NCBI GenBank assembly: GCA_030949385.1
Contig: JAUZSP010000010.1
Location: 1-64,000, forward strand
Direction of reading: 5' to 3'
Origin: Gammaproteobacteria bacterium
GTDB taxonomy: Bacteria > Pseudomonadota > Gammaproteobacteria > JAUZRS01
Length of the DNA: 64,000 nucleotides
Part shown: in pieces, positions 1 through 64,000 of the stretch
Layout of the letters: each line of letters opens with the position of its first letter
Position numbering within the stretch: the stretch's first letter is position 1
Notes under the pieces: generated by a model
The model's input: only the letters and a program-made list of their open reading frames with translations
What the model was told of the DNA's origin: nothing
Database searches by the model: none
Made by a program: the position numbers and the translations under genes

Positions 1-36
1 GCAGGTGCAATGCCCTTCGGTTATTGCACCCTACGG
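1..36. repeat. Short palindromic repeat, family A
   Basis: Inverted repeat in which GGTGCAAT and ATTGCACC flank GCCCTTCGGTT, followed by CTACGG. Near-identical copies lie at 994-1029, 1481-1516 and 3544-3579. All four are between genes of the toxin-antitoxin island. It resembles REP-type extragenic palindromes; no transposase is visible nearby. Confidence 0.75.
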
Positions 37-118
37 AATGTGGAGGTCATAAATTTTGAGGTGGGTATAATATGATGCTCATGTTTCATGACCCAAAATG
101 CAGTGAGGCCATTTTATT

Positions 119-535
119 ATGCAGCCGGACGTTCGTTGGAAGCAGCGTTTTCAAAATTATGTGAATGCCTTAGCTGAGTTGTCGGAAGCGATTGAGCTAC
201 AGCAGCAGAGGCCATTGTCAAAGCTGGAAAAACAGGGCTTTGTGAAAGCGTTTGAATTTACTCATGAGTTGGCTTGGAACGTCATCAAGGACTATTTTTT
301 CTATCAGGGTAACAGTCAAATTATGGGCTCGCGGGATGCAACCCGTGAAGCCTTTCAAAAAGGTTTGATTACGGATGGCGATAATTGGATGCGCATGATC
401 AAAACGCGCAACAAAGCCGTACATACCTACGATGAAGAGATGGCGCGTGAGGTGATCGAAACCACCACGACGCTGTATTACCCCTTGTTTGTTGATTTAG
501 AAAAGGTCATGGCAGGGCTGGCGTTGCATGATTGA
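119..535 (+). CDS. HepT-like HEPN protein (HI0074-type, MNT partner)
   Basis: A 138-residue helical protein of the nucleotidyltransferase substrate-binding (HI0074) group, part of the HEPN superfamily. It carries an R-X4-H-X-Y motif (R97, H102, Y104), which in HepT toxins forms the RNase site and holds the tyrosine AMPylated by MntA. The next gene overlaps it by 8 bases and encodes the matching nucleotidyltransferase, so the two are almost certainly one translationally coupled toxin-antitoxin pair. The family assignment is secure; RNase toxicity of this HI0074-type branch is inference from the motif. Family-A repeat copy 1-36 lies just upstream. Confidence 0.82.
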   Translation: MQPDVRWKQRFQNYVNALAELSEAIELQQQRPLSKLEKQGFVKAFEFTHELAWNVIKDYFFYQGNSQIMGSRDATREAFQKGLITDGDNWMRMIKTRNKAVHTYDEEMAREVIETTTTLYYPLFVDLEKVMAGLALHD

Positions 536-863
536 TTTGAGCAAAACAGGCTTGCCCGCCAAGAGCATCGAAAAAATACAGCATGTGTTCTCTCATTATT
601 CCGAAATCCAGCAGGTAATTTTGTACGGTTCCCGAGCAAAGGGCACGTATCGTCGCGGTTCTGATATTGATATGACGGTGATGGGTGACGAACTCAGCGG
701 TGCGGCACTGTTGCAGCTTGAGGTGGAGCTGGATGATCTGTTGTTGCCCTATAAAATTGATTTAAGCCTGTTTCGACAGATTTCAAATGTGGCCTTGAAA
801 GAGCACATTGAACGGGTTGGGGTTGAGTTTTATAACGTCAAAATTGATTTTCCTGTTCGCTGA
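528..863 (+). CDS. MntA-like minimal nucleotidyltransferase antitoxin
   Basis: A 111-residue minimal nucleotidyltransferase. The hallmark motif is visible: G34-S35 in YGSRAKG, the metal-binding pair D46 and D48 in SDID, and a third acidic residue at D78. In characterised HepT/MntA systems the enzyme transfers AMP to the toxin tyrosine and silences its RNase activity. The start codon lies inside the 3' end of the HEPN gene, the usual arrangement for this pair. A composite repeat follows immediately after the stop. Confidence 0.85.
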   Translation: MIDLSKTGLPAKSIEKIQHVFSHYSEIQQVILYGSRAKGTYRRGSDIDMTVMGDELSGAALLQLEVELDDLLLPYKIDLSLFRQISNVALKEHIERVGVEFYNVKIDFPVR

Positions 864-880
864 TGTTGGATCGCGTGGGT

Positions 881-960
881 GTAGGGGCGAATTCTATATT
901 CGCCCTTTTTATTTACGGTGATGTGATTGAGGCAAGGGCGGAAATGGATTCCGCCCCTAC
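881..960. repeat. MITE-like repeat, family B (copy 1)
   Basis: About 80 bp bounded by an inverted repeat beginning GTAGGGGCG and ending CGCCCCTAC. Each end is itself a small hairpin (GGGCGAAT/ATTCGCCC and GGGCGGAA/TTCCGCCC). A second copy at 1368-1446 is nearly identical, including flanks (865-968 versus 1351-1454). Related elements lie at 14433-14509 and 19858-19882. No coding capacity. Confidence 0.75.
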
Positions 961-993
961 GGTGGTGATGTTCCAATGTTTGGGTTGGTTACA

Positions 994-1029
994 GCAGGTG
1001 CAATGCCCTTCGGTTATTGGCACCCTACG
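994..1029. repeat. Short palindromic repeat, family A (copy 2)
   Basis: Same element as at 1-36 with one extra G (TTATTGGCACC). It follows the family-B copy by about 34 bases, and the same B-then-A order is repeated at 1368-1516, so A and B appear to have been duplicated together as a composite unit of about 165 bp. Confidence 0.72.
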
Positions 1030-1095
1030 ATCTTGAAAAACAGCTGAATGGGGTTAGGATGGGGTGGTGATCATTTATCAAGGGAGAACGTGTTG

Positions 1096-1299
1096 ATGTC
1101 TAGAACAGTAGAGGAACTTGAGGCGGAGGTGACTCAGCTACCAAAGGATCAGTTGGCGCTGTTTCGTGCTTGGTTTGAAGCCTTTGATGCGCATCATTGG
1201 GATAAGCAGGTTGAGGCAGATGTGGCGGCAGGTAAGTTGGATGCTCTTGCTGATGCTGCGTTGGCGGAGCATCGTACTGGTAAGACGAAGCGTTTGTGA
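1096..1299 (+). CDS. Addiction-module antitoxin-like small protein
   Basis: A 67-residue acidic protein from ATG 1096, preceded by AAGGGAG nine bases upstream; GTG 1090 is an alternative start. It begins SRTVEELEAEV and has LPKDQLALFRAWFEAFDA followed by an acidic stretch and a basic tail. This is the pattern of small antitoxins encoded upstream of RelE/ParE-family toxins. The toxin reading frame starts in the TGATG overlap at its stop codon but is broken after 11 codons (next entry), so the antitoxin now appears to be an orphan. The family call rests on sequence pattern only. Confidence 0.65.
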   Translation: MSRTVEELEAEVTQLPKDQLALFRAWFEAFDAHHWDKQVEADVAAGKLDALADAALAEHRTGKTKRL

Positions 1300-1334
1300 T
1301 GGATCACTTTGCTAGCTTAAAATTGCGTGCATAA
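1299..1334 (+). pseudogene. Truncated RelE/ParE-type toxin remnant
   Basis: The antitoxin stop overlaps an ATG (TGATGG) that opens MDHFASLKLRA and then hits TAA at 1332. A start MDHFAS followed by K/F and an aromatic helix is common in RelE/ParE toxins translated from a coupled start. Here the frame ends at once and the second composite repeat begins about 20 bases later. I read this as the 5' end of a toxin gene lost by deletion or repeat insertion. The evidence is position plus a very short match, so confidence is modest. Confidence 0.4.
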
Positions 1335-1367
1335 TTTTCATCGTGCTGAAGGTTGGGTCGCGTGGGT

Positions 1368-1446
1368 GTAGGGGCGAATTCTATATTCGCCCTTTTATTT
1401 ACGGTGATGTGATTGAGGCAAGGGCGGAAATGGATTCCGCCCCTAC
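1368..1446. repeat. MITE-like repeat, family B (copy 2)
   Basis: Nearly identical to 881-960; the main difference is a T4 rather than T5 run after ATTCGCCC. The flanking bases (from about 1351 and to 1454) also match copy 1. Together with the family-A copy at 1481 it duplicates the 865-1029 unit, and the two units bracket the antitoxin and toxin remnant. Confidence 0.75.
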
Positions 1447-1480
1447 GGTGGTGAGGTTTACCTATTGGGTCTGTTTTATC

Positions 1481-1516
1481 GCAGGTGCAATGCCCTTTGG
1501 TTATTGCACCCTACGG
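1481..1516. repeat. Short palindromic repeat, family A (copy 3)
   Basis: Same inverted repeat as 1-36 with CCCTTTGG in the centre. Its CTACGG end supplies, on the minus strand, the TAG stop codon of the vapC gene at 1511, so the repeat abuts and finishes that gene. Confidence 0.72.
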
Positions 1517-1882
1517 TGCAACCATCTCAAGCGCATGAATAAAGCGAAAATCTTTTCTGTTGTAGGTAAGCAGCGGGATGCGGTGTTCAAGAGCGGTGGC
1601 GGCAATTAGGCTGTCGCTCATCTCCAAAGTGTGGCTTTTAGCGTAACGGCGCATCAGCGTGAGGGCGGTGGCTGAAATGGCGCTGCTGAGCTGGAGCGTC
1701 TCGAAGACGCGCAGAAAGTGTTCGATGTTCGCCACCTCCTGTTTGTTGTGTGCGCCGTGAATCAATTCCATGATAGAAAGTACCGAAATGCGGGGCGGTT
1801 GGCTCAGGGTGCAGATCTGCGCTTGGGTCTGAGGGTTTCGTTTCAGCAGCTCAATCAGCACATTGGTATCCAACAAAGTCAT
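1511..1882 (-). CDS. vapC: VapC-family PIN-domain ribonuclease toxin
   Basis: A 123-residue PIN-domain protein. Conserved acidic metal ligands are visible: D5 in LLDTNVL, E39 in SIMELIHG, D90 in MSDSLIAATAL, and D111 near the C terminus. VapC toxins are Mg-dependent endoribonucleases that usually cleave initiator tRNA or 23S rRNA. I start at ATG 1882 because AAGGAAGAG lies just before it; an upstream in-frame ATG at 1903 is less likely. No VapB-like antitoxin frame is seen upstream (1883-2035), so it appears orphaned. Its stop codon lies within a family-A repeat. Confidence 0.85.
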   Translation of the reverse strand: MTLLDTNVLIELLKRNPQTQAQICTLSQPPRISVLSIMELIHGAHNKQEVANIEHFLRVFETLQLSSAISATALTLMRRYAKSHTLEMSDSLIAATALEHRIPLLTYNRKDFRFIHALEMVAP

Positions 1883-1981
1883 GCTCTTCCTTCTGTTTTG
1901 CAACTCAATTGTGTGTTGCTATAGTGCCATAGAGTTGCTTAAAATTCCCCGCTGCGTGATTCAGGTGAAGAAAAACAAAAC

Positions 1982-2023
1982 TTCCCTTTTTTATAACTTT
2001 GTCTATACTTCCCTTTAAGGGAA
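1982..2023 (+). promoter_or_regulatory. higBA promoter and operator
   Basis: TATACT at 2004-2009 is a likely -10 box. It abuts a perfect palindrome TTCCCTT-T-AAGGGAA at 2009-2023, and a half site TTCCCTTTT lies at 1982-1990. HigA-type antitoxins repress their own operon by binding a palindrome over the promoter, so this is the probable operator. GAGG at 2028 serves as ribosome-binding site for the ATG at 2036. Confidence 0.55.
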
Positions 2024-2035
2024 CTTTGAGGTGGC

Positions 2036-2320
2036 ATGAAGCTTTTGGGTCGGGATAAACTACAAAAGTTTGGTAACAAGCATGATCGCGCCAAAAGTGC
2101 TTTGGATGCTTGGTTCAATGAGGTGGAAAATTCCGACTGGAAAACACCTCAAGAGATCAAAAATCGTTACAACAGCGCCGATTTTCTCTCAGGTAATCGG
2201 GTGATCTTTAACATCAAAGGCAATCATTATCGTTTGGTGGTAAAGGTGCGCTATAAAAATGGCATTGTGGTAATCCAATGGGTTGGCACACATGCGGAGT
2301 ACGATAAACAGAGTTTTTAA
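2036..2320 (+). CDS. higB: HigB-family mRNA interferase toxin
   Basis: A 94-residue basic protein of the HigB toxin family (RelE fold). Diagnostic features are a run of basic residues in the first half, the NGNHYRLV-type strand (here KGNHYRLVVKV), and the C-terminal WVGTHAEYDK signature. HigB toxins cleave mRNA on the ribosome. The toxin precedes its antitoxin, the usual reversed order for hig loci. A palindromic operator lies just upstream, and the antitoxin gene starts 12 bases downstream. Confidence 0.9.
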   Translation: MKLLGRDKLQKFGNKHDRAKSALDAWFNEVENSDWKTPQEIKNRYNSADFLSGNRVIFNIKGNHYRLVVKVRYKNGIVVIQWVGTHAEYDKQSF

Positions 2321-2332
2321 AGGGGAAATGTG

Positions 2333-3535
2333 ATGAATCACATCAAACTCATTTGCTCCGATGAGGAGCACGAAAAAGCGATGGATCGCTTGATGGATCA
2401 GATGGATCTGGAGCCAAAAGAGGGCAGCCGTGAAGCCGATGATTTGGAGCTGTTGGCTTTCTTGATTGAAGCGTACGAAAAAGAGCATTTTCCAATGGAT
2501 CTACCCGATCCCATTGCTGCGATTCAGTTTCGCATGGAACAGCAGGGCTTGCGTAAAAAAGACCTGATCCCCTACTTAGGATCAGCATCGAAAGTGACCG
2601 AAGTATTGAACGGTACTCGTGGACTGAGCACCCAGATGATTCGCCGTCTTAGCGAAGGTCTCTGTATTTCGGCACAGGTCTTGATTCAAGCCCCAAAGCC
2701 GGTTAATAGCCATGCTCCAAAATTGGAGGGTGAACAGTTTCCATTGGCTGAGATGCACAAACGAGGCTACTTTAAAGCGTTTAAGGGCTCCTTGAGTGAG
2801 CTAAAAGCCAACGCCAGCGAGCAGATGCGCTGCTTTTTGCAGTCAGTGCAGGGCGGATTAGAGTTGCAACCAGCACTGCTGCGAAGCAGTGCGCAACGCA
2901 GTGGCAGCCATCGAGAGGTGGATTCGATGGCCGTTTGGGCGTGGCAGGTGAAGGTCTTACAACAGGCGGAAGCGGAGTCGTTGCCAGAGTATCGTGAAGG
3001 CTGTGTGACCCCTGAATGGATGCAGACCTTGGCGCAACTGTCGTGGTCAGAGCAGGGGCCAAAATTGGCCAAGGAGTATCTGAACCGTTATGGCATTCAT
3101 CTGATTTTTGAGCAACATCTGCCTAAAACTTATCTGGATGGAGCAGCGCATCGGCACACAGGCTGCAATCCCGTGATTGCATTGACCTTGCGCTACGACC
3201 GAGTGGATCATTTTTGGTTTAGCTTGCTGCATGAGTTGGCGCATCTGGCGCTGCATTTGACTGAAGAGCAGTCGTGGTTTGTGGATGATCTGTACAGCGG
3301 AGAGCAAACGGATCAGCGAGAGCAGGAGGCCGATGCGTTGGCGCAACGGATCTTGTTGCCTATTGAAGAGGCTGAGTTGTTGGCCGTGAGTGAGGTTGAT
3401 GAGGTGAAGGCTTTGGCGCAAAAGCTCAATGTTTCGGCCTGCATTGTGGCGGGTCGGTTGCGTCATGAGCGTGATAACCATCGTTTGTTTGGTAAACGTT
3501 TTCGGGATCGTCTGCCTGAGTGGGTTAAAACGTAA
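2333..3535 (+). CDS. higA: HigA antitoxin fused to ImmA/IrrE-type zinc peptidase
   Basis: A 400-residue protein with two recognisable parts. Residues 1 to about 120 are a complete HigA antitoxin: an acidic N-terminal helical region, then an XRE-type helix-turn-helix (around FRMEQQGLRKKDLIPYLG and KVTEVLNGTRGLS). Residues about 240-385 resemble the ImmA/IrrE (COG2856) metallopeptidase domain, with the zinc-binding HELAH motif at 300-304 and a downstream EQEADALAQRILLP segment typical of that family. Most HigA proteins are only 100-140 residues, so this is a long fusion. The start at ATG 2333 follows AGGGGAA. An ImmA-like domain suggests regulated proteolysis of a repressor, possibly its own (inference). 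Confidence 0.82.
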   Translation: MNHIKLICSDEEHEKAMDRLMDQMDLEPKEGSREADDLELLAFLIEAYEKEHFPMDLPDPIAAIQFRMEQQGLRKKDLIPYLGSASKVTEVLNGTRGLSTQMIRRLSEGLCISAQVLIQAPKPVNSHAPKLEGEQFPLAEMHKRGYFKAFKGSLSELKANASEQMRCFLQSVQGGLELQPALLRSSAQRSGSHREVDSMAVWAWQVKVLQQAEAESLPEYREGCVTPEWMQTLAQLSWSEQGPKLAKEYLNRYGIHLIFEQHLPKTYLDGAAHRHTGCNPVIALTLRYDRVDHFWFSLLHELAHLALHLTEEQSWFVDDLYSGEQTDQREQEADALAQRILLPIEEAELLAVSEVDEVKALAQKLNVSACIVAGRLRHERDNHRLFGKRFRDRLPEWVKT

Positions 3536-3543
3536 GGCTGTGT

Positions 3544-3579
3544 CAGGTGCAATGCCCTTTGGTTATTGACACCCTACGG
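3544..3579. repeat. Short palindromic repeat, family A (copy 4)
   Basis: Fourth copy of the GGTGCAAT...ATTG(A)CACC element, just after the higA stop and before the rpsP promoter. It marks the boundary between the toxin-antitoxin island and conserved core genes. The rest of 3536-3684 contains no gene that I can see. Confidence 0.72.
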
Positions 3580-3684
3580 TGGTTGGGTTGAACGGATAGG
3601 CTGTGAGAACGGCTGGGTAGGGCAGTTGAATCACATGTTTTTCCCACTCAAAACACCTTTTGGCAATTAATTTCTCTTTATCCC

Positions 3685-3712
3685 TTCACATTTGCCAGAT
3701 TTCGAGTAAAAT
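3685..3712 (+). promoter_or_regulatory. rpsP operon sigma-70 promoter
   Basis: TTCACA (3685-3690) and TAAAAT (3707-3712) are separated by 16 bases, a good match to a sigma-70 promoter reading toward rpsP. It sits about 70 bases before the start codon, leaving a leader that contains a terminator-like hairpin. Confidence 0.6.
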
Positions 3713-3728
3713 CCGCCGATCCATGTAA

Positions 3729-3752
3729 GGCTGCCGTGTGCAGCCCTTTTTT
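3729..3752 (+). terminator. Terminator-like hairpin in the rpsP leader
   Basis: GGCTGC (3729-3734), five-base loop, GCAGCC (3740-3745), then C and TTTTTT (3747-3752): the form of an intrinsic terminator. It lies between the promoter and the rpsP start. It is therefore either an attenuator controlling the ribosomal-protein operon or a terminator for upstream transcription if the true promoter is downstream. Confidence 0.6.
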
Positions 3753-3782
3753 ATGTTATGCAGATTTTGAGGTTTTGACCCG

Positions 3783-4040
3783 ATGGTAACCATTCGTCTT
3801 TCCCGTGGTGGCGCTAAAAAGAAGCCGTTTTATCAAGTAGTTGTAACCGACAGCCGTAACCGTCGTGATGGCCGTTATATTGAGCGTGTTGGTTTCTTCA
3901 ACCCAATGGCTCGCGGTCAGCAAGAACGTGTTCGTTTGGACATGGAGCGTGTAGATCACTGGATTGGCAATGGTGCACAGTTGTCTGATCGTGTTGCTAG
4001 CATTGTTAAAGAAAATAAAAAATCCCAAGCCAGCAGCTAA
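3783..4040 (+). CDS. rpsP: 30S ribosomal protein S16
   Basis: An 85-residue protein with the full S16 pattern from the N terminus ([17 protein letters not shown]), including [15 protein letters not shown] and GFFNPMA. E. coli S16 has 82 residues. S16 binds 16S rRNA early in 30S assembly. First gene of the rpsP-rimM-trmD-rplS operon, with rimM starting three bases after its stop. Confidence 0.98.
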
Positions 4041-4043
4041 GAC

Positions 4044-4559
4044 GTGAGTCAGCTGGAGTCCGATGACAGCCCCGTTATTTTGGGTACCGTCTCTGGGCTT
4101 TACGGTGTTCGGGGTTGGGTGAAGGTCTATTCTCACACGCAGCCTCGTGACGGTATTTTGGACTACAATCCGTGGTTGTTAAAAACCGCTCAGGGTTGGA
4201 AGTCCGTTAAGCGCATTGGCGGACGAGTACACGGCAAAGGCATTGTGGTCTGTTTTGAGGGCTATCAAGATCGTGACCTCGCAGCCACCTTGCTGAGTGC
4301 GGAGATTGCGGTACGTCCCGAACAACTGCCGGATCTGCACGATGAGGTCTACTGGCGCGACTTAGTCGGTCTGCGCGTTGAGACGATCAACGGAGTGCAG
4401 CTTGGTACCGTGGATCATCTGTTTGAAACCGGTGCCAACGATGTGATGGTGGTCAAAGGTGAGCGGGAACGCTTAATCCCTTGGTTGCCAAAGCAGGTCA
4501 TCGTTGATGTGGATCTGGCCGCTGGTCTGATGCAGGTCGATTGGGATCCGGACTTTTAG
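4044..4559 (+). CDS. rimM: Ribosome maturation factor RimM
   Basis: A 171-residue protein with an N-terminal RimM barrel (VILGTVSGLYGVRGWVKV) and a C-terminal PRC-barrel (VYWRDLVGLRVE, then LIPWLPKQVI). RimM binds S19 and helps mature the 30S head. The start is a GTG three bases after rpsP, and the stop lies three bases before trmD, so translation is tightly coupled. Confidence 0.97.
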   Translation: MSQLESDDSPVILGTVSGLYGVRGWVKVYSHTQPRDGILDYNPWLLKTAQGWKSVKRIGGRVHGKGIVVCFEGYQDRDLAATLLSAEIAVRPEQLPDLHDEVYWRDLVGLRVETINGVQLGTVDHLFETGANDVMVVKGERERLIPWLPKQVIVDVDLAAGLMQVDWDPDF

Positions 4560-4562
4560 CCG

Positions 4563-5297
4563 ATGCGTTTTGATGTCATCACACTGTTTCCCGAGTTGGT
4601 GCAGAGTGTGACTGCTTGCGGTGTGGTGGGGCGAGGGCGAGACCAGCAGCGTTTGAGTCTCACCTGTTGGAACCCACGGGATTACAGCCACAATCGTCAT
4701 CGTCGTGTGGATGATCGTCCTTACGGCGGTGGTCCTGGGATGGTGATGCAGCTGCCACCGTTGCGAGATTGCCTTGAGGCAGTCAAACAGCAGGCGTCGC
4801 AGAGCCGTGTGATCTATCTCAGTCCACAAGGGCGCAAGCTGGATCAGGCGGGGGTTTCGGAGCTGGCGCAGACGTCGGGTTTGATTTTTATCGCTGGACG
4901 TTATGAAGGCGTTGATGAGCGTTTTATTCAACGCTACGTTGATGAGGAGTGGTCACTGGGTGATTACGTTCTCAGTGGTGGCGAGTTAGCGGCGATGGTG
5001 ATGATTGATGCCATCAGCCGTTTTATCCCTGGGGTTTTGGGGGATGCGGAATCGGCGCAACAGGACTCCTTTATGGAGGGTCTGTTGGACTGTCCGCATT
5101 ACACCCGCCCAGAACAGGTGGACGGTGACACGGTGCCTAAGGTGCTGTGCAGCGGCGACCACAAAGCGATTAAACGCTGGCGTAGAATGCAGGCGTTGGG
5201 ACGAACGGAGTTACGGAGGCCGGAGTTGTTGGACGGTCTGGAATTGAGTGAAGAGGATCGTTTGTTGTTGCAGCAATTTCAAGCGCAGCAGAGCTGA
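4563..5297 (+). CDS. trmD: tRNA (guanine-N1)-methyltransferase TrmD
   Basis: A 244-residue SPOUT-class enzyme that makes m1G37 in tRNAs and so prevents +1 frameshifting. Visible family motifs are [33 protein letters not shown] and the knot segment [11 protein letters not shown]. The C-terminal PHYTRPE region that recognises tRNA is present. It is slightly shorter than E. coli TrmD (255). Confidence 0.98.
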
Positions 5298-5336
5298 TTT
5301 TTTTACAGCGATTATTATTGAGTTTTGGAGAAAGAG

Positions 5337-5681
5337 ATGAGCAACATCATTGCAGAAATAAACGCGGAACAGATGGGCCAGGAAATTCCTGCCTTTTCTC
5401 CTGGCGATACGATTGTCGTTCAGGTTAAAGTAAAAGAAGGCACTCGTGAGCGTTTGCAGGCGTTCGAAGGCGTTGTGATTGCCAAACGTAATCGTGGCTT
5501 GCACTCTGCCTTCACCGTGCGCAAAATCTCTCACGGTGTGGGTGTTGAGCGTGTGTTTCAGACCTACAGCAAAATCATTTCTGAGATCGAAATCAAACGT
5601 CGCGGTCGGGTTCGCCAAGCGAAACTCTACTACTTGCGCGGTTTGACCGGCAGAGCGGCGCGTATCCGCGAAAAGCTGTAA
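5337..5681 (+). CDS. rplS: 50S ribosomal protein L19
   Basis: A 114-residue protein with the L19 signatures [29 protein letters not shown] and a basic C terminus. L19 lies at the 30S-50S interface. I start at ATG 5337 because GGAG lies six bases before it; the in-frame TTG at 5325 would overlap that site. A strong terminator follows at 5717-5750, ending the operon. Confidence 0.97.
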
Positions 5682-5695
5682 GGCTTTTTATCAGC

Positions 5696-7423
5696 ATGTT
5701 GTTGATGCCGATCAAAAACGGGCGGGTGATGCAGATCACTCGCCCGTTTTGCGTTGTGGCGGCGCTCTGTTTTGCTGGCTCGAATGTGGTCAGAGCCGAT
5801 TCGGTGGCCGATTTACAGTCTCTATTGGACGGCGGCCAGCCGCAGTTGGCGCTGGCTTTGGCTGAGCGTTCATCTGATCCCAAGCTGGAAAGAGCTTCTA
5901 TAGAGTGGCTGTTTCAGGCGCGTTTGTGGTCGCAGTTGGAGTCACGACTGAGACAGTCACAGCAGAGTGATGATCCGCAAACCGTTTTGTGGAGCCAAGA
6001 GCAGCAGGTCAGAATGGCGCTGCGACGGGGGCAAGGTGAGACCGCCTTGGCTCTGTTGCGAGAGTTGCTCTGGACTAAAGAGGCGACTGCAAGTGACGTG
6101 TCGCGCTGGCGGTTGCAGATTGTGCAAGCCTATCTGTTGATGCACAACGTCGCCGATACGGAGAGCGCATGGCGACGTTTTCAGCTTGATTACCCGCAGC
6201 AGGCGAGTCAGCACACTTTGTTGCAGGCGCGTCTGTTATTGATGGCGGGGCGTTTTTCTGAAGTGCTGAAACTGCCAAAACAGAGGTCGGCTCCGTGGTT
6301 GGCGTTGCAGGGTTTGGCGCAGCTGCAAGGCGAAAAAGAGTCTTCAGGTAAGCTGTATCGTCAGTTCAAAAAACGCGCTGAGAAAAACTCCAACAGCGAT
6401 CAACAGCGTGCTTATTTTTGGTTGCTGGCGGCCAAAGCCGCGCAAGCGCAGGGTGAGTTGGTCAATATCGCTCTGGCGAGTGATTTTGCCCTGCGTTTTC
6501 AGAGCACCTTGTCCGTTGAGTTGTTATTGCAGATTAAGCCCAGAGAGGTTTGGCAGGCGTATTTAAACTACGGTCAGCGGCTGGGTAACGAAGCAAATTT
6601 GCTGCTGGGTGACGATGGGGCTTGGTTTACCGAGGTGGCGGCCTCTTTGCCACTGCACCCTGTTCGAGCCAAATCTTTGCTTGCGGTGGTGGCCTTGATG
6701 GGCGGCAGTGAGGCGGCACGAGCGCAGGCGCATTGGCAGCTGTTGGAATTGCTGCGTGGCGATGAATTGGGTGAAGCGCAGATTCGGGCGCTCTATCTCA
6801 ATTCGGCGCGTTTTCCAGCAACGAGCGATGTTCCACTGGTGGTGCGTTTACACCTGCAACAACAGGCGCTGGATGATTCTGATGTGCGATTAGCCAAGCG
6901 GCTCGCCTTGCCGTTGCAGCCGTTGCCGGAGGGATTTGCTGGTATTGACCTTGGTCTGTCGCGGGTTTTGGCGCTGTTGTTGGTCAACGAGGTGCAGCAG
7001 GCCGCTGCACAAATGAGTGAGCTGCTGGCGTTTGAATCGGTCTGGACGTTGGCGCAACGGCTGCGTTTGCACGGTTTTGTTGCCGATCTGCTGGCACGTC
7101 AGCAGCCCCAGTTGGCCGCTGAATTGTTGGAGCAGATGGCGCTGTTGCCCCAAACGCGCTCCGAGCGGGTGCAGTGGTGGTTTGCGATGGCGCAGGTGAA
7201 GCAGGCCGAGGCTGAGTTGCTTTGCGCCAGTCGTTTTTATTTAAAGGCGGCGGAGTTGAGCGGGGGCGCACAGCGTTGGCGGCATACATCCTTGCGCCGC
7301 GCCGCGCAGAGTTTGAAACAGGCCGGTCTGCTGGCGGATGCACGGCGGCTTTATCGGCGTTTGTTGTCTGAGAGTCAAGATGCCTTTCAGCGCGCTGAGT
7401 TGATTGCTGAGATGGAGGGGTAG
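5696..7423 (+). CDS. Exported TPR-like hypothetical protein
   Basis: A 575-residue Ala-, Leu- and Gln-rich helical protein resembling tetratricopeptide-repeat solenoids (for example LYLKAAELSGGAQRW near the C terminus). I do not recognise a named family. The start is uncertain: ATG 5696 has AAGG 11 bases upstream, while ATG 5729 (MQITRPFCVVAALCFAG) gives a neater signal peptide ending near VVRA. Both precede or fall inside the rplS terminator hairpin at 5717-5750, so the 5' end of the gene overlaps a transcription terminator. The signal peptide suggests a periplasmic location; function unknown. Confidence 0.7.
   Translation: MLLMPIKNGRVMQITRPFCVVAALCFAGSNVVRADSVADLQSLLDGGQPQLALALAERSSDPKLERASIEWLFQARLWSQLESRLRQSQQSDDPQTVLWSQEQQVRMALRRGQGETALALLRELLWTKEATASDVSRWRLQIVQAYLLMHNVADTESAWRRFQLDYPQQASQHTLLQARLLLMAGRFSEVLKLPKQRSAPWLALQGLAQLQGEKESSGKLYRQFKKRAEKNSNSDQQRAYFWLLAAKAAQAQGELVNIALASDFALRFQSTLSVELLLQIKPREVWQAYLNYGQRLGNEANLLLGDDGAWFTEVAASLPLHPVRAKSLLAVVALMGGSEAARAQAHWQLLELLRGDELGEAQIRALYLNSARFPATSDVPLVVRLHLQQQALDDSDVRLAKRLALPLQPLPEGFAGIDLGLSRVLALLLVNEVQQAAAQMSELLAFESVWTLAQRLRLHGFVADLLARQQPQLAAELLEQMALLPQTRSERVQWWFAMAQVKQAEAELLCASRFYLKAAELSGGAQRWRHTSLRRAAQSLKQAGLLADARRLYRRLLSESQDAFQRAELIAEMEG
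5717..5750 (+). terminator. rplS operon intrinsic terminator
   Basis: A 13-bp stem, AACGGGCGGGTGA (5717-5729) against TCACTCGCCCGTT (5736-5748) with one G-T pair and a six-base loop, followed by a short T tract to 5750. It lies 36 bases after the rplS stop. It also overlaps the 5' coding region of the following gene. Confidence 0.75.
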
Positions 7424-7499
7424 GGCAAATATTTTTTGGCTCTTAGAAGGCGTCTTTCCCTTGGAAATCCGCTTTGTCTCTGTTCCCAGAGCCATTTTG

Positions 7500-7508
7500 T
7501 GCTAGAAT
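7500..7508 (+). promoter_or_regulatory. Extended -10 promoter of gyrA
   Basis: TG-C-TAGAAT (7500-7508) is an extended -10 element about 50 bases before the gyrA start. No well-spaced -35 box is evident, which is normal for extended -10 promoters. Confidence 0.4.
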
Positions 7509-7555
7509 TCGCGCCTTTATTTATCCCCCTTCTCTGTCCAGGATAGCCCCTTTCA

Positions 7556-10171
7556 ATGGTTGATGACACGCAAGAGATCCTACCGGTAAACCTCGAAGAT
7601 GAGATGAAGCAGTCCTATTTGGACTACGCCATGAGCGTCATTATTGGTCGCGCATTGCCCGACGTTCGTGATGGTTTGAAGCCGGTTCATCGGCGTGCAC
7701 TCTACGCCATGAGTGTTTTGGGTAACGATTGGAACAAAGCCTATAAAAAGTCCGCTCGGGTGGTGGGGGATGTGATTGGTAAGTACCACCCGCATGGTGA
7801 TTCAGCGGTTTACGACACCATCGTGCGAATGGCTCAGCCGTTTTCGCTGCGTTACATGCTGGTGGACGGCCAAGGTAACTTTGGTTCTGTGGACGGTGAT
7901 GCTCCAGCGGCGATGCGTTACACCGAAGTGCGCATGGCGCGCATTGCTCATGAGTTGATGGCCGACCTTGAGAAAGAGACGGTGGACTTCGTACCCAACT
8001 ACGACGGCACCGAAAGTGAACCTGCGGTTTTTCCAACCCGTCTGCCTAACTTGTTGATCAACGGCTCCACCGGCATCGCTGTGGGCATGGCGACCAACAT
8101 TCCGCCGCACAACATCAATGAAGTGGTTAACGCCACCATCGCTTTGATCGACGACCCTGAGCTGGACATTGCCGCTTTGATGCAGCATCTACCTGGGCCG
8201 GACTTTCCCACTGCGGGCATCATCAACGGTGCGCGCGGCATTCGAGAGGCCTACAACACCGGTCGAGGGCGTATCCATGTGCGCGCCAAGGCGGAGATTG
8301 AGACCAATAAAAAAGGCCGTGAGAGCATCATCGTCACCGAATTGCCTTATCAGGTCAACAAAGCCCGTCTGTTGGAAAAAATTGCCGAGTTGGTAAAAGA
8401 TAAAAAACTGGAGGGTATCTCCGGTTTGCGTGACGAGTCGGACAAAGACGGTATGCGGATGGTGGTGGAGCTGAAACGCGGGGAGATGGCCGAGGTCATT
8501 CTCAACAACCTGTATCAGCAGACTCGAATGCAGTCGGTGTTCGGCATCAATATGGTTGCTCTGATCGACGGTGAGCCACGTCTGCTGAATCTGAAACAAA
8601 TTTTGGATGCCTTTATTCGTCACCGGCGTGAAGTGGTCACCCGCCGGACGCTCTTTGAGCTGCGCAAAGCCCGTGAACGCACCCATGTTCTGGAGGGGCT
8701 GGCCATCGCCTTGGCCAACATTGATCCGATTATTAAAGTCATCAAAGACGCGCCGAATCCCGCTACGGCCAAAGAGCGTCTTTTGGCGACCCACTGGCCG
8801 CTCGGGCTGGTGGCGGATATGTTGCAGCGTTCTGGTGCTGATGCGTCACGGCCTGAACATTTGGCGGCGGAATTTGGTCTGCAAGAGAACGCCGAATACC
8901 GGCTTTCGCCCGTGCAAGTGCAGGCTATTTTGGATCTGCGTCTGCATCGCTTGACGGGGCTAGAACAGAATAAGATCCTGCAAGAGTACAATGAACTGCT
9001 GGCAAAAATCGCCGATCTGTTGGACATCTTGCGTAATCCTGAGCGTTTGATGCAAGTGATTCGGGACGAACTGGAACAGGTGTTAGAGCAGTTTGGTGAT
9101 GAACGTCGCACCCAGATCTTGATTGATCACTCCGATCTGACCGTGGAAGACCTGATCACCGAAGAGGATGTGGTGGTGACCCTCTCTCATGCCGGTTACG
9201 CCAAAGCGCAACCGCTGTCCGATTACGCCACTCAGCATCGAGGCGGGCGTGGCAAGTCTGCGACGCGGATGAAAGACGAAGATTTTATCGACAAGCTGTT
9301 TATCGCCAGCACTCACGACACCATGCTTTGTTTCTCCAGCTTGGGCAAAGTCTACTGGAAGAAGGTCTATGAACTGCCGCTGGCCAGTCGCGGCTCTCGC
9401 GGTCGTCCCATCGTCAATCTGCTACCGCTGGAAAAGGAAGAGCGGATTAACGCCATTTTGGCGGTGCGCGAGTTCTCCGAGGATCAGTTTATCTTTATGG
9501 CCACCCGTAAGGGCGTGGTGAAAAAGACCCCGCTGTCGCACTTCTCGCGGCCACGCAGCAACGGCATTATCGCCCTTGATTTGCGCGACGGGGATCAGCT
9601 GATTGGGGTTGATCTCACCGATGGCGAAAAGGATGTGATGCTGTTCTCCAGCGGCGGTAAAGCGATTCGCTTTAAAGAGGAGACGGTACGTGCCATGGGT
9701 CGTACTGCGGCGGGCGTGCGTGGCATTCGTCTTGGCGAAGAGCAGCAGGTGATCTCCTTGATTGTGGTTAATGAAGGTGAAATTCTGACTGTGACTGAAA
9801 ACGGTTACGGCAAACGCAGCCCAGTGGATGAGTACCGCTTGATCGGTCGCGGTGGCCAAGGGGTGGTTTCGATTCAGACCTCTGAGCGCAACGGCGCGGT
9901 GGTGGGGGCGATTCAGGTGCTGGAGGAGGATGAGATCATGCTGATCTCCGATCACGGCACTTTGGTGCGCACCGCCATCAACGAAGTGCGCAGCATGGGG
10001 CGCAATACCCAAGGGGTGCGCTTAATTCGACTCTCTAAAGGTGAGCTGCTAGCCGAGGTTGAGCGAGTGGTAAAAGAAGAGGGTGAGGAGACAGAGGAAA
10101 ATGCAGATGCCAAACAGGCGGGTTCTGCTCTTGATTCTGATTCGTCTGATGTTACAGAAATACCGTCGTAA
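7556..10171 (+). CDS. gyrA: DNA gyrase subunit A
   Basis: An 871-residue type IIA topoisomerase subunit; E. coli GyrA has 875. The N-terminal breakage-reunion domain shows [25 protein letters not shown] and the catalytic tyrosine in [10 protein letters not shown]. The quinolone-resistance region reads [18 protein letters not shown], with the sensitive-type serine and aspartate. The C-terminal half has the six-bladed wrapping domain with a GyrA box (QHRGGRGKS). The C-terminal tail is acidic, as in E. coli. It starts the conserved gyrA-serC-pheA-hisC-tyrA-aroA-cmk-rpsA cluster. Confidence 0.98.
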
Positions 10172-10180
10172 TACCGGTCA

Positions 10181-10200
10181 TTCCCGCGTGTCAGCGGGAA
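10181..10200. repeat. REP-like hairpin TTCCCGC/GCGGGAA
   Basis: Seven-base arms TTCCCGC (10181-10187) and GCGGGAA (10194-10200) around a six-base loop, ten bases after the gyrA stop. The GTCATTCCCGC context resembles a widespread class of extragenic palindromes. It could also stabilise the gyrA transcript end; there is no T tract, so it is a poor terminator. Confidence 0.5.
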
Positions 10201-10247
10201 GCCATTATTCACTAAGCATTTTTTGATCTTCTGAGGACACCTTTGTT

Positions 10248-11330
10248 ATGTCACGACTGTTTAACTTTAGCGCGGGTCCCGCCACGCTGCCCAGTGACGT
10301 TTTGCAGCAAGCCAGTGATGAGATGTTGGACTGGCGCGGCAGCGGCATGTCTGTGATGGAGATGAGTCATCGCGGCGAGGCATACACCGCCATTGCCAAA
10401 CAGGCGGAGGCAGATCTGCGTGAGTTGTTGGCGATTCCAGATAACTACAAAGTGTTGTTTCTGCAAGGGGGGGCATCGAGTCAATTTGCCATGGTGCCGA
10501 TGAACGTACTGCGTGGCAAAGGCAAAGCGGATTACTTCAATACGGGGCAGTGGTCGAAAAAGGCCATTAAAGAGGCGAGTCGTTACTGCAAAGTGAATCT
10601 GGTTGCCTCCAGCGAAGCAGATAACTTCAGTACTGTGCCCGATGCTGCCAGTTGGAATTTCAGTGACGATGCAGCGTACATTCACTACACCCCTAATGAG
10701 ACCATCGGTGGGGTGGAGTTTGATTGCATCCCCAGTAACGGTGAGGTGCCGGTTGTTGCGGACATGTCTTCTACCATTTTATCGCGTCCCATTGATGTCA
10801 GCCGTTTTGGTGCAATTTACGCGGGGGCGCAGAAAAACATCGGCCCTGCGGGTTTGACCATTGTCATTGTGCGTGATGATCTGATCGGCCAGACCATCGC
10901 CGGTACGCCGAGCATGTTTGATTATAAAAAACAGGCTGACAACGGTTCCATGCTCAATACCCCCGCCACCTACGGCTGGTATTTGGCCGGTTTGGTTTTC
11001 AAGTGGCTGAAAAAACAGGGCGGTTTGGCGGCGATGGCAGAGGTTAACGAACGTAAAGCGGCCAAGTTGTATGCCGCCATTGATGGCTCTGATTTTTACG
11101 CCAATCCGGTGGTGCCTAAATACCGCTCTTGGATGAACGTGCCGTTCAGTTTGGCCAATGGGGATCTGGACGCTGAATTTTTGCGCGGTGCAGCAGAGGT
11201 GGGTTTGCTTACCCTTAAAGGCCATCGCACGGTGGGCGGAATGCGCGCCAGCATTTACAACGCCATGCCCGAAGCGGGGGTGGATGCGCTGGTGGCGTAC
11301 ATGGCTGATTTTGAAGCGCGCAAGGCTTAA
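10248..11330 (+). CDS. serC: Phosphoserine aminotransferase
   Basis: A 360-residue PLP-dependent class V aminotransferase. It makes phosphoserine from 3-phosphohydroxypyruvate, and acts similarly in pyridoxal phosphate synthesis. Visible motifs: NFSAGPATLP at the N terminus, EMSHRG, LFLQGGASSQFAM, and the PLP-lysine region YAGAQKNIGPAG. E. coli SerC has 362 residues. It is the first amino-acid gene of the aromatic supraoperon. Confidence 0.98.
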   Translation: MSRLFNFSAGPATLPSDVLQQASDEMLDWRGSGMSVMEMSHRGEAYTAIAKQAEADLRELLAIPDNYKVLFLQGGASSQFAMVPMNVLRGKGKADYFNTGQWSKKAIKEASRYCKVNLVASSEADNFSTVPDAASWNFSDDAAYIHYTPNETIGGVEFDCIPSNGEVPVVADMSSTILSRPIDVSRFGAIYAGAQKNIGPAGLTIVIVRDDLIGQTIAGTPSMFDYKKQADNGSMLNTPATYGWYLAGLVFKWLKKQGGLAAMAEVNERKAAKLYAAIDGSDFYANPVVPKYRSWMNVPFSLANGDLDAEFLRGAAEVGLLTLKGHRTVGGMRASIYNAMPEAGVDALVAYMADFEARKA

Positions 11331-11370
11331 GTTTTTGCGGCGCAGCTTTGATGAAAAATGGAACAGTGGC

Positions 11371-12456
11371 ATGAGTGAAGAGAAAAGCCTAGTGCAGTTA
11401 CGCGATGAAATCGACGGCATTGACCGTCAGATTCACACCTTGCTTAATCGGCGCGCCGAGTGCGCTCAGCAGGTGGCGCTGGTGAAACGGCGCAGCGATG
11501 CGGCGGCGGTTTTTTATCGTCCTGAACGCGAAGCACAGGTGCTGCGCGCGGTGGCCCAGCGCAATTCAGGGCCACTGCCCGATGCGAGTGTGGCGCGTCT
11601 GTTTCGAGAGATCATGTCCGCTTGTTTGGCGCTGGAACAGCCGATGACCGTGGCCTATTTAGGTCCCGAAGGCACCTTTACCCAAGCGGCGGTGATCAAG
11701 CAGTTTGGCCATGCGGTGGCGACTCAACCCCTTGCGGCGATCAACGAGGTGTTTCATGAGGTGGAGTCGGGGCGCGCCGCCTACGGTCTGGTGCCGGTGG
11801 AAAACTCCATCGGGGGCATGGTGACGCACACCTTGGATCTGTTTGTGAACTCGGCCTTGAACGTCTGCGGTGAGGTGGTGATTCGCATTCACCAGCAACT
11901 GTTGAGCAAAGTCGAGCAGCTCTCCGAGATCAAACGGGTTTACTCCCATCAACAATCTTTGATGCAGTGCCGTGATTGGTTGCAGAAAAATTTGCCTGAA
12001 GTCGAACGCATCGAGGTCAGCAGCAACGCCGAGGCGGCGAAGCTGGCTGCCGCTGAGCAGGGCAGCGCGGCAATTGCCAGTGAAAGCGCCGCTGAGCTGT
12101 ATCAACTGCCCATCTTGGTGACCAACATCGAAGACAACGCCGACAACACCACCCGTTTTTTGGTCATCGGTGAAGATCAGGTGGCGGCCAGTGGCAAGGA
12201 TAAAACCTCCTTGCTGGTCTCTACTGCCAACCGTCCTGGGGCGCTGTTTGAGCTGTTGCAACCTTTGGCGGAAGCGGGCTTGAGCTTGAGCCGGATTGAG
12301 TCTCGCCCCAGCGGCGAGGGTTTATGGAAGTATCTGTTTTTTATTGATCTGGAAGGGCACGCTGACGATGAAGAGGTCAAGTCGGCCTTGGCGCACCTGC
12401 AAGAGCAGGCGGCGCTGTTTCGTCTCTTGGGCAGCTACCCACAAGCGGTGTTGTAG
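11371..12456 (+). CDS. pheA: Bifunctional chorismate mutase/prephenate dehydratase (P-protein)
   Basis: A 361-residue fused enzyme converting chorismate through prephenate to phenylpyruvate. Residues 1 to about 90 are the AroQ chorismate mutase (LRDEIDGIDRQIHTLLNRRAE). The dehydratase starts near VAYLGPEGTFTQAA and has the VPVENSIGG motif. A C-terminal ACT domain includes the Phe-binding ESRPSGEG segment, so feedback inhibition by phenylalanine is expected. The start is ATG 11371; longer in-frame reading into serC is not supported. Its TAG stop directly abuts the hisC ATG. Confidence 0.97.
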   Translation: MSEEKSLVQLRDEIDGIDRQIHTLLNRRAECAQQVALVKRRSDAAAVFYRPEREAQVLRAVAQRNSGPLPDASVARLFREIMSACLALEQPMTVAYLGPEGTFTQAAVIKQFGHAVATQPLAAINEVFHEVESGRAAYGLVPVENSIGGMVTHTLDLFVNSALNVCGEVVIRIHQQLLSKVEQLSEIKRVYSHQQSLMQCRDWLQKNLPEVERIEVSSNAEAAKLAAAEQGSAAIASESAAELYQLPILVTNIEDNADNTTRFLVIGEDQVAASGKDKTSLLVSTANRPGALFELLQPLAEAGLSLSRIESRPSGEGLWKYLFFIDLEGHADDEEVKSALAHLQEQAALFRLLGSYPQAVL

Positions 12457-13569
12457 ATGAAGATGGAAGCCGTGGTTTGTGATGCGGTGGCGCACTTGAC
12501 CCCCTACCTGCCAGGCAAGCCGATTGAGACCTTGCAGCGTGAGTTGGGTCTGACAGAGATCATTAAATTGGCCTCGAATGAAAATCCGCTGGGAGCCTCG
12601 CCGCTGGCACAAAACGCCCTCACAACGGCGCTGACGGAGTTGCACCGTTACCCTGATGGTTCGGGGTTTTTGCTGCGCCAAGCGTTGGCGGGCAAATTTA
12701 ACCTACAGGCGGGACAGATCACGCTGGGCAACGGCTCCAACGATGTTTTGGATCTGATTGCGCGTACCTTTTTGACCACGGGTTGTAACGCGGTTTTTTC
12801 TGAGCAGGCCTTTGCTATTTATCCCATCGTCACTCAAGCGGTGGGAGCACAGGCGCGAGTGGCGAAAGCCTATCCTGCTGATCACGCCATGCCCTACGGT
12901 CACGATCTCGATGCGCTGCTGGCGCAGGTGGACGAAAAAACGCGATTGATTTTTATCGCCAACCCAAACAATCCCACTGGCACGTGGTTTGAGCGCCCCG
13001 CGTTGCTCGACTTTTTACAGGCCGTGCCGGAGCAGGTCGTGGTGGTGTTGGATGAGGCCTACACAGAGTACGTTGAAGACGACAATTTTCCCGATGGTTT
13101 GGCGCTGTTGGCGCAGTTTCCCAACCTGATCGTGAGCCGAACCTTCTCTAAAATTTACGGCTTGGCCGGTTTACGCTGCGGTTATGCCGCCTCTTCAGCG
13201 GAAATCGCCGACTATTTGAACCGAATCCGCCAGCCTTTTAATGTCAACAGTTTGGCTCTGGCCGCCGCGACAGCGGCGCTGGGTGACGACGATTTTGTCC
13301 AGCGCAGTGCGGAGCATAATCGCCTTGGTTTGAAGCAATTGAGAGACGGCGTGAGGGCGTTGGCGTTGAGCGGTCTGCCGTCGGTGGCCAACTTTATCAC
13401 TGTGGACCTGAATCAAGTGGCGCAGCCGGTGTTTGCTGCCTTGCTGAAAAAAGGCGTGATCGTCAGGCCAGTGGCCAACTACGGTTTGCCCAATCATCTG
13501 CGCATCAGCGTGGGTTTGCCGGAAGAGAACCGGCGTTGTTTGGCCGCTCTGGCTGAGGTTTTGGCGTGA
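12457..13569 (+). CDS. hisC: Histidinol-phosphate / aromatic aminotransferase
   Basis: A 370-residue PLP aminotransferase of the HisC family. Motifs: KLASNENPLGASP, LGNGSNDVLDLIARTF, FIANPNNPTG, VVLDEAYTEYV and the PLP-lysine segment SRTFSKIYGLAGLRCGY. In the equivalent P. stutzeri cluster this gene (hisHb) encodes a broad enzyme that also transaminates aromatic keto acids, so a role in Phe/Tyr synthesis is likely alongside or instead of histidine synthesis. The start abuts the pheA stop, and the 3' end overlaps tyrA by four bases. Confidence 0.95.
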   Translation: MKMEAVVCDAVAHLTPYLPGKPIETLQRELGLTEIIKLASNENPLGASPLAQNALTTALTELHRYPDGSGFLLRQALAGKFNLQAGQITLGNGSNDVLDLIARTFLTTGCNAVFSEQAFAIYPIVTQAVGAQARVAKAYPADHAMPYGHDLDALLAQVDEKTRLIFIANPNNPTGTWFERPALLDFLQAVPEQVVVVLDEAYTEYVEDDNFPDGLALLAQFPNLIVSRTFSKIYGLAGLRCGYAASSAEIADYLNRIRQPFNVNSLALAAATAALGDDDFVQRSAEHNRLGLKQLRDGVRALALSGLPSVANFITVDLNQVAQPVFAALLKKGVIVRPVANYGLPNHLRISVGLPEENRRCLAALAEVLA

Positions 13570-14417
13570 AACGCATTGTCATTGTCGGTGTGGGTCTGAT
13601 CGGCGGCTCCTTTGCGTTGGCCTTGAAGGCGAATGGCTTTAAGGGTGAAATTGTCGGTGCGGGGCGCAGCGCCACTCGGTTGCAGGTCGCGCAGGATCTG
13701 GGCGTGATCGACCGCTTTGAGACCGATCTGGCCGAGGCGGTTCGGGGCTGTGAGTTGGTGCTGTTGGCCGTGCCGATGGGGGCGATGCGCAGCACCTTGT
13801 TGGCGCTGCGGTCGGGGTTGAGCGATGAGACGATTATTAGCGATGCGGGCAGCGTCAAAGGCAGTTTTGTTGCCGATGTGCGTTCGGTGCTGGCAAATTG
13901 CGCACGGGTGGTGCCTGGTCATCCCATTGCGGGTACGGAAAACAGCGGCGTGGAGGCGGCTTTTGCCACTTTGTATCAAGGCCGTCGAGTGATTTTAACC
14001 CCCCTCGAAGAGAGCGAACCCAGTGCGGTGGCGGCGGTGCAGGCGCTCTGGCAACAGACCGGCGCGCAGGTGGAGTGTCTCGCCGTTGAGCATCACGACC
14101 GTGTGTTGGCGGCCACCAGCCATCTGCCCCATCTGCTGGCGTTTTCGCTGGTGAACACCTTGACTGAGCTGCAAGAGCGCGAGGAGATTTTCCGTTACGC
14201 TGCCGGTGGTTTTCGGGATTTTAGTCGCATTGCCTCCAGTGATCCGCGCATGTGGCGTGACATCTCGTTGGCCAATCAAGAGGCTCTGTTGGCGGTGTTG
14301 GGTAATTTTCAGGCGAACCTTTCTCAATTGGCTGAGTCGATTCGCCAGCGCGACGGCGAGGCCATCGAGCAACGCTTTCAACGCGCCAAACTCAGTCGAG
14401 ACGGTTTTTGCGGCTGA
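13566..14417 (+). CDS. tyrA: Prephenate dehydrogenase (TyrA)
   Basis: A 283-residue NAD(P)-dependent dehydrogenase of tyrosine synthesis. The Rossmann motif VGVGLIGGSFALALK is at the N terminus. PGHPIAGTENSGVEAA and the TSHLPHLLAFSLV helix are typical of TyrA. No ACT or chorismate mutase domain is attached. In many pseudomonads TyrA is fused to AroA; here the two genes are separate, with a repeat and terminator between them. Confidence 0.95.
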   Translation: MKRIVIVGVGLIGGSFALALKANGFKGEIVGAGRSATRLQVAQDLGVIDRFETDLAEAVRGCELVLLAVPMGAMRSTLLALRSGLSDETIISDAGSVKGSFVADVRSVLANCARVVPGHPIAGTENSGVEAAFATLYQGRRVILTPLEESEPSAVAAVQALWQQTGAQVECLAVEHHDRVLAATSHLPHLLAFSLVNTLTELQEREEIFRYAAGGFRDFSRIASSDPRMWRDISLANQEALLAVLGNFQANLSQLAESIRQRDGEAIEQRFQRAKLSRDGFCG

Positions 14418-14432
14418 GATACTGTATTTATT

Positions 14433-14509
14433 GTAGGGGCGGATTCCATATCCGCCCTTGATGGAATATCAGCAAAGGTTAGCAGGGCAGATATGGAATC
14501 TGCCCCTAC
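14433..14509. repeat. MITE-like repeat, family B (copy 3, variant)
   Basis: About 77 bp with terminal inverted repeats of about 20 bases: GTAGGGGCGGATTCCATATC at the left, and its near-complement GATATGGAATCTGCCCCTAC at the right. It is related to 881-960 and 1368-1446 but has a different centre. Inserted between tyrA and aroA. Confidence 0.75.
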
Positions 14510-14547
14510 GGATCGGTGGATAGCACAGATCATAAATTAATGTTCGT

Positions 14548-14574
14548 GGGTGGTTTTTGCCACCCCTTTTTTTT
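14548..14574 (+). terminator. Intrinsic terminator between tyrA and aroA
   Basis: GGGTGG (14548-14553), six-base loop, CCACCC (14560-14565), then C and TTTTTTTT (14567-14574). It is a short stem with a strong T tract. It would reduce read-through from tyrA into aroA and so divide the supraoperon. Confidence 0.6.
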
Positions 14575-14604
14575 ATCTGCACTTTTTAACAAAGGTCCAA
14601 AGCT

Positions 14605-15927
14605 ATGTCTGGATCAAAATTGCGTTATCAGCTTCAAGCGGGCGGTAAACTCTGTGGGGAGTTGCGTGTGCCTGGGGATAAATCCATTTCGCACCGTTCG
14701 ATTATGTTGGGTTCTCTGGCCAACGGCACGACCCGCATCACGGGGTTTTTGCAGGGTGAGGACAGCCTGAATACCTTGCGTGTGTTTCAGGCCATGGGGG
14801 TCGAGATCGACGGCCCGACGCAGAGCGGCGAGGTGATGATTGAGGGCGTGGGGCTGCACGGCCTCAAAGCGCCGACGGGGGTGCTTAATGTGGGCAACTC
14901 CGGTACCTCCATGCGCCTGCTGTCGGGGCTGTTGGCGGCACAGAAATTTGATTGCGAACTGGTGGGGGATGATTCGCTCAGCAAACGTCCGATGCGGCGG
15001 GTGATCGAGCCACTAACACAGATGGGGGCGCAGATTGAAAGTGCTGAAAATGGCGCGCCGCCGTTGAAAATTCACGGTGGGGCGAGTTTGAAAGGCATTG
15101 AATACGAAATGCCGATGGCCAGTGCGCAGGTGAAATCGTGTCTGCTGCTGGCGGGGCTGTACGCCGAAGGTGAAACGGCGGTGTTGGAACCCGCGCCGAC
15201 CCGTGACCACAGCGAACGCATGTTGCGTGGTTTTGGTTATGAGGTAACGGTGGAGGGCAACCGTGCCCGTTTGCGCGGCGGCGGTGAGCTGAGCGCCACG
15301 GAGATCGACGTGCCTGCGGACATCTCTTCGGCGGCGTTTTTTTTGGTCGCGGCCAGCATTGCCGAAGGCTCGGATTTGACTCTGCGCCATGTGGGAGTGA
15401 ACCCGACTCGCACCGGCATTATTGATATTCTCAGACTGATGGGGGCGAACATTCAGCTGCAAAATGAGCGGTTGGTGGGCGGCGAGCCGGTGGCGGATTT
15501 GCGTGTGCGTTCAGCGTCGTTGCGGGGCATTGATATTCCCCGCGAATTGGTGCCACTGGCGATTGATGAGTTTCCGGTGCTGTTTGTCGCCGCCGCTTGT
15601 GCCAAAGGCCGTACGGTGTTGACCGGAGCGGAAGAGCTGCGGGTGAAAGAGAGCGACCGCATTCAGGTGATGGCCGATGGTCTGCACATTTTGGGCATTG
15701 ATGCGCTGCCGACCAGTGATGGCATGATCATCGAGGGTGGGCGTTTGACCTCGGGTACGGTGGATTCTGCCGGTGATCATCGCATTGCGATGGCCTTTGC
15801 AGTGGCTTCTTTGCGTTCGCAAGGCTCGATTAGGATTGATGATTGTGACAATGTGAACACGTCGTTTCCTGATTTTGTTGCTCTGGCGGGACGTGTGGGT
15901 CTCTATGTGCGGGAGAGCAAAGTATGA
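14605..15927 (+). CDS. aroA: EPSP synthase (3-phosphoshikimate 1-carboxyvinyltransferase)
   Basis: A 440-residue enzyme joining shikimate-3-phosphate and PEP on the way to chorismate. Motifs: [19 protein letters not shown] near the N terminus, [18 protein letters not shown], and the C-terminal [10 protein letters not shown]. The LNVGNSGTS form and length suggest a class II (bacterial, Agrobacterium/Bacillus-like) EPSP synthase rather than the E. coli type (inference). It overlaps cmk by four bases (ATGA). Confidence 0.97.
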
Positions 15928-16596
15928 GCATTCCAGTGATTACCATTGATGGCCCGAGTGGTTCGGGTAAGGGTAGCATTGCTCAGCGAGTGGCCACGGC
16001 GTTGGGCTTTCATCTGTTGGACAGCGGGGCGTTGTATCGCCTCACGGCGTTGGCGGCGAGTAAAAAAGGCGTTTCGATGCAGGCGGAAGCAGAGTTGGCG
16101 ACGTTGGCCGAAGAATTGGACGTGCAGTTTGTGGCGCAAGCTGAGGGTGAAGCGCAGGTGCTGCTGGCGGGTGAAGAGGTCAGCTTGGCGATTCGTGAAG
16201 AGCAGTGCGGCATGAACGCCTCTAAAATTGCGGCTTTGCCGTCGGTGCGAGCGGCGTTATTGCAGCGCCAACGTGATTTTTGCCAAGCGCCAGGGCTGGT
16301 GGCCGATGGGCGTGATATGGGTAGCGTGGTCTTTCCCGAGGCGGTTTTAAAAGTTTTTTTTAACCGCTTCGGCAAAAGAACGCGCCAGTCGGCGTTTTTT
16401 ACAGTTGAAGGCGCGGGGAATTGATGTTAGTTTGCGCGGCTTGGTAAAGGACATTGAGGAGCGCGATGCGCGGGACATCAACCGCAGCGTTGCCCCTCTG
16501 AGACCCGCCGACGACGCTGTTTTGCTCGACTCCACCTCCATGTCCATTGACGCGGTGGAAGCAAGAGTGTTGTCTTTGGTGGCGTCCATAAGCTAA
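15924..16596 (+). CDS. cmk: Cytidylate kinase, frameshifted at a T8 run
   Basis: (d)CMP kinase: the N-terminal P-loop [28 protein letters not shown] and [19 protein letters not shown] are clear. At the T8 run 16354-16361 the frame shifts. The first frame ends as non-homologous sequence at 16424, while the proper C-terminal part ([20 protein letters not shown], then [15 protein letters not shown]) continues in the next frame to 16596. Removing one T gives [18 protein letters not shown] and a 223-residue enzyme (E. coli 227). Because Cmk is core metabolism, sequencing error or transcriptional slippage is more likely than loss. Confidence 0.9.
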
Positions 16597-16706
16597 TTGC
16601 AACGAAAGGGTCGGAGTACCGGTTTCGTTATTTTTCATAACCGTACGGCTTGATAAGGATGTTGTGCAAGTCTGTATTGCTCGTTTAACTCAAGGTTACT
16701 ATCTAA

Positions 16707-18377
16707 ATGTCTGAATGTTTTGCGGATCTCTTCGAAGAAAGCTTAGCCACAACCCAAATGAAACCGGGTTCCATCCTCATGGGCACCGTGGTCGAAATCA
16801 ATCAAGATTTTGTCATGGTCAGTGCAGGTCTAAAATCAGAGGGTGTGATTCCTCTGAACCAATTCTTCAATGAAAAAGGTGAATTGGAAGTTGCGGTTGG
16901 TGATGAGGTGGAAGTGGCGCTGGATTCCGTCGAAGACGGTTTTGGTGAAACTCGTCTCTCGCGTGAAAAAGCCAAACGTGCGCGTGCTTGGACGGTGCTG
17001 GAAGAGGCGCAAGAGTCTGACGAAATCATCAAAGGCATGATCACCGGTAAAGTCAAAGGCGGCTTCACCGTTGAGATCAACGACATCCGTGCGTTCTTGC
17101 CTGGTTCCTTGGTTGATGTGCGTCCCGTGCGTGACACCGCGTACTTGGAAGGCAAAGAGCTGGACTTTAAAGTCATCAAATTGGATCGTCGTCGCAACAA
17201 CGTGGTGGTTTCACGTCGTGCAGTGGTGGAATCTGAGTTCAGCCAAGAGCGTGAAGAGCTGCTGAAAAACTTGCAAGAAGGTCAAGACGTTAAAGGCATC
17301 GTCAAGAACCTCACCGATTACGGTGCGTTCTTGGATCTGGGCGGCATCGACGGTCTGTTGCACATCACCGACATGGCTTGGAAACGGGTCAAACATCCTT
17401 CCGAAGTGGTTGAAGTCGGTGATGAAGTCATGGTTAAAGTGCTCAAGTTCGACCGCGAGCGCAACCGTGTTTCTCTTGGTCTGAAACAGCTGGGCGAAGA
17501 TCCTTGGGTCGAAATCAGCCGTCGTTACCCTGTGGGCAGCCGCCTGTTCGGTAAGGTCACCAACATCGCCGATTACGGTTGTTTTGTTGAGATCGAAGAG
17601 GGTGTTGAAGGTTTGGTTCACGTTTCCGAAATGGATTGGACCAACCGCAACGTCAATCCTTCTAAGGTTGTGCAGTTGGGTGATGAGTCTGAAGTGGTCA
17701 TTCTGGACATCGACGAAGAGCGTCGTCGCATCTCCTTGGGGATGAAGCAGTGTCAGTCCAACCCTTGGGACGATTTTGCAGTGAACAACAGCAAAGGCGA
17801 CCGTGTTGCCGGTAAGATCAAATCCATCACCGATTTTGGTATCTTCATCGGTCTGGAAGGCGGCATCGACGGCTTGATCCATCTCTCTGATCTTTCTTGG
17901 AGCGAAACCGGCGAAGAAGCCGTACACAACTTCAAGAAAGGCGACGAGATCGAAGCGGTTGTGTTGTCCGTTGATCCTGAGCGTGAGCGCATCTCCTTGG
18001 GTGTTAAACAGTTGGACAAAGACCCCTTCGCTAACTTCGTGGCCGATAACCCCAAACGCAGCATTGTGACCGGTAAGGTTCTTTCTGTTGATGCTAAGGG
18101 TGCGATCATTGATCTGGGCGACGGCGTGGAAGGCATGTTGCGTTCTACTGAACTCTCTCGTGACCGTGTTGAAGATGCGCGCAGCATTTTGAACGAAGGT
18201 GACGACGTGGAAGCCAAGTTCATCGGCATCGACCGCAAAAACCGCGTCATCAGCCTCTCTATCAAAGCGAAAGAGAGCGATGAAGAAGCGGAAGTGTTGC
18301 AGGATTACAGCAACACCGCTCCTGCGGGCAGCACCACTTTGGGCGACATTCTCAAAGAGCAGATGAGCAAGAAATAA
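16707..18377 (+). CDS. rpsA: 30S ribosomal protein S1
   Basis: A 556-residue protein (E. coli 557) made of six S1 RNA-binding repeats. It starts with the domain around [18 protein letters not shown]; repeats such as [26 protein letters not shown] and [30 protein letters not shown] follow. S1 recruits mRNA to the 30S subunit. The 110-base cmk-rpsA gap has only a weak AAGG about 15 bases before the ATG; rpsA often lacks a strong SD and is autoregulated through leader structure. Confidence 0.98.
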
Positions 18378-18458
18378 ACCTCTGCTCAACAGTGAGAGGC
18401 GGATATCGCCTTTCATCTGATTTTATAGGGTTAAGCAGTTGTTTCTATTAACCTTATC

Positions 18459-18494
18459 AACGAAAGCCGCCCTTGTTTAAGGGCGGCTTTCGTT
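18459..18494 (+). terminator. 16-bp perfect hairpin after rpsA
   Basis: AACGAAAGCCGCCCTT (18459-18474), GTTT loop, AAGGGCGGCTTTCGTT (18479-18494). The perfect 16-bp stem is a likely terminator or RNase-blocking structure between rpsA and ihfB, although only a short T-rich end follows. The A-rich left arm and T-rich right arm could serve either strand. Confidence 0.65.
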
Positions 18495-18535
18495 GTATGG
18501 TTTGTCGTGCCGTTTATGATTTTTAGGAAAAAAGC

Positions 18536-18823
18536 ATGACGAAGTCTGAATTGATCGAAATACTCTCTAGAAAACAGAGCCATCTGGCACAAAAGGACGT
18601 TGAGCTGGCGGTGAAAAGCTTGCTTGAGAAAATGAGTCAAGCACTTGCTGGCGGAGATCGCATCGAGGTGCGCGGCTTTGGCAGTTTTTGCCTGCACTTT
18701 AGGCCGCCACGTTCGGGGCGAAACCCAAAAACAGGTGAATCGGTGCTGCTCGATGGCAAATACGTGCCGCATTTTAAGCCCGGAAAAGAGCTGCGCGAGC
18801 GGGTCAATAACGGCGCTAAATAG
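18536..18823 (+). CDS. ihfB: Integration host factor subunit beta
   Basis: A 95-residue DNA-bending protein of the HU/IHF family (E. coli IhfB 94). It has [10 protein letters not shown] at the N terminus, [10 protein letters not shown] at the beta-arm base, the DNA-intercalating arm region [13 protein letters not shown], and the C-terminal [12 protein letters not shown]. The RNPKTGE arm and rpsA neighbourhood distinguish the beta from the alpha subunit. It acts with IhfA in recombination, replication and transcription. Confidence 0.97.
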
Positions 18824-18834
18824 GATTGATCTCA

Positions 18835-19098
18835 ATGTTACGTCTGTTGTGGATTTTGGTGGTGATGGCGCTGCTGGCTTTGGTGGCGGTGTTTGCTTAT
18901 TTTAACGCCACCCCCGTTGAGCTGAGTTACCTCTCTGGTGAGGTGAGTATGCCACTCTCTCTGATTGTGGCGGTGGCCTTTGCCCTCGGGTGCATCTTCT
19001 GTTATTTCCTCTATCTGCCGTTTTTCTTCGGTCAAAAAGCAGAGATCCGCCGCCTTCAGCGTTTGGATCGAAAAACGCTTGAGCGTAAAAAAGTCTAA
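18835..19098 (+). CDS. lapA: LapA-family inner-membrane protein
   Basis: An 87-residue protein with two hydrophobic helices (about residues 3-20 and 41-62) and a basic, charged C terminus (GQKAEIRRLQRLDRKTLE), matching the LapA/YciS family. In E. coli LapA works with LapB to regulate LPS synthesis through LpxC turnover. I chose ATG 18835; a TTG at 18826 is in frame. In many relatives lapB separates lapA from pyrF, but here pyrF follows directly. Confidence 0.85.
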   Translation: MLRLLWILVVMALLALVAVFAYFNATPVELSYLSGEVSMPLSLIVAVAFALGCIFCYFLYLPFFFGQKAEIRRLQRLDRKTLERKKV

Positions 19099-19127
19099 TT
19101 CCTACCTTTAAAACAGAACCCTGAAAG

Positions 19128-19841
19128 ATGAATCTGCCTGAAAAAACCCCGCGCGTTATTGTTGCTCTTGATTACCCCCGTGCTGAATCTGCGCTGGCGT
19201 TTGTGGCCAAGTTAGAACCGAAACTGTGCCGTCTGAAAGTGGGTAAGGAGTTGTTTACCCGCGCAGGACCCAAGCTGGTTTCACAGTTGGTGGGTCAGGG
19301 TTACGACGTTTTTCTTGATCTAAAGTACCATGATATTCCCAATACCACCGCCGCTGCCTGTCGTGTGGCCGCTGATCTGGGGGTCTGGATGATGAACGTG
19401 CATGCCTTGGGTGGTTCACGCATGATGCTGGCGGCTCAAGAGGCGTTGGATAAAAGCAGTGGCCAAACGCCGCTTCTGATCGCAGTGACCATTCTCACCA
19501 GTATGCAGCAGCATGATTTACAGGAGTTGGGCATCAGTGATGCACCTGCCGAAATGGTACGGCGTTTGGCGGGGCTGGCTCAGCAGAGCGGCTTGGATGG
19601 GGTGGTCTGTTCGGCACAAGAGGCGAGTGTGTTGCGTCAGCAGTGTGGGGAGGGCTTCTCTCTGACCACCCCAGGGATTCGTCCAGCGGGTGCGGATGTC
19701 GGGGATCAAAAACGGGTGATGACGCCCGCAGAGGCGTTGCAAGCGGGCAGTGATTATTTGGTGATTGGGCGACCGATTACGCAGGCGGCTGATCCTTGTC
19801 AGGCCTTGCTGGATGTTAATGAGTCGATTGAGGTGATTTAG
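19128..19841 (+). CDS. pyrF: Orotidine 5'-phosphate decarboxylase
   Basis: A 237-residue class I OMP decarboxylase, the last step of UMP synthesis (E. coli 245). The catalytic DxKxxD tetrad segment is visible as [25 protein letters not shown] at the N terminus and the phosphate-gripping [20 protein letters not shown] near the C terminus are canonical. It converges with proS across a short palindromic repeat. Confidence 0.97.
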
Positions 19842-19857
19842 GTGTGAGAGGACGAAA

Positions 19858-19882
19858 GGGCGGAACATTTTCCGCCCCTACC
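19858..19882. repeat. Short hairpin related to family B
   Basis: GGGCGGAA (19858-19865), CATT loop, TTCCGCCC (19870-19877), then CTACC. It equals the right half of the MITE-like family B (GGGCGGAA...TTCCGCCCCTAC). It lies between convergent pyrF and proS and could act as a bidirectional terminator. Confidence 0.6.
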
Positions 19883-19893
19883 GTGCGGGGGAT

Positions 19894-21603
19894 TTACAAC
19901 TTTTGCTGTAAAAACTCAATCACGTTGGCCAAATCAATGTCTTGGCTTTTTTCATCGGAACGACCTCGGTACTCCAGTTTGCCCTCTTTCAAGCCGCGAT
20001 CACTGATGACGATGCGGTGCGGAATGCCGATCAGCTCCATGTCGGCAAACATGAAACCCGGACGGGCTTGGCGGTCATCCAACAGCACCTCAATGCCCGC
20101 TGCTTGCAGTTGCTGGTAGAGTTTGTCGGCTTCGGCTTTCAGCCCTTCTGATTTGTGCATGTTGATTGGTACCAGAGCGACCTGAAACGGGGCGATGGCG
20201 TGTGGCCAAAGAATGCCGTTGTCGTCGTGGTTCTGCTCGATGGCGGCAGCCACCACGCGGGAAACGCCGATGCCGTAACAGCCCATGCTCATGACCTGCG
20301 GTTTGCCTCTTTCATCCAATACCTTGGCTTCCAGTGCGGTGCTGTATTTGTCACCCAGCTGGAAGATGTGGCCTACCTCAATGCCGCGCACAATCTCCAG
20401 TTTGCCCTGTCCGTCGGGGCTGGCATCACCGGCTTGTACGTTACGCAGATCGGCAGCGCTGGCTTCGGGCAGATCTCGTTGCCAGTTCACCCCAGTGAGA
20501 TGTTGGCCGTCTTGATTGGCGCCACAGACAAAATCGGCCACGTTCAAGGCGCTGTGATCGGCAATCACGGGGATCTCTAGGCCACGAGGGCCGATGGAGC
20601 CGGGCGCACACCCGGCAGCGTCTTGCACCGCCGCTTCGCTGGCAAATTCAAAGGGTTCGGCCACTTGCGGTAGTTTTTCTGCTTTGATTTCGTTCAGCTC
20701 GTGATCGCCACGCAGCACCAGCGCCACCACGGGAGCCTCTTCCTCTGCACCCACCACCAGCAAGGTTTTTAGGCAGTGAGCGGCAGGCACCTTGAGGAAC
20801 TGGCTTAGCTCTTCGATGCTGTGTTGGTTGGGGGTTTCGACGGTGCTGAGTTTGGCGCTGGCCGCAGGGCGAGGTTCGGTGGGGGGCAAGGCTTCGGCTT
20901 TCTCTACGTTGGCGGCGTAGTCGCTGCTGTCAGAGACGGCGATGGCGTCTTCACCGCTGTCGGCCAGCACATGGAACTCGTGGGAGGCGTTGCCGCCGAT
21001 GCTGCCGGTGTCCGCTTGCACTGGGCGGAAGTTCAGCCCCAGCCGAGTGAAAATACGCTGGTAGGCAGAAAACATATCGTCGTAGGTCTGTTGCAGTGAT
21101 TCTTGAGTCAGATGAAACGAGTACGCGTCTTTCATTAGAAATTCACGGGCGCGCATCACCCCAAAACGGGGGCGGATTTCATCGCGGAATTTGCTCTGAA
21201 TCTGGAAAAAATTGATCGGCAGTTGTTTGTAGCTTTTCAACTCGCGGCGCGCCAGATCGGTGATGATCTCTTCGTGAGTGGGGCCAAAGCAAAAATCGCG
21301 CTGGTGACGGTCTTTAAAGCGCAAAAGTTCAGGGCCATATTGCTGCCAGCGTTCCGACTCTTGCCACAGCTCTGCCGGTTGCACGGCGGGCATCAGCAAT
21401 TCGATGGAGCCTGCCGCTTCCATCTCTTCGCGCACGATGCGCTCCACTTTGCGCAGTACGCGCAGCCCCAGGGGCAACCAAGTATAGAGACCAGAGGCGA
21501 GACGGCGGATTAATCCGGCGCGCAGCATCAGTTGGTGGCTGCTGATTTCGGCATCAGCAGGGGTCTCTTTGAAGGTGGAGATATGAAATTGGGATACGCG
21601 CAT
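19894..21603 (-). CDS. proS: Prolyl-tRNA synthetase
   Basis: A 569-residue class II synthetase of the bacterial type (E. coli 572). Class II motifs appear: [24 protein letters not shown] (motif 1 area), [25 protein letters not shown] (motif 2) and [18 protein letters not shown] (motif 3). The large YbaK-like editing insertion lies between motifs 2 and 3, so misacylated Ala-tRNA would be cleared in cis. The start is ATG 21603; an upstream in-frame ATG at 21636 adds non-conserved residues. Confidence 0.97.
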
Positions 21604-21682
21604 GGTGATGGAATCGTCCGCTAAAAAAGCCGCCATTGTAGCAGTTATGGCGTTTTTTTCGTGGGCAAAAATGAAGCGGAGA

Positions 21683-22135
21683 TTATGGGCAGTGTTCTGC
21701 TATTTGCGCTCTGATTTTTTGAATTTTGGCGGCTTTCTGTTCCGCACCGAGAGCGATGATGCTGCCGTCAGGGGCTTTTTCGGAGATGTGTTGGCGGGTT
21801 TGCAACATGTTGATGTTTTGGCGCGATTTTTCGCAGAAGGCTTGACGTTGTTGCTGCTCTTTTTTCTCTTTGGCGCTGAAGGTTTGGGTGAGGTTTTTCA
21901 GCTCTCGTCGTTCAGCGAGGCCGTCGGTTTGCTGTCGCAGCGTGTCTTGTGCTTTGGTTGCGGCGCGGTAGTGGCGTTGGCTGATTTTTTCAGCGGGTCG
22001 TCCCAAGGGGGGGTGTTGGGTGTATTGGGTTACGCCTTGATCGTCAGCCCAGCGATAAACAGCGTTCTCTGCGCTGGCGCTGAGGGTGAACAGAAACAGC
22101 AGGCCGCCAAGCAGCCAGTGGGAAGGTGTGGGCAT
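21683..22135 (-). CDS. DUF4124 domain exported protein
   Basis: A 150-residue protein with a signal peptide ([22 protein letters not shown]) followed by the DUF4124 pattern [17 protein letters not shown]. The rest is a charged, coiled-coil-like region with [19 protein letters not shown] and a C-terminal cysteine. DUF4124 proteins are common periplasmic proteins of gammaproteobacteria with no established function. Confidence 0.8.
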
Positions 22136-22210
22136 CGCGTCGGTTCCTCATGCAGCACAGGTGGAGAGTGGGGTGACGCGATCCACTTTAGCAGAAAATC
22201 TTCCTTAGGT

Positions 22211-23413
22211 TTAGAGGGCTTTCATCGCTTCGTCGCTCCAGTGCAGTGAGAGCAGATAGAGCGAGGTGATCTCTGACCACTCTAAAGATTGAAACTGCAC
22301 TTGATCGCTGTTGCCCATCTCCAGATCAAGGGCGCATTGCAGTGCTTTGCCTTTGTCGCCTTTCAGATGCAGCAGCGCCTCTTGCAACTCTTGGGTTAAG
22401 GGCAAAGTGGCTAAGATCTCTTCCATCGGGCTGTTTAACATGGTATCTAAGGCGGAAAACAGGCCGACGGTGAAGTAGGCATCGGGGCCTTCCATGTCGG
22501 CCTGTTTGGCCAGCTCTTCGCAGGTACGAGCGCGCACCAGAGCGGTGGTCATCAGTTCTTGAGGGCTGTCGCCGACACCGGCCAGTACGATCAGTGTGAC
22601 CCATTTTTTAATGCTGTCGCGCCCCATAAAAATAACCGCTTCACGAATGGATTCGACTTCGCGGCGCAGGCCGGTGGAGGGTGAGTTCATAAAGCGTAAA
22701 ATTTTGGTGCTCAGGCCGATGTCCAGACTGATGAGCTGTTCCAATTCATCCACTTCCACGTCGGGGTTGTTGACCTTGGCCAAGAGCTGCAACAGGGTGA
22801 CGCGGTTGCTAGATAGGCTGCCTTGGCTGAGGGTTTTGGGTTTGCCCAGCAGCTGCCCCTGAAAATAGTCAAAAGGCAGCGTGGTGAGGTAGGTCAGTTC
22901 TTCGGGCGTTTCGATTTTGCTGGCAATCAAACGGCAGTCGCGGTCTTTGAGCGGTTCGATCTGCGCTTCGATCTCAGCATGAGAGAGGCCGTGGATGTCG
23001 ATTTTAATGATGTCGGCCAGATCCACCAAGGGGTCCAGATGAGGCTGATAGACAAAGTTATCCAGAGCGATGGGGTAGCCGGAGGCGGAGAGTTTGCGCA
23101 GTGAATCGGTCACCTCGGGATCACAGCCGATCTCTTTGGGCACCTCGATCACCGTCTGTTCGGGGGGGAAGCAGATCAGCTCGGGGTCGTCGATAAAGGT
23201 GCGGCTGAGATTGAAAAAAGCCAATTGATCCCCTACCGCTTGTTCCAAACCCATCTCCATAAATGTGTTGATCAGAACCTGTGAGGTGGCGCTGTCGTCG
23301 TTGTCACTGGCGTTGCTTTTGGCATCGGGGCTGTCGCGGTAGAGCAACTCGTAGGCGTAGAGGTTGAGTTTGTCATCAAAGATTGGTTGGCGGCCAATAA
23401 AAATTTTGTTCAT
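22211..23413 (-). CDS. EAL-HDOD signalling protein (degenerate EAL)
   Basis: A 400-residue two-domain protein of the YuxH/CdgJ type. The N-terminal EAL-like domain begins NKIFIGRQPIFDDKLNLYAYELLYR. Its signature residues are altered: ELL replaces EAL and LDNF replaces the DDFG-type metal loop. A C-terminal HDOD domain (about 200-400) contains LLAKVNNPDVEVDELEQLI and GRDSIKKWVTL. Homologues such as Vibrio CdgJ affect motility. The altered metal ligands suggest it does not hydrolyse c-di-GMP (inference). The start at ATG 23413 follows AAGGAA. Confidence 0.85.
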   Translation of the reverse strand: MNKIFIGRQPIFDDKLNLYAYELLYRDSPDAKSNASDNDDSATSQVLINTFMEMGLEQAVGDQLAFFNLSRTFIDDPELICFPPEQTVIEVPKEIGCDPEVTDSLRKLSASGYPIALDNFVYQPHLDPLVDLADIIKIDIHGLSHAEIEAQIEPLKDRDCRLIASKIETPEELTYLTTLPFDYFQGQLLGKPKTLSQGSLSSNRVTLLQLLAKVNNPDVEVDELEQLISLDIGLSTKILRFMNSPSTGLRREVESIREAVIFMGRDSIKKWVTLIVLAGVGDSPQELMTTALVRARTCEELAKQADMEGPDAYFTVGLFSALDTMLNSPMEEILATLPLTQELQEALLHLKGDKGKALQCALDLEMGNSDQVQFQSLEWSEITSLYLLSLHWSDEAMKAL

Positions 23414-23484
23414 TTTCAGTTCCTTGATTGGGGTCTGGATAAACGTAGGCATAGGCAGTGCCAGAAACTACACCGTTAGTAGGA

Positions 23485-23513
23485 TTGCCAAATTCCCCGC
23501 TGTAACGTAATAT
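23485..23513 (+). promoter_or_regulatory. queD-folE2 sigma-70 promoter
   Basis: TTGCCA (23485-23490) and TAATAT (23508-23513) with the optimal 17-base spacing, 39 bases before the queD start. No preQ1 riboswitch was recognised in the short leader. Confidence 0.6.
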
Positions 23514-23552
23514 CCAACCCCTTTTGTCGGACACTCATTTAATCATCTTGTT

Positions 23553-23939
23553 ATGGCTGCTATTTACACCCTAAAAGTGCTGACGGAGTTCGCCTCCGCC
23601 CACACCCTTCGAGATTACCCAGGGGCGTGCAGTCGTCTGCACGGTCATAATTGGAAGGTTGAAACCGAAGTGCAGGCGCGTGCTTTGAACGCCGTTGGCA
23701 TGGCGGTGGATTTCAAAACCATTCGCCGAGCAGCGCATGAGATTGGTGAGCGTCTTGATCACTATTATCTGAACGAAATCGAGCCTTTTACCGAGATCAA
23801 CCCAACGGCTGAAAACATCGCGGCTTATTTTTATCGTGAACTTGCCAGCCAGTTGAACGACGATTCGGTTAAGGTCCATGCGGTCACCCTTTGGGAAACG
23901 GATCGCGCCTGCGTACGCTACAGCGAAGAGGAGGCTTAG
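23553..23939 (+). CDS. queD: 6-carboxytetrahydropterin synthase QueD
   Basis: A 128-residue T-fold enzyme. Zinc ligands H17, H30 and H32 and catalytic C26 are visible in [21 protein letters not shown]. QueD turns dihydroneopterin triphosphate into 6-carboxytetrahydropterin for queuosine. The following gene folE2 makes its substrate from GTP, which supports the queuosine reading over a biopterin role. Confidence 0.93.
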
Positions 23940-23946
23940 TACTTTG

Positions 23947-24738
23947 GTGGCTAACTTCAATGAAATGCCCGATGTTCAAGGTCATGCGGATACCCGCGAG
24001 ATTGCCATTCAACGGGTGGGTATTAAAGACATTCGCCATCCGATTACGGTACACGACCGTTCTGGAGCGCAGCACACCGTTGCCACGGTGACGATGGCGG
24101 TGCATCTGCCGCATCATCTGAAAGGGACGCACATGTCCCGTTTTGTGCAGATTCTCAACGAGCAGGAATTTAATCTCTCGGTGGGGCATTTTCGCTCCAT
24201 GTTGGCGGACATGCGTCAGCGTTTGGAGTCGGAATCCGGTTATGTGGAGATGACCTTTCCTTTCTTTGTGCGTAAAAAAGCGCCGGTCACAGGCGTTGAG
24301 AGCGTGTTGGATTACGAAGTCACCTTTATGGGTGAAATTGACGGCGATCAGACGACGATCAACATTAAATTGGTTGCGCCGGTCACCAGCCTCTGCCCCT
24401 GTTCGAAAAAGATTTCCGACTACGGTGCGCACAATCAACGCTCCCACGTCACCATTAATGCTCGGATTGAGGGTGAATACTGGATTGAAGATCTGATTGA
24501 GTTGGCGGAGAAAGAGGCTTCGTGTGAGCTTTACAGCTTGCTCAAACGCCCTGATGAGAAGTACGTCACGGAAAAGGCGTACGATAACCCCAAATTTGTG
24601 GAAGATATGATTCGGGACATTGCCGCTCAGCTAAACAAAGAAGAGCGGATTCGCGCGTACTGTTTGGAAGTGGAAAACTTTGAAGCGATCCACAACCATT
24701 CAGCGTACGCCATGATTGAGTTGGATAAAGAGACCTAA
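23947..24738 (+). CDS. folE2: GTP cyclohydrolase FolE2 (type IB)
   Basis: About 263 residues of the FolE2 (COG1469) family, the GTP cyclohydrolase that works without a zinc requirement and feeds folate and queuosine pathways. Visible segments: [41 protein letters not shown] with the catalytic cysteine, and the C-terminal [17 protein letters not shown] at 23926-23934 could serve TTG 23944, GTG 23947 or ATG 23965; I use GTG. The 3' end overlaps convergent sthA by four bases. Confidence 0.93.
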
Positions 24739-26201
24739 GCGGGTTCGACCTCTTTTTTAGCCTCGGATGGTGTGTCTGAGGTCTCTGGTTTTTTAAGCTC
24801 GCACTGGCGCGGATAGGTGGTGTTGAGTTGGTTGCTACAGGCCAGCGCCGCTGTTTTGTAACATTCGGCCAGCGTTGGGTAATTAAAAACGTGCTCCGCC
24901 AAATCATCGACGCTGCCGTCAAAATTCATCACCATTTGGCCGATGTGGATTAACTCACTGGCCAATTCACCCACAATGTGTACCCCCAGCAGTTTTCGAC
25001 TCTGGCAATCCACCAATACTTTTAGTAGGCCGTTATTGTCGCCAATAATTTGCCCGCGCGCCGTTTCTCGATAAAGCCCTTTGCCTGATACGTATTTAAT
25101 GCCCTGTTTGTCCAGTTGCGCCGTTGTTTGACCGACCCAAGCCACTTCGGGAATGGTGTAAATCGCCATCGGCAGGTGTTTGGCGGCTACTTTAGAGCTG
25201 GCATCACAGGCGTGAATGGCGGCAATGCGCCCTTGCTCCATGCCGGTGGCCGCCAGTGCCGGTGGACCGATTAGGTCGCCCACGGCGTAAATATGGGGAA
25301 GGTTGGTTTGGTACTGATCATTGACCTGCACCCAACCGTGAGGCTGGGCTTCGATACCTAAGTGTTCTAAACCAAGCCCATCACGGTTGGGGGTGCGCCC
25401 CAGCGCGTAGAGCAAGCAGTCGCTTTCCAAGCTGGTTTTATCACTCTCCACAATGACTTTGGTGCCGTCACAGCGGATGGTTTCAATCCGCTGCTGCATG
25501 TGAAAATTAATCCCCATATTGAGCATGGAGGATTTTAGGTTGGCGGAGATGTCGTTGCAGAGAAAGGCCAGAATTTGTGGGTGGCTGTCAATAATGGTGA
25601 CTTTGACCCCCAAGGAGGCGTAGATGGTGGCAAATTCGCAGGCGATCACGCCACCGCCCACCACGGTTAAAGTCTGTGGCAGGCGGCGCATGTGCAAAAT
25701 GGAGCTGGAATCGAGCACCCGTTCGTTATCAAAAGGGACGTTGTCGGGGCGGCGTGGACGGGAGCCGGTGGCGAGAATAATCTGATCTGCTTGCAGACGT
25801 TGCTCAGCGCCATGAGGGCGGCTGATCAGCAAGGTATGCGCATCTTCAAAACGAGCGCTGCCAGGGATTAGGGAGACGCCGTTGCGCAGCAGTTGGTTGA
25901 GGATGACCGACTCTTGTTTGTCGATAATCACGTCTTTTTTATCGACGGATTCACCTAAAAAGTTGTGTTGGCGCGGCATACTTTTGTAAATATCCCGCAT
26001 ACCGTGGCTGGTGCCCATGGTGCTGCTGTAGGCAATTTCGCGCAGGGATTTGCTCGGGATGGTACCGGTCTGTAGTCCGGCTCCGCCGATGCGCGCTTTG
26101 CGATCAATCAGACCCACACGTTTGCCGTATTTGGCCGCTTGAATGGCAGCACGTTGTCCCGCTGGGCCGGAACCGATCACCAAAATATCAAAATGACGCA
26201 T
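24735..26201 (-). CDS. sthA: Soluble pyridine nucleotide transhydrogenase (Si-specific)
   Basis: A 488-residue flavoprotein disulfide reductase-family enzyme. The FAD motif is [22 protein letters not shown]; the NAD-binding region is [21 protein letters not shown]. The second FAD motif is [22 protein letters not shown]. The redox CXXXXC is replaced ([14 protein letters not shown]), as expected for transhydrogenase rather than lipoamide dehydrogenase. SthA re-oxidises NADPH with NAD. The start at ATG 26201 follows AAGGAGAG. The C-terminal tail is Lys/Glu-rich and longer than in E. coli (466). Confidence 0.92.
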
Positions 26202-26223
26202 AACCTCTCCTTGTGAAATCACT

Positions 26224-26240
26224 GCACAACGCCGTTGTGC
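26224..26240. repeat. Hairpin upstream of sthA
   Basis: GCACAAC (26224-26230), GCC loop, GTTGTGC (26234-26240): a 7-bp perfect inverted repeat between sthA and the MBL gene, both on the minus strand. It lacks a T tract; it could be an operator or a weak terminator for the upstream gene. Confidence 0.4.
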
Positions 26241-26284
26241 CTGTGGAGGTTAAAAGCAGGTTTAAGGCCATTTTTGCGGGTGGT

Positions 26285-27043
26285 TTAAGTCAGTTCTTGC
26301 CACTCACCACCTTGTTGCTGATCTAAAACAGTCAGCCATTCCGGTTGGCCGATGACGTTTTGAATGGCCGCCAGAGCCAATTCAGGGCGGTTGTTTTTTT
26401 CACTCAGATGGCCGAGAGCCAATTTTTTCAAGCGGCTGCGATCCATGCGTTGCAGCAGATCGGCGGCTTGGCTGTTTTCCAGATGACCGTAATTGCCACC
26501 GACTCGGGCTTGTAAATAGTCGGGGTAGGGGCCCGTGAGCAGCATGTCACGGTCGTGATTGCACTCCAGTAGCAGGGCGTCACAACCTGCCAGAGAGTCC
26601 ACCACAAAAGGGGTGATGCTGCCCAGATCGGTGAGCAGACCAAATTTTTGTTTGTTCTGTTCAAAGACAAATTGGCAGGGTTCAGCGGCATCGTGAGGAA
26701 CGGGAAAGGGGCGCACAGTCAGGGAGCCGATTTGAAAGCTTTGATGGGCGTGAAACAGTTTCAGGTTGGGGATTTTGACATCCCGCGCTTTACGGTGAGT
26801 GCCGTGGGTCATCCAGACGGGGAATTTATAACGCCGTGCCAGTGGTGCCACACCGGAGAGGTGGTCGCCGTGTTCGTGGGTTACCAACAGGGCATCAAGG
26901 TCATCGGGGGTAAGCTCAAAACGCTGTAACCGTTTGACCGTTTCTTTAATACTGAAGCCACAGTCGATCAGCAGCCGAGTGCCATCTGCTTCAATTAGGG
27001 TGGCGTTGCCAGAGCTGCCACTGCCCAAAGAGGCGAATCGCAT
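26285..27043 (-). CDS. MBL-fold metallo-hydrolase (YycJ/WalJ-like)
   Basis: A 252-residue metallo-beta-lactamase-fold protein of the YycJ/PhnP group. It begins MRFASLGSGSSGNATLIE, has the metal motif THEHGDHLSG, a histidine in VPHDAAEP, and LALGHLSEKNN. The family includes phosphodiesterases and nucleases; the exact substrate is unknown. The order dapA, BamC-like lipoprotein, MBL protein matches Pseudomonas and relatives. Confidence 0.88.
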   Translation of the reverse strand: MRFASLGSGSSGNATLIEADGTRLLIDCGFSIKETVKRLQRFELTPDDLDALLVTHEHGDHLSGVAPLARRYKFPVWMTHGTHRKARDVKIPNLKLFHAHQSFQIGSLTVRPFPVPHDAAEPCQFVFEQNKQKFGLLTDLGSITPFVVDSLAGCDALLLECNHDRDMLLTGPYPDYLQARVGGNYGHLENSQAADLLQRMDRSRLKKLALGHLSEKNNRPELALAAIQNVIGQPEWLTVLDQQQGGEWQELT

Positions 27044-27059
27044 CGCTTATGCGCGCCGC

Positions 27060-27299
27060 TTAGGGTGAGGTGGCGAGATTGGGTGGGTAGTCACTGACTT
27101 TGATCGGGGTAGCGTTGGTCTTTTTTAGCTCAGGAATGATAAAGGCTGTTGGCTCTTTTTTAATCTTTAAGTCGCTGGGCAGCTGTAGAGCGGGGTGTGA
27201 GGTGGCGCTGAAGTAATCCACCAACGGCTTGTCTTTTCCCGAACTACAGGCGCTGAGCATCAGTAGGGGTAAGAGCATGAGAGACAATAAATGTTTCAT
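27060..27299 (-). CDS. Miniature BamC/NlpB-like lipoprotein
   Basis: A 79-residue lipoprotein. The signal peptide MKHLLSLMLLPLLMLSAC has a lipobox (LSAC). The mature part contains ALQLPSDL and FIIPEL, reminiscent of the proline-rich N-terminal segment of BamC, which binds BamD. It starts three bases after the dapA stop, where bamC (nlpB) lies in relatives. Full BamC has about 340 residues with two globular domains; neither is present, and the frame ends naturally with ...NLATSP. Either a reduced BamC or an unrelated small lipoprotein in the same place. Confidence 0.65.
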   Translation of the reverse strand: MKHLLSLMLLPLLMLSACSSGKDKPLVDYFSATSHPALQLPSDLKIKKEPTAFIIPELKKTNATPIKVSDYPPNLATSP

Positions 27300-27301
27300 G
27301 C

Positions 27302-28192
27302 TTATGGTTGCTCCGTGGTGAGGCAATCGGCAGCCTGTAGAGCCGCGCGCAGGGTGTTTTGATGCTGTTTTGCCAATGGGGTCAGAGGCAGGCGAATGCC
27401 AGCGGGAATCAGCTCCATCTCCAGCAGCGCCCATTTGACCGGAATGGGATTGGCTTCCAAAAACAGGTTTTGGTGCAATCCCAAGAGAGGCTCATTGAGG
27501 GTCGCGGCTTTTGCTGCATCGCCTGCTAAGGCCAAGGCGCACATCTGTTGCATCGCTTTGGGAGCCACGTTGGCGGTCACCGAGATGTCGCCTTTGGCAC
27601 CGAGCAGAATGCACTGCATCGCGGTTTCGTCATCACCACTGTAAAGTTCAAAGTCATCACCACAGAGCGTCATGACCTCTTTGGCGCGTTCCAGATCGCC
27701 GGTGGCTTCTTTAATGCCGATGATGTTGTCGATGCTGGCCAGACGTGCCACGGTCTCGGGCAGCATGTCCACAGCGGTGCGTCCGGGGACGTTGTAGAGA
27801 ATTTGTGGGATCGCAACCGCTTCGGCTATGGCCTTGAAGTGCAGATACAAACCCTCTTGGGTGGGTTTGTTGTAATAGGGGGTCACCAGCAGGCAGGCAT
27901 CGGCTCCGGCTTCGTAGGCAAAGCGGGTTAACTCAATGGCCTCGCGAGTGGCGTTGGCACCGGTACCGGCGATGACCGGTAGGCGGCCATTGACCAGTTT
28001 GATGATCAGTGCCATCAGAGCGCAATGCTCTTTAAAGCTGAGGGTGGCTGACTCACCGGTGGTGCCCACTGCAACAATGGCGTTGGTGCCACTCTCTACG
28101 TGGAATTCGATTAAGTTTGCCAAGGAGGCCTCATCAAGAGAGCCGTCATCGTGCATGGGGGTTACTAGCGCTACCATACTGCCGTGAAACAT
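27302..28192 (-). CDS. dapA: 4-hydroxy-tetrahydrodipicolinate synthase
   Basis: A 296-residue Schiff-base aldolase, first committed step of lysine and diaminopimelate synthesis (E. coli 292). Motifs: [31 protein letters not shown] (catalytic tyrosine), and the Schiff-base lysine in [11 protein letters not shown] start at ATG 28192 (MFHGSMVAL); the in-frame extension to 28252 is not conserved. Confidence 0.97.
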
Positions 28193-28331
28193 TGTTCTAC
28201 ACCACTCTAAAATCAAGGTCGTTATGGTACTTGGCATGAGGAAAGTTGACAAGTGAACTGTGGATTTTCAATGCCTTTCTGCACGGTGTACACTGCCTTC
28301 TTTTCTCGATTAATGAATTTTAGGAGTAGTA

Positions 28332-28799
28332 ATGGACGATAGCCTATTGGGTAAACGCGCCCCCGATTTTGAATTGCCTGCCACTGGTGAACAGAGTGTG
28401 CGTCTTTCTGATCTTAAAGGTCAAAATGTGGTGCTCTATTTTTATCCGCGTGACAACACCTCAGGGTGTACCACCGAGGGATTGGATTTTGGTGAGAATA
28501 TCGAGGCGTTTAAGGCCGCCAATACGGTGATCTTTGGGCTTTCCAAAGACAGCGTAAAGAGCCACGAAGGTTTTAAAGAGAAGCAGGACTTTCCTTTTGA
28601 GCTGCTTTCCGACGAGAACAGCGATGTTTGTGAAAAATACCTCTGTTTCAAATTGAAGAAAAATTACGGCAAAGAGTACATGGGCATCGAGCGCAGCACC
28701 TTTTTGATCAACGCCGAAGGGGAAGTAGTGCAGGAGTGGCGCAAGGTGAAAGTGCCGGAGCATGTGCTTGAAGTGTTGGCAGCAGCAAAAGAGCTTTAA
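28332..28799 (+). CDS. bcp: Thioredoxin-dependent peroxiredoxin, Bcp/PrxQ family
   Basis: A 155-residue peroxiredoxin that reduces hydroperoxides. The peroxidatic cysteine is C46 in YPRDNTSGCTTEG. The usual PrxQ resolving cysteine five residues later is absent (leucine at 51), while C100 and C105 lie further on, so it may use a different resolving cysteine or external thiol. Divergent from dapA. TAGGAG lies just before the ATG. Confidence 0.92.
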   Translation: MDDSLLGKRAPDFELPATGEQSVRLSDLKGQNVVLYFYPRDNTSGCTTEGLDFGENIEAFKAANTVIFGLSKDSVKSHEGFKEKQDFPFELLSDENSDVCEKYLCFKLKKNYGKEYMGIERSTFLINAEGEVVQEWRKVKVPEHVLEVLAAAKEL

Positions 28800-28937
28800 T
28801 TCTTCTTTGATGCAAAATATGGATCACCCTTTGCTCTGAGAATATCTACACTTTGTACCGTATGGAGGTGTCTGTGAGATTGCTTTGTGTGATGATCAGG
28901 CTTCTCCCCTTCTACCTCAACTTCAAGAGAATCGACA

Positions 28938-31428
28938 ATGACCGCCAATACTCCCCTTCAGCCAACCGATCTGCCACCTTTGGGTATGGATGAAACCAGT
29001 CTGGTGCATGATTTTCAGCACTACTTCAGCCACACCTTGGGGCGTGATAAATATTCGCCTCATCTGCACTACGCTTATGAAGCCTTGGCGCTGACGTTGC
29101 GAGATCGGCTCATGGAACGCTGGCGAAACACCCGTCAAGCCTATGAAAGCAGCGGTTGCAAGCAGACGTTTTATCTCTCTTTGGAGTTTCTGATGGGGCG
29201 GGCGCTGGGTAACGCCATGCTGAATTTGGGCTTGAACGAGGAAACCGCCGCCGCCATGCATCAGCTGGGGCTTTCCTTGGAAGAGGTCAGCGAAGCGGAA
29301 CACGATGCGGGGCTGGGGAACGGCGGCTTGGGACGTTTGGCGGCCTGTTTTCTTGACAGTTGCGCGACGTTGCAATTGCCGGTGACCGGTTACGGCATTC
29401 GTTACGAATACGGCATGTTTCGTCAGCACATCTGCGATGGTCATCAAGTGGAAGACCCCGATCACTGGTTGCGGGACGGCAATCCGTGGGAGCTGGAGCG
29501 GCCTGAATACACTCAGACGATTAAGTTTGGCGGTCGCAGTGAGATGTACCACGATGCCAAGGGGGGTGCTGCGCAGTCGTTGGGTGGAGAGCAATGATGT
29601 CTATGCGGTGCCTTACGATACCCCCGTGCCAGGTTATCAAAACGGTACGGTCAATACGCTGCGCCTTTGGTCTGCCAGTGCGACGGATGCCTTTGATCTG
29701 AATGAGTTTAATGCAGGCAGTTATTCTGATGCGGTGTCGGCCAAAAATGACGCTGAAAAGATCACCATGGTGCTTTATCCCAATGACAGCAGTGAAAATG
29801 GCAAAGATCTGCGTCTGCGTCAGCAGTATTTTCTCGCCTCCGCCAGTTTGCAAGATGTCTTGCAGCACTGGTGTCGTCAGCATGGCGATGATTTTAGTCA
29901 GTTTGCAGATAAACACTGTTTTCAACTGAACGACACGCATCCCACTATCGGCATTCCTGAATTGATGCGCTTGTTGCTGGATGAACACGGTCTGGGTTGG
30001 GATGAGGCGTGGCAGATCACGCGCAAAACCATGGCGTACACCAATCACACCCTGTTGCCAGAGGCATTGGAGCGGTGGCCGGTGCGCCAGTTCCGTGATC
30101 TGTTGCCGCGTATTTTGGAAATCATCTACGAGATTAATGCGCGCTTTTTAAACGAAGTCAGCCAGCGTTGGCCAGGCGATACGCAGCGCCAGCGACGAAT
30201 GTCGTTGATCGAAGAGGGCGGTGAGCCGCAAATTCGCATGGCTTATTTGGCCATTGTTGGCAGCATGTCGGTGAATGGGGTGGCTGAGCTGCACTCGAAG
30301 CTGTTGGTGGCCGGTCTGTTTAAAGATTTCCATGAGTTGTGGCCGACCAAATTTAACAACAAAACCAACGGTGTTACCCAGCGGCGTTGGTTGGCGTGGT
30401 GTAATCCCGAACTGAAAAAGCTGATTGATGGTCGCATTGGCAGTGAGTGGGTGACGGATCTTTCGCAGTTGAAACAGTTGGCTCCGTTGGCCGATGACGC
30501 TGCGTTTCAGACCCAATGGCATGAGGTCAAGATGGGCAACAAACGCCGTTTGGCGGCGTTGGTCAAAGAGAGTTGTGGGGTGGAGTTTGACCCTGCGGCG
30601 ATGTTTGATGTGCAGGTGAAACGCATTCACGAATACAAACGTCAGTTGCTTAATGCCTTGCACATCATTCACCTTTACAACCGGATTAAACGCGGAGATA
30701 CGGAGAACTGGACTCCTCGCTGTGTGTTGATCGGCGGTAAAGCCGCCCCTGGTTACGTCATTGCAAAGTTGATTATCAAGTTAATCAATAACATTGCTCA
30801 GGTGGTCAATAACGACCCTGATACGCAAGGTTTGTTGCGGGTTGCGTTTATTCCGAATTATCGCGTCTCGGCGATGGAGATTATCAGCCCAGGCAGCGAC
30901 TTGTCGGAGCAGATCTCCACTGCGGGTAAAGAGGCTTCCGGTACCGGCAATATGAAGTTTATGATGAACGGTGCCATTACCATCGGTACTTTGGACGGCG
31001 CTAACATCGAAATTTTGGAAGAGGTGGGGGATGAGAATTTCTTCCTCTTTGGGCTGGATGCGGCGGAGGTGGAAGCCGAACGTGGGCAGTACAATCCACA
31101 AGCTTATATTGATGCCGATGAGGATCTAAAAGAGGTGTTTAAACTGCTGCACTGCGGTCATTTTAATCAATTTGAGGCGGGTTTGTTTGATCCGCTGTTA
31201 TTGACCTTAACTCATTCGCATGACCCTTGGATGACCTTGGCGGATTTTCGCAGTTACGTTGATGCTCAGCACGCGGTGGCAGAGGCCTATCAAGACCGTT
31301 CACGCTGGTTAAAAATGAGTATTTTGAACAGCGCCTGCAGCGGTAAATTTTCCACCGACCGTACTATGATGGATTACAACCGCGAGATTTGGCATCTACC
31401 ACAAGTAGAGGCCTTGGCTTTGAAATAG
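28938..31428 (+). CDS. glgP: Glycogen/alpha-glucan phosphorylase, frameshifted at a G6 run
   Basis: A GT35 phosphorylase releasing glucose-1-phosphate from glycogen. The N-terminal part has YYLSLEFLMGRALGNAM-like sequence (FYLSLEFLMGRALGNAM) and GLGNGGLGRLAACFLDS. The frame ends at 29597 because of a G6 run at 29561-29566. Dropping one G joins MYHDAKG to VLRSRWVESNDV, and the rest continues with FQLNDTHP, QVKRIHEYKRQLLN and the PLP site EASGTGNMKFMMNG. The joined protein has about 829 residues (E. coli GlgP 815). No other glycogen gene is in the window. Confidence 0.9.
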
Positions 31429-31430
31429 AG

Positions 31431-31832
31431 TTAGGGGTCAGGAGAGGTCAGGTTCTTCGGAGTCTGGCGAATCTCCAACCGCTCTACGGTAGCTAAAAAG
31501 ATATAACGTCCGTCTAAAGTACGAAAGCTGCGCCCAGCGATCTCTCCCTGTTTGGCACGATACTCACGACTCTCTCCTGTTTCGCTGTTGATCACAAAGA
31601 CCTGTACTTGCACCTGTTCGTCGTCCCAATTGAGATAAAAAAGCAGGCTGGAGAGAGTGAGTGTGACCGCCAGAAAACTGTAGGCGATAAAACGCCCCGA
31701 AAAGATCGGGGCTTTGGTTTCAGTGTGGGACAGCTCTGCTTTCCTCTGTATGACTTCGGGTGGCCGTTTGGCGCGATAAAAGAGCGCAACCCCCACGATC
31801 AGCAACAGAGTAAAAAACAGTTTAGTTAGCAT
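31431..31832 (-). CDS. Two-helix membrane protein, hypothetical
   Basis: A 133-residue protein beginning MLTKLFFTLLLIVGVALFY, with a second hydrophobic helix (FIAYSFLAVTLTLSSLLFYL) and a C-terminal soluble part (VFVINSETGESREYRAKQGEI...). I do not recognise a family. It overlaps the end of the upstream transporter gene by 11 bases, suggesting co-translation. It converges with glgP. Confidence 0.65.
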   Translation of the reverse strand: MLTKLFFTLLLIVGVALFYRAKRPPEVIQRKAELSHTETKAPIFSGRFIAYSFLAVTLTLSSLLFYLNWDDEQVQVQVFVINSETGESREYRAKQGEIAGRSFRTLDGRYIFLATVERLEIRQTPKNLTSPDP

Positions 31833-32910
31833 GATCGACACTTGCAGTGGAGGTTTCGTGATCAATTGCCGCGGGCCAAGCGTTGATCACCGCTTGTACC
31901 AACGTGGCGAGGGGAATGGCAAAAAAGATTCCCCAAACACCCCAAATACCGCCAAAAAAGAGCACCGCAACGATAATGGCGGTGGGGTGAAGGTTGACCA
32001 CTTCGGAGAACAAAATGGGGACGAGAATGTTGCCATCCAAAATTTGGATGAGTTGGTAAAAGAGCAGCAAGTAACCTAATTCGGCACTAAATCCCCATTG
32101 AAAATAGGCGATGAGCGCCACCGGTAGGGTGACGGCCACGGCACCGACAAAGGGAATGATGACGGAAATGCCCACCAAAAAACTCAGCAGCAGCGAGTAG
32201 TTTAATCCCATAAAAGCAAAGGTGAGAAAGGTGGCGGCCCAGACGATGATGATTTCGATAAATTTACCACGGACGTAATTGCCGATCTTCTGATCGACTT
32301 CGGACCAGACCTGTGAGGCCAGCTCCATGCGCTTGGGCATAAAACGACAAAACCACTCCAGTAGCAGCTTTTTGTCTTTTAGAGCAAAAAAGACCAGCAG
32401 TGGCACTAAGATGGTGTAGATCAGAAAGGTGAAAAAGCCGACCATGTGAGCCAAGGAGAGGGATAAAATGGTTTGTCCCATACCGGCTACAGCGCTGCGC
32501 AGGGCGGCGATGATTTCTTGAATTTGCTGGGCAGTAACGAGGGTGGGGTACAGCTCAGGCAGTTGCAGTAAAGTGCTCTGCGCACTGACGATCATGTTTG
32601 GCAGTTCACGAATTAAGGCCACTACTTGTTGTGATAGCAGGGGTAATAAGCCTATGAATATGATCAAACAGAAGAGCAAGAAGATCAAAAAGACAAAGGT
32701 GACCGCCAACATACGAGGGATTCGGTAGGATTCGATGAACTGCACGGTGCCTTCCAGAAGATAGGCTAAGACCGTGGCGATCAGCAGTGGAGCAAGCAGG
32801 TCTCCCAATAAGACGATGGTGGTGAAGACGACGATGAGCAGCAGCGCCAGAATGACCACTTGAGGGTCGGAGAAATGCTCTCGATACCAAATGCGCAGTA
32901 CGCCCCACAT
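31822..32910 (-). CDS. AI-2E family transporter (PerM-like)
   Basis: A 362-residue polytopic membrane protein of the AI-2 exporter/PerM superfamily. It has several N-terminal helices, a long amphipathic segment with VVALIRELPNM, and the conserved region around GNYVRGKFIEIIIVW and GGIWGVWGIFFAIPLATLVQAV. PerM proteins are putative permeases. The gene is followed by a small membrane protein and preceded by a 114-residue soluble protein, with nearly no gaps, so these form an operon. Confidence 0.9.
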   Translation of the reverse strand: MWGVLRIWYREHFSDPQVVILALLLIVVFTTIVLLGDLLAPLLIATVLAYLLEGTVQFIESYRIPRMLAVTFVFLIFLLFCLIIFIGLLPLLSQQVVALIRELPNMIVSAQSTLLQLPELYPTLVTAQQIQEIIAALRSAVAGMGQTILSLSLAHMVGFFTFLIYTILVPLLVFFALKDKKLLLEWFCRFMPKRMELASQVWSEVDQKIGNYVRGKFIEIIIVWAATFLTFAFMGLNYSLLLSFLVGISVIIPFVGAVAVTLPVALIAYFQWGFSAELGYLLLFYQLIQILDGNILVPILFSEVVNLHPTAIIVAVLFFGGIWGVWGIFFAIPLATLVQAVINAWPAAIDHETSTASVDHAN

Positions 32911-33254
32911 CAGCGTGTCTCCACTAATTTTTGATAATGATCGGCAAACAATTGTTCCAGCTCGACAACGACTTCTGCGGCTTTGCGACCTTGCAGTAGA
33001 TGTTGGCTCATTAGGCCGGAGGCTTCGTGCAGCACTTTGCTCTTATCCAGCATGGGGTAACTGCGTGACAGGCGTTTGATGGCGGTGACGACGGTTTCGT
33101 TTGCTGCGGCTTCTTCCAGCTGCGGTTCTGTGAGAGGTTTTTCATCAATGCCGCAGCGCTGGTAGAGAAACTCGGCAAACTGTACCAAGGTCTGCTGTTC
33201 TTCAAGCGGCAGGGCATCAAAACAGTGGTTTAATTTTTTTGCACGGGGATTCAT
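32910..33254 (-). CDS. Hypothetical soluble protein upstream of perM
   Basis: A 114-residue, mostly helical, acidic protein (KKLNHCFDALPLEEQQTLVQF near the N terminus). It resembles small proteins often found next to PerM transporters, but I assign no function. Its stop overlaps the start of the transporter gene. The ATG at 33254 is the first in frame. Confidence 0.65.
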   Translation of the reverse strand: MNPRAKKLNHCFDALPLEEQQTLVQFAEFLYQRCGIDEKPLTEPQLEEAAANETVVTAIKRLSRSYPMLDKSKVLHEASGLMSQHLLQGRKAAEVVVELEQLFADHYQKLVETR

Positions 33255-33278
33255 AAAAAGATCATTCTTATCGGTTGT

Positions 33279-34214
33279 TTACTGGGGGGGGGTGATGCTA
33301 ACAGAGCCACTGCCCTGTTGGTTTTTTTTGCAATACTGGCGTGAAAAATCCAATAATTCATCCAGTATTCGTACCCGAAATTTTTGTCGTTGGCGCACAA
33401 AGGAAAAGGGCCGTTCTAGGGGTGGGTCAAGACGCACGGCTTTTAAGGTTCCCAATTTCAACTCTTTTATCACCGTTGCACAAGAAGCAATGGAGAGGCC
33501 GAGACCGGCTTCCACTGCGCCTTTAATTGCCTCGGGGCTGCCCAATTCCAAACAGTTGTCCAGTTCGTCTTCATTGATGTCTTGGCTGCGCAGGTATTTG
33601 GAGATCACTTCGCGAGTGCCAGAACCCACCTCGCGAAAAATAAATGGGTAGGCCAATAAACAATGGACATCGAGTGACATTTCATTGGCCAACTCATGGT
33701 GGGGGTGCATGATCACCAGCAGCTGATCCATGCGACAGGTTTCGGACAGCAGCAGTTTGTTGTTAATGGAGCCTTCAACAATGCCAAGGTCAATCAAGTT
33801 TTCTTCCATCATCGAGACCACGTTCTCGGTATTGCCGACTTTGAGGCGGATGTTGATTTCGGGGTATTTTTGTTTGAAGCTTCCGAGTAGGGCTGGAAGC
33901 ATGTATTCGGCAATGGTGGTGCTGGCACCCAATACCAATGCGCCGGTGACGTCACCGGTCATTTCTTTGACCACCTCCTGCATTTCGCTGTAGAGCACGA
34001 AGATGCGTTCGGAGTATTCGTAGACCCGTTTGCCGGTTTCCGTTAGACCAATCTTGTTGTGGCCGCGATCAAACAGGCGGGTATTGAAGTCCTCTTCCAG
34101 TTGGCGAATCTGAAAGGTAACCGCCGGTTGAGTCATGCTGAGGCTTTCTGCGGCTTTGGTAAAACTCAGCAGCCGCGCTACGGTATGAAACACCTGCAAT
34201 CGTCGGTCGGACAT
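33279..34214 (-). CDS. LysR-family transcriptional regulator
   Basis: A 311-residue LysR protein. The winged helix-turn-helix reads DRRLQVFHTVARLLSFTKAAESLSMTQPAVT; the effector domain follows from about residue 90 (GALVLGASTTIAEYMLPALL). The overall pattern resembles CbbR/CysB-like activators, but the target is unknown: neither cbb nor cys structural genes are adjacent. The start at 34214 (MSDRRL) omits a non-conserved extension. It is divergent from the EPS locus. Confidence 0.88.
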   Translation of the reverse strand: MSDRRLQVFHTVARLLSFTKAAESLSMTQPAVTFQIRQLEEDFNTRLFDRGHNKIGLTETGKRVYEYSERIFVLYSEMQEVVKEMTGDVTGALVLGASTTIAEYMLPALLGSFKQKYPEINIRLKVGNTENVVSMMEENLIDLGIVEGSINNKLLLSETCRMDQLLVIMHPHHELANEMSLDVHCLLAYPFIFREVGSGTREVISKYLRSQDINEDELDNCLELGSPEAIKGAVEAGLGLSIASCATVIKELKLGTLKAVRLDPPLERPFSFVRQRQKFRVRILDELLDFSRQYCKKNQQGSGSVSITPPQ

Positions 34215-34274
34215 ATGTAGTTCCCAGAAAAATAGACAGCAAAGTCGTATCTTACCAGTTAGGCTGAGCAACAT

Positions 34275-34609
34275 ACACGCCCGCTAGAATAAATGTTTGC
34301 TGGAAGTGTTTGTTGTTACGTTTGATGGGATTTTGCAAAGTGGGTGGCTTGTTCGGGCTTTGGCTTTGATTTAGTATCGTCAGGGCGTTGTGGCGGATTG
34401 TTGGAATCCAGTACTGCATGGCTGGAAAAATCTGCCGTTATGCAAGGTAGTGGGACGAGGTTTGGAACAAGATGGTTAGGAACTAAAATGACATCAAGAT
34501 GTTGCCTAGAGAGGTTATAGGATATTTAGGTCTTATTTGTTGGTTTTTTGATAAAATTTCCTGAAAACCGTGGTTAAATCACGGGTTTATGGTTTTAAAG
34601 TAGTGGAAA
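34275..34609. other. Intergenic region between lysR and the EPS locus
   Basis: About 395 bases (34215-34609) lie between divergent lysR and the EPS export gene. I see no gene in it. TG-A-TAAAAT at 34548-34556 is a candidate extended -10 promoter for the EPS locus, about 54 bases before the first start. An imperfect inverted repeat (AACCGTG...CACGGGTT) follows it at about 34566-34587. I looked for a sigma-54 site and found no convincing match. Confidence 0.4.
34548..34556 (+). promoter_or_regulatory. Candidate extended -10 promoter of the EPS locus
   Basis: TG-A-TAAAAT matches the extended -10 pattern; no clear -35 box is at the right distance. It would produce a leader of about 50 bases before ATG 34610. 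Confidence 0.35.
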
Positions 34610-35308
34610 ATGAGAGCTAAAGGTATGAGGATGGATCAAAGCGTTGCTCCAGATGACGTACAAATGAGTGAGAGGTGGTCGGTGAGAAATAAGATGCGTT
34701 GGTGTGTGGGGGGCTGGTTGAGTGGTTTTTTACTGCTTATGGGTGTTAGTGGAGTGCTTCACGCTATTGAAGAAAATGAAGTTTCGCCTTATTACTTAGT
34801 GAAAGAGTATTACATTGGTGTTGATGATGAACTTGATGTCAATGTCTGGCGTCAGCCGGAACTGTCGGTCAGCGTTCCCGTGCGTCCAGATGGCATGATC
34901 TCCTTGCCTTTGGTGGGGGAGTTGAAGGCCGAAGGTTTGACCCCCAAACAACTCTCTGATCTGGTTCGTGATCGCTTGGCAAAATTTGTTCGTGATCCCA
35001 AAGTGGCCATTATTTTAACCCAGTTACGCAGTCACGAATTTTTATCCCAAGTGCGTGTGTTGGGTGCAGTGGGATCGGTGACCTCGTTACCGTACCGGCC
35101 TGGCATGACCGTTTTGGATGTGGTGCTGGAGGCGGGTGGGGTGAGTGAATTTTCTTCACCTAATGGGACTAAACTGTACCGTAAATTTGACGGTAAAACC
35201 CGAACCATTGAAGTAAATCTTAAGGATATTCTGAGCGAAGGAAAGCTGGAAACCAATTATACCTTACGTCCTGGTGATGTAATTACTGTTCCTGAAAAGC
35301 TTTTTTAG
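34610..35308 (+). CDS. Polysaccharide export protein (XrtA/PEP-CTERM EPS type)
   Basis: A 232-residue Wza-like export protein. After a membrane/signal segment (WCVGGWLSGFLLLMGVSG) comes the Poly_export domain (YYIGVDDELDVNVWRQPELSV, RPDGMISLPLVGELKAEG) and an SLBB-type region (VRVLGAVGSVTSLPYRPGMTVLD). It forms the outer-membrane/periplasmic exit for exopolysaccharide. No lipobox cysteine is evident in this start frame, and ATG 34625 or 34631 are alternatives. First gene of the EPS locus. Confidence 0.87.
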   Translation: MRAKGMRMDQSVAPDDVQMSERWSVRNKMRWCVGGWLSGFLLLMGVSGVLHAIEENEVSPYYLVKEYYIGVDDELDVNVWRQPELSVSVPVRPDGMISLPLVGELKAEGLTPKQLSDLVRDRLAKFVRDPKVAIILTQLRSHEFLSQVRVLGAVGSVTSLPYRPGMTVLDVVLEAGGVSEFSSPNGTKLYRKFDGKTRTIEVNLKDILSEGKLETNYTLRPGDVITVPEKLF

Positions 35309-35349
35309 GTTTTGAATAACATTTTACGATAAAAATGGCGGTGTGAATT

Positions 35350-36916
35350 ATGGCTCAACCAATCCCTATGGATCAGTTGATTAAGCTTGTTTTTAAGGAA
35401 GTTGCGGTAAGACGAATCATGGTAACGGTGATTTTTGTCATCGTTAGTCTTATTCGTATTGGGGGCGGGTTTTGTGTTGCCAAAAAAGTATACGGCAACC
35501 ACCACTATTGTGGCGAATAACAGTAATATTATTGCGCCGTTGATGGAAGGTGCCGCAGTACCAACGGAGATGGATGTCAGCGAAGAGGCGGTGATTGAGG
35601 TGGTTTTCAGTCGGCGTTTGCGCGACCAACTGTTGGAATACGGCGGTTGGCTGGATGAGGATTTATCTCAGATTGACCGAGAGAGATTGTTAGAGAGCAT
35701 TAAAGAACGGACTGTGATTACCAAAGAGTCCGCGAATTTAATTAAGATTAAATACGTTGACAGTGATCCAGTGCGGTCTTTTAAGGTGACGCAAAAACTG
35801 GCTTCTTTGTATGTGGCCGAAAGTGGCCAGAGTAAACGTGAAGAGAGTCAAGAGGCTTACGATTTTATCGACAAGCAGGTCAAAGCGTACGAAGCCAAGC
35901 TGAAAGAAGCCGAACGTAAAATGAGTGCTTTTAAGGCAAAAAATGAAGATGCGCTGCCTGGTACTGGAGACTCAATTGGTTCTCGTATCGAAAACTTGAA
36001 GCTCTCTTTGGAGAAGATGGATCAAGAGGTTAAAGAGGCAAGGATTCGAAAAAAATCTCTGGAAAAGCAGTTGTCCGGTGAGGTGAAAGTCACCGCCAGT
36101 TTTTTGAAAGAAAATCAATATCGAGGGCGAATCAGTGAGCTGCAAGGACAGTTGGACACCTTACGTCTGAGCTATCATGATTCTTACCCAGACATCGTGC
36201 GGATTAAAAAACAGATCTCCGATCTAGAAGGGTCGATAGAGGGCGAGGTGGGGCAGAGAGACCCCAATGCGGGCAGTGCGGCAAATAATGATATGGGTTT
36301 TATGGGGGATGGTGGGGCCACACCTGCCAACCTGTCACAGCAGATGCGCGGACAGCTTTCTGAAACCAAAACTTTGATAGCGACCTTGAATGGACGCAAG
36401 GAACAGGCGCGAAAATCCTTGGCTCGAGAACGGGATCGAGCCGGTCGAGTGCGCTTGGTAGAGTCTAAAATTGATGAGCTGGTGCGTGATTACGAAGTGA
36501 ATAAAGAGCTGTATAAAGACCTCTTGCAACGTCGTGAAATGGCGCGCATCTCAATGCATTTGGACATTGAAAAGCAAGGCTTAAAATTTAGTGTGCAGGA
36601 GCCAGCAGCATTGCCATTGGTGCCGACCGGTTTGCGCTTTTTGCATATTTTGATGTTGGGTCCATTGATTGGTTTGCTGCTGCCCATTGCCCTTATTTAT
36701 GTTTTGTTGGCCTTTCTTGATAGCCGTATTCGCCTTGAGCCGGGAGTCACTTTTGTTGCTCCAAAAGGGGTTATGGTAACCACGATTAGGCATATGGTTT
36801 CACCACAGGAGCAACGTTCTCATCGGCGTGGCAGTTGGTTGATTGCGTTTGTGGTGATGTTGGTTTTGATGGCCTACGTGGTGGCGGGTAGTTTGAAGTT
36901 TATGCAGGTGATTTAA
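35350..36916 (+). CDS. EPS chain-length determinant (Wzz-like), frameshifted at a T5 run
   Basis: A polysaccharide co-polymerase. The first frame runs from ATG 35350 (MAQPIPMDQLIKLVFKEV). After VTVI the frame changes at the T5 run 35432-35436, and dropping one T continues as LSSLVLFVLGAGFVLPKKYTAT, a good first transmembrane helix. The periplasmic part is long and coiled-coil (about 300 residues). A second helix (LRFLHILMLGPLIGLLLPIAL) and a third near the C terminus follow. The joined product is about 521 residues. Together with the next gene it forms the usual Wzz/BY-kinase pair. Confidence 0.85.
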
Positions 36917-36980
36917 CCTCAAAATCAGGGCTACATGATCTAGAAAACATCAGTGGGTTTACCGTTTAGGTTGAAAAAAA

Positions 36981-37868
36981 ATGAGTAAAATTGAAGAGAC
37001 GCCAGAAAAGGTGATAGAGGATGATATGTTGGACGACTCATTGGATTTTGAGTTGGACGATGATCTCGGGGCTGATCCAGAACCACAACGGGTGGTGCCG
37101 ACCCTTTCTTCGCACGTTGAGTCGGTGGCAAATTCAGGTGCAGCTTCCACTGCGGGTACGAGTTTGCAGCTTCGCAGTACCAGCAGCAGTGGCGATATTG
37201 CCAAGATGGAATACAAACGCTGTTTAACCGCCGATGAGCTTGATGCAAAGAAAATTATCCATCCGGATATGAAATCTCGAGAAGCCTTTAATACCTTCCG
37301 AGAGTTGCGTACCAAGCTATTAAAAATCAGCCAAGGCGATAACTTTATCGTTATGGTGAGTTCGGTGGTACCAAAGGGAGGCGCTAGTTTTTTCTCGCTT
37401 AATTTGGCTTCTGCGTTTGCCTTTGATGAGAGTAAAACGGCTCTATTGATTGAGTGTAATTTGCGTAGCCCATGTCAGCACGATGTTTTGGAAGTGGATT
37501 CGGATGTGGGTTTGAGAGACTACTTGGCCGATGCGGTGGTGGATCTGGAAGAGATTATTTGTGATTCCGGCATTGAGCGTCTGCGGCTTTGTCCAGCGGG
37601 GCGTAACCGTGAGGTTTTCAAGGAATTTTTTACTACGGATCGGATGCGTGAGTTTATTGAGCTGGTTCGGCGGCGTTATTCTGATCGCTTTATTTTCATT
37701 GATGCACCTTCAGTGGACGATACAGACGCACAAATTCTCGCTGAATTGAGTGATTATGTTTTGCTGGTGGTGCCTTATGGCGGTGTTGAAGAGACACAAA
37801 TTACGGATGCGATTGATGTGATGGGTGAAGAGAAGGTGGTTGGTCTTGTTCTCAACAACATACCATAA
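36981..37868 (+). CDS. BY-kinase-like ATPase with altered Walker A
   Basis: A 295-residue cytoplasmic protein of the CpsD/exosortase-associated tyrosine kinase type. It has an acidic, low-complexity N terminus (about 85 residues). The ATPase core begins EAFNTFRELRTKLLKIS. The position of the Walker A loop reads SSVVPKGGASFFSLNLASAF, lacking the GK(S/T) lysine. Walker A' (TALLIECNLRSPCQ) has Glu-Cys-Asn where Asp-x-Asp is usual; Walker B is FIFIDAPSV. No C-terminal tyrosine cluster is visible. It probably regulates the co-polymerase without normal kinase activity (inference). Confidence 0.8.
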   Translation: MSKIEETPEKVIEDDMLDDSLDFELDDDLGADPEPQRVVPTLSSHVESVANSGAASTAGTSLQLRSTSSSGDIAKMEYKRCLTADELDAKKIIHPDMKSREAFNTFRELRTKLLKISQGDNFIVMVSSVVPKGGASFFSLNLASAFAFDESKTALLIECNLRSPCQHDVLEVDSDVGLRDYLADAVVDLEEIICDSGIERLRLCPAGRNREVFKEFFTTDRMREFIELVRRRYSDRFIFIDAPSVDDTDAQILAELSDYVLLVVPYGGVEETQITDAIDVMGEEKVVGLVLNNIP

Positions 37869-37912
37869 ACGTTTTTTTTATAACCTTTAATGGAAAGATG
37901 GAAAGGATGATG

Positions 37913-39271
37913 ATGTCTGTTCGAAATACGGTATTGCTTTTTGTAGTTGGATCTTTTTCTGTTTCCAATGCGTATGCCTTACAGGCGAATTATCAGCTTT
38001 CTTATCAGGGTGAGTACAGCTCAAACGCAAAAAAGAGTGGTGCGACCACCACCAATGTGCAGGGTGTGGCTGATTACCGCAGTGTGTTTCGTGGAGAGCT
38101 GGGTCTTAAAGAGGCCAGTGGGCGTTTTCGTTATGATGTCAGCAGTGCGATGGAGCTACGCCATTACGCCAATGGCAGTTATAAACCCGATGCGGTGTTA
38201 ATGCTGGATGCAACGTCTAACTGGTTGATTTCACCGCGTCGTTTTGAATGGTCATTTGAGAATTATCTGGGGGAGTCTCAAATTAGAGTTTTAAATGCAA
38301 ATACACCGGATAATCGTCAATTTACCAATACCTTTGTAACAGGGCCCTCGATTACCTTACGTTTTGGTAAAACCGATAATTTAGTTTTGAATGCTCGCTT
38401 TTCCGATGACTACGAAGAGGTCACTAATAATGCTGCACAACGGGTAAATGCTTCGTTGGAGTGGGATCATCGAATTTCATTGTTGAGTTCAATTTCGGCA
38501 ACTATTAGCAGTACCGAAGTAAAATACAAAGACCTTTTATCAAATAGAGGAGACAGTAAAACTTTAGATGCCTTTGTCAGTTTTCAGACCCAGCGAGCGC
38601 GTTCGACGTTTTCTCTTGATCTAGGGGAGAGTCGTGGCGAGAGTGATCGGCGTGGCACGACCAGTAACGTTTTAGGGCGTATGGCATGGGCGTATCAGAT
38701 GTCGGATAGCAGCCAGTTTGGGCTCTCGGCAGCTCAAGAATTAACCGACTCTGGTCGGCGGCGGGTGGCTGTGGCGCAGCAGGGAGCCGTTGTTGCAAAC
38801 CCTGTTGTTCAGGTAGCAAGCAGTGGTGTTTTTGAGTCTCGCCGTTTGAATTTTTCTTTCTCTCAAGGCTGGCAGACAGACAGTGTTAATTTTTCTGCTT
38901 ATGCTGAGCAACAAGATTATTTAAACGATCCTGCTGATGTAGCGCAAGTGGTGACAACCGTTAATAAAATTTCTGGGCGCGATTCAGAGGTGTTTGGTTT
39001 TGATGCCAGTTGGAGCCACAGTATTAATCGACGTTTGGATGTGGCGTTTAATGGCAGTTATTCCCTCTCAATGTACCCCACTGTTTTAAGTCCAGTTAGT
39101 CAGACGGCGCGTGAAGACACTAATCAAAGCGTGGGCTTGTCGTTGCAATACCAATGGGGAAAACTTTTGGCTCTCACCAGCAATCTCAGCCAGAGTGAAA
39201 GGGACAGTAATGAGTTTGGCCAAGATTACCAGGACACCCGTTTTTCTGTGACGATCACCTACGGCCGTTAA
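37913..39271 (+). CDS. Outer-membrane beta-barrel protein of the EPS locus
   Basis: A 452-residue protein with signal peptide MSVRNTVLLFVVGSFSVSNAYA and then alternating hydrophobic/polar strands rich in Ser, Asn and aromatics, ending ...DTRFSVTITYGR. It matches the PEP-CTERM/exosortase-A associated outer-membrane protein type (TIGR03016-like). It probably forms an outer-membrane channel or anchor for polymer export. I use ATG 37913, where GGAAAGG lies six bases upstream; ATG 37898 is also in frame. Confidence 0.8.
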   Translation: MSVRNTVLLFVVGSFSVSNAYALQANYQLSYQGEYSSNAKKSGATTTNVQGVADYRSVFRGELGLKEASGRFRYDVSSAMELRHYANGSYKPDAVLMLDATSNWLISPRRFEWSFENYLGESQIRVLNANTPDNRQFTNTFVTGPSITLRFGKTDNLVLNARFSDDYEEVTNNAAQRVNASLEWDHRISLLSSISATISSTEVKYKDLLSNRGDSKTLDAFVSFQTQRARSTFSLDLGESRGESDRRGTTSNVLGRMAWAYQMSDSSQFGLSAAQELTDSGRRRVAVAQQGAVVANPVVQVASSGVFESRRLNFSFSQGWQTDSVNFSAYAEQQDYLNDPADVAQVVTTVNKISGRDSEVFGFDASWSHSINRRLDVAFNGSYSLSMYPTVLSPVSQTAREDTNQSVGLSLQYQWGKLLALTSNLSQSERDSNEFGQDYQDTRFSVTITYGR

Positions 39272-39281
39272 GTTATCACTT

Positions 39282-39768
39282 GTGCCTTACTCTGTTATCG
39301 ACAGCGATATTTTGGCCGATCGTCAGGCTGTTTTGGCGTTGTGGTCGGATGGTTTGGCCATAGGCCAAAATCACCTTGCTAAATATCGTTGGTTTTATCA
39401 GGATAACCCCATTGCAGCCGCCACTGGTTTTTTGTTAACGGACGGTGGTTGTATACCTTCGATGCCCGTTTTGATCGTTTATGGCAACGGGTGGCTCAGA
39501 AGAAATCAGCGGTTATATTATCTGTTACGTTGATGAGGAACAGGTGGTTCACATAATTGACCGGTTAGCCATTGACTTTGAAGGTACGCTTTCTTTTTTG
39601 TTAAAAAGTTTTATTTTTACGGCACGTCGACAGGGTTATGTTTCGATATTAATGGAGTTTTATGGGCTTGAATCGGTGGTGACCTTATTGGCCTCTGTAT
39701 CACGTCTGGTCGCACTGCAAAAATATGATGTACATGGAGCATTTAGATTGGTTTATGACTGCCGCTGA
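39282..39768 (+). pseudogene. Decayed GNAT-family acetyltransferase of the EPS locus
   Basis: Three short segments in three frames resemble one GNAT protein. The first (GTG 39282) has DRQAVLALWSDGL and YRWFYQDNP. The second, in another frame around 39453-39520, reads DARFDRLWQRVAQKK. The third (from about 39481) has ISGYIICYVDEEQVVHIIDRLAIDFE and ends at 39768. Intact relatives have about 330 residues; only about 160 codons remain, so internal sequence is missing as well as frame. This looks like genuine decay. Confidence 0.55.
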
Positions 39769-39935
39769 TGAAGACGGGTGACAGTGAATTCATGAAATAA
39801 GTGGGAAAGTTTGGTGTATTGTTCTCAGTTTTTATGAGAATGCTATGGTGGTTTACAACAGGGAGGATATAAAAAGCATGGTTTTTTTTTATTAGGATCT
39901 CAAACTGCTCTAGTATCATGGTAGGAGTATAGTGG

Positions 39936-40986
39936 GTGTATAAAAAAGGGCTGTTAGCAAAGTGTCTTCATTTTTCTAAACTGTTGCCGGTGATCAAGTT
40001 CGCCAGACAGAAAATGTTGCAGGATGTTTTAATCCTTGCGTATCATCGGGTCAAGGATATAGAAAACCTAACTGAATATGAATTTGATACCGAATTGGTA
40101 AGTGCCAGCAGTGCTGATTTTCATTGGCAGATGGCTTTTGTTAAAAAACATTATAACCCAATACGTTTTAGCGATTTGATTGCCTCTTTAGACGGTAAAA
40201 AAATCACTGCCGCCAAACCCCTTAATTGTTACCTTTGATGATGGGTTTGAGGATAATTACAGTGTTGTTTTTCCTATTCTAAAACAGTTGGATGTGCCTG
40301 CGACTATTTTTATTTCATCAGATTACATTGGGAAAACGGAGACATTTTGGTTTGATTGGGTGGTTTATTTACTGAAAAAGGCAGCACCTGGAGTTCTTAA
40401 TTTGCCAGCTATCCCTCTTGACCTCTGCATTGAGAACAGCTTTGACTCAAGGATGTCTGCGGTAGATATTTTATTAGGGGCACTGAAACAAGTTTCTAAT
40501 GAGGCGCGTCTGCAGACGATTGTTGATTTGGAGCAGCAAGTGGGAGCCCATAAACCTGAGAAGGGTTTTGAGGAGAGTTATCCCATGACCTGGCAACAGG
40601 TGAAGGAGATGTCAGAGTGGGGGGTGGAATTTGGCTCTCATTCCGCCAGTCATCCGATATTATCCCAGCTGGACGATAAGGAGCTTTGGCATGAGATTGC
40701 TGATTCCAGAGAGGTGATTGTTGAAAAAACAGGACAAGCATGTGATGTGATTGCTTATCCTGTGGGAGGGGCCTGTACCTATGATCAACGGGTTTTGGAC
40801 ATGGTGGAACGCTCCGGTTATCGCTTAGGTACCAGTTATCGCAGTGGGGTTAATGTCTTGGATGAGCTGGAGCCTTATGCCTTGCGGCGAATTCACGTTG
40901 AGTTGGAGACCAGTCGTGAATTGTTTGCTGCGACCTTGGCATTGCCTTCTCTGTTTATTACGAAATACACACTTACTAAGCTTTAG
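39936..40986 (+). CDS. Polysaccharide deacetylase, frameshifted at a C4 run
   Basis: NodB-type carbohydrate esterase. The first frame (GTG 39936) has DVLILAYHRVKD and stops at 40238. Deleting one C from the run 40218-40221 joins AAKP to LIVTFDDGFEDNY, the catalytic Asp-Asp motif, then GVEFGSHSASHPILSQL with the His-x3-His metal site (here HSASH) and VIAYPVGG. The joined protein has about 349 residues. It is the deacetylase commonly found in exosortase-A EPS loci. No signal peptide is evident. Confidence 0.85.
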
Positions 40987-41014
40987 GGCTTTAATCTAAG
41001 GAAAAAGAGAGATT

Positions 41015-42841
41015 ATGCCTTTAGGGGAAAGCCAATTTTGTTGGGATTTGCTGCGCCGTACTGGCTTGGATGCCAATTTACGACGGGGTTCAGGCCCTCG
41101 ATTTGATATTCAAGAGCCGATGGCGCTACGCCCTTTTGTAAAGCTGTTAAGAACCTTGACCGTGGATCAATGTTTTTGGATGCCTTTGTTACCCTCCATG
41201 CCCAAAGAAGGCACAGTGTTGGTCATTGATGACAGCTGTGGCAATTTGAGTCGAGGTTTGGCACTGCATTTTCAGCGGGTGATTTCGATGCAACCGAATG
41301 CCGTGGCGGCGGCGTTGCTGGCAGACTCTTTGAGGCGATCTGAGGTTGATAATATTGTGGTTGTGCAGGCAGATTTGTCAAAACCTCTGCCCATTGCCGT
41401 TGGCACGATCAATTTATGTGTCAGTTTGCGGCTAGGACACTTGCTGGCACGCCATTATGGTGCAGATTATTTGAATATTTATCGTCATGTGCTGACTTCA
41501 ATGGGGGAAGCCTTAACAGTCAATGGCGTTATGTTGATTGCGGATGATAACTGCCAAAATTATTTCAATATGGCCAAGCAGGTTTTGGGGCGTAAAATCA
41601 CCGGCTATCAGGGGGTTCCTTGGTTGGAGACGCGTGAAATGTTGCGCTCTTTTGGGATGCAGATACAAGAATATGTGGGTAAGTTTGATTATAATGAGGG
41701 TTTATTGCCCCTGCCAGATTTGGTTTTACGCGAACACGCTGCTTTAGCAGAGCCGCTAAAAAAGAATCTGACCGGACGGATTAAACAATATTTACTCAAT
41801 CGACGTTTGAGTACCCGTTATTGGCCCGCTTTTCTTTTTTGTGCCAGTAAACAAGGTGTGCTTAACAGTGTGCAGGAGATGGTGCAGGCAGCTGATTTGG
41901 CCACTTTGCTCCATTGGCAGACCTCCAAGGTTGAAGTGCGACGACTGATTGCCGGTAATGCCGATGTTACGGTAGTGATGGTGGGGCCGGTAGGCAACAC
42001 CGATATTGAGGTGGTTTTGCGTTTGCCTCGCTCTAAAGCCGGTTTTGTCTCTGCGGGTCGTAATGCCGATGTGATTACGGCATTGCAGAAGGGATCGTTT
42101 GCGGCATTGACACCTAAATTATTGGCATCGGGTGAATATTTAGGCCAACGTTATTACATCGAAGAGAAAAAAGCGGGGCGTGAGTTACAAGAGTTCAGTG
42201 AGTTGGCGGATCAGATGGTGCGGGAGGCCTGTTTGGTCTTGGCGCGGGGACAGGCTAAAACCGCTGTGCGGCGGGTGTTAACAAAAAACGATTACGACAT
42301 TTTGATTGGCGGTTGCATTGGAAATTTGCGGCCTTATTGTAATAAGGCCGAACAGGCTGTATTGCAGCGGGTTGATGAACTGCTACAGCTGTTTTTTATC
42401 GGAAAAGAGACGCCGTTGGTGCGAACCCACGGTGATTTTAAACTCGGCAATGTGCTGTTTTTAGCCGATCAAAGTGTTGGCGCGATTATCGACTGGGATC
42501 TGTCGGAAACCTCGGGTTTGCCATTGAGTGATCTGTTTGTGCTGATGACCTATCGTCGCGATCCAGAAGAGCAGAAAAACTACAATTTGATCGAGTTTTA
42601 TCGTCAAAAGGTGCTGCCTTGGAAGATGCCCGTTTTTTACCAAAAATTATTGCCTGAAGTGGCAGCAATATTAGACGTTGATGAGCGTCTGTTTTTGCCG
42701 ATTCGCTGTCTCTCTTGGTTGATGAACTTAAGAGATCGACTTGATTGGACTTTAAAATCTCATGAAGGGTGGGCTAGTGAGGGTATTGGTGCGGTTTTAG
42801 GCGATATAGAGCAAATTTTAGCGGATGCTTCTTCCAAATAG
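41015..42841 (+). CDS. Methyltransferase-like / APH-type kinase fusion
   Basis: A 608-residue protein with two parts. Residues about 60-260 look like a Rossmann SAM-methyltransferase with a weakened first motif (TVLVIDDSCGNLSRGLAL) and VQADLSKPLPIAVGTINLCVS. Residues about 300-600 carry an aminoglycoside-phosphotransferase (APH)/choline-kinase type domain with Brenner motif THGDFKLGN (H472, D474, N479) and the metal motif IIDWDLSE. The kinase half could phosphorylate a sugar or lipid-linked intermediate of the polymer. The fusion is unusual and the substrate unknown. AAGGA precedes the ATG. Confidence 0.7.
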   Translation: MPLGESQFCWDLLRRTGLDANLRRGSGPRFDIQEPMALRPFVKLLRTLTVDQCFWMPLLPSMPKEGTVLVIDDSCGNLSRGLALHFQRVISMQPNAVAAALLADSLRRSEVDNIVVVQADLSKPLPIAVGTINLCVSLRLGHLLARHYGADYLNIYRHVLTSMGEALTVNGVMLIADDNCQNYFNMAKQVLGRKITGYQGVPWLETREMLRSFGMQIQEYVGKFDYNEGLLPLPDLVLREHAALAEPLKKNLTGRIKQYLLNRRLSTRYWPAFLFCASKQGVLNSVQEMVQAADLATLLHWQTSKVEVRRLIAGNADVTVVMVGPVGNTDIEVVLRLPRSKAGFVSAGRNADVITALQKGSFAALTPKLLASGEYLGQRYYIEEKKAGRELQEFSELADQMVREACLVLARGQAKTAVRRVLTKNDYDILIGGCIGNLRPYCNKAEQAVLQRVDELLQLFFIGKETPLVRTHGDFKLGNVLFLADQSVGAIIDWDLSETSGLPLSDLFVLMTYRRDPEEQKNYNLIEFYRQKVLPWKMPVFYQKLLPEVAAILDVDERLFLPIRCLSWLMNLRDRLDWTLKSHEGWASEGIGAVLGDIEQILADASSK

Positions 42842-43002
42842 CAGAGTTCCCTTTATCGAAATGTAAAGGATCGTCTTTTTTCTAACGAATCTCTCTTCTG
42901 GTGTTGAGTGAAAAATATCATTCTGGTTCCAGAGGCGATTTTTTGACGGGCTTGGTCTTATACTTTCGCCCTACTACTTGACGCTATTTTTTAAGAGTTT
43001 AT

Positions 43003-44457
43003 ATGGCTGGCAATCTGAAACATTTGTTAAAACATACCGGTGTTTATCTGGTCGGTAATGTTCTTAATCGTCTGGGCGCATTCATACTTCTGCCCATCTA
43101 CACCAATTATCTGAGTGTGCCTGAATACGGCGTCTTAGAGATCCTCTATTCGATCAATGCGGTGCTGTCGGTGTTGTTTGGGGCCGGTTTGGCGCATGCG
43201 ACCCTGCGTTTCTATTTTGATTACGATGATCAGAAAAGCCGAAATTCGGTGGTCACCACCAATCTTTTGGTCACGTTTATTTTGGTGGCAGCGGGCGTTC
43301 TGTTTGTCAATATCTGGAGCGAAGAGGTTACGCTGTTGCTGTTGGATGATCTTCAGTTTGAGCGCGCGTTACAGATTGCGCTGCTGATTATTGTGGTTGA
43401 GTTGAGCAGTGAGGTGTTACTGGCCTATTTGCGTGCTCAAGAGCGTTCGGGGCTTTATGTGCTGTTGTCAGCACTGCGTCTGGTTTCTCAGATCAGCGTG
43501 ACCTATTACTTGTTGGTTGGCCAGGGCGGTGGGGTTGATGCCGTTTTAAGTTCGAATCTGATCAGTGTGTCGTTGGTTGCAGTGGTGTTGTTGGTCTTCA
43601 CCTTGAAAGAGTGTGGCTTTCAGTTTGACTTTGCAAAGGTCAAGCCGATCTTGAAATACAGCATTCCCTTTGCCGCCAGCTCCATTGTTGGGGTGGTGGC
43701 GGGCAATGCGGATCGGTTTTTCCTGAAAGAGTATGAAGGTTTTGCTGAGGTCGGGGTGTACGGTTTGGCAATGAAATTTGCCTTGTTGCTGACCTTTATT
43801 TTGGCTGAACCGCTGTATAAAAGTTACGGCCCATACCGCTTTTCGTTGATTGGTAAACCAGGGGCTGAGCTGTTTCATGCGTCGGTGGCGAAATATTTAA
43901 CCTTTGCAGCGGTGTTTGTGGCTTTGAGTTTGTCGCTGTTTATTTCTGATCTGCTGCGGGTTTTGTCAGCACCAGAGTATTGGGCGGCGGCGGGTATTGT
44001 GCCCATTTTGTTGTTGGGCGTGATTGTGCAAACCAATTCGTACTGTTTCCAAACAGGAATATTAATCCATAAGAAGAGCCAATATATTCTCTATATTATT
44101 ATGGCTTCGACTAGCGTCAACTTGATGATGAATTACTTGATGGTGGTCTATTTTGAGTTGGCAGGTTATGGTGCGGCGATTGCGTATACTTGTGGCACGC
44201 TATCAACCGCGCTGTTGACCAATGTGGTATCACAGCGTTTGTACGCGGTTCCTTATCCCTTTATGAAAATGTTGATGGTTTTGGTTTTGGGTGTTTTGAC
44301 TTATCTGTTTTCATTGTTGATTCCAAGTGGTGTTGTGTGGCTCAGTTTGTTGCTTAAAAGTACGTTATTGATGGCTTTTTTTGTGTTGCTCTATTTCCTT
44401 GATGAAGAGGTTCGAGTGGCAATGGCGAAGGCGCGTCAGTGGATTGGCAGACGTTAA
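43003..44457 (+). CDS. Wzx-type polysaccharide flippase
   Basis: A 484-residue polytopic protein of the MOP/oligosaccharide flippase group. It begins LKHLLKHTGVYLVGNVLNRLGAFILLPIYTNYLS, a characteristic Wzx N terminus, and shows 12-14 hydrophobic segments. Paired charged residues in ALAMKFALLLTF and FRFSLI-like loops are typical. It would flip the lipid-linked repeat unit across the inner membrane. Confidence 0.9.
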   Translation: MAGNLKHLLKHTGVYLVGNVLNRLGAFILLPIYTNYLSVPEYGVLEILYSINAVLSVLFGAGLAHATLRFYFDYDDQKSRNSVVTTNLLVTFILVAAGVLFVNIWSEEVTLLLLDDLQFERALQIALLIIVVELSSEVLLAYLRAQERSGLYVLLSALRLVSQISVTYYLLVGQGGGVDAVLSSNLISVSLVAVVLLVFTLKECGFQFDFAKVKPILKYSIPFAASSIVGVVAGNADRFFLKEYEGFAEVGVYGLAMKFALLLTFILAEPLYKSYGPYRFSLIGKPGAELFHASVAKYLTFAAVFVALSLSLFISDLLRVLSAPEYWAAAGIVPILLLGVIVQTNSYCFQTGILIHKKSQYILYIIMASTSVNLMMNYLMVVYFELAGYGAAIAYTCGTLSTALLTNVVSQRLYAVPYPFMKMLMVLVLGVLTYLFSLLIPSGVVWLSLLLKSTLLMAFFVLLYFLDEEVRVAMAKARQWIGRR

Positions 44458-44509
44458 TTGTTCGTGTTTTGCTGTAGGGAGAGAGGCAAACCGGCAGGTA
44501 TAACAAGGA

Positions 44510-44526
44510 GGGGAGTGCGACTCCCC
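44510..44526 (+). other. Hairpin over an AAGGAGG sequence
   Basis: GGGGAGT (44510-44516), GCG loop, ACTCCCC (44520-44526). The left arm overlaps a consensus-like AAGGAGG (44505-44511). The following ATG (44539) is 27 bases away, too far for normal use of that site. It may be a translational control element or a remnant. Confidence 0.35.
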
Positions 44527-44538
44527 CAATGATAAATC

Positions 44539-45698
44539 ATGATTTTTATTTACCTCTATTTGATCTTTCTCTATATTCGTCCGCAAGACTGGGTGCCGGC
44601 CTTTTATGGTTTTCCCACCGCGATGACGGTGATTCCAATGGGTCTGTTGGCGGGGTTTCTGCGTAAACAGCAAAATCCCGACCTCTATATTCTGCCGCAA
44701 ACCACGCTGGTACCTTATTACCTGATCATGATTTTGGTCGGTACCACCATTGCTGCTGGGTTTGCGACCGCATTGGGTGAATTCATTGAGTTCCTGCTGC
44801 GTGGCATGGTCTTTTTTATGATCGTTTGGAACGTGGATACGCCCAAACGGCTGAAAAGCGTGATTAATTTCACCATCGGTTTGACTCTCTTTTTGGCCTA
44901 TCAAGGCATTCTGCAAGGCGAGACGGGGCAGTGCTGGGGGGGGATGACCGTGTTTCCGGGTTATGAAGAGATTCGCATTCGTTGGTACGGCGATTGGGAT
45001 GGCCCCAATGTGCTTGGTATTTTGTTTGTGGTGGGCATTGCACTGATGTTGGAGTACGCCTTCGGGCCGTGGAAACAGCATGGCTTGATTACCCGTTTGG
45101 TGGCTCTGGCTTGTATAGGTTATGCGGGTCAGGCGATGTTCTTTACCAATTCTCGTGGTGCTATTTTAGCCACTTTGGTGGGGATTTTGTTTTTCTTTCG
45201 TAAAGAGATGGTTAAGCCCTATTTTTTGGTTTTGGGGACGGTGATTTTGATAGGGGCGATTGCAGCGATGCCGTCGCGTATGACGGAGGTGAACTCAGAA
45301 GAGGAGTCGGCACACGAACGCATTCAGCTCTGGGATAACGGCATCAATATGTTGCGTGCTCACCCGTCTGACGGGGGTGGGAAAAGGTCAATTTGCGAAA
45401 CACTCTAAATTGAAATTGATCGCACATAATAATTATGTACAAAACTTTGGCGAATCAGGTTTTCCTGGTTATTACATTTTTATGGCGCTGCTGTGGTACT
45501 CCATCTGGTACAACATGGTCTATGGATAGGCCAGAGTACAAGGTGCCTGATGAGGTCGCTGGGGCAGGTCGAATGATGGTCGCGGCCTTTATCGGTTACA
45601 TGGCATCGACCTTCTTTGTGGTAATGGAGAATGACCTGCTGTTCTATTTCTTTGGCTTGGCTGCTGCGACGCAGATGACGGCACTCAATACGCAGTAA
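44539..45698 (+). CDS. O-antigen ligase/polymerase-like protein, two frameshifts
   Basis: A polytopic Wzy/WaaL-like protein (YIRPQDWVPAFYG at the N terminus, WDGPNVLGILFVVGIALM, and the FTNSRGAILATLVG motif of the Wzy_C family). The first frame stops at 45408. Removing one G from the G5 run 45373-45377 continues as GVGKGQFAKHSKLKLIAHNNYVQNFGESG, the conserved His-containing loop. A second change near 45524 (one G of GG) restores DRPEYKVPDEVAG to the stop at 45698. The joined product is about 386 residues. It probably polymerises or ligates the polysaccharide. Confidence 0.8.
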
Positions 45699-45731
45699 GG
45701 ACTATCCGCGACCCCAATTCACCGACATGGG

Positions 45732-45753
45732 ATCGCAATATTATTATTGCGAT
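45732..45753. repeat. Palindrome upstream of wecB
   Basis: ATCGCAATA (45732-45740), TTAT loop, TATTGCGAT (45745-45753), a 9-bp perfect stem in the 247-base gap between the ligase and wecB. A weaker inverted repeat CACCT...AGGTG lies at 45882-45897. Either could be an operator. No other feature is seen in 45699-45945. Confidence 0.45.
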
Positions 45754-45945
45754 TATGCACTGACGATTTTGAGGGTGATTATTGTGCAGGTTTACGGCAA
45801 GGTTATTTAAATTTTGGGTTGCTAAATGATGCTTAATGGTGGTTTTTTAAGGTGCGTGTTGGCAGCTGTGTGGTAAATTAACACCTCAATTTAGGTGACT
45901 AAATTACTTAAACCTTGTACGTTGTGTGAATAGGAATAAAACACC

Positions 45946-47073
45946 ATGAAGCAGAAAAAACGGATCTTGATTGTCTTTGGTACTCGTCCTGAAACCATCA
46001 AGTTTGCTCCTGTGATTCAGGCTTTGAAGGCGAAAACGGATGAGTTTGAAACTGCGATTGCGGTGACCGGTCAGCATCGGGAGATGCTGCATCAGGCCTT
46101 GGCTATTTTTGCTATTAAACCTGATTTTGATCTGGATATTATGCGTGCCAATCAAGATCTGTTTGATGTCAGTATTCATGCTCTGCAAGGCTTGAAAGAG
46201 GTGATGAAAGAATTCAATCCCGATTGTGTTTTGGTACAAGGCGATACCACCAGTACCTTTATCGGTGCTTTGGCGGCGTTTTATATGAAGGCCAAAGTGG
46301 GGCACATTGAGGCCGGTTTACGCACCTTTAATCGCTGGAACCCTTTCCCTGAAGAGGGCAACCGTAAATTGACCTCCTGTGTGACCGATTTGCATTTTGC
46401 TCCTACGGCGCAGTCAAGGCAGAATTTACTCGGTGAGGGTTATTCTGAGGCGGATATTTTTATCACCGGTAATACCTCCATTGATGCGCTGCTTTGGGTA
46501 TTGGAAAATACCCAGCCGGAGTTTGAGAAGGTCTTGACTGCTGAACAGTGTGAGGTGATTGAGGGTCGTTTTATTCTCTTGACCACCCATCGACGCGAGA
46601 ATTTTGGTAAGCCGATGGAAGATTCCCTGTTGGCGGTGTGCGACATTGTTGAACGGCACCCCGATGTGAAGGTGGTGATGCCGGTTCATTTTAATCCCAA
46701 TGTGCGTTCCAAGGTTGATCAAATTTTACGCGGCAATAAAAACATCATCTTGATCGAACCGTTGGATTACCTCAATTTTGCTCACCTGATGGGCAAAGCG
46801 GAGTTGATTTTGACCGATTCGGGTGGGGTGCAAGAAGAAGCGCCGACGTTGGGGAAACCGATTTTGGTGTTGCGTGAGACCACCGAACGACCTGAAGGAA
46901 TTGAGTCGGGTACGGCCAAGTTGGTGGGGTCGGATCGGGAGTTGATTGTGGCCGAGGCCTCGCGCCTGTTGAGCGACAAAGCCGCCTATGAGGCGATGGC
47001 GAATAAGGCCAATCCGTACGGTGACGGCAAAGCCGCTCAGCGGATTGTTGATGCTATGAGTACACATCTTTAA
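45946..47073 (+). CDS. wecB: UDP-N-acetylglucosamine 2-epimerase (non-hydrolysing)
   Basis: A 375-residue GT-B fold epimerase making UDP-ManNAc for surface polysaccharide (E. coli WecB 376). Motifs: VFGTRPETIKFAPVIQAL, VTGQHREML, VQGDTTSTF, GHIEAGLRTFNRWNPFPEEGNRKL, and the UDP-binding LTDSGGVQEEAPTLGKPILVLRETTERPEG. It implies a ManNAc-type sugar or derivative in the polymer. WecB is followed directly by a glycosyltransferase. Confidence 0.96.
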   Translation: MKQKKRILIVFGTRPETIKFAPVIQALKAKTDEFETAIAVTGQHREMLHQALAIFAIKPDFDLDIMRANQDLFDVSIHALQGLKEVMKEFNPDCVLVQGDTTSTFIGALAAFYMKAKVGHIEAGLRTFNRWNPFPEEGNRKLTSCVTDLHFAPTAQSRQNLLGEGYSEADIFITGNTSIDALLWVLENTQPEFEKVLTAEQCEVIEGRFILLTTHRRENFGKPMEDSLLAVCDIVERHPDVKVVMPVHFNPNVRSKVDQILRGNKNIILIEPLDYLNFAHLMGKAELILTDSGGVQEEAPTLGKPILVLRETTERPEGIESGTAKLVGSDRELIVAEASRLLSDKAAYEAMANKANPYGDGKAAQRIVDAMSTHL

Positions 47074-47086
47074 AGGGAGTTGATTG

Positions 47087-48241
47087 ATGAAAATTTTGTT
47101 TCCGTATATGGCGCGTTGGTTTGCGGTTAACTGGACTCGTTATCACTCCTTGCTAGAGGTGTTGGGTCGTCAGGGGCATGAAGTGCATGTCTTGCAGCCG
47201 CCTTCGATGGATTCGGAAGAGACCAATTTTCGTGAAATTGCTCATCGTGAGATGCCCAATGTGCATTTGCATGATGTGAAGTTGAGCGACGGTTTTTGGA
47301 ATAAAAAACTGCCCTTGGATAAATTGGTGAAAAAAGCCTATTTTTCTATGGCAGCTTATAAAGACGCAAAAAAGATTGTTGAGGAAGAGGGCATTGATTT
47401 GGTGCTGTTGTATAACATTCCCCAATATCAATTTATGCGTCTGAAAGGCCCTAAAATTGTCTTTGATTTTGCTGATGATTACATTGACATGCTCGCTTAC
47501 GAGCTAGGTTCGTTGAATATTGCCCCCATTCGTGGCGTGGCGCAGAAGATGTTGGATAGCATGATGAAACGTTCTGATGCGGTGTTGTGTGTTTCTCATG
47601 AGCTGGCTAAATTGGCCAAGGGCAATGTGCATGTGCTGGCCAACGGGGTCAGTGGTGATCAGATGGTGGCGCTGGTGGATGGCAAGCCGATCAATGTGGT
47701 GGCGACAGAAAAATTCACCGTCGGCTTTTTAGGTGCGTTTGAGTATTTTATTGACTTCGATATTATTCTTGATGCCGCTGAAAAATTGCCCGAGGTGCAT
47801 TTTTTATTGGTTGGGTCAGGTCGTGACTGGGAAGGGGTTAAACAAGAGGTCTCTGACCGTAAGCTCGAAAATATTGAGTTGACCGGCGGTGTGCCTCACG
47901 ATGAGGTGTTTGATTACATTGATCGTATGGACGTCTGTTTGAACATCTTTAAACCAATCCCTGTTTCTCATCGTGCCTGTCCGATCAAACTGTTTGAGTA
48001 TTTGAGTCGGCATAAACCGGTGATCAGTACCCGTTTGCATGAAATGCCCTACATTGATGACGGTGATTTTCTTTATTATGCCGATCAACCAGCAGAGCTG
48101 GTTTTGGCCATTGAGCGCATTCAGCAGAACCCTGAGGAAGCCTTTGAAATGGCGCACAAAGGTTATAATAAAGTGGATGAGAGTTTTACTTGGGAAAAAT
48201 TGGCAACGCAGTTTTTAGAATTGTCTACGGTGAAAAATTAG
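47087..48241 (+). CDS. Glycosyltransferase (GT-B, family 4-like)
   Basis: A 384-residue GT-B glycosyltransferase. The C-terminal nucleotide-sugar region has FTVGFLGAFEYFIDFDIILDAAEKLP, HFLLVGSGRDW, LTGGVPHDEVFDYID and the catalytic acidic stretch CPIKLFEYLSRHKPVIST. The sugar donor is unknown. The start is ATG 47087 with AAGGGAG seven bases upstream, 13 bases after the wecB stop. Last gene of the EPS locus. Confidence 0.9.
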   Translation: MKILFPYMARWFAVNWTRYHSLLEVLGRQGHEVHVLQPPSMDSEETNFREIAHREMPNVHLHDVKLSDGFWNKKLPLDKLVKKAYFSMAAYKDAKKIVEEEGIDLVLLYNIPQYQFMRLKGPKIVFDFADDYIDMLAYELGSLNIAPIRGVAQKMLDSMMKRSDAVLCVSHELAKLAKGNVHVLANGVSGDQMVALVDGKPINVVATEKFTVGFLGAFEYFIDFDIILDAAEKLPEVHFLLVGSGRDWEGVKQEVSDRKLENIELTGGVPHDEVFDYIDRMDVCLNIFKPIPVSHRACPIKLFEYLSRHKPVISTRLHEMPYIDDGDFLYYADQPAELVLAIERIQQNPEEAFEMAHKGYNKVDESFTWEKLATQFLELSTVKN

Positions 48242-48265
48242 GCCGGTTTTAATTTAGAGCCGAAT

Positions 48266-48293
48266 AAAAAAGCCCCGTTTTGGGGCTTTTTTT
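48266..48293. terminator. Bidirectional terminator ending the EPS locus
   Basis: AAAAAAGCCCC (48266-48276), GTTTT loop, GGGGCTTTTTTT (48282-48293). It has T tracts on both strands, so it can terminate the EPS operon and the convergent rraA-like gene. Confidence 0.9.
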
Positions 48294-48319
48294 ATGGCTT
48301 GATTTGGCCTCAACTCATA

Positions 48320-49030
48320 TTAATCAATGTACTCTACATCGGAGCCGTCCAACAAACGATCCGCCCATTCATTATTAAAATTGCCTTTGGCCACCTCTTG
48401 GCAATAAATGCTGAATTCTTTATCCCAATTGTGCAAGCGTTCTAAAAGGGTTTCCATGTAATCGTTACGCACGACGACAACCCCAGTCTGATCGGCCACA
48501 ATCAAATCACCTGGGTTTATGACGATGCCACCGCAGCTGATTTGATGGTTGATCTCCCCAGGGCCGCGTTGCATCGGCCCCACTGGGGTGGTGCCTCGGG
48601 CGTAGATGGGCAGGCCGATCTCTTTTAGGCCGGGCAAATCGCGGATCAGACCGTCAATGACAAAACCGGCAATGCCCCGATGTTTTGCTTTTTGGCTCAC
48701 CAGTTCACCGCAGATGGCATTGGTTTGTCGCCCGCCCGTATCCACCACAATGACGTCCCCCGGTTTGGCCAGATCCAAGGCTTTATGCACCATCAGATTG
48801 TCACCGGGAAAGACTTTTACCGTGCAAGCGGGGCCGATCAGTTTTTGTTTGTTGACCAGATTACGAATTTTAGGCGAGAGGGCATAGAGCCGATTCATCA
48901 GGTCGGAGATGTCGGGAGTGGGGTATTTGGCGTACTGTTCGATTAACTCCTTTGGCGGACGTTCAAAATCACGCCGAATACGAAAGCCTGGGCCGGGGTG
49001 GACTGCGGTTGTCTGTGGTTTTCCTGCCAT
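48320..49030 (-). CDS. RraA-like HMG/CHA-type aldolase
   Basis: A 236-residue member of the RraA/dimethylmenaquinone methyltransferase-like family. The aldolase active-site signature is present: GGRQTNAICGELVSQKA, then GFVIDGLIRDLPGL with the conserved Arg-Asp pair. This suggests pyruvate-type aldolase (4-hydroxy-4-methyl-2-oxoglutarate or oxaloacetate decarboxylase) activity rather than RNase E inhibition. AGGAGC lies before the ATG. The next gene upstream is an Ldh-type oxidoreductase. Confidence 0.85.
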   Translation of the reverse strand: MAGKPQTTAVHPGPGFRIRRDFERPPKELIEQYAKYPTPDISDLMNRLYALSPKIRNLVNKQKLIGPACTVKVFPGDNLMVHKALDLAKPGDVIVVDTGGRQTNAICGELVSQKAKHRGIAGFVIDGLIRDLPGLKEIGLPIYARGTTPVGPMQRGPGEINHQISCGGIVINPGDLIVADQTGVVVVRNDYMETLLERLHNWDKEFSIYCQEVAKGNFNNEWADRLLDGSDVEYID

Positions 49031-49056
49031 TTTATGCTCCTAGGGCTTGCGCCACT

Positions 49057-50097
49057 TCACCAAGGTAATGGAATGTTTCGGTTTTTTGCCAAGTTTTTGA
49101 GTGCGTTACAAGTGTGTTCATCAAGGCTAATGCCCTCGCGTTGGCTTTTATCATAGGCTTTCCAGCGGGATTCGCCGGGCAGTGCGGGAATGTTATTGGT
49201 TTTTCCGCCAGCGGCGTGAATTAAATCGCTGAGGTGTTCAAGGCGTTGGTAGTACTGTTCCAGCGGCATAAAACGGCGGATATCCAAAGCGATAAAGAGG
49301 TGGCCGTTGTTGCTGTTGCGGTCAAAATCGTCGTGCATGGAGGCCACTTGATGGGAGATTCCTGCGCCGGTAATGACTGCGCTGAGGATCTCCACCATCA
49401 GCGAGAGACCATAACCTTTAGCGCCACCAAAAGGCAGCACGGTGCCATTTTTGACCTCATTGGGGTCGGTGATGGGCTGACCGTCTGCATCGACGGCGAT
49501 GCCTTCGGGCAGCTGTTGACCGGCTTCAATGGCGCGCTTGATGCTGGAACCGGCGCTGGCGGCGGTGGCCATGTCGAGCAAAATGGAGCGTCCATCACGG
49601 CGCGGAATGCCAAAGGCCATCGGGTTGGTGCCAAAGACCGCTTGGTTGCCACCAAACGGTGCGACTTTGGGTACTGAGTTACTGGTACTGATGCCGATCA
49701 TGCCTCGTTCAGCGGCCAGTTGGGTGTAATAGGCACCTGAACCGTTCCAGTTGCTGTTGCGCACGCCGACCACGCCCACGCCTTGGGTTTCTGCCAACTC
49801 AATGGCCTTTAACATGCTGTGATGGCTGACGTATTGGCCAAAGCCGTTATTGCCGTCCATTAAACCCAGAGAGGGGCTTTTTTGTTCAAAGTTGAGCTGG
49901 CAAGGGGTGGTGATGCGGCCTTTTTGCAGCCGATTAATCAACACCGGCAGCCGCCAAGCACCTTGGGTGGGGCGATTGATCTGGCTGTTCCAGCTCAAAA
50001 CGCTGCTCAGAATTTCGGCTTGTGCTGCGTCACAGTCATAGGCCAACAGCAGCGTTTTAATCAGTTGGTGCAGCTCAGGCGTTGGGATCTGCGGCAC
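49057..50097 (-). CDS. Ldh/MDH2 family NAD(P)-dependent oxidoreductase
   Basis: A 346-residue protein of the malate/L-lactate/sulfolactate dehydrogenase 2 family (YlbC/ComC type). Visible: GNNGFGQYVSHHSMLKAIELA, VGVRNSNWNGSGAYYTQLA, ISTSNSVPKVAPFGG, FGTNPMAFGIP, and GGAKGYGLSLMVEILS. Members reduce 2-oxo acids to 2-hydroxy acids. The start is a GTG at 50097 with GGGAGG before it, and it overlaps the upstream ATP-grasp gene by 23 bases. Substrate unknown. Confidence 0.87.
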   Translation of the reverse strand: MPQIPTPELHQLIKTLLLAYDCDAAQAEILSSVLSWNSQINRPTQGAWRLPVLINRLQKGRITTPCQLNFEQKSPSLGLMDGNNGFGQYVSHHSMLKAIELAETQGVGVVGVRNSNWNGSGAYYTQLAAERGMIGISTSNSVPKVAPFGGNQAVFGTNPMAFGIPRRDGRSILLDMATAASAGSSIKRAIEAGQQLPEGIAVDADGQPITDPNEVKNGTVLPFGGAKGYGLSLMVEILSAVITGAGISHQVASMHDDFDRNSNNGHLFIALDIRRFMPLEQYYQRLEHLSDLIHAAGGKTNNIPALPGESRWKAYDKSQREGISLDEHTCNALKNLAKNRNIPLPW

Positions 50098-51313
50098 GGT
50101 TGCCTCCCATAAGTTGTCTTGCCTTTTTCAGTAGGCGGGAGCCGATGTAACTGAGGTCGTCGCGGACCTTGATCACCCATGGCATGGGGTCGTAGAGTTT
50201 AAAATAGTTGACCACCTGTCGATGCGCCAAACTTTTCAGCCAGCCGAAAAAGCTCAGTTCGCCACGCTGTTTCAGTTGCCTAAAGGCGTGGAAGTCTCGA
50301 TCTGGAATCCAGAGGTGCAGGTGTTGTTGATACGCTTCGATTTTATCGGGAGTCTGGCCATCAAGGTATTGGTAGACGATTTTGGCGATGTCCATGCCGC
50401 TCTGGTAGACCAGCTCTTGAGAGGCGACAAAACGAGCGTTGATCTCGATCAGTTTTAACTCACCGTCACGCAGATCCCGTTTAAACTCCATGTTGCACAG
50501 GCCGGTGAAGTGAATGTGTTTCAGTAGTTTTTGCCCTAACTTTGCTACTTCCGGTTGCCACTCGGTGACGTGGTAGGTGGCTCCGCCGTGATTGACCGGA
50601 TAGCGGCGTTTGATCCGTTTGGTAAAGTGATACAGCGGCTGTTCTGCTTGATTGTGGTAAGTGAAATAGCTGCAAAGTAGGCTGTCGGGGCCGGGAATGT
50701 ATTCGCTGATCATAAATGCCAAACCGGCATTTAGGACACGGCTGGCTTTGTCGAGCAGCTCTTGAGCGTTTTCTACCGCAAGGTATTTTTGGCCGTCAAA
50801 CTGGGCTTGGAAGAGGTGAGAATGAATCGGTTTGATAATGGCCGGATAACTGACCTCGTGCATAATGTCGATGACGTCTTGTTGTTTGCTGACTTGCCAA
50901 AATTCGGGAATGGAAATGCCCGCCTGTTTGGCAACCCTCAGGGTGTGCTGCTTGTCTAGCAGCTCTTGGCGTGATTGCAGGCTTTGGCCTTCGAGCCGGT
51001 AGTGCTGCTCCAGCTCGGCTTGATGGGCAATGACAAATTCAAGCGCTTTGTCGCTGCAAGGAAAGAGAATGGCTTCTTTCAATTCTTCCGCTGGGTCTTC
51101 CAGCAGCAGTTTGTGCCAGTAGTTGAGCAGGGGTACACCCTCAGGGATGAGGTAGGTTTGCTGACAATAACGTGAATGCAGGGCGTAACATTCTGCGGGG
51201 GCTGAGAGGTAAATGGGCACTCCTTGCCTGCCTAAGCTGCGTACGACGGAGAGGGCATTGGCTTGACCGTCTAGGATCAAGACGGCGCGTTTCTGAGTGG
51301 TTTTTCTGGTCAT
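50075..51313 (-). CDS. ATP-grasp carboxylate-amine ligase-like protein
   Basis: A 412-residue ATP-grasp protein. The N-terminal pre-ATP domain has KRAVLILDGQANALSVVRSLGRQG. The ATP-binding part includes YPAIIKPIHSHLF, ISEYIPGPDSLLCSYF and the metal-binding ELKLIEINARF. It resembles unassigned ATP-grasp ligases that join a carboxylate to an amine and occur beside polysaccharide genes. It overlaps the Ldh-type gene by 23 bases, so the two are coupled. Substrate unknown. The start is ATG 51313. Confidence 0.83.
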   Translation of the reverse strand: MTRKTTQKRAVLILDGQANALSVVRSLGRQGVPIYLSAPAECYALHSRYCQQTYLIPEGVPLLNYWHKLLLEDPAEELKEAILFPCSDKALEFVIAHQAELEQHYRLEGQSLQSRQELLDKQHTLRVAKQAGISIPEFWQVSKQQDVIDIMHEVSYPAIIKPIHSHLFQAQFDGQKYLAVENAQELLDKASRVLNAGLAFMISEYIPGPDSLLCSYFTYHNQAEQPLYHFTKRIKRRYPVNHGGATYHVTEWQPEVAKLGQKLLKHIHFTGLCNMEFKRDLRDGELKLIEINARFVASQELVYQSGMDIAKIVYQYLDGQTPDKIEAYQQHLHLWIPDRDFHAFRQLKQRGELSFFGWLKSLAHRQVVNYFKLYDPMPWVIKVRDDLSYIGSRLLKKARQLMGGNRAADPNA

Positions 51314-51618
51314 ATTGAATTCTATTCGTTGTGGCAAAAGGGTTGTGATTGTTTTAGTGGATTTGACCTAATAAGGAGTCCAGTTTAACCGCTTGTTTTC
51401 TAGCCAGATAGATTTGGTCGGAGGCGAATATTTTTTGCCTTACTGACTTGGCGGCAATAATCTCTCTTTTGTAAGATTTTCATGCTGATGAAGTGTAGAA
51501 GATCAATCATAATTTCCTCTGACAATGTTTTAAGATTAAATTAAGACTAAGTGTGTGTGTTTGCGGCATGATGGCTTCTAAGCGATTAACATTCCAATTA
51601 ATCCAAGGAGGTGGGAGG
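51314..51618. other. Intergenic region between ATP-grasp and hslR
   Basis: About 305 bases between divergent genes, with no convincing coding frame. A weak TTGCCT (51435) with AATAAT (51456) at 15-base spacing is the best promoter candidate, on the plus strand. AAGGAGGT at 51605-51612 is the hslR ribosome-binding site. Confidence 0.4.
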
Positions 51619-52029
51619 GTGGTTAAACAGAGATTGGATGCAGAGCAACTTTTACAGGTTCGGATTGATAAGTGGCTATGGGCTGCGCGTTTTTTTAAAA
51701 CTCGTTCACTGGCTTCAGAAGCGATTAAGGGCGGCAAAGTCCATATTAACGGTCAGAAAAGCAAACCGGCAAAAATGGTACAGATGGGAGATGAGCTGAA
51801 AATTCGGCGCGGTTTTGATGAGTATTGGATTGCCGTGCGGCAGCTGTCGGCGAAACGAGGCTCTGCCAAGGTGGCGGTTTTGCTTTACGAAGAGAGTGCC
51901 GAGAGTCTTTCTCGCCGCCAAACGGCAGCGGAACAGCGCAAGGTTTTGGCTGTTGGCCGTGGCTTGAATGAGAAGCCGAATAAAAAACAGCGTCGTCAGT
52001 TGGTCAGTTTTACCAAAGGACGGCTGTAA
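51619..52029 (+). CDS. hslR: Heat-shock protein 15 (S4-domain RNA-binding)
   Basis: A 136-residue protein (E. coli Hsp15 133). The S4 motif begins VRIDKWLWAARFFKTRSLASEAIKGGKVHING and is followed by a basic C terminus. Hsp15 binds stalled 50S subunits carrying nascent chains. The GTG 51619 start is chosen because a consensus AAGGAGGT lies six bases before it; longer in-frame extensions are not conserved. Confidence 0.92.
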   Translation: MVKQRLDAEQLLQVRIDKWLWAARFFKTRSLASEAIKGGKVHINGQKSKPAKMVQMGDELKIRRGFDEYWIAVRQLSAKRGSAKVAVLLYEESAESLSRRQTAAEQRKVLAVGRGLNEKPNKKQRRQLVSFTKGRL

Positions 52030-52042
52030 ATGAGCGCTCTGT

Positions 52043-52480
52043 TTAGGGTTCGGTGATGCGAACGGCCAGTACATCGCAAGGGGCGGAGTGCAGTACCGCG
52101 TTGGCGGTGGAGCCGAGCAGCAGTTGCAAACCTTGGCGGCCGTGGCTACCGACGATGATCAGATCGACGTGCTCTTTTTCGCTTAAACGAATGATTTCCG
52201 TTTTGGGTGAGCCGATTTCAACCCACTGATTTTTTTCGCTGACCTTCAGCTCTTCGCCAAGCTGTTTGATCTGTTCTTTGGAGCGCACGATCAGCGAGGT
52301 TTCTAGGTCGTCGTTGGGCATAATAAAGTCGTCGATGTAACCGGGCGGCAGGTAGTCTACGACGTGAATCAGGCTGAGCTTGGCTTGATAATGTTCTGCC
52401 AGCTCCTTGGCTTTTTCGATGACCGCATCGCTTTCTGGGGAGAAATCGACGCCGAGAAGAATGTGTTTGTAGATGTGCAT
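52043..52480 (-). CDS. Universal stress protein, UspA family
   Basis: A 145-residue Usp domain protein (E. coli UspA 144). It starts MHIYKHILLGVDFSPES and has the ATP-binding pattern IIVGSHGRQGLQLLLGSTANAVL (G-2x-G-9x-GS). Usp proteins accumulate in stress and stationary phase. AAGGAGGG lies before the ATG. Confidence 0.93.
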   Translation of the reverse strand: MHIYKHILLGVDFSPESDAVIEKAKELAEHYQAKLSLIHVVDYLPPGYIDDFIMPNDDLETSLIVRSKEQIKQLGEELKVSEKNQWVEIGSPKTEIIRLSEKEHVDLIIVGSHGRQGLQLLLGSTANAVLHSAPCDVLAVRITEP

Positions 52481-52565
52481 GTCACCCTCCTTGTATCTCA
52501 GTCTGGAATTTATCGCCTACGGTTTCAGTTTCTACCCCGCTTTGGACAGCGTCAACCCTTATCTT

Positions 52566-52802
52566 TTAGTTATGTTTTGCCTGTGTCTGCTTTGTCCTTT
52601 TTTTGCCGGTTTTTTGTGACAGGCTGAGGCAGTCATCGCGCCAGATGCAGCCATCTTGATCGCAATAACCACTGATGGCGGTGGCAAAACAGTCAAAATT
52701 GCCTTCACTGGATTGAATGCTGCGTATTAAGATTTTTTTTGGCAGCTTGCCTGGTTTGAGGTTGATGCTGCGGGCGATGCTGCGAATTTGTTGCATGTTC
52801 AT
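52566..52802 (-). CDS. Small SAP-domain-like cysteine protein
   Basis: A 78-residue protein. QQIRSIARSINLKPGKLPKKILIR matches a SAP-like helix pair, followed by EGNFDCFATAISGYCDQDGCIWRDDC with four regularly spaced cysteines and a basic tail. Similar small proteins occur in many proteobacteria. The cysteines may bind metal (inference). GGAG lies nine bases before ATG 52802. Function unknown. Confidence 0.7.
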   Translation of the reverse strand: MNMQQIRSIARSINLKPGKLPKKILIRSIQSSEGNFDCFATAISGYCDQDGCIWRDDCLSLSQKTGKKRTKQTQAKHN

Positions 52803-52934
52803 GGTTTGTTCTCCGGTTTGGTTATGGGTTGGATGGATTATAAATCTTGTTGGCTTAAGGTAGGGTTGAATTTTCAACTGTTTGGGGGTTGTTATGCTGA
52901 AAATCTTGATTTCTTAAGCAATATTTGGGGCAAG

Positions 52935-53854
52935 TTACTTTTGCGTTGGATTTTTGGCGCTGATCCAGTGGGTTTCTTGTTGGAACAGTTCGATAAAACG
53001 CCGTTGAAAGGTGCGCAGATATGTGTCATTGAGGTAGGCAACCTTGGTGGTCTCCCAGGGAAATAGATGGCTGAGATCGCGTTTTTGTAAATCATGGTCT
53101 TCTTTCTCGTTGAAGGCTAAATCGGCAATAATGCCGATGCCCAAACCCTCACGAACATAGGTTTTTATTACATCCGTATCAGCCGCGCTGAGGGCAATTT
53201 GGGGTTGCAAGTCGGCTCGTTTAAACGTCTGGTTTAGGTTGCCACGACCGGTAAAACCAAAGATGTAGGTGATCAAGGGGTAATCGCATAGGTGTTTGAG
53301 TGTGATTTGTTTATATTGAAGAATGGGGTGCTGTTGTGGTGCAATTAAACAGCGATTCCAGCGGTAAATAGTTTTGAATGAGAGTTCAGCGCTTTTATCC
53401 AAAGCTTCGGTGCAGATGGCGAGATCGACATGATCTTTGATTGCCATGTTGACCAACTGTTCAGGAGTGCCTTGATGCAGTTGAATTTCTACATCGGGAT
53501 AGATTTGTCGAAAGCGATGAATGGCCGGTGGTAAGACATAACGGGCTTGGGTATGAGTTGCTCCAATACGTAGTACACCGAGATTCTGCTGTTGATGCTC
53601 TGTGCCAATGGCGGTGAGGCTGGCAACGGCGCTGAGAACTTTGCGGGCGTAATGCAGGACTTCTTTTCCTGGTTCACTGAGTCCGATCAAACGTTTACCG
53701 TGGCGTTGAAAAAGGGGGTGCCTAATTCGTTTTCCAGTTGCTTCAGGTGTTGAGAGACCGCAGGTTGGACTAAATGCAGCTGTTCGGCGGTACGGCTGAC
53801 ATTGAAACCTTGGTCGACCAAGGTGATTAGAGAGCGGAGTTGGCGCAGTTCCAT
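52935..53854 (-). CDS. CysB-like LysR regulator, frameshifted
   Basis: Two frames make one LysR protein. From ATG 53854 comes the DNA-binding part (ELRQLRSLITLVDQGFNVSRTAEQ, QPAVSQHLKQLENELGTP). The frame breaks at A5/G5 (53709-53718 on the plus strand), where one base appears to be missing. It resumes as QRHGKRLIGLSEPGKEVLHYARK and continues through an effector domain with IGATHTQARYVLPPAI, the CysB/Cbl signature. The joined protein has about 306 residues. It is divergent from the cysteine-less DsrC-like gene. Confidence 0.85.
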
Positions 53855-53969
53855 ATCATTATTAATTATATTGATGAATGAATTATTATTTCTAATGCTT
53901 GAGTATGGCAGAGATAATGGACTCTCACTACTGAATAGAACGTTGGCTCAAGGTGCCTTGGAGAATATT

Positions 53970-54314
53970 ATGTTGAACTTTAATGCAGAACAGGTGGTTC
54001 ATAATCCCAACTTTGCTGGTTTGTTTGATGAATACGGTTTTTTGCTAAACCCTGATCTATGGACAGAGGTTCTGGCAGAAAAAATTGCGCATCTGCAAGG
54101 ACTCGGCTCTTTGGGCGAAAAACATTGGCGCGTGGTTCACCATATTCGGGCAAAATATTTGGAGGTGGGCGGTGTGCCCACCATGCGCTTGGTCTGCCGT
54201 GCGGTGAGTTTGTCAAAAGAGGAGGTGTATGAGCTGTTTGGTGGCTGTTTGCCGGTCTGGCGCATTGCGGGCTTGCCCGATCCTGGCGAAGAAGCGAGGG
54301 CGTATATGAGTTGA
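53970..54314 (+). CDS. DsrC/TusE-like protein lacking both redox cysteines (RspA-like)
   Basis: A 114-residue protein of the DsrC/TusE/RspA superfamily: GFLLNPDLWTEVLAEKIA, WRVVHHIRAKYLEVGGVPTMRLVCRAV and RIAGLPDP. In DsrC the C terminus has two sulfur-carrying cysteines; here the second last is absent (the protein ends in GEEARAYMS) and the inner one is replaced by W97. A different cysteine, C93, is nearby. This fits the cysteine-less RspA group, proposed to be regulatory. I use ATG 53970 with GGAG six bases upstream. Confidence 0.83.
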   Translation: MLNFNAEQVVHNPNFAGLFDEYGFLLNPDLWTEVLAEKIAHLQGLGSLGEKHWRVVHHIRAKYLEVGGVPTMRLVCRAVSLSKEEVYELFGGCLPVWRIAGLPDPGEEARAYMS

Positions 54315-54479
54315 TCTGCTCGGCCACCGTTGATTTATCTTTAGCCTGAATCAACAAAAATATACGATGTAGCTGGCTTTTTTTGGAAAACGGGTCTACA
54401 TAGGTACAAGACTCTGGGTTTCGGTGGCCTATTTTGCCGTAATTTAGTTGTTTTGGTGTTAACAGGTTAGGAGTTGGCG

Positions 54480-54713
54480 ATGGATATTAAAATGGTTGAT
54501 ATTACGGTTCATATTGACGAAACCCTCGACAGAGAGAGTTGCCAAGCGTTGGACAATCAAGTTCGAGCCAATGACGGTGTGTTGGGGATTGGACATCTGG
54601 AGACTCAACCTCATTTGATGATGGTGGAATATGATCCAGAAAAATTGACTTCAATGGACATATTGATGGTGGTGAGAAATCAAGGTGTACATGCTGAGTT
54701 ATTGGGTCTGTAG
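54480..54713 (+). CDS. Heavy-metal-associated-like ferredoxin-fold small protein
   Basis: A 77-residue protein with a beta-alpha-beta-beta-alpha-beta pattern typical of HMA/MerP-like domains: DITVHIDETLDRESCQALDNQV, VLGIGHLETQPHLMMVEYDPEKL. The metal-binding CXXC is absent, so it is unlikely to be a metal chaperone. TTAGGAG lies six bases before ATG 54480. It follows the DsrC-like gene by about 165 bases; whether they are related is uncertain. Confidence 0.65.
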   Translation: MDIKMVDITVHIDETLDRESCQALDNQVRANDGVLGIGHLETQPHLMMVEYDPEKLTSMDILMVVRNQGVHAELLGL

Positions 54714-54831
54714 TTTTTCTGAGTAAGATGATTTGAGGCTGGAGCTGGAAAGGCTCTGGCCTTTTTTTGTTGTTTTTTTCAAGCTAACCCCGCTACTATG
54801 GAGAACGATTTTTCTAAGGAGTGGGGGAGTT

Positions 54832-55809
54832 ATGAAGCTGCGCATCGCGTCATTTAATTTAGAGAACTTGGACGAGTCAGCCCGTGATCGTACGGTTTTG
54901 GATCGACGGATCGAGGTCTTGCAGCCGCTGTTGTTGAAGTTGGATGCGGATATTTTGTGCCTGCAAGAGGTGCATGGCCAGACAGGAACGGATAACAGGC
55001 GTAGTTTAAAAGCATTAGACCTGCTGCTTTTAGGCACAAAATACGAATCTTACCACCGTGTTTACACCCAGACGGAACGCAGCAAACAGGTTTATGGCTT
55101 GCGGAATTTGGTCATTTTAAGCGCCTATCCGATTACCTATTTTGCTCAATATCGCAATGATTTTGCCTCCGCTCCACATTATAAATACATTACCGCCGAG
55201 CCTGCGGATCAGACCGCTTCGTCGGTGCGTTGGGAACGGCCTATTTTGCACGCTCAGATTGATTTGGGTTTAGATCGACCGTTGCATGTGCTCAATTTGC
55301 ATCTGAAATCGCGCCTGCCGACACCGGTTGAAGGTCAAACCATCGGTCGCAGTAAGTGGCGTTCGGCTTCCGGTTGGGCCGAAGGTTATTTTGTTTCGAG
55401 TATGAAACGGGTCGGGCAAGCGTTGGAAGTGCGGCGTTTTATTGATCATATTTTTGATCAAGATGAACAGAGTTTACTGCTGGTCTGTGGTGATTTTAAC
55501 GCCGATGTGGAGGATGTGCCGGTGATGGCGATTTGTGGCGATGTGGCTGAAACGCGCAACCCCGATTTGATTTCACGGGTGATGGTGCCTACTGAACGCA
55601 GTTTGCCTCCCTCGCAACGTTTTAGTTTTGTCTATCAGGGTAAGGGGCGAATGTTGGATCATATTTTGTCTTCACGAGCGTTGTGGCGTTACCATCAACA
55701 CAGTGAAGTGCATAACGAGCTGTTACAAGATGAGTCTTTGAAGATTGGTGGCGATAAATTATTCCCTGATTCTGATCATGCCCCTTTGATCGCGGAATTT
55801 TTACTTTAA
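54832..55809 (+). CDS. Endonuclease/exonuclease/phosphatase family protein
   Basis: A 325-residue EEP-fold protein. The active-site motifs are complete: ASFNLENLD, CLQEVHG, LNLHLKSRLP, VCGDFNAD and SDHAPLIAEFLL. The fold includes DNases and inositol/lipid phosphatases, so the substrate cannot be stated. No signal peptide. AAGGAG lies before ATG 54832. It is followed after 23 bases by a leaderless subtilase, which suggests a two-gene unit. Confidence 0.87.
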   Translation: MKLRIASFNLENLDESARDRTVLDRRIEVLQPLLLKLDADILCLQEVHGQTGTDNRRSLKALDLLLLGTKYESYHRVYTQTERSKQVYGLRNLVILSAYPITYFAQYRNDFASAPHYKYITAEPADQTASSVRWERPILHAQIDLGLDRPLHVLNLHLKSRLPTPVEGQTIGRSKWRSASGWAEGYFVSSMKRVGQALEVRRFIDHIFDQDEQSLLLVCGDFNADVEDVPVMAICGDVAETRNPDLISRVMVPTERSLPPSQRFSFVYQGKGRMLDHILSSRALWRYHQHSEVHNELLQDESLKIGGDKLFPDSDHAPLIAEFLL

Positions 55810-55832
55810 CGGTCTGTTGAGTGAGGAAAATC

Positions 55833-57690
55833 ATGAGTGAAAAACGCGCTGTCTTAACGCTGTGGCGTAACGGTGAATCTTTAACGGCTGTGAAAGTAGC
55901 AGACCAACTTAGCCTGCGTCTTGTCTCAGGCGGTTCTTTTGATGCGTTGTTGGAGCAAAATTCGCTCTCTCTGGTGCGTTATTTGGCACGTCAAAACCTT
56001 TATCTGGTGAAGGTCAAAGAGGCGAGCCAATTGGGGGCAGCGAAACAGAGTTTACGTTCATCCCCTGAGGTGCAGTTTGTCTCTCATGTTTATTCTCAAG
56101 AGGATATGTCGAACAGTCACTTTTATCTTATGGATCAGGTTACGGTCTCTTTTTCCTCCATGACCACTGATGCCTCTATTGAGGCGTTAAGTGAACGTTA
56201 CGGTTTACAGTTGTTGAAAAAGTTACGTTTTGAGCATGCGTATCTGTTTGTTTTGAATGCGGATGCAACAGTGAATCCGATCAAACTCTGCAATGCTCTG
56301 GCTGAAGAGAATGAGGTGATTTTGGCCGAACCGAACTTGGCCTATCTGAGCCAAGCGTGCCAAATTCCGACGGACACGGAGTTTGAAAAGCAGTGGCACT
56401 TAAACCATAACGGTGGCCCATTTTTAAACCCCAGTTCTCACATTGATGCGCCCCGTGCTTGGTCGGTGACTGAGGGTGAGCGTTCGGTGGTGGTGGCACT
56501 AATGGATGACTCCATTGAGTTGCAGCATGCGGATTTTCAAGGCCGTAATAAAACAGTCGCTCCGGTGGATTTTGCTGAGCGGGATCGTGATCCCTCACCC
56601 GGTTTTAGCGCGAGCCACGGGACAGCGTGTGCTGGTTTGGCGGTGGCGGAATCCAATGGCCGTGGTGTGGTGGGTGTGGCACCGAACTGTGCTTTGATGC
56701 CGATTCGTTTTAGGGCACTTGATGATGATTCGATGGTGGAGATGTTTGAGTGGGCAGTGGATCACGGTGCCAGCGTGATTTCGTGCAGTTGGAATGCGGG
56801 CAGTGGTCATTTTCCCCTTTCGCTGCGTCAACATCGTATTTTAAGTTACGCCGCTCGTAAGGGGCGTGGTGGCAAAGGCTGTGTGATTTTATTTGCGGCG
56901 GGTAACGATAATCGCCCCTTGAATGGGCTTCAAGAAGAGTTGTGGGGCAGTGGTCGCTGGCATAATGGCTATGCGGCTCACCCCGATGTGATTGCGGTTT
57001 CGGCCTGCACCAGTCAGGCAAAAAAAGCCTTGTACAGCAACTGGGGCAAAGAGGTTTCGATCTGTGCGCCGAGCAGCAATGGCTTGCCACAAAACAGTGA
57101 CAACTCTCATGTTCGAGTCAGATTGAGGGGGAGAACAATCGTTACCACCGATAATTCAGGCAGTGCAGGTGCCTCGCCCAGCTCCTATCGTTACGATTTT
57201 GGGGGTACATCAGCGGCCTGCCCGATTGCCGCAGGCGTGGCCGCGTTGGTGTTGTCGGCCAATCCTGATTTGAGCGCCGCAGAGGTCAAAGATATTTTGC
57301 AGCGCAGTGCGGATAAAATTGTAGATTCACAGCCCCGATGCGCAGCTGGATAACAACTTTGGCCATTACGATCAAAAGGGTCATTCGTGGTGGTTTGGTT
57401 ACGGTAAAGTGAACGCCCATCGTGCCGTGCAGGAAGCGCAACGTCGGCGTGGACGGCGTTTTCCGGCTCCCGCAGCACGAGTGGAACCCAGCACAGAGCT
57501 GTTGTTCGGTACCGTCAATGCGTTGGTGCTGAATTTGCGCCCTCGACCTTCTACCGCCAAACCGCCTATTTTACAGTTGCGCCGAGGGATGCAGGTGGAG
57601 GTGTTGGATCGTCTCGGTTCGTGGTATCGGATTCAAGCGGGCAGTGTGGCAGGTTACGTCAGTCGTCGATTCATTACCCTGTTGAGGTAA
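55833..57690 (+). CDS. S8 subtilisin-like protease with C-terminal SH3b, frameshifted
   Basis: A subtilase. Catalytic residues: D225 (VVVALMDDSIELQH), H262 (SASHGTACAG), N in LFAAGNDN, and S460 (FGGTSAACP). The first about 200 residues hold two propeptide-like regions, and no signal peptide is visible at MSEKRAVLTL. The frame breaks at the C4 run 57333-57336; one C fewer joins VDSQP to DAQLDNNFGHYDQKG. The restored end has a bacterial SH3-type domain (VLNLRPRPSTAKPPILQLRRGMQ, GSWYRIQAGSVAGYV). The joined product is about 618 residues. The leaderless architecture suggests an intracellular role. Confidence 0.85.
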
Positions 57691-57699
57691 GTCAATAAG

Positions 57700-58038
57700 A
57701 TGTCACGTTACTCAAAAAAACAGAGCGTCTCGGAAGAGACTCAGCAAGAGGCGCTGAAAATCGCCAAGCAGACGCAGCGACCTGGGCAAAACAAGGAGCA
57801 GACGCGACTGATTGCACTGGGGGTGCAAAAAGGCATTGAGTTGTATAAAAAACAGCAAAAATCAGTGGCGCGTGAGCGCGACAAACTGCGCAAAAAGGCC
57901 TTAAAACAGGGGCAGGATGTAATGGAGTCTCGGCCTGAAAAAGCACCTTTTTTTCAGCGCAGTGCGGTGCCGTGGTTTTTGTTGCTGCTCAGTTGGGTCG
58001 GTTTTTTGCTGTTCACGCTATTTCTGCGAGACCTCTAA
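57700..58038 (+). CDS. DUF2956-family small membrane protein
   Basis: A 112-residue protein: highly basic, coiled-coil N-terminal part (QEALKIAKQTQRPGQNKEQTRL), then VPWFLLLLSWVGFLLFTLFL as a single C-terminal transmembrane helix. This matches the DUF2956 pattern, which has no known function. It lies nine bases after the subtilase. Its end overlaps the next gene on the other strand by 21 bases. Confidence 0.82.
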   Translation: MSRYSKKQSVSEETQQEALKIAKQTQRPGQNKEQTRLIALGVQKGIELYKKQQKSVARERDKLRKKALKQGQDVMESRPEKAPFFQRSAVPWFLLLLSWVGFLLFTLFLRDL

Positions 58039-58344
58039 ATAGCCTCGTTCAATCGCTGTTTCTAAGGCTTGTGTGGCCTGTACCAGTTCTTCAAAAACGG
58101 TGCGCAGATCGCGTAGCTTCTCAATTTGTTGCGGTGAGGTGACTTCACCGTTGACCTGTTCTGTGATCACAAACAGCTCTTTAAGATAGGCCGCTCGTGC
58201 TTTGGCCACCAGTGACATAATCGGTTTGAGTTCATTCAAGACAAGTTGGGGTATCTGGGGGCTGATGATTTCTCGGTTGAGTTTTTTGATTTGATTGTCG
58301 ATGGCGAGCAGTAAACGGTTATGAGTGGTTGAGTTGCCTTGCAC
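58018..58344 (-). CDS. Hypothetical protein
   Basis: A 108-residue helical protein, not recognised. It contains LLLAIDNQIKKLNREIIS and an acidic second half (LRDLRTVFEELVQATQALET), with no cysteines or membrane segment. The start is GTG 58344, preceded by AGGAGAG. It overlaps the convergent DUF2956 gene by 21 bases. Confidence 0.6.
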   Translation of the reverse strand: MQGNSTTHNRLLLAIDNQIKKLNREIISPQIPQLVLNELKPIMSLVAKARAAYLKELFVITEQVNGEVTSPQQIEKLRDLRTVFEELVQATQALETAIERGYLEVSQK

Positions 58345-58465
58345 GATGACTCTCCTGCTAGAGTGGCTTGGGTAGTTACCTTAACGGCTTGAAGAAGTTT
58401 CCCTGTATTGCCTTGTTCTCAAAAAAATTATCGGCGTTTATCGATTTTTTCTGATTGGAGTTTTT

Positions 58466-59117
58466 ATGTCATTTGATGTTTTGTGGTTGTTGTTGAGCTG
58501 GTTGGCCTATTTTGTGATTCACTCCCTTTTGGCTTCGCTGTCGGTGAAAAATTGGGTGGCGAGCAACTGGCCGACAAAAATGCCACTCTATCGTTTGAGC
58601 TTTAATTTTCTGGCGGTGCTGCTATTGATTCCGCCGATGGCCTTGACCTTTGCATGGCAGGGCGAGTGGTTGTGGCAGTGGCAAGGCGTGGGGCAATGGG
58701 TGGCCAACGGCATGGTGCTGGTGGCGGTGGTGGGCTTTATTTGGTCGATGAAATACTATGATGGCAGTGAGTTTTTGGGTTTTCGGCAGCTAAAAAATCG
58801 GGTTGAATCGGTAGAGGATCAGGAGCATTTTCAGCTCTCGCCCTTGCACCGTTGGGTGCGTCACCCGTGGTATTTTTTTGCTCTGTTGCTGATCTGGAGC
58901 CACGATATGCATCTGGGTTGGCTGATTTCAGCTTCGATGATGACGCCTTTATTTTATTATCGGCTCACGCATGGAGGAGAAAAAATTGGTGGTGTATCAC
59001 GGTGAGGTTTATCGCCAGTATCAGAAACTCGTACCTTGGGTGATCGTATTGCCGTGGCGACACATTGATGATGCGCAGTTGGCCGAGTTGCTTAAAATTG
59101 AGCGTGCTGCTGAATAA
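58466..59117 (+). CDS. Isoprenylcysteine/NnrU-like membrane methyltransferase, frameshifted
   Basis: A membrane protein with several helices and a SAM-methyltransferase signature (LHRWVRHPWYFFALLL, typical of the ICMT/PEMT group). The first frame stops at 59005. Dropping one T from the T3 run 58948-58950 gives YFIIGSRMEEKKLVVYHGEVYRQYQ, the expected family end, to TAA at 59117. The joined product is about 216 residues. Substrate unknown. It converges with the thioredoxin gene, overlapping by 26 bases. Confidence 0.8.
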
Positions 59118-59451
59118 ACGCCTCGATAAAGTGGCGCGGTTTCGCGCCATGAAACCGCCCCTGTTCCGCGCCGTTCTGGAATAAAATCAGGGTCGGAAAA
59201 CCGCGCACCTGATATTGCCCCGCCAGCTTCATGTTTTTGCCCTCATCAAGCTCCACTTTGGCCAGTAGCAGCTCACCGTCGTACGCTTCGATCAGTTGTT
59301 TTAGGATGGGCGCAATGACCAAGCAGGGCCCGCACCAATCAGCCCACAGATCCACCAAAATGGGGCGCTGATGTGAAGCGTCGATCACCTCGTGTTGGAA
59401 ATTTTCATAATCGACGCTAAAGATGGGGCTAACGATTGTGCTGTCGGACAT
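59092..59451 (-). CDS. Thioredoxin-like protein
   Basis: A 119-residue thioredoxin fold protein with the redox motif WADWCGPC (C40, C43) and the cis-proline region VRGFPTLILFQNG. It lies slightly above the length of E. coli TrxA (109), with an N-terminal extension. I start at ATG 59451; the in-frame ATG at 59523 would add a non-conserved stretch. Confidence 0.92.
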   Translation of the reverse strand: MSDSTIVSPIFSVDYENFQHEVIDASHQRPILVDLWADWCGPCLVIAPILKQLIEAYDGELLLAKVELDEGKNMKLAGQYQVRGFPTLILFQNGAEQGRFHGAKPRHFIEAFIQQHAQF

Positions 59452-59580
59452 GGGGTTGCTCTGCTGGTTGGGTAATATTGCGTTGGATTTTGGCAAAAAC
59501 AGCCCTGCATTACGATCTCCCATTGAGGGGGTGTCCGTTTTTGGGCTAAATCAAACTTACAGCTTCTGTGGCTGTTGTTC

Positions 59581-59586
59581 TATAAT
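59581..59586 (+). promoter_or_regulatory. Candidate ilvD -10 box
   Basis: A perfect TATAAT lies 38 bases before the ilvD start. The best -35 candidate, CTTACA at 59556, is 19 bases away, longer than ideal. No leader peptide rich in branched-chain residues is seen. Confidence 0.45.
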
Positions 59587-59624
59587 AGGCGACCTATTTT
59601 CGTTTACCGATGCAAGGAAAGACC

Positions 59625-61472
59625 ATGCCACGCTACCGCTCTCATACTTCCACCCAAGGCCGCAATATGGCCGGTGCTCGTGCGCTTTGGCGCGCCACCG
59701 GCATGAAAGACGATGATTTTAAAAACAAACCGATCATTGCGGTGTGCAACTCCTTTACCCAATTTGTCCCCGGTCACGTTCATCTGAAAGACCTCGGTCA
59801 GTTGGTCTGTCGTGAGATTGAAGCGGCGGGTGGGGTGGCGAAAGAGTTCAATACCATCGCCGTGGATGACGGCATCGCCATGGGGCATGACGGCATGTTG
59901 TACTCGCTGCCCTCGCGGGAAATCATTGCCGATTCGGTGGAGTACATGGCCAACGCGCACTGTGCTGATGCGCTGGTCTGCATCTCCAACTGCGATAAAA
60001 TCACCCCAGGCATGTTGAATGCCGCCATGCGGCTGAACATTCCGGCGATTTTTGTCTCCGGTGGGCCGATGGAAGCGGGCAAAGCGGTGATCCATGAGCA
60101 GACCATTTCATTGGATCTGGTGGATGCCATGATTGCCGGTGCCAGCCCCAATGTGAGCGATGAGGACGTGGCTACCTTGGAACGTTCTGCTTGCCCCACC
60201 TGCGGTTCTTGTTCGGGCATGTTCACCGCCAACTCGATGAACTGCCTCACGGAAGCGTTGGGGTTGTCGTTGCCGGGTAACGGCTCGTTGCTGGCCACCC
60301 ACGCGGATCGGGAAGAGCTGTTTAAGCGCGCCGGTCGTCGCATTGTCGGTTTGGCAAGACGCTATTACGAAGAAGACGATGAATCGGTCTTGCCGCGTAA
60401 GGTTGCTTGCAAGGCGGCGTTTGAAAACGCCATGTGTCTGGACATCGCCATGGGCGGCTCCACCAACACCATTTTGCATCTGTTGGCAGCCGCGGAAGAG
60501 GGCGAGGTGGATTTTGATATGAGCGACATTGATCGCCTCTCGCGCAAGGTACCGCAGTTTTGCAAGGTGGCTCCCAGTACGCCTAAATACCACATGGAAG
60601 ACGTGCATCGTGCCGGTGGTGTGATGGCCATTTTGGGTGAACTGGCGCGCGCCGGTCTGCTGCACACGGAGATCAATACGATTCACGGTTACAGTGTGGC
60701 GGAGATGATTGAGCAGTGGGACATCACCGTGAGCAAAGATCCGGCGGTGTTGGATTTTTATCGCGCCGCCCCAGGCGGTGTGCCGACGCAGGTGGCGTTC
60801 AGTCAGAACAAACGTTACGCGACGTTGGATGACGACCGTGAAAACGGGTGTGTGCGCAGTTTGGCCAACGCCTACAGTCAGGATGGCGGTTTGGCGGTCT
60901 TGAGCGGCAACATTGCGCTGGACGGCTGTGTGGTGAAAACCGCTGGAGTGGACGATTCAATTTTGGTTTTCTCGGGGCCTGCGCGTATTTTTGCCAGCCA
61001 AGATACGGCGGTGGAAGCGATTTTGGGCGATAAAATCGTTGCCGGTGACGTGGTGGTGATTCGTTACGAAGGCCCTCGCGGTGGGCCTGGAATGCAGGAG
61101 ATGCTTTACCCCACCACCTATTTGAAGTCGAAAGATCTGGGTAAAGCTTGTGCGCTGCTCACCGACGGGCGTTTTTCGGGTGGGACTTCGGGGCTGTCTA
61201 TCGGTCATGTTTCACCGGAAGCGGCGGAAGGCGGTGCGATTGCCTTGATCGAAGAGGGCGATACCATTGAGATCGACATCCCCAATCGTTCTATTAATGT
61301 GGCGGTCAGTGATGAGGTACTGATCGAGCGTCGAGCCGTAATGGATGCCAAAGGGACTGAGGGTTGGCAAGCGGGGCCGCGTCCACGCAAAGTGACGGCG
61401 GCGTTGAAAGCCTATGCGGCCATGACCACTTCGGCGGCTCGGGGTGCGGTGCGGGATGTGGATCAGTTGTAA
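59625..61472 (+). CDS. ilvD: Dihydroxy-acid dehydratase
   Basis: A 615-residue [Fe-S] enzyme of isoleucine/valine synthesis (E. coli IlvD 616). Cluster and substrate motifs: [72 protein letters not shown] is near the N terminus. The length and TCGSC motif fit a 4Fe-4S type. I use ATG 59625, preceded by AAGGAA; ATG 59610 overlaps that site. Confidence 0.97.
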
Positions 61473-61498
61473 TTTGGCGGATTGTGGTTGAATAAGAG

Positions 61499-61520
61499 AC
61501 GGGGCTATTAGCCCCGTTTT
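61499..61520. terminator. Terminator after ilvD, shared with convergent gene
   Basis: CGGGGCT (61500-61506), ATT loop, AGCCCCG (61510-61516), then TTTT. It is a T-tailed hairpin for ilvD. It also contains the last codon and stop of the convergent rhomboid gene (stop at 61508-61510). Confidence 0.75.
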
Positions 61521-62050
61521 AGTGTGTTGGATAAATAACGAGCCGCCAAAACGCCAGCCAACAAACCAAACAGATGCCCCTCCCAAGAGACCTGGCCGCC
61601 TCGGGGCAGCACGCCAAAAATCAAACTGCCATACACAACGGCCACCAACAAGGCGATGGCAGCGGATTTTAGGCTGCGTTCAAACCAGCCTCGGGCGAGC
61701 AGGTAGCCAAAAAAGCCGAAGATCAAACCACTGGCTCCGACGTGCCACGCGGTACGGGCAAAGAGCCAGACACCGAGGCCGCTGGTTAGAGTAATAAAGA
61801 GAGTGAGGTGAACGAAATTTTTTGTCCCGCGTAGGGAAACCAAATAGCCCAAGATCAGCAGCGGCACCGTATTGGAGATCAGATGAAAAAAGCCGCCGTG
61901 CAGCAGCGGCCAGAGCAAAATTCCGGGCAGACCTGCTAACTGGCGCGGCAAAATGCCCCAAGTGTTGAGGCGATGACCGAGCAGGGTATTGATGATTTCG
62001 ATAAGCCAGAGCAGAGCGATAAAGTACAGCAGGGGTTTGGCGTTGTTCAT
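61508..62050 (-). CDS. Rhomboid-family intramembrane serine protease
   Basis: A 180-residue integral membrane protein with about six helices. The catalytic pair is S107 in GASGLIFG and H159 in WEGHLFG, and [10 protein letters not shown] (H51, N60) provides the oxyanion-hole motif. Rhomboids cleave transmembrane substrates. It overlaps the upstream YaiI-like gene by four bases, so the two are translated together. It converges with ilvD. Confidence 0.92.
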
Positions 62051-62508
62051 GAGGGTTTTTTCGGGACGTGTTTGGCTAAAAACCGATCCAAAGCATTGGC
62101 AAAGGTTTGACGATCCGTGTGGTTGAGGGTGGGTGGCCCACCGCTGACCAGACCGGCACCGCGCATCTCTTCCATAAAATCACGCATATTGAGCCGTTGG
62201 CGAATGTTCTCGATGGTGTAGAGCTGGCCGCGCGGGTTGAGCGCCGTGCCGTTATTTTCGATCACTTCGGCGGCCAGTGGAATGTCGGCGGTGATGACCA
62301 GATCGCCCGCTTGCATCTCTTGCACGATGCGATTGTCCGCGACGTCGATGCCTGCTGAAACCTGAATGCTGCGAATCAACCGCGAAGGTGGGGTGCGGAT
62401 GTATTGGTTGGCAACCAAAATCGTCGCCACTTGCTTGCGCTCGGCGGCACGAAACAAGATCTCTTTGATTACATTGGGACAGGCATCGGCATCAACCCAG
62501 ATCTGCAT
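62047..62508 (-). CDS. YaiI/YqxD family protein (DUF188)
   Basis: A 153-residue protein of the UPF0178 family (E. coli YaiI 152). It begins [26 protein letters not shown] and has [18 protein letters not shown], features of a PIN-like or metal-binding fold. The function has not been established. It is translationally coupled with the following rhomboid gene. Confidence 0.92.
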
Positions 62509-62606
62509 GGCGTTTCTCCATTAAACGTGCGCGGGATGATAACTCAAATCTTAAGGCCACTCTGTTACAATCGCCGCCTTTTGTCGATTTTGTGTAAGGA
62601 AGAGTT

Positions 62607-64000
62607 ATGTTTCAACTGACGTGTCCGGGAAAGGGGTGTGTGCGTAACGATCTGCTGTCGGGTTTGACCGTGGCGTTGGCGCTGGTGCCGGAGGCGGTGG
62701 CCTTTGCTTTTGTGGCTGGAGTTGAACCGCTGGTAGGGTTGTATGCGGCCTTTATGGTTGGACTGATTACCGCTGTGATCGGTGGCCGTCCTGGGATGAT
62801 TTCCGGTGCTACCGGTGCTTTGGCGGTGGTGATGGTGGCGTTGGTGGCGCAGCACGGAGTGGAGTATCTGTTTGCTACCGTGGTGTTGATGGGGGTGATT
62901 CAGGTCTTGGCTGGAGTGCTGCGGCTGGGTAAATTTATTCGCTTGGTGCCTTATCCGGTGATGCTCGGGTTTGTGAATGGGCTGGCGATTGTGATCTTTT
63001 TGGCGCAGTTGCAGCAGTTTCAGGTGGCCGATGAGAACGGTGTATTGAATTGGATGACCGGTTCCAGCCTCTGGATTATGTTGGGATTGGTGGCGCTGAC
63101 GATGGCAATCATTCACTTTTTGCCGCGTTTGACCAAAATCATCCCTTCTTCTTTGGCCGCCATTGTGGTGGTGACGGCCTTGGTCTTGGCTCTGGATCTG
63201 GATGCCCGCTCGGTGCAGGATGTGTTGCGCGACATGAGCGGCGATCCTTTGGCCTCCATTGCCGGTGGTTTCCCTGCCTTTCATATTCCCAGTGTGCCGT
63301 TTACTTGGGAGACGTTGCAGATCATCTTCCCTTACGCGATTATTTTGGCTGCCATCGGCTTGATCGAATCGCTGCTGACCTTAACCCTGATTGATGAGCT
63401 AACCGACACCCGTGGTCGTGGCAATAAAGAGTGTGTCGGCCAAGGCGTAGCCAACACGGTAACGGGCTTTTTTGGTGGCATGGGCGGCTGTGCCATGATC
63501 GGTCAGTCAATGATCAACATTAAATCCGGTGGTTTGGGTCGTCTGTCGGGCATTTCGGCAGCGTTGTTTCTGCTGGCCTTTATCCTTTTTGCTTCGGGGC
63601 TGATTGAGATGATTCCCGTGGCGGCTCTGGTTGGGGTGATGTTCATTGTCGTTATTGGCACCTTTGAGTGGACCAGTTTTCGCCTCTTTGGTCGCGTTCC
63701 GGCGGCGGATCTGCTGGTCAGTGTGATGGTGGCGGCAGTGACGGTCTGGACTGATTTGGCTGTTGCGGTGGTGGTAGGGGTGATCGTTTCGGCCTTAGTG
63801 TTCGCATGGCAACACGCCAAACAGATGAGCGCCAAGAGTTTTATTAACTCCGAAGGCAGCAAGGTCTATGAGTTGAATGGGCCGCTGTTTTTCGGTTCAG
63901 TACACGCTTTTAATGAGCTGTTTGACCCGAAAAATGACCCCGATGATGTGGTGGTGGATTTTTATGATTCACGGGTGGCGGATCACTCCGGTCTAGAGGC
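62607..64000 (+). CDS. SulP-family inorganic anion transporter, 3' end beyond the window
   Basis: At least 464 residues of a SulP/SLC26 transporter, open to the window edge. It begins [34 protein letters not shown] (shown in part), has [19 protein letters not shown] and [21 protein letters not shown], the conserved core of SulP proteins, and about 10-12 helices. The start of a C-terminal STAS domain appears at [15 protein letters not shown]. Such proteins move sulfate, bicarbonate or molybdate; the substrate cannot be read from the sequence. AAGGAAGAG lies before ATG 62607. Confidence 0.9.

Follow-up and report, generated by a model that had tools for sequence, protein, structure and literature searches.

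The closest system with experimental data to the locus described here is PD-lambda-2, which emerged from a functional selection (Vassallo et al. 2022; PMC9519451). PD-lambda-2 is a phage defense system that consists of a HigB-like protein, a fusion of a HigA-like domain with a peptidase, and a beta protein. This third component is related to a P4 antitoxin and is needed for defense against lambda vir (PMC9519451). Unexpectedly, the second component is toxic alone, and the HigB-like first component rescues (PMC9519451). Makarova et al. (2009; PMC2701414) had already described Xre–COG2856 fusions beside RelE or PIN toxins. In their prediction, the protease acts as a trigger by cleaving the Xre antitoxin or a repressor, with a wider cascade also allowed for. 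Cleavage of an HTH repressor by an M78 protease, with ssDNA as the signal, is known from PprI–DdrO (PMC10904395) and from CapP–CapH (cited in PMC13373217), and M78 antitoxins are found in RosmerTA (PMC10440598).

Here, we analyze a gammaproteobacterial locus that is, as predicted from its sequence, a two-gene toxin–antitoxin operon with a zinc peptidase built into the antitoxin.

Gene order and genomic context

The two genes lie side by side on the + strand of the window (the whole stretch of 64,000 nucleotides that was analyzed), flanked by a VapC gene and rpsP. The locus comprises the following features.

1980–2028, + strand: higB operator/promoter region, with the half-site TTCCC at 1982–1986 and the palindrome TTCCCTTTAAGGGAA at 2009–2023
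2036–2320, + strand: higB, encoding a RelE-like HigB_toxin protein of 94 amino acids (PF09907; PADLOC PD-Lambda-2_A) with Arg-66, Thr-85, His-86, and Tyr-89 (R66/T85/H86/Y89) intact
2333–3535, + strand: higA–M78 fusion gene, 400 amino acids (PADLOC PD-Lambda-2_B; AlphaFold2 model)
2333–2686, + strand: HigA part, residues 1–118 (profile match to 5ycl and 5ifg; fold matches 6kmq and 6kml)
2687–2734, + strand: flexible linker, residues 119–134 (lowest alignment information; low pLDDT)
3083–3472, + strand: ImmA/IrrE Peptidase_M78 domain, about residues 251–380 (Pfam; H300, E301, H304, and E330)

The stop of higB at 2320 and the ATG of the fusion gene at 2333 are 12 nt apart, and rpsP starts 248 nt downstream of the fusion gene. 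A congener carries the same gene pair at the same site beside rpsP with 90% identity. The dN/dS values against this congener (fusion, ∼0.11; HigB, 0.14; M78 part, ∼0.09) indicate that the locus is under purifying selection. Together with the dN/dS of the fusion, its 90% identical counterpart in the same frame rules out a sequencing error as the origin of the fusion, and the objection that a frame error had joined two genes fails. Genome-wide searches, which covered 2.87 Mb, found neither a second HigB nor a second M78 protein elsewhere in the genome.

Several other elements are found at the start of the window. A gene for a VapC-like PIN toxin (1511–1903, − strand) is divergent from higB and has no obvious VapB antitoxin gene adjoining it. 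A gene pair for an HI0074/HepT-like protein and an MNT nucleotidyltransferase, resembling type VII TA systems, lies at 119–863; on the congener contig, this pair is preceded by one more nucleotidyltransferase-like ORF, which itself has a partner ORF upstream. An intergenic stretch of ∼170 nt is duplicated at 865–1036 and 1352–1523, 487 nt apart, with 97–98% identity in the two longest blocks, and an 83-amino acid ORF between the copies (1048–1299) has no Pfam or NCBIfam match. Finally, a 23-nt repeat that is part of a potential hairpin (GGTGCAATGCCCTTYGGTTATTG) occurs in five copies in the genome.

4–26, 997–1019, 1484–1506, and 3546–3568: copies of the 23-nt repeat in the window
G000 C1:133744–133766: fifth copy of the 23-nt repeat

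Four of the five copies separate the TA-like modules at the window start, the remaining one is close to a HepT/MNT pair (L179), and the congener locus (L040) shows the same arrangement of repeats.

Domain structure of the HigA–peptidase fusion

The reading frame of the fusion is open to 3535 from either GTG 2330 (401 amino acids) or ATG 2333 (400 amino acids), and the ATG is preceded by an AGGGGA ribosome-binding sequence 6 nt upstream. The residue numbers H300, E301, and H304 given in a preliminary description of this DNA are exact on the 400-amino acid product. The fusion aligns over nearly its full length with the PADLOC PD-Lambda-2_B model (E 1.7e-143), and its AlphaFold2 model has a pLDDT of 88.

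The first 120 residues had been described as HigA. Indeed, a profile of 78 homologues matches residues 4–115 to the solved HigA chains 5ycl and 5ifg (E 4e-14), and the fold matches to 6kmq and 6kml have a probability of 1.00. An XRE helix-turn-helix lies at about residues 57–118; a Pfam search of the HigA half reported no HTH domain. By analogy with E. coli HigA, the N-terminal helices of the HigA part probably form the toxin-binding region. As in HigBA systems, the antitoxin lies directly downstream of HigB.

The linker that follows has the lowest information of the alignment (1.32 bits versus 3.22 bits for the HTH), and the pLDDT drops below 50 at residues 123–127. The alignment of homologues contains no conserved cleavage sequence in the linker, and because of this poor conservation we do not place a cleavage site there.

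The description of the C-terminal half as a peptidase of the ImmA/IrrE type is supported, and its catalytic site is intact. The Peptidase_M78 model of Pfam, which was used here to represent COG2856, matches residues 253–377 (GTG numbering) with E = 2e-12 and 47.4 bits against a cut-off of 22 bits. The domain has the HExxH...E zinc site, in which the zinc ligands H300, H304, and E330 and the catalytic E301 are invariant in 78 of 78 homologues. Its fold matches to Deinococcus PprI/IrrE and CapP have a probability of 1.00. For these and for E. coli HigA, together the best fold matches of the model, the Foldseek E-values are only 0.0025–0.02 because each match spans a single domain. The M78 half also matches RmrA, CapP, and IrrE.

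HigB

The toxin candidate contains the HigB_toxin domain (PF09907, E = 7.8e-32) together with the conserved residues of the family and matches the PADLOC PD-Lambda-2_A model (E 1.5e-47); matches to the solved HigB of E. coli/Shigella are weak. With this domain and the tetrad R66/T85/H86/Y89, it is an ordinary HigB, as had been assumed. The tetrad is probably catalytic, to judge from its conservation and the analogy with RelE. We found no description of the catalytic residues of a PF09907 HigB in the openly accessible literature; the residues described for V. cholerae HigB2 belong to a HigB2 of the RelE superfamily.

A conserved operator upstream of higB

The palindrome TTCCCTTTAAGGGAA is exact (7+1+7) and is a perfect copy of TTCCCn5GGGAA. 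It is embedded in a 22-nt repeat that occurs twice, 27 nt apart, and the upstream copy has the half-site only. Upstream of higB, TTCCCn5GGGAA is perfect in 56 of 104 loci and present with at most one mismatch in 84 and at most two in 96, whereas dinucleotide shuffling gives expectations of 0.0 perfect sites and 0.8 sites with at most one mismatch. By these counts, the motif is a genuine conserved operator, in line with the preliminary description of the palindrome as an operator. Several ordinary unfused HigBA loci carry this site or a similar one; autoregulation is therefore probably an inherited trait, and the HigA half probably keeps its ancestral repressor role.

The A/T-centered form of the operator occurs once in the 2.87-Mb genome, at the higB locus; a reversed control pattern also occurs once, so that this uniqueness points to a local role but is not a significance test. 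We also considered a wider regulon that the peptidase would regulate through this operator and rejected it, since the strict form is confined to the higB locus. Because the genome holds a single M78 protein, a single HigB, and a single strict operator, the system probably acts as a local circuit.

Distribution

The arrangement of HigB and a HigA–peptidase fusion is widespread, has already been described, and is named in databases. Among 84,980 species genomes scanned, there were at least 569 confirmed relatives, the best 80 of which belong to Proteobacteria, Verrucomicrobia, Cyanobacteria, Chloroflexi, Spirochaetes, and others. Within the class, 8 of the 369 genomes sampled, the source genome included, have a match to nearly the whole model. 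HigB adjoins nearly all full-length fusions on the upstream side, so the survey recovered the same fusion beside HigB, and HigA and peptidase as separate genes were not seen in the collected locus set. We collected 108 distinct loci (fusion >250 bits) with HigB directly upstream: 81 have room for a third gene and lack it, 11 carry one, and 16 break off before this can be judged. The sequence data show the domain architecture, the intact active sites, the operator, and the structure of the operon, as well as purifying selection and wide conservation.

Relationship to PD-lambda-2

The window contains the adjacent A (HigB-like) and B (HigA–peptidase) components of PD-lambda-2. The third gene of that system encodes a PF14350 beta protein, and neither PDLC03983 nor PF14350 has a match in the operon or anywhere in the genome, which also excludes a third gene hidden elsewhere in the genome. 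A tree of 116 fusions places the loci that combine a third gene with a degenerate HigB in a single clade (SH-aLRT 99). The window fusion lies outside this clade of C-bearing B proteins, in another supported clade (starred) of 10 two-gene loci.

The two groups also differ in HigB. The tetrad R66/T85/H86/Y89 is kept in 93 of the 97 HigBs without a third gene, and a 94th differs only at T85; it is missing, wholly or nearly, in 10 of the 11 HigBs with a third gene, including those of four E. coli loci. Exceptions exist on both sides: L003 (1193–3799) has a third gene yet an intact HigB, and L118, L173, and L174 lack the third gene yet have altered HigB residues. The contrast is strong by number (10 of 11 versus 4 of 97 altered) but comes essentially from one clade, with only 2 pairs in an independent-pairs test. 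As it goes back to what is essentially a single evolutionary event, apart from a few exceptions, the contrast is suggestive but no statistical proof. We found no description of this tetrad contrast between two-gene and three-gene loci in the papers searched.

The laboratory strain E. coli C (L161, NZ_CP029371.1) carries a three-gene locus of the PD-lambda-2 type beside a SIR2 gene. With a viral PD-lambda-2-like locus as the query, megablast gave no hit in E. coli, and a distant-mode search found 8 genomes.

The main rival to a classical toxin–antitoxin pair is the polarity of PD-lambda-2, in which the HigA–peptidase fusion would be the toxic effector and the HigB-like protein would neutralize it, here without a third component. 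A direct experiment on a homologous pair, in which B was toxic and A rescued (PMC9519451), and the full-length matches of both window proteins to their respective PADLOC models (A and B) speak for this polarity. However, the A proteins of the third-gene clade, those of the four E. coli loci included, have lost the tetrad that the window protein keeps, the window pair belongs to a different clade, and the third gene that defense requires is absent from the genome. We regard the reversed polarity as unlikely for the window pair. In PD-lambda-2, loss of the HigB tetrad may account for the toxicity of the fusion and the neutralizing role of the HigB-like protein, and the intact tetrad suggests the ordinary toxin/antitoxin polarity in the window pair.

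These observations allow a tentative evolutionary scheme, which is possible but far from secure. The two-gene modules would be ancestral and self-triggered, with an active HigB that is freed by the attached protease. PD-lambda-2 would be derived, its HigB-like protein having lost the nuclease residues around the time at which the beta-protein gene was gained, with a reversal of roles.

A proposed built-in protease switch

The most likely reading of the locus is a classical toxin–antitoxin pair with a built-in protease switch. HigB would be a RelE-like mRNA endonuclease that is bound and silenced by the HigA half, which would also repress the operon by binding to TTCCCn5GGGAA. The ImmA/IrrE peptidase would be the on-board sensor and actuator. 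Upon a stress signal (single-stranded DNA or DNA damage in the case of IrrE/PprI and CapP), it would inactivate the antitoxin/repressor, probably by cleaving the HigA of its own or of a neighboring subunit. The operon would then be derepressed, and the freed HigB would arrest translation, plausibly in an abortive response to phage. In this scheme, we infer binding, neutralization, cleavage, signal, and phage role. A protease trigger that replaces Lon/Clp, in cis or in trans, is plausible; as such a trigger was predicted in 2009, the mechanism of the preliminary description is an already published prediction.

The HigB tetrad, kept here as in most loci without the beta-protein gene, the invariant zinc site of the M78 domain, the upstream position of HigB, the conserved operator, and the low dN/dS of the fusion argue for the protease switch. 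The toxic fusion and rescuing HigB-like protein of PD-lambda-2 and the linker without a conserved sequence argue against it. Taken as a whole, with the protease trigger included, the assignment as a type II toxin–antitoxin operon has about an even chance of being correct.

Another rather improbable reading is an ordinary addiction or stress module of the HigBA type. Its M78 domain would only shorten the life of the antitoxin or have a ligand-sensing or structural role, with no regulated cleavage. The HigA half, operator, and gene order are as in unfused HigBA, and the mycobacterial transcriptional regulator 6cyj is a fold match over the M78 domain. Yet the HExxH and E330 ligands are fully conserved and the domain is under purifying selection, which argues that catalysis is used. 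Still more doubtful is a peptidase whose real target is a protein other than HigA (a phage protein or a different XRE repressor), with HigB as a downstream effector or merely co-regulated; ImmA and CapP do cleave separate repressors in trans, and the wider cascade of Makarova et al. (PMC2701414) would accommodate it, but the strict operator occurs once in the genome and HigA is physically joined to the protease.

The tetrad contrast makes the puzzling result for PD-lambda-2, a toxic HigA–peptidase and a neutralizing HigB-like protein, testable, as four residues kept by ∼96% of two-gene HigBs are missing from the HigBs of PD-lambda-2. We know of no member of the two-gene branch with an experimental test. 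If the two-gene form is indeed a classical toxin with a protease trigger, it would provide a TA module in which the activation switch is defined and built in; to our knowledge, the activation step is unknown for most type II systems.

Comparison with known systems

The locus shares with the canonical HigBA of E. coli/Shigella (YgjN–YgjM; 5ycl, 5ifg, and 6kmq) the toxin-first operon, the HigB fold family, and HigA residues 4–115, whereas the canonical HigA ends at ∼138 amino acids and has no peptidase. RosmerTA (RmrA), CapH–CapP, ImmR–ImmA, and DdrO–IrrE likewise combine an HTH with an M78 peptidase, fused or in neighboring genes, and are used in phage defense or the DNA-damage response; they differ in the HTH part, and their partner toxin is not HigB or there is no toxin. 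The Xre–COG2856 fusions of Makarova et al. have the same architecture and the same predicted mechanism, although that study counts partners at the level of the RelE family, without naming HigB. In common with PD-lambda-2, the locus has a HigB-family gene directly upstream of a HigA–HTH/ImmA–IrrE peptidase fusion, nearly full-length matches of both proteins to the PADLOC A and B models, and the same operator type. It differs from PD-lambda-2 in consisting of two genes without the third, in the intact HigB tetrad, and in its position on a separate branch of the tree.
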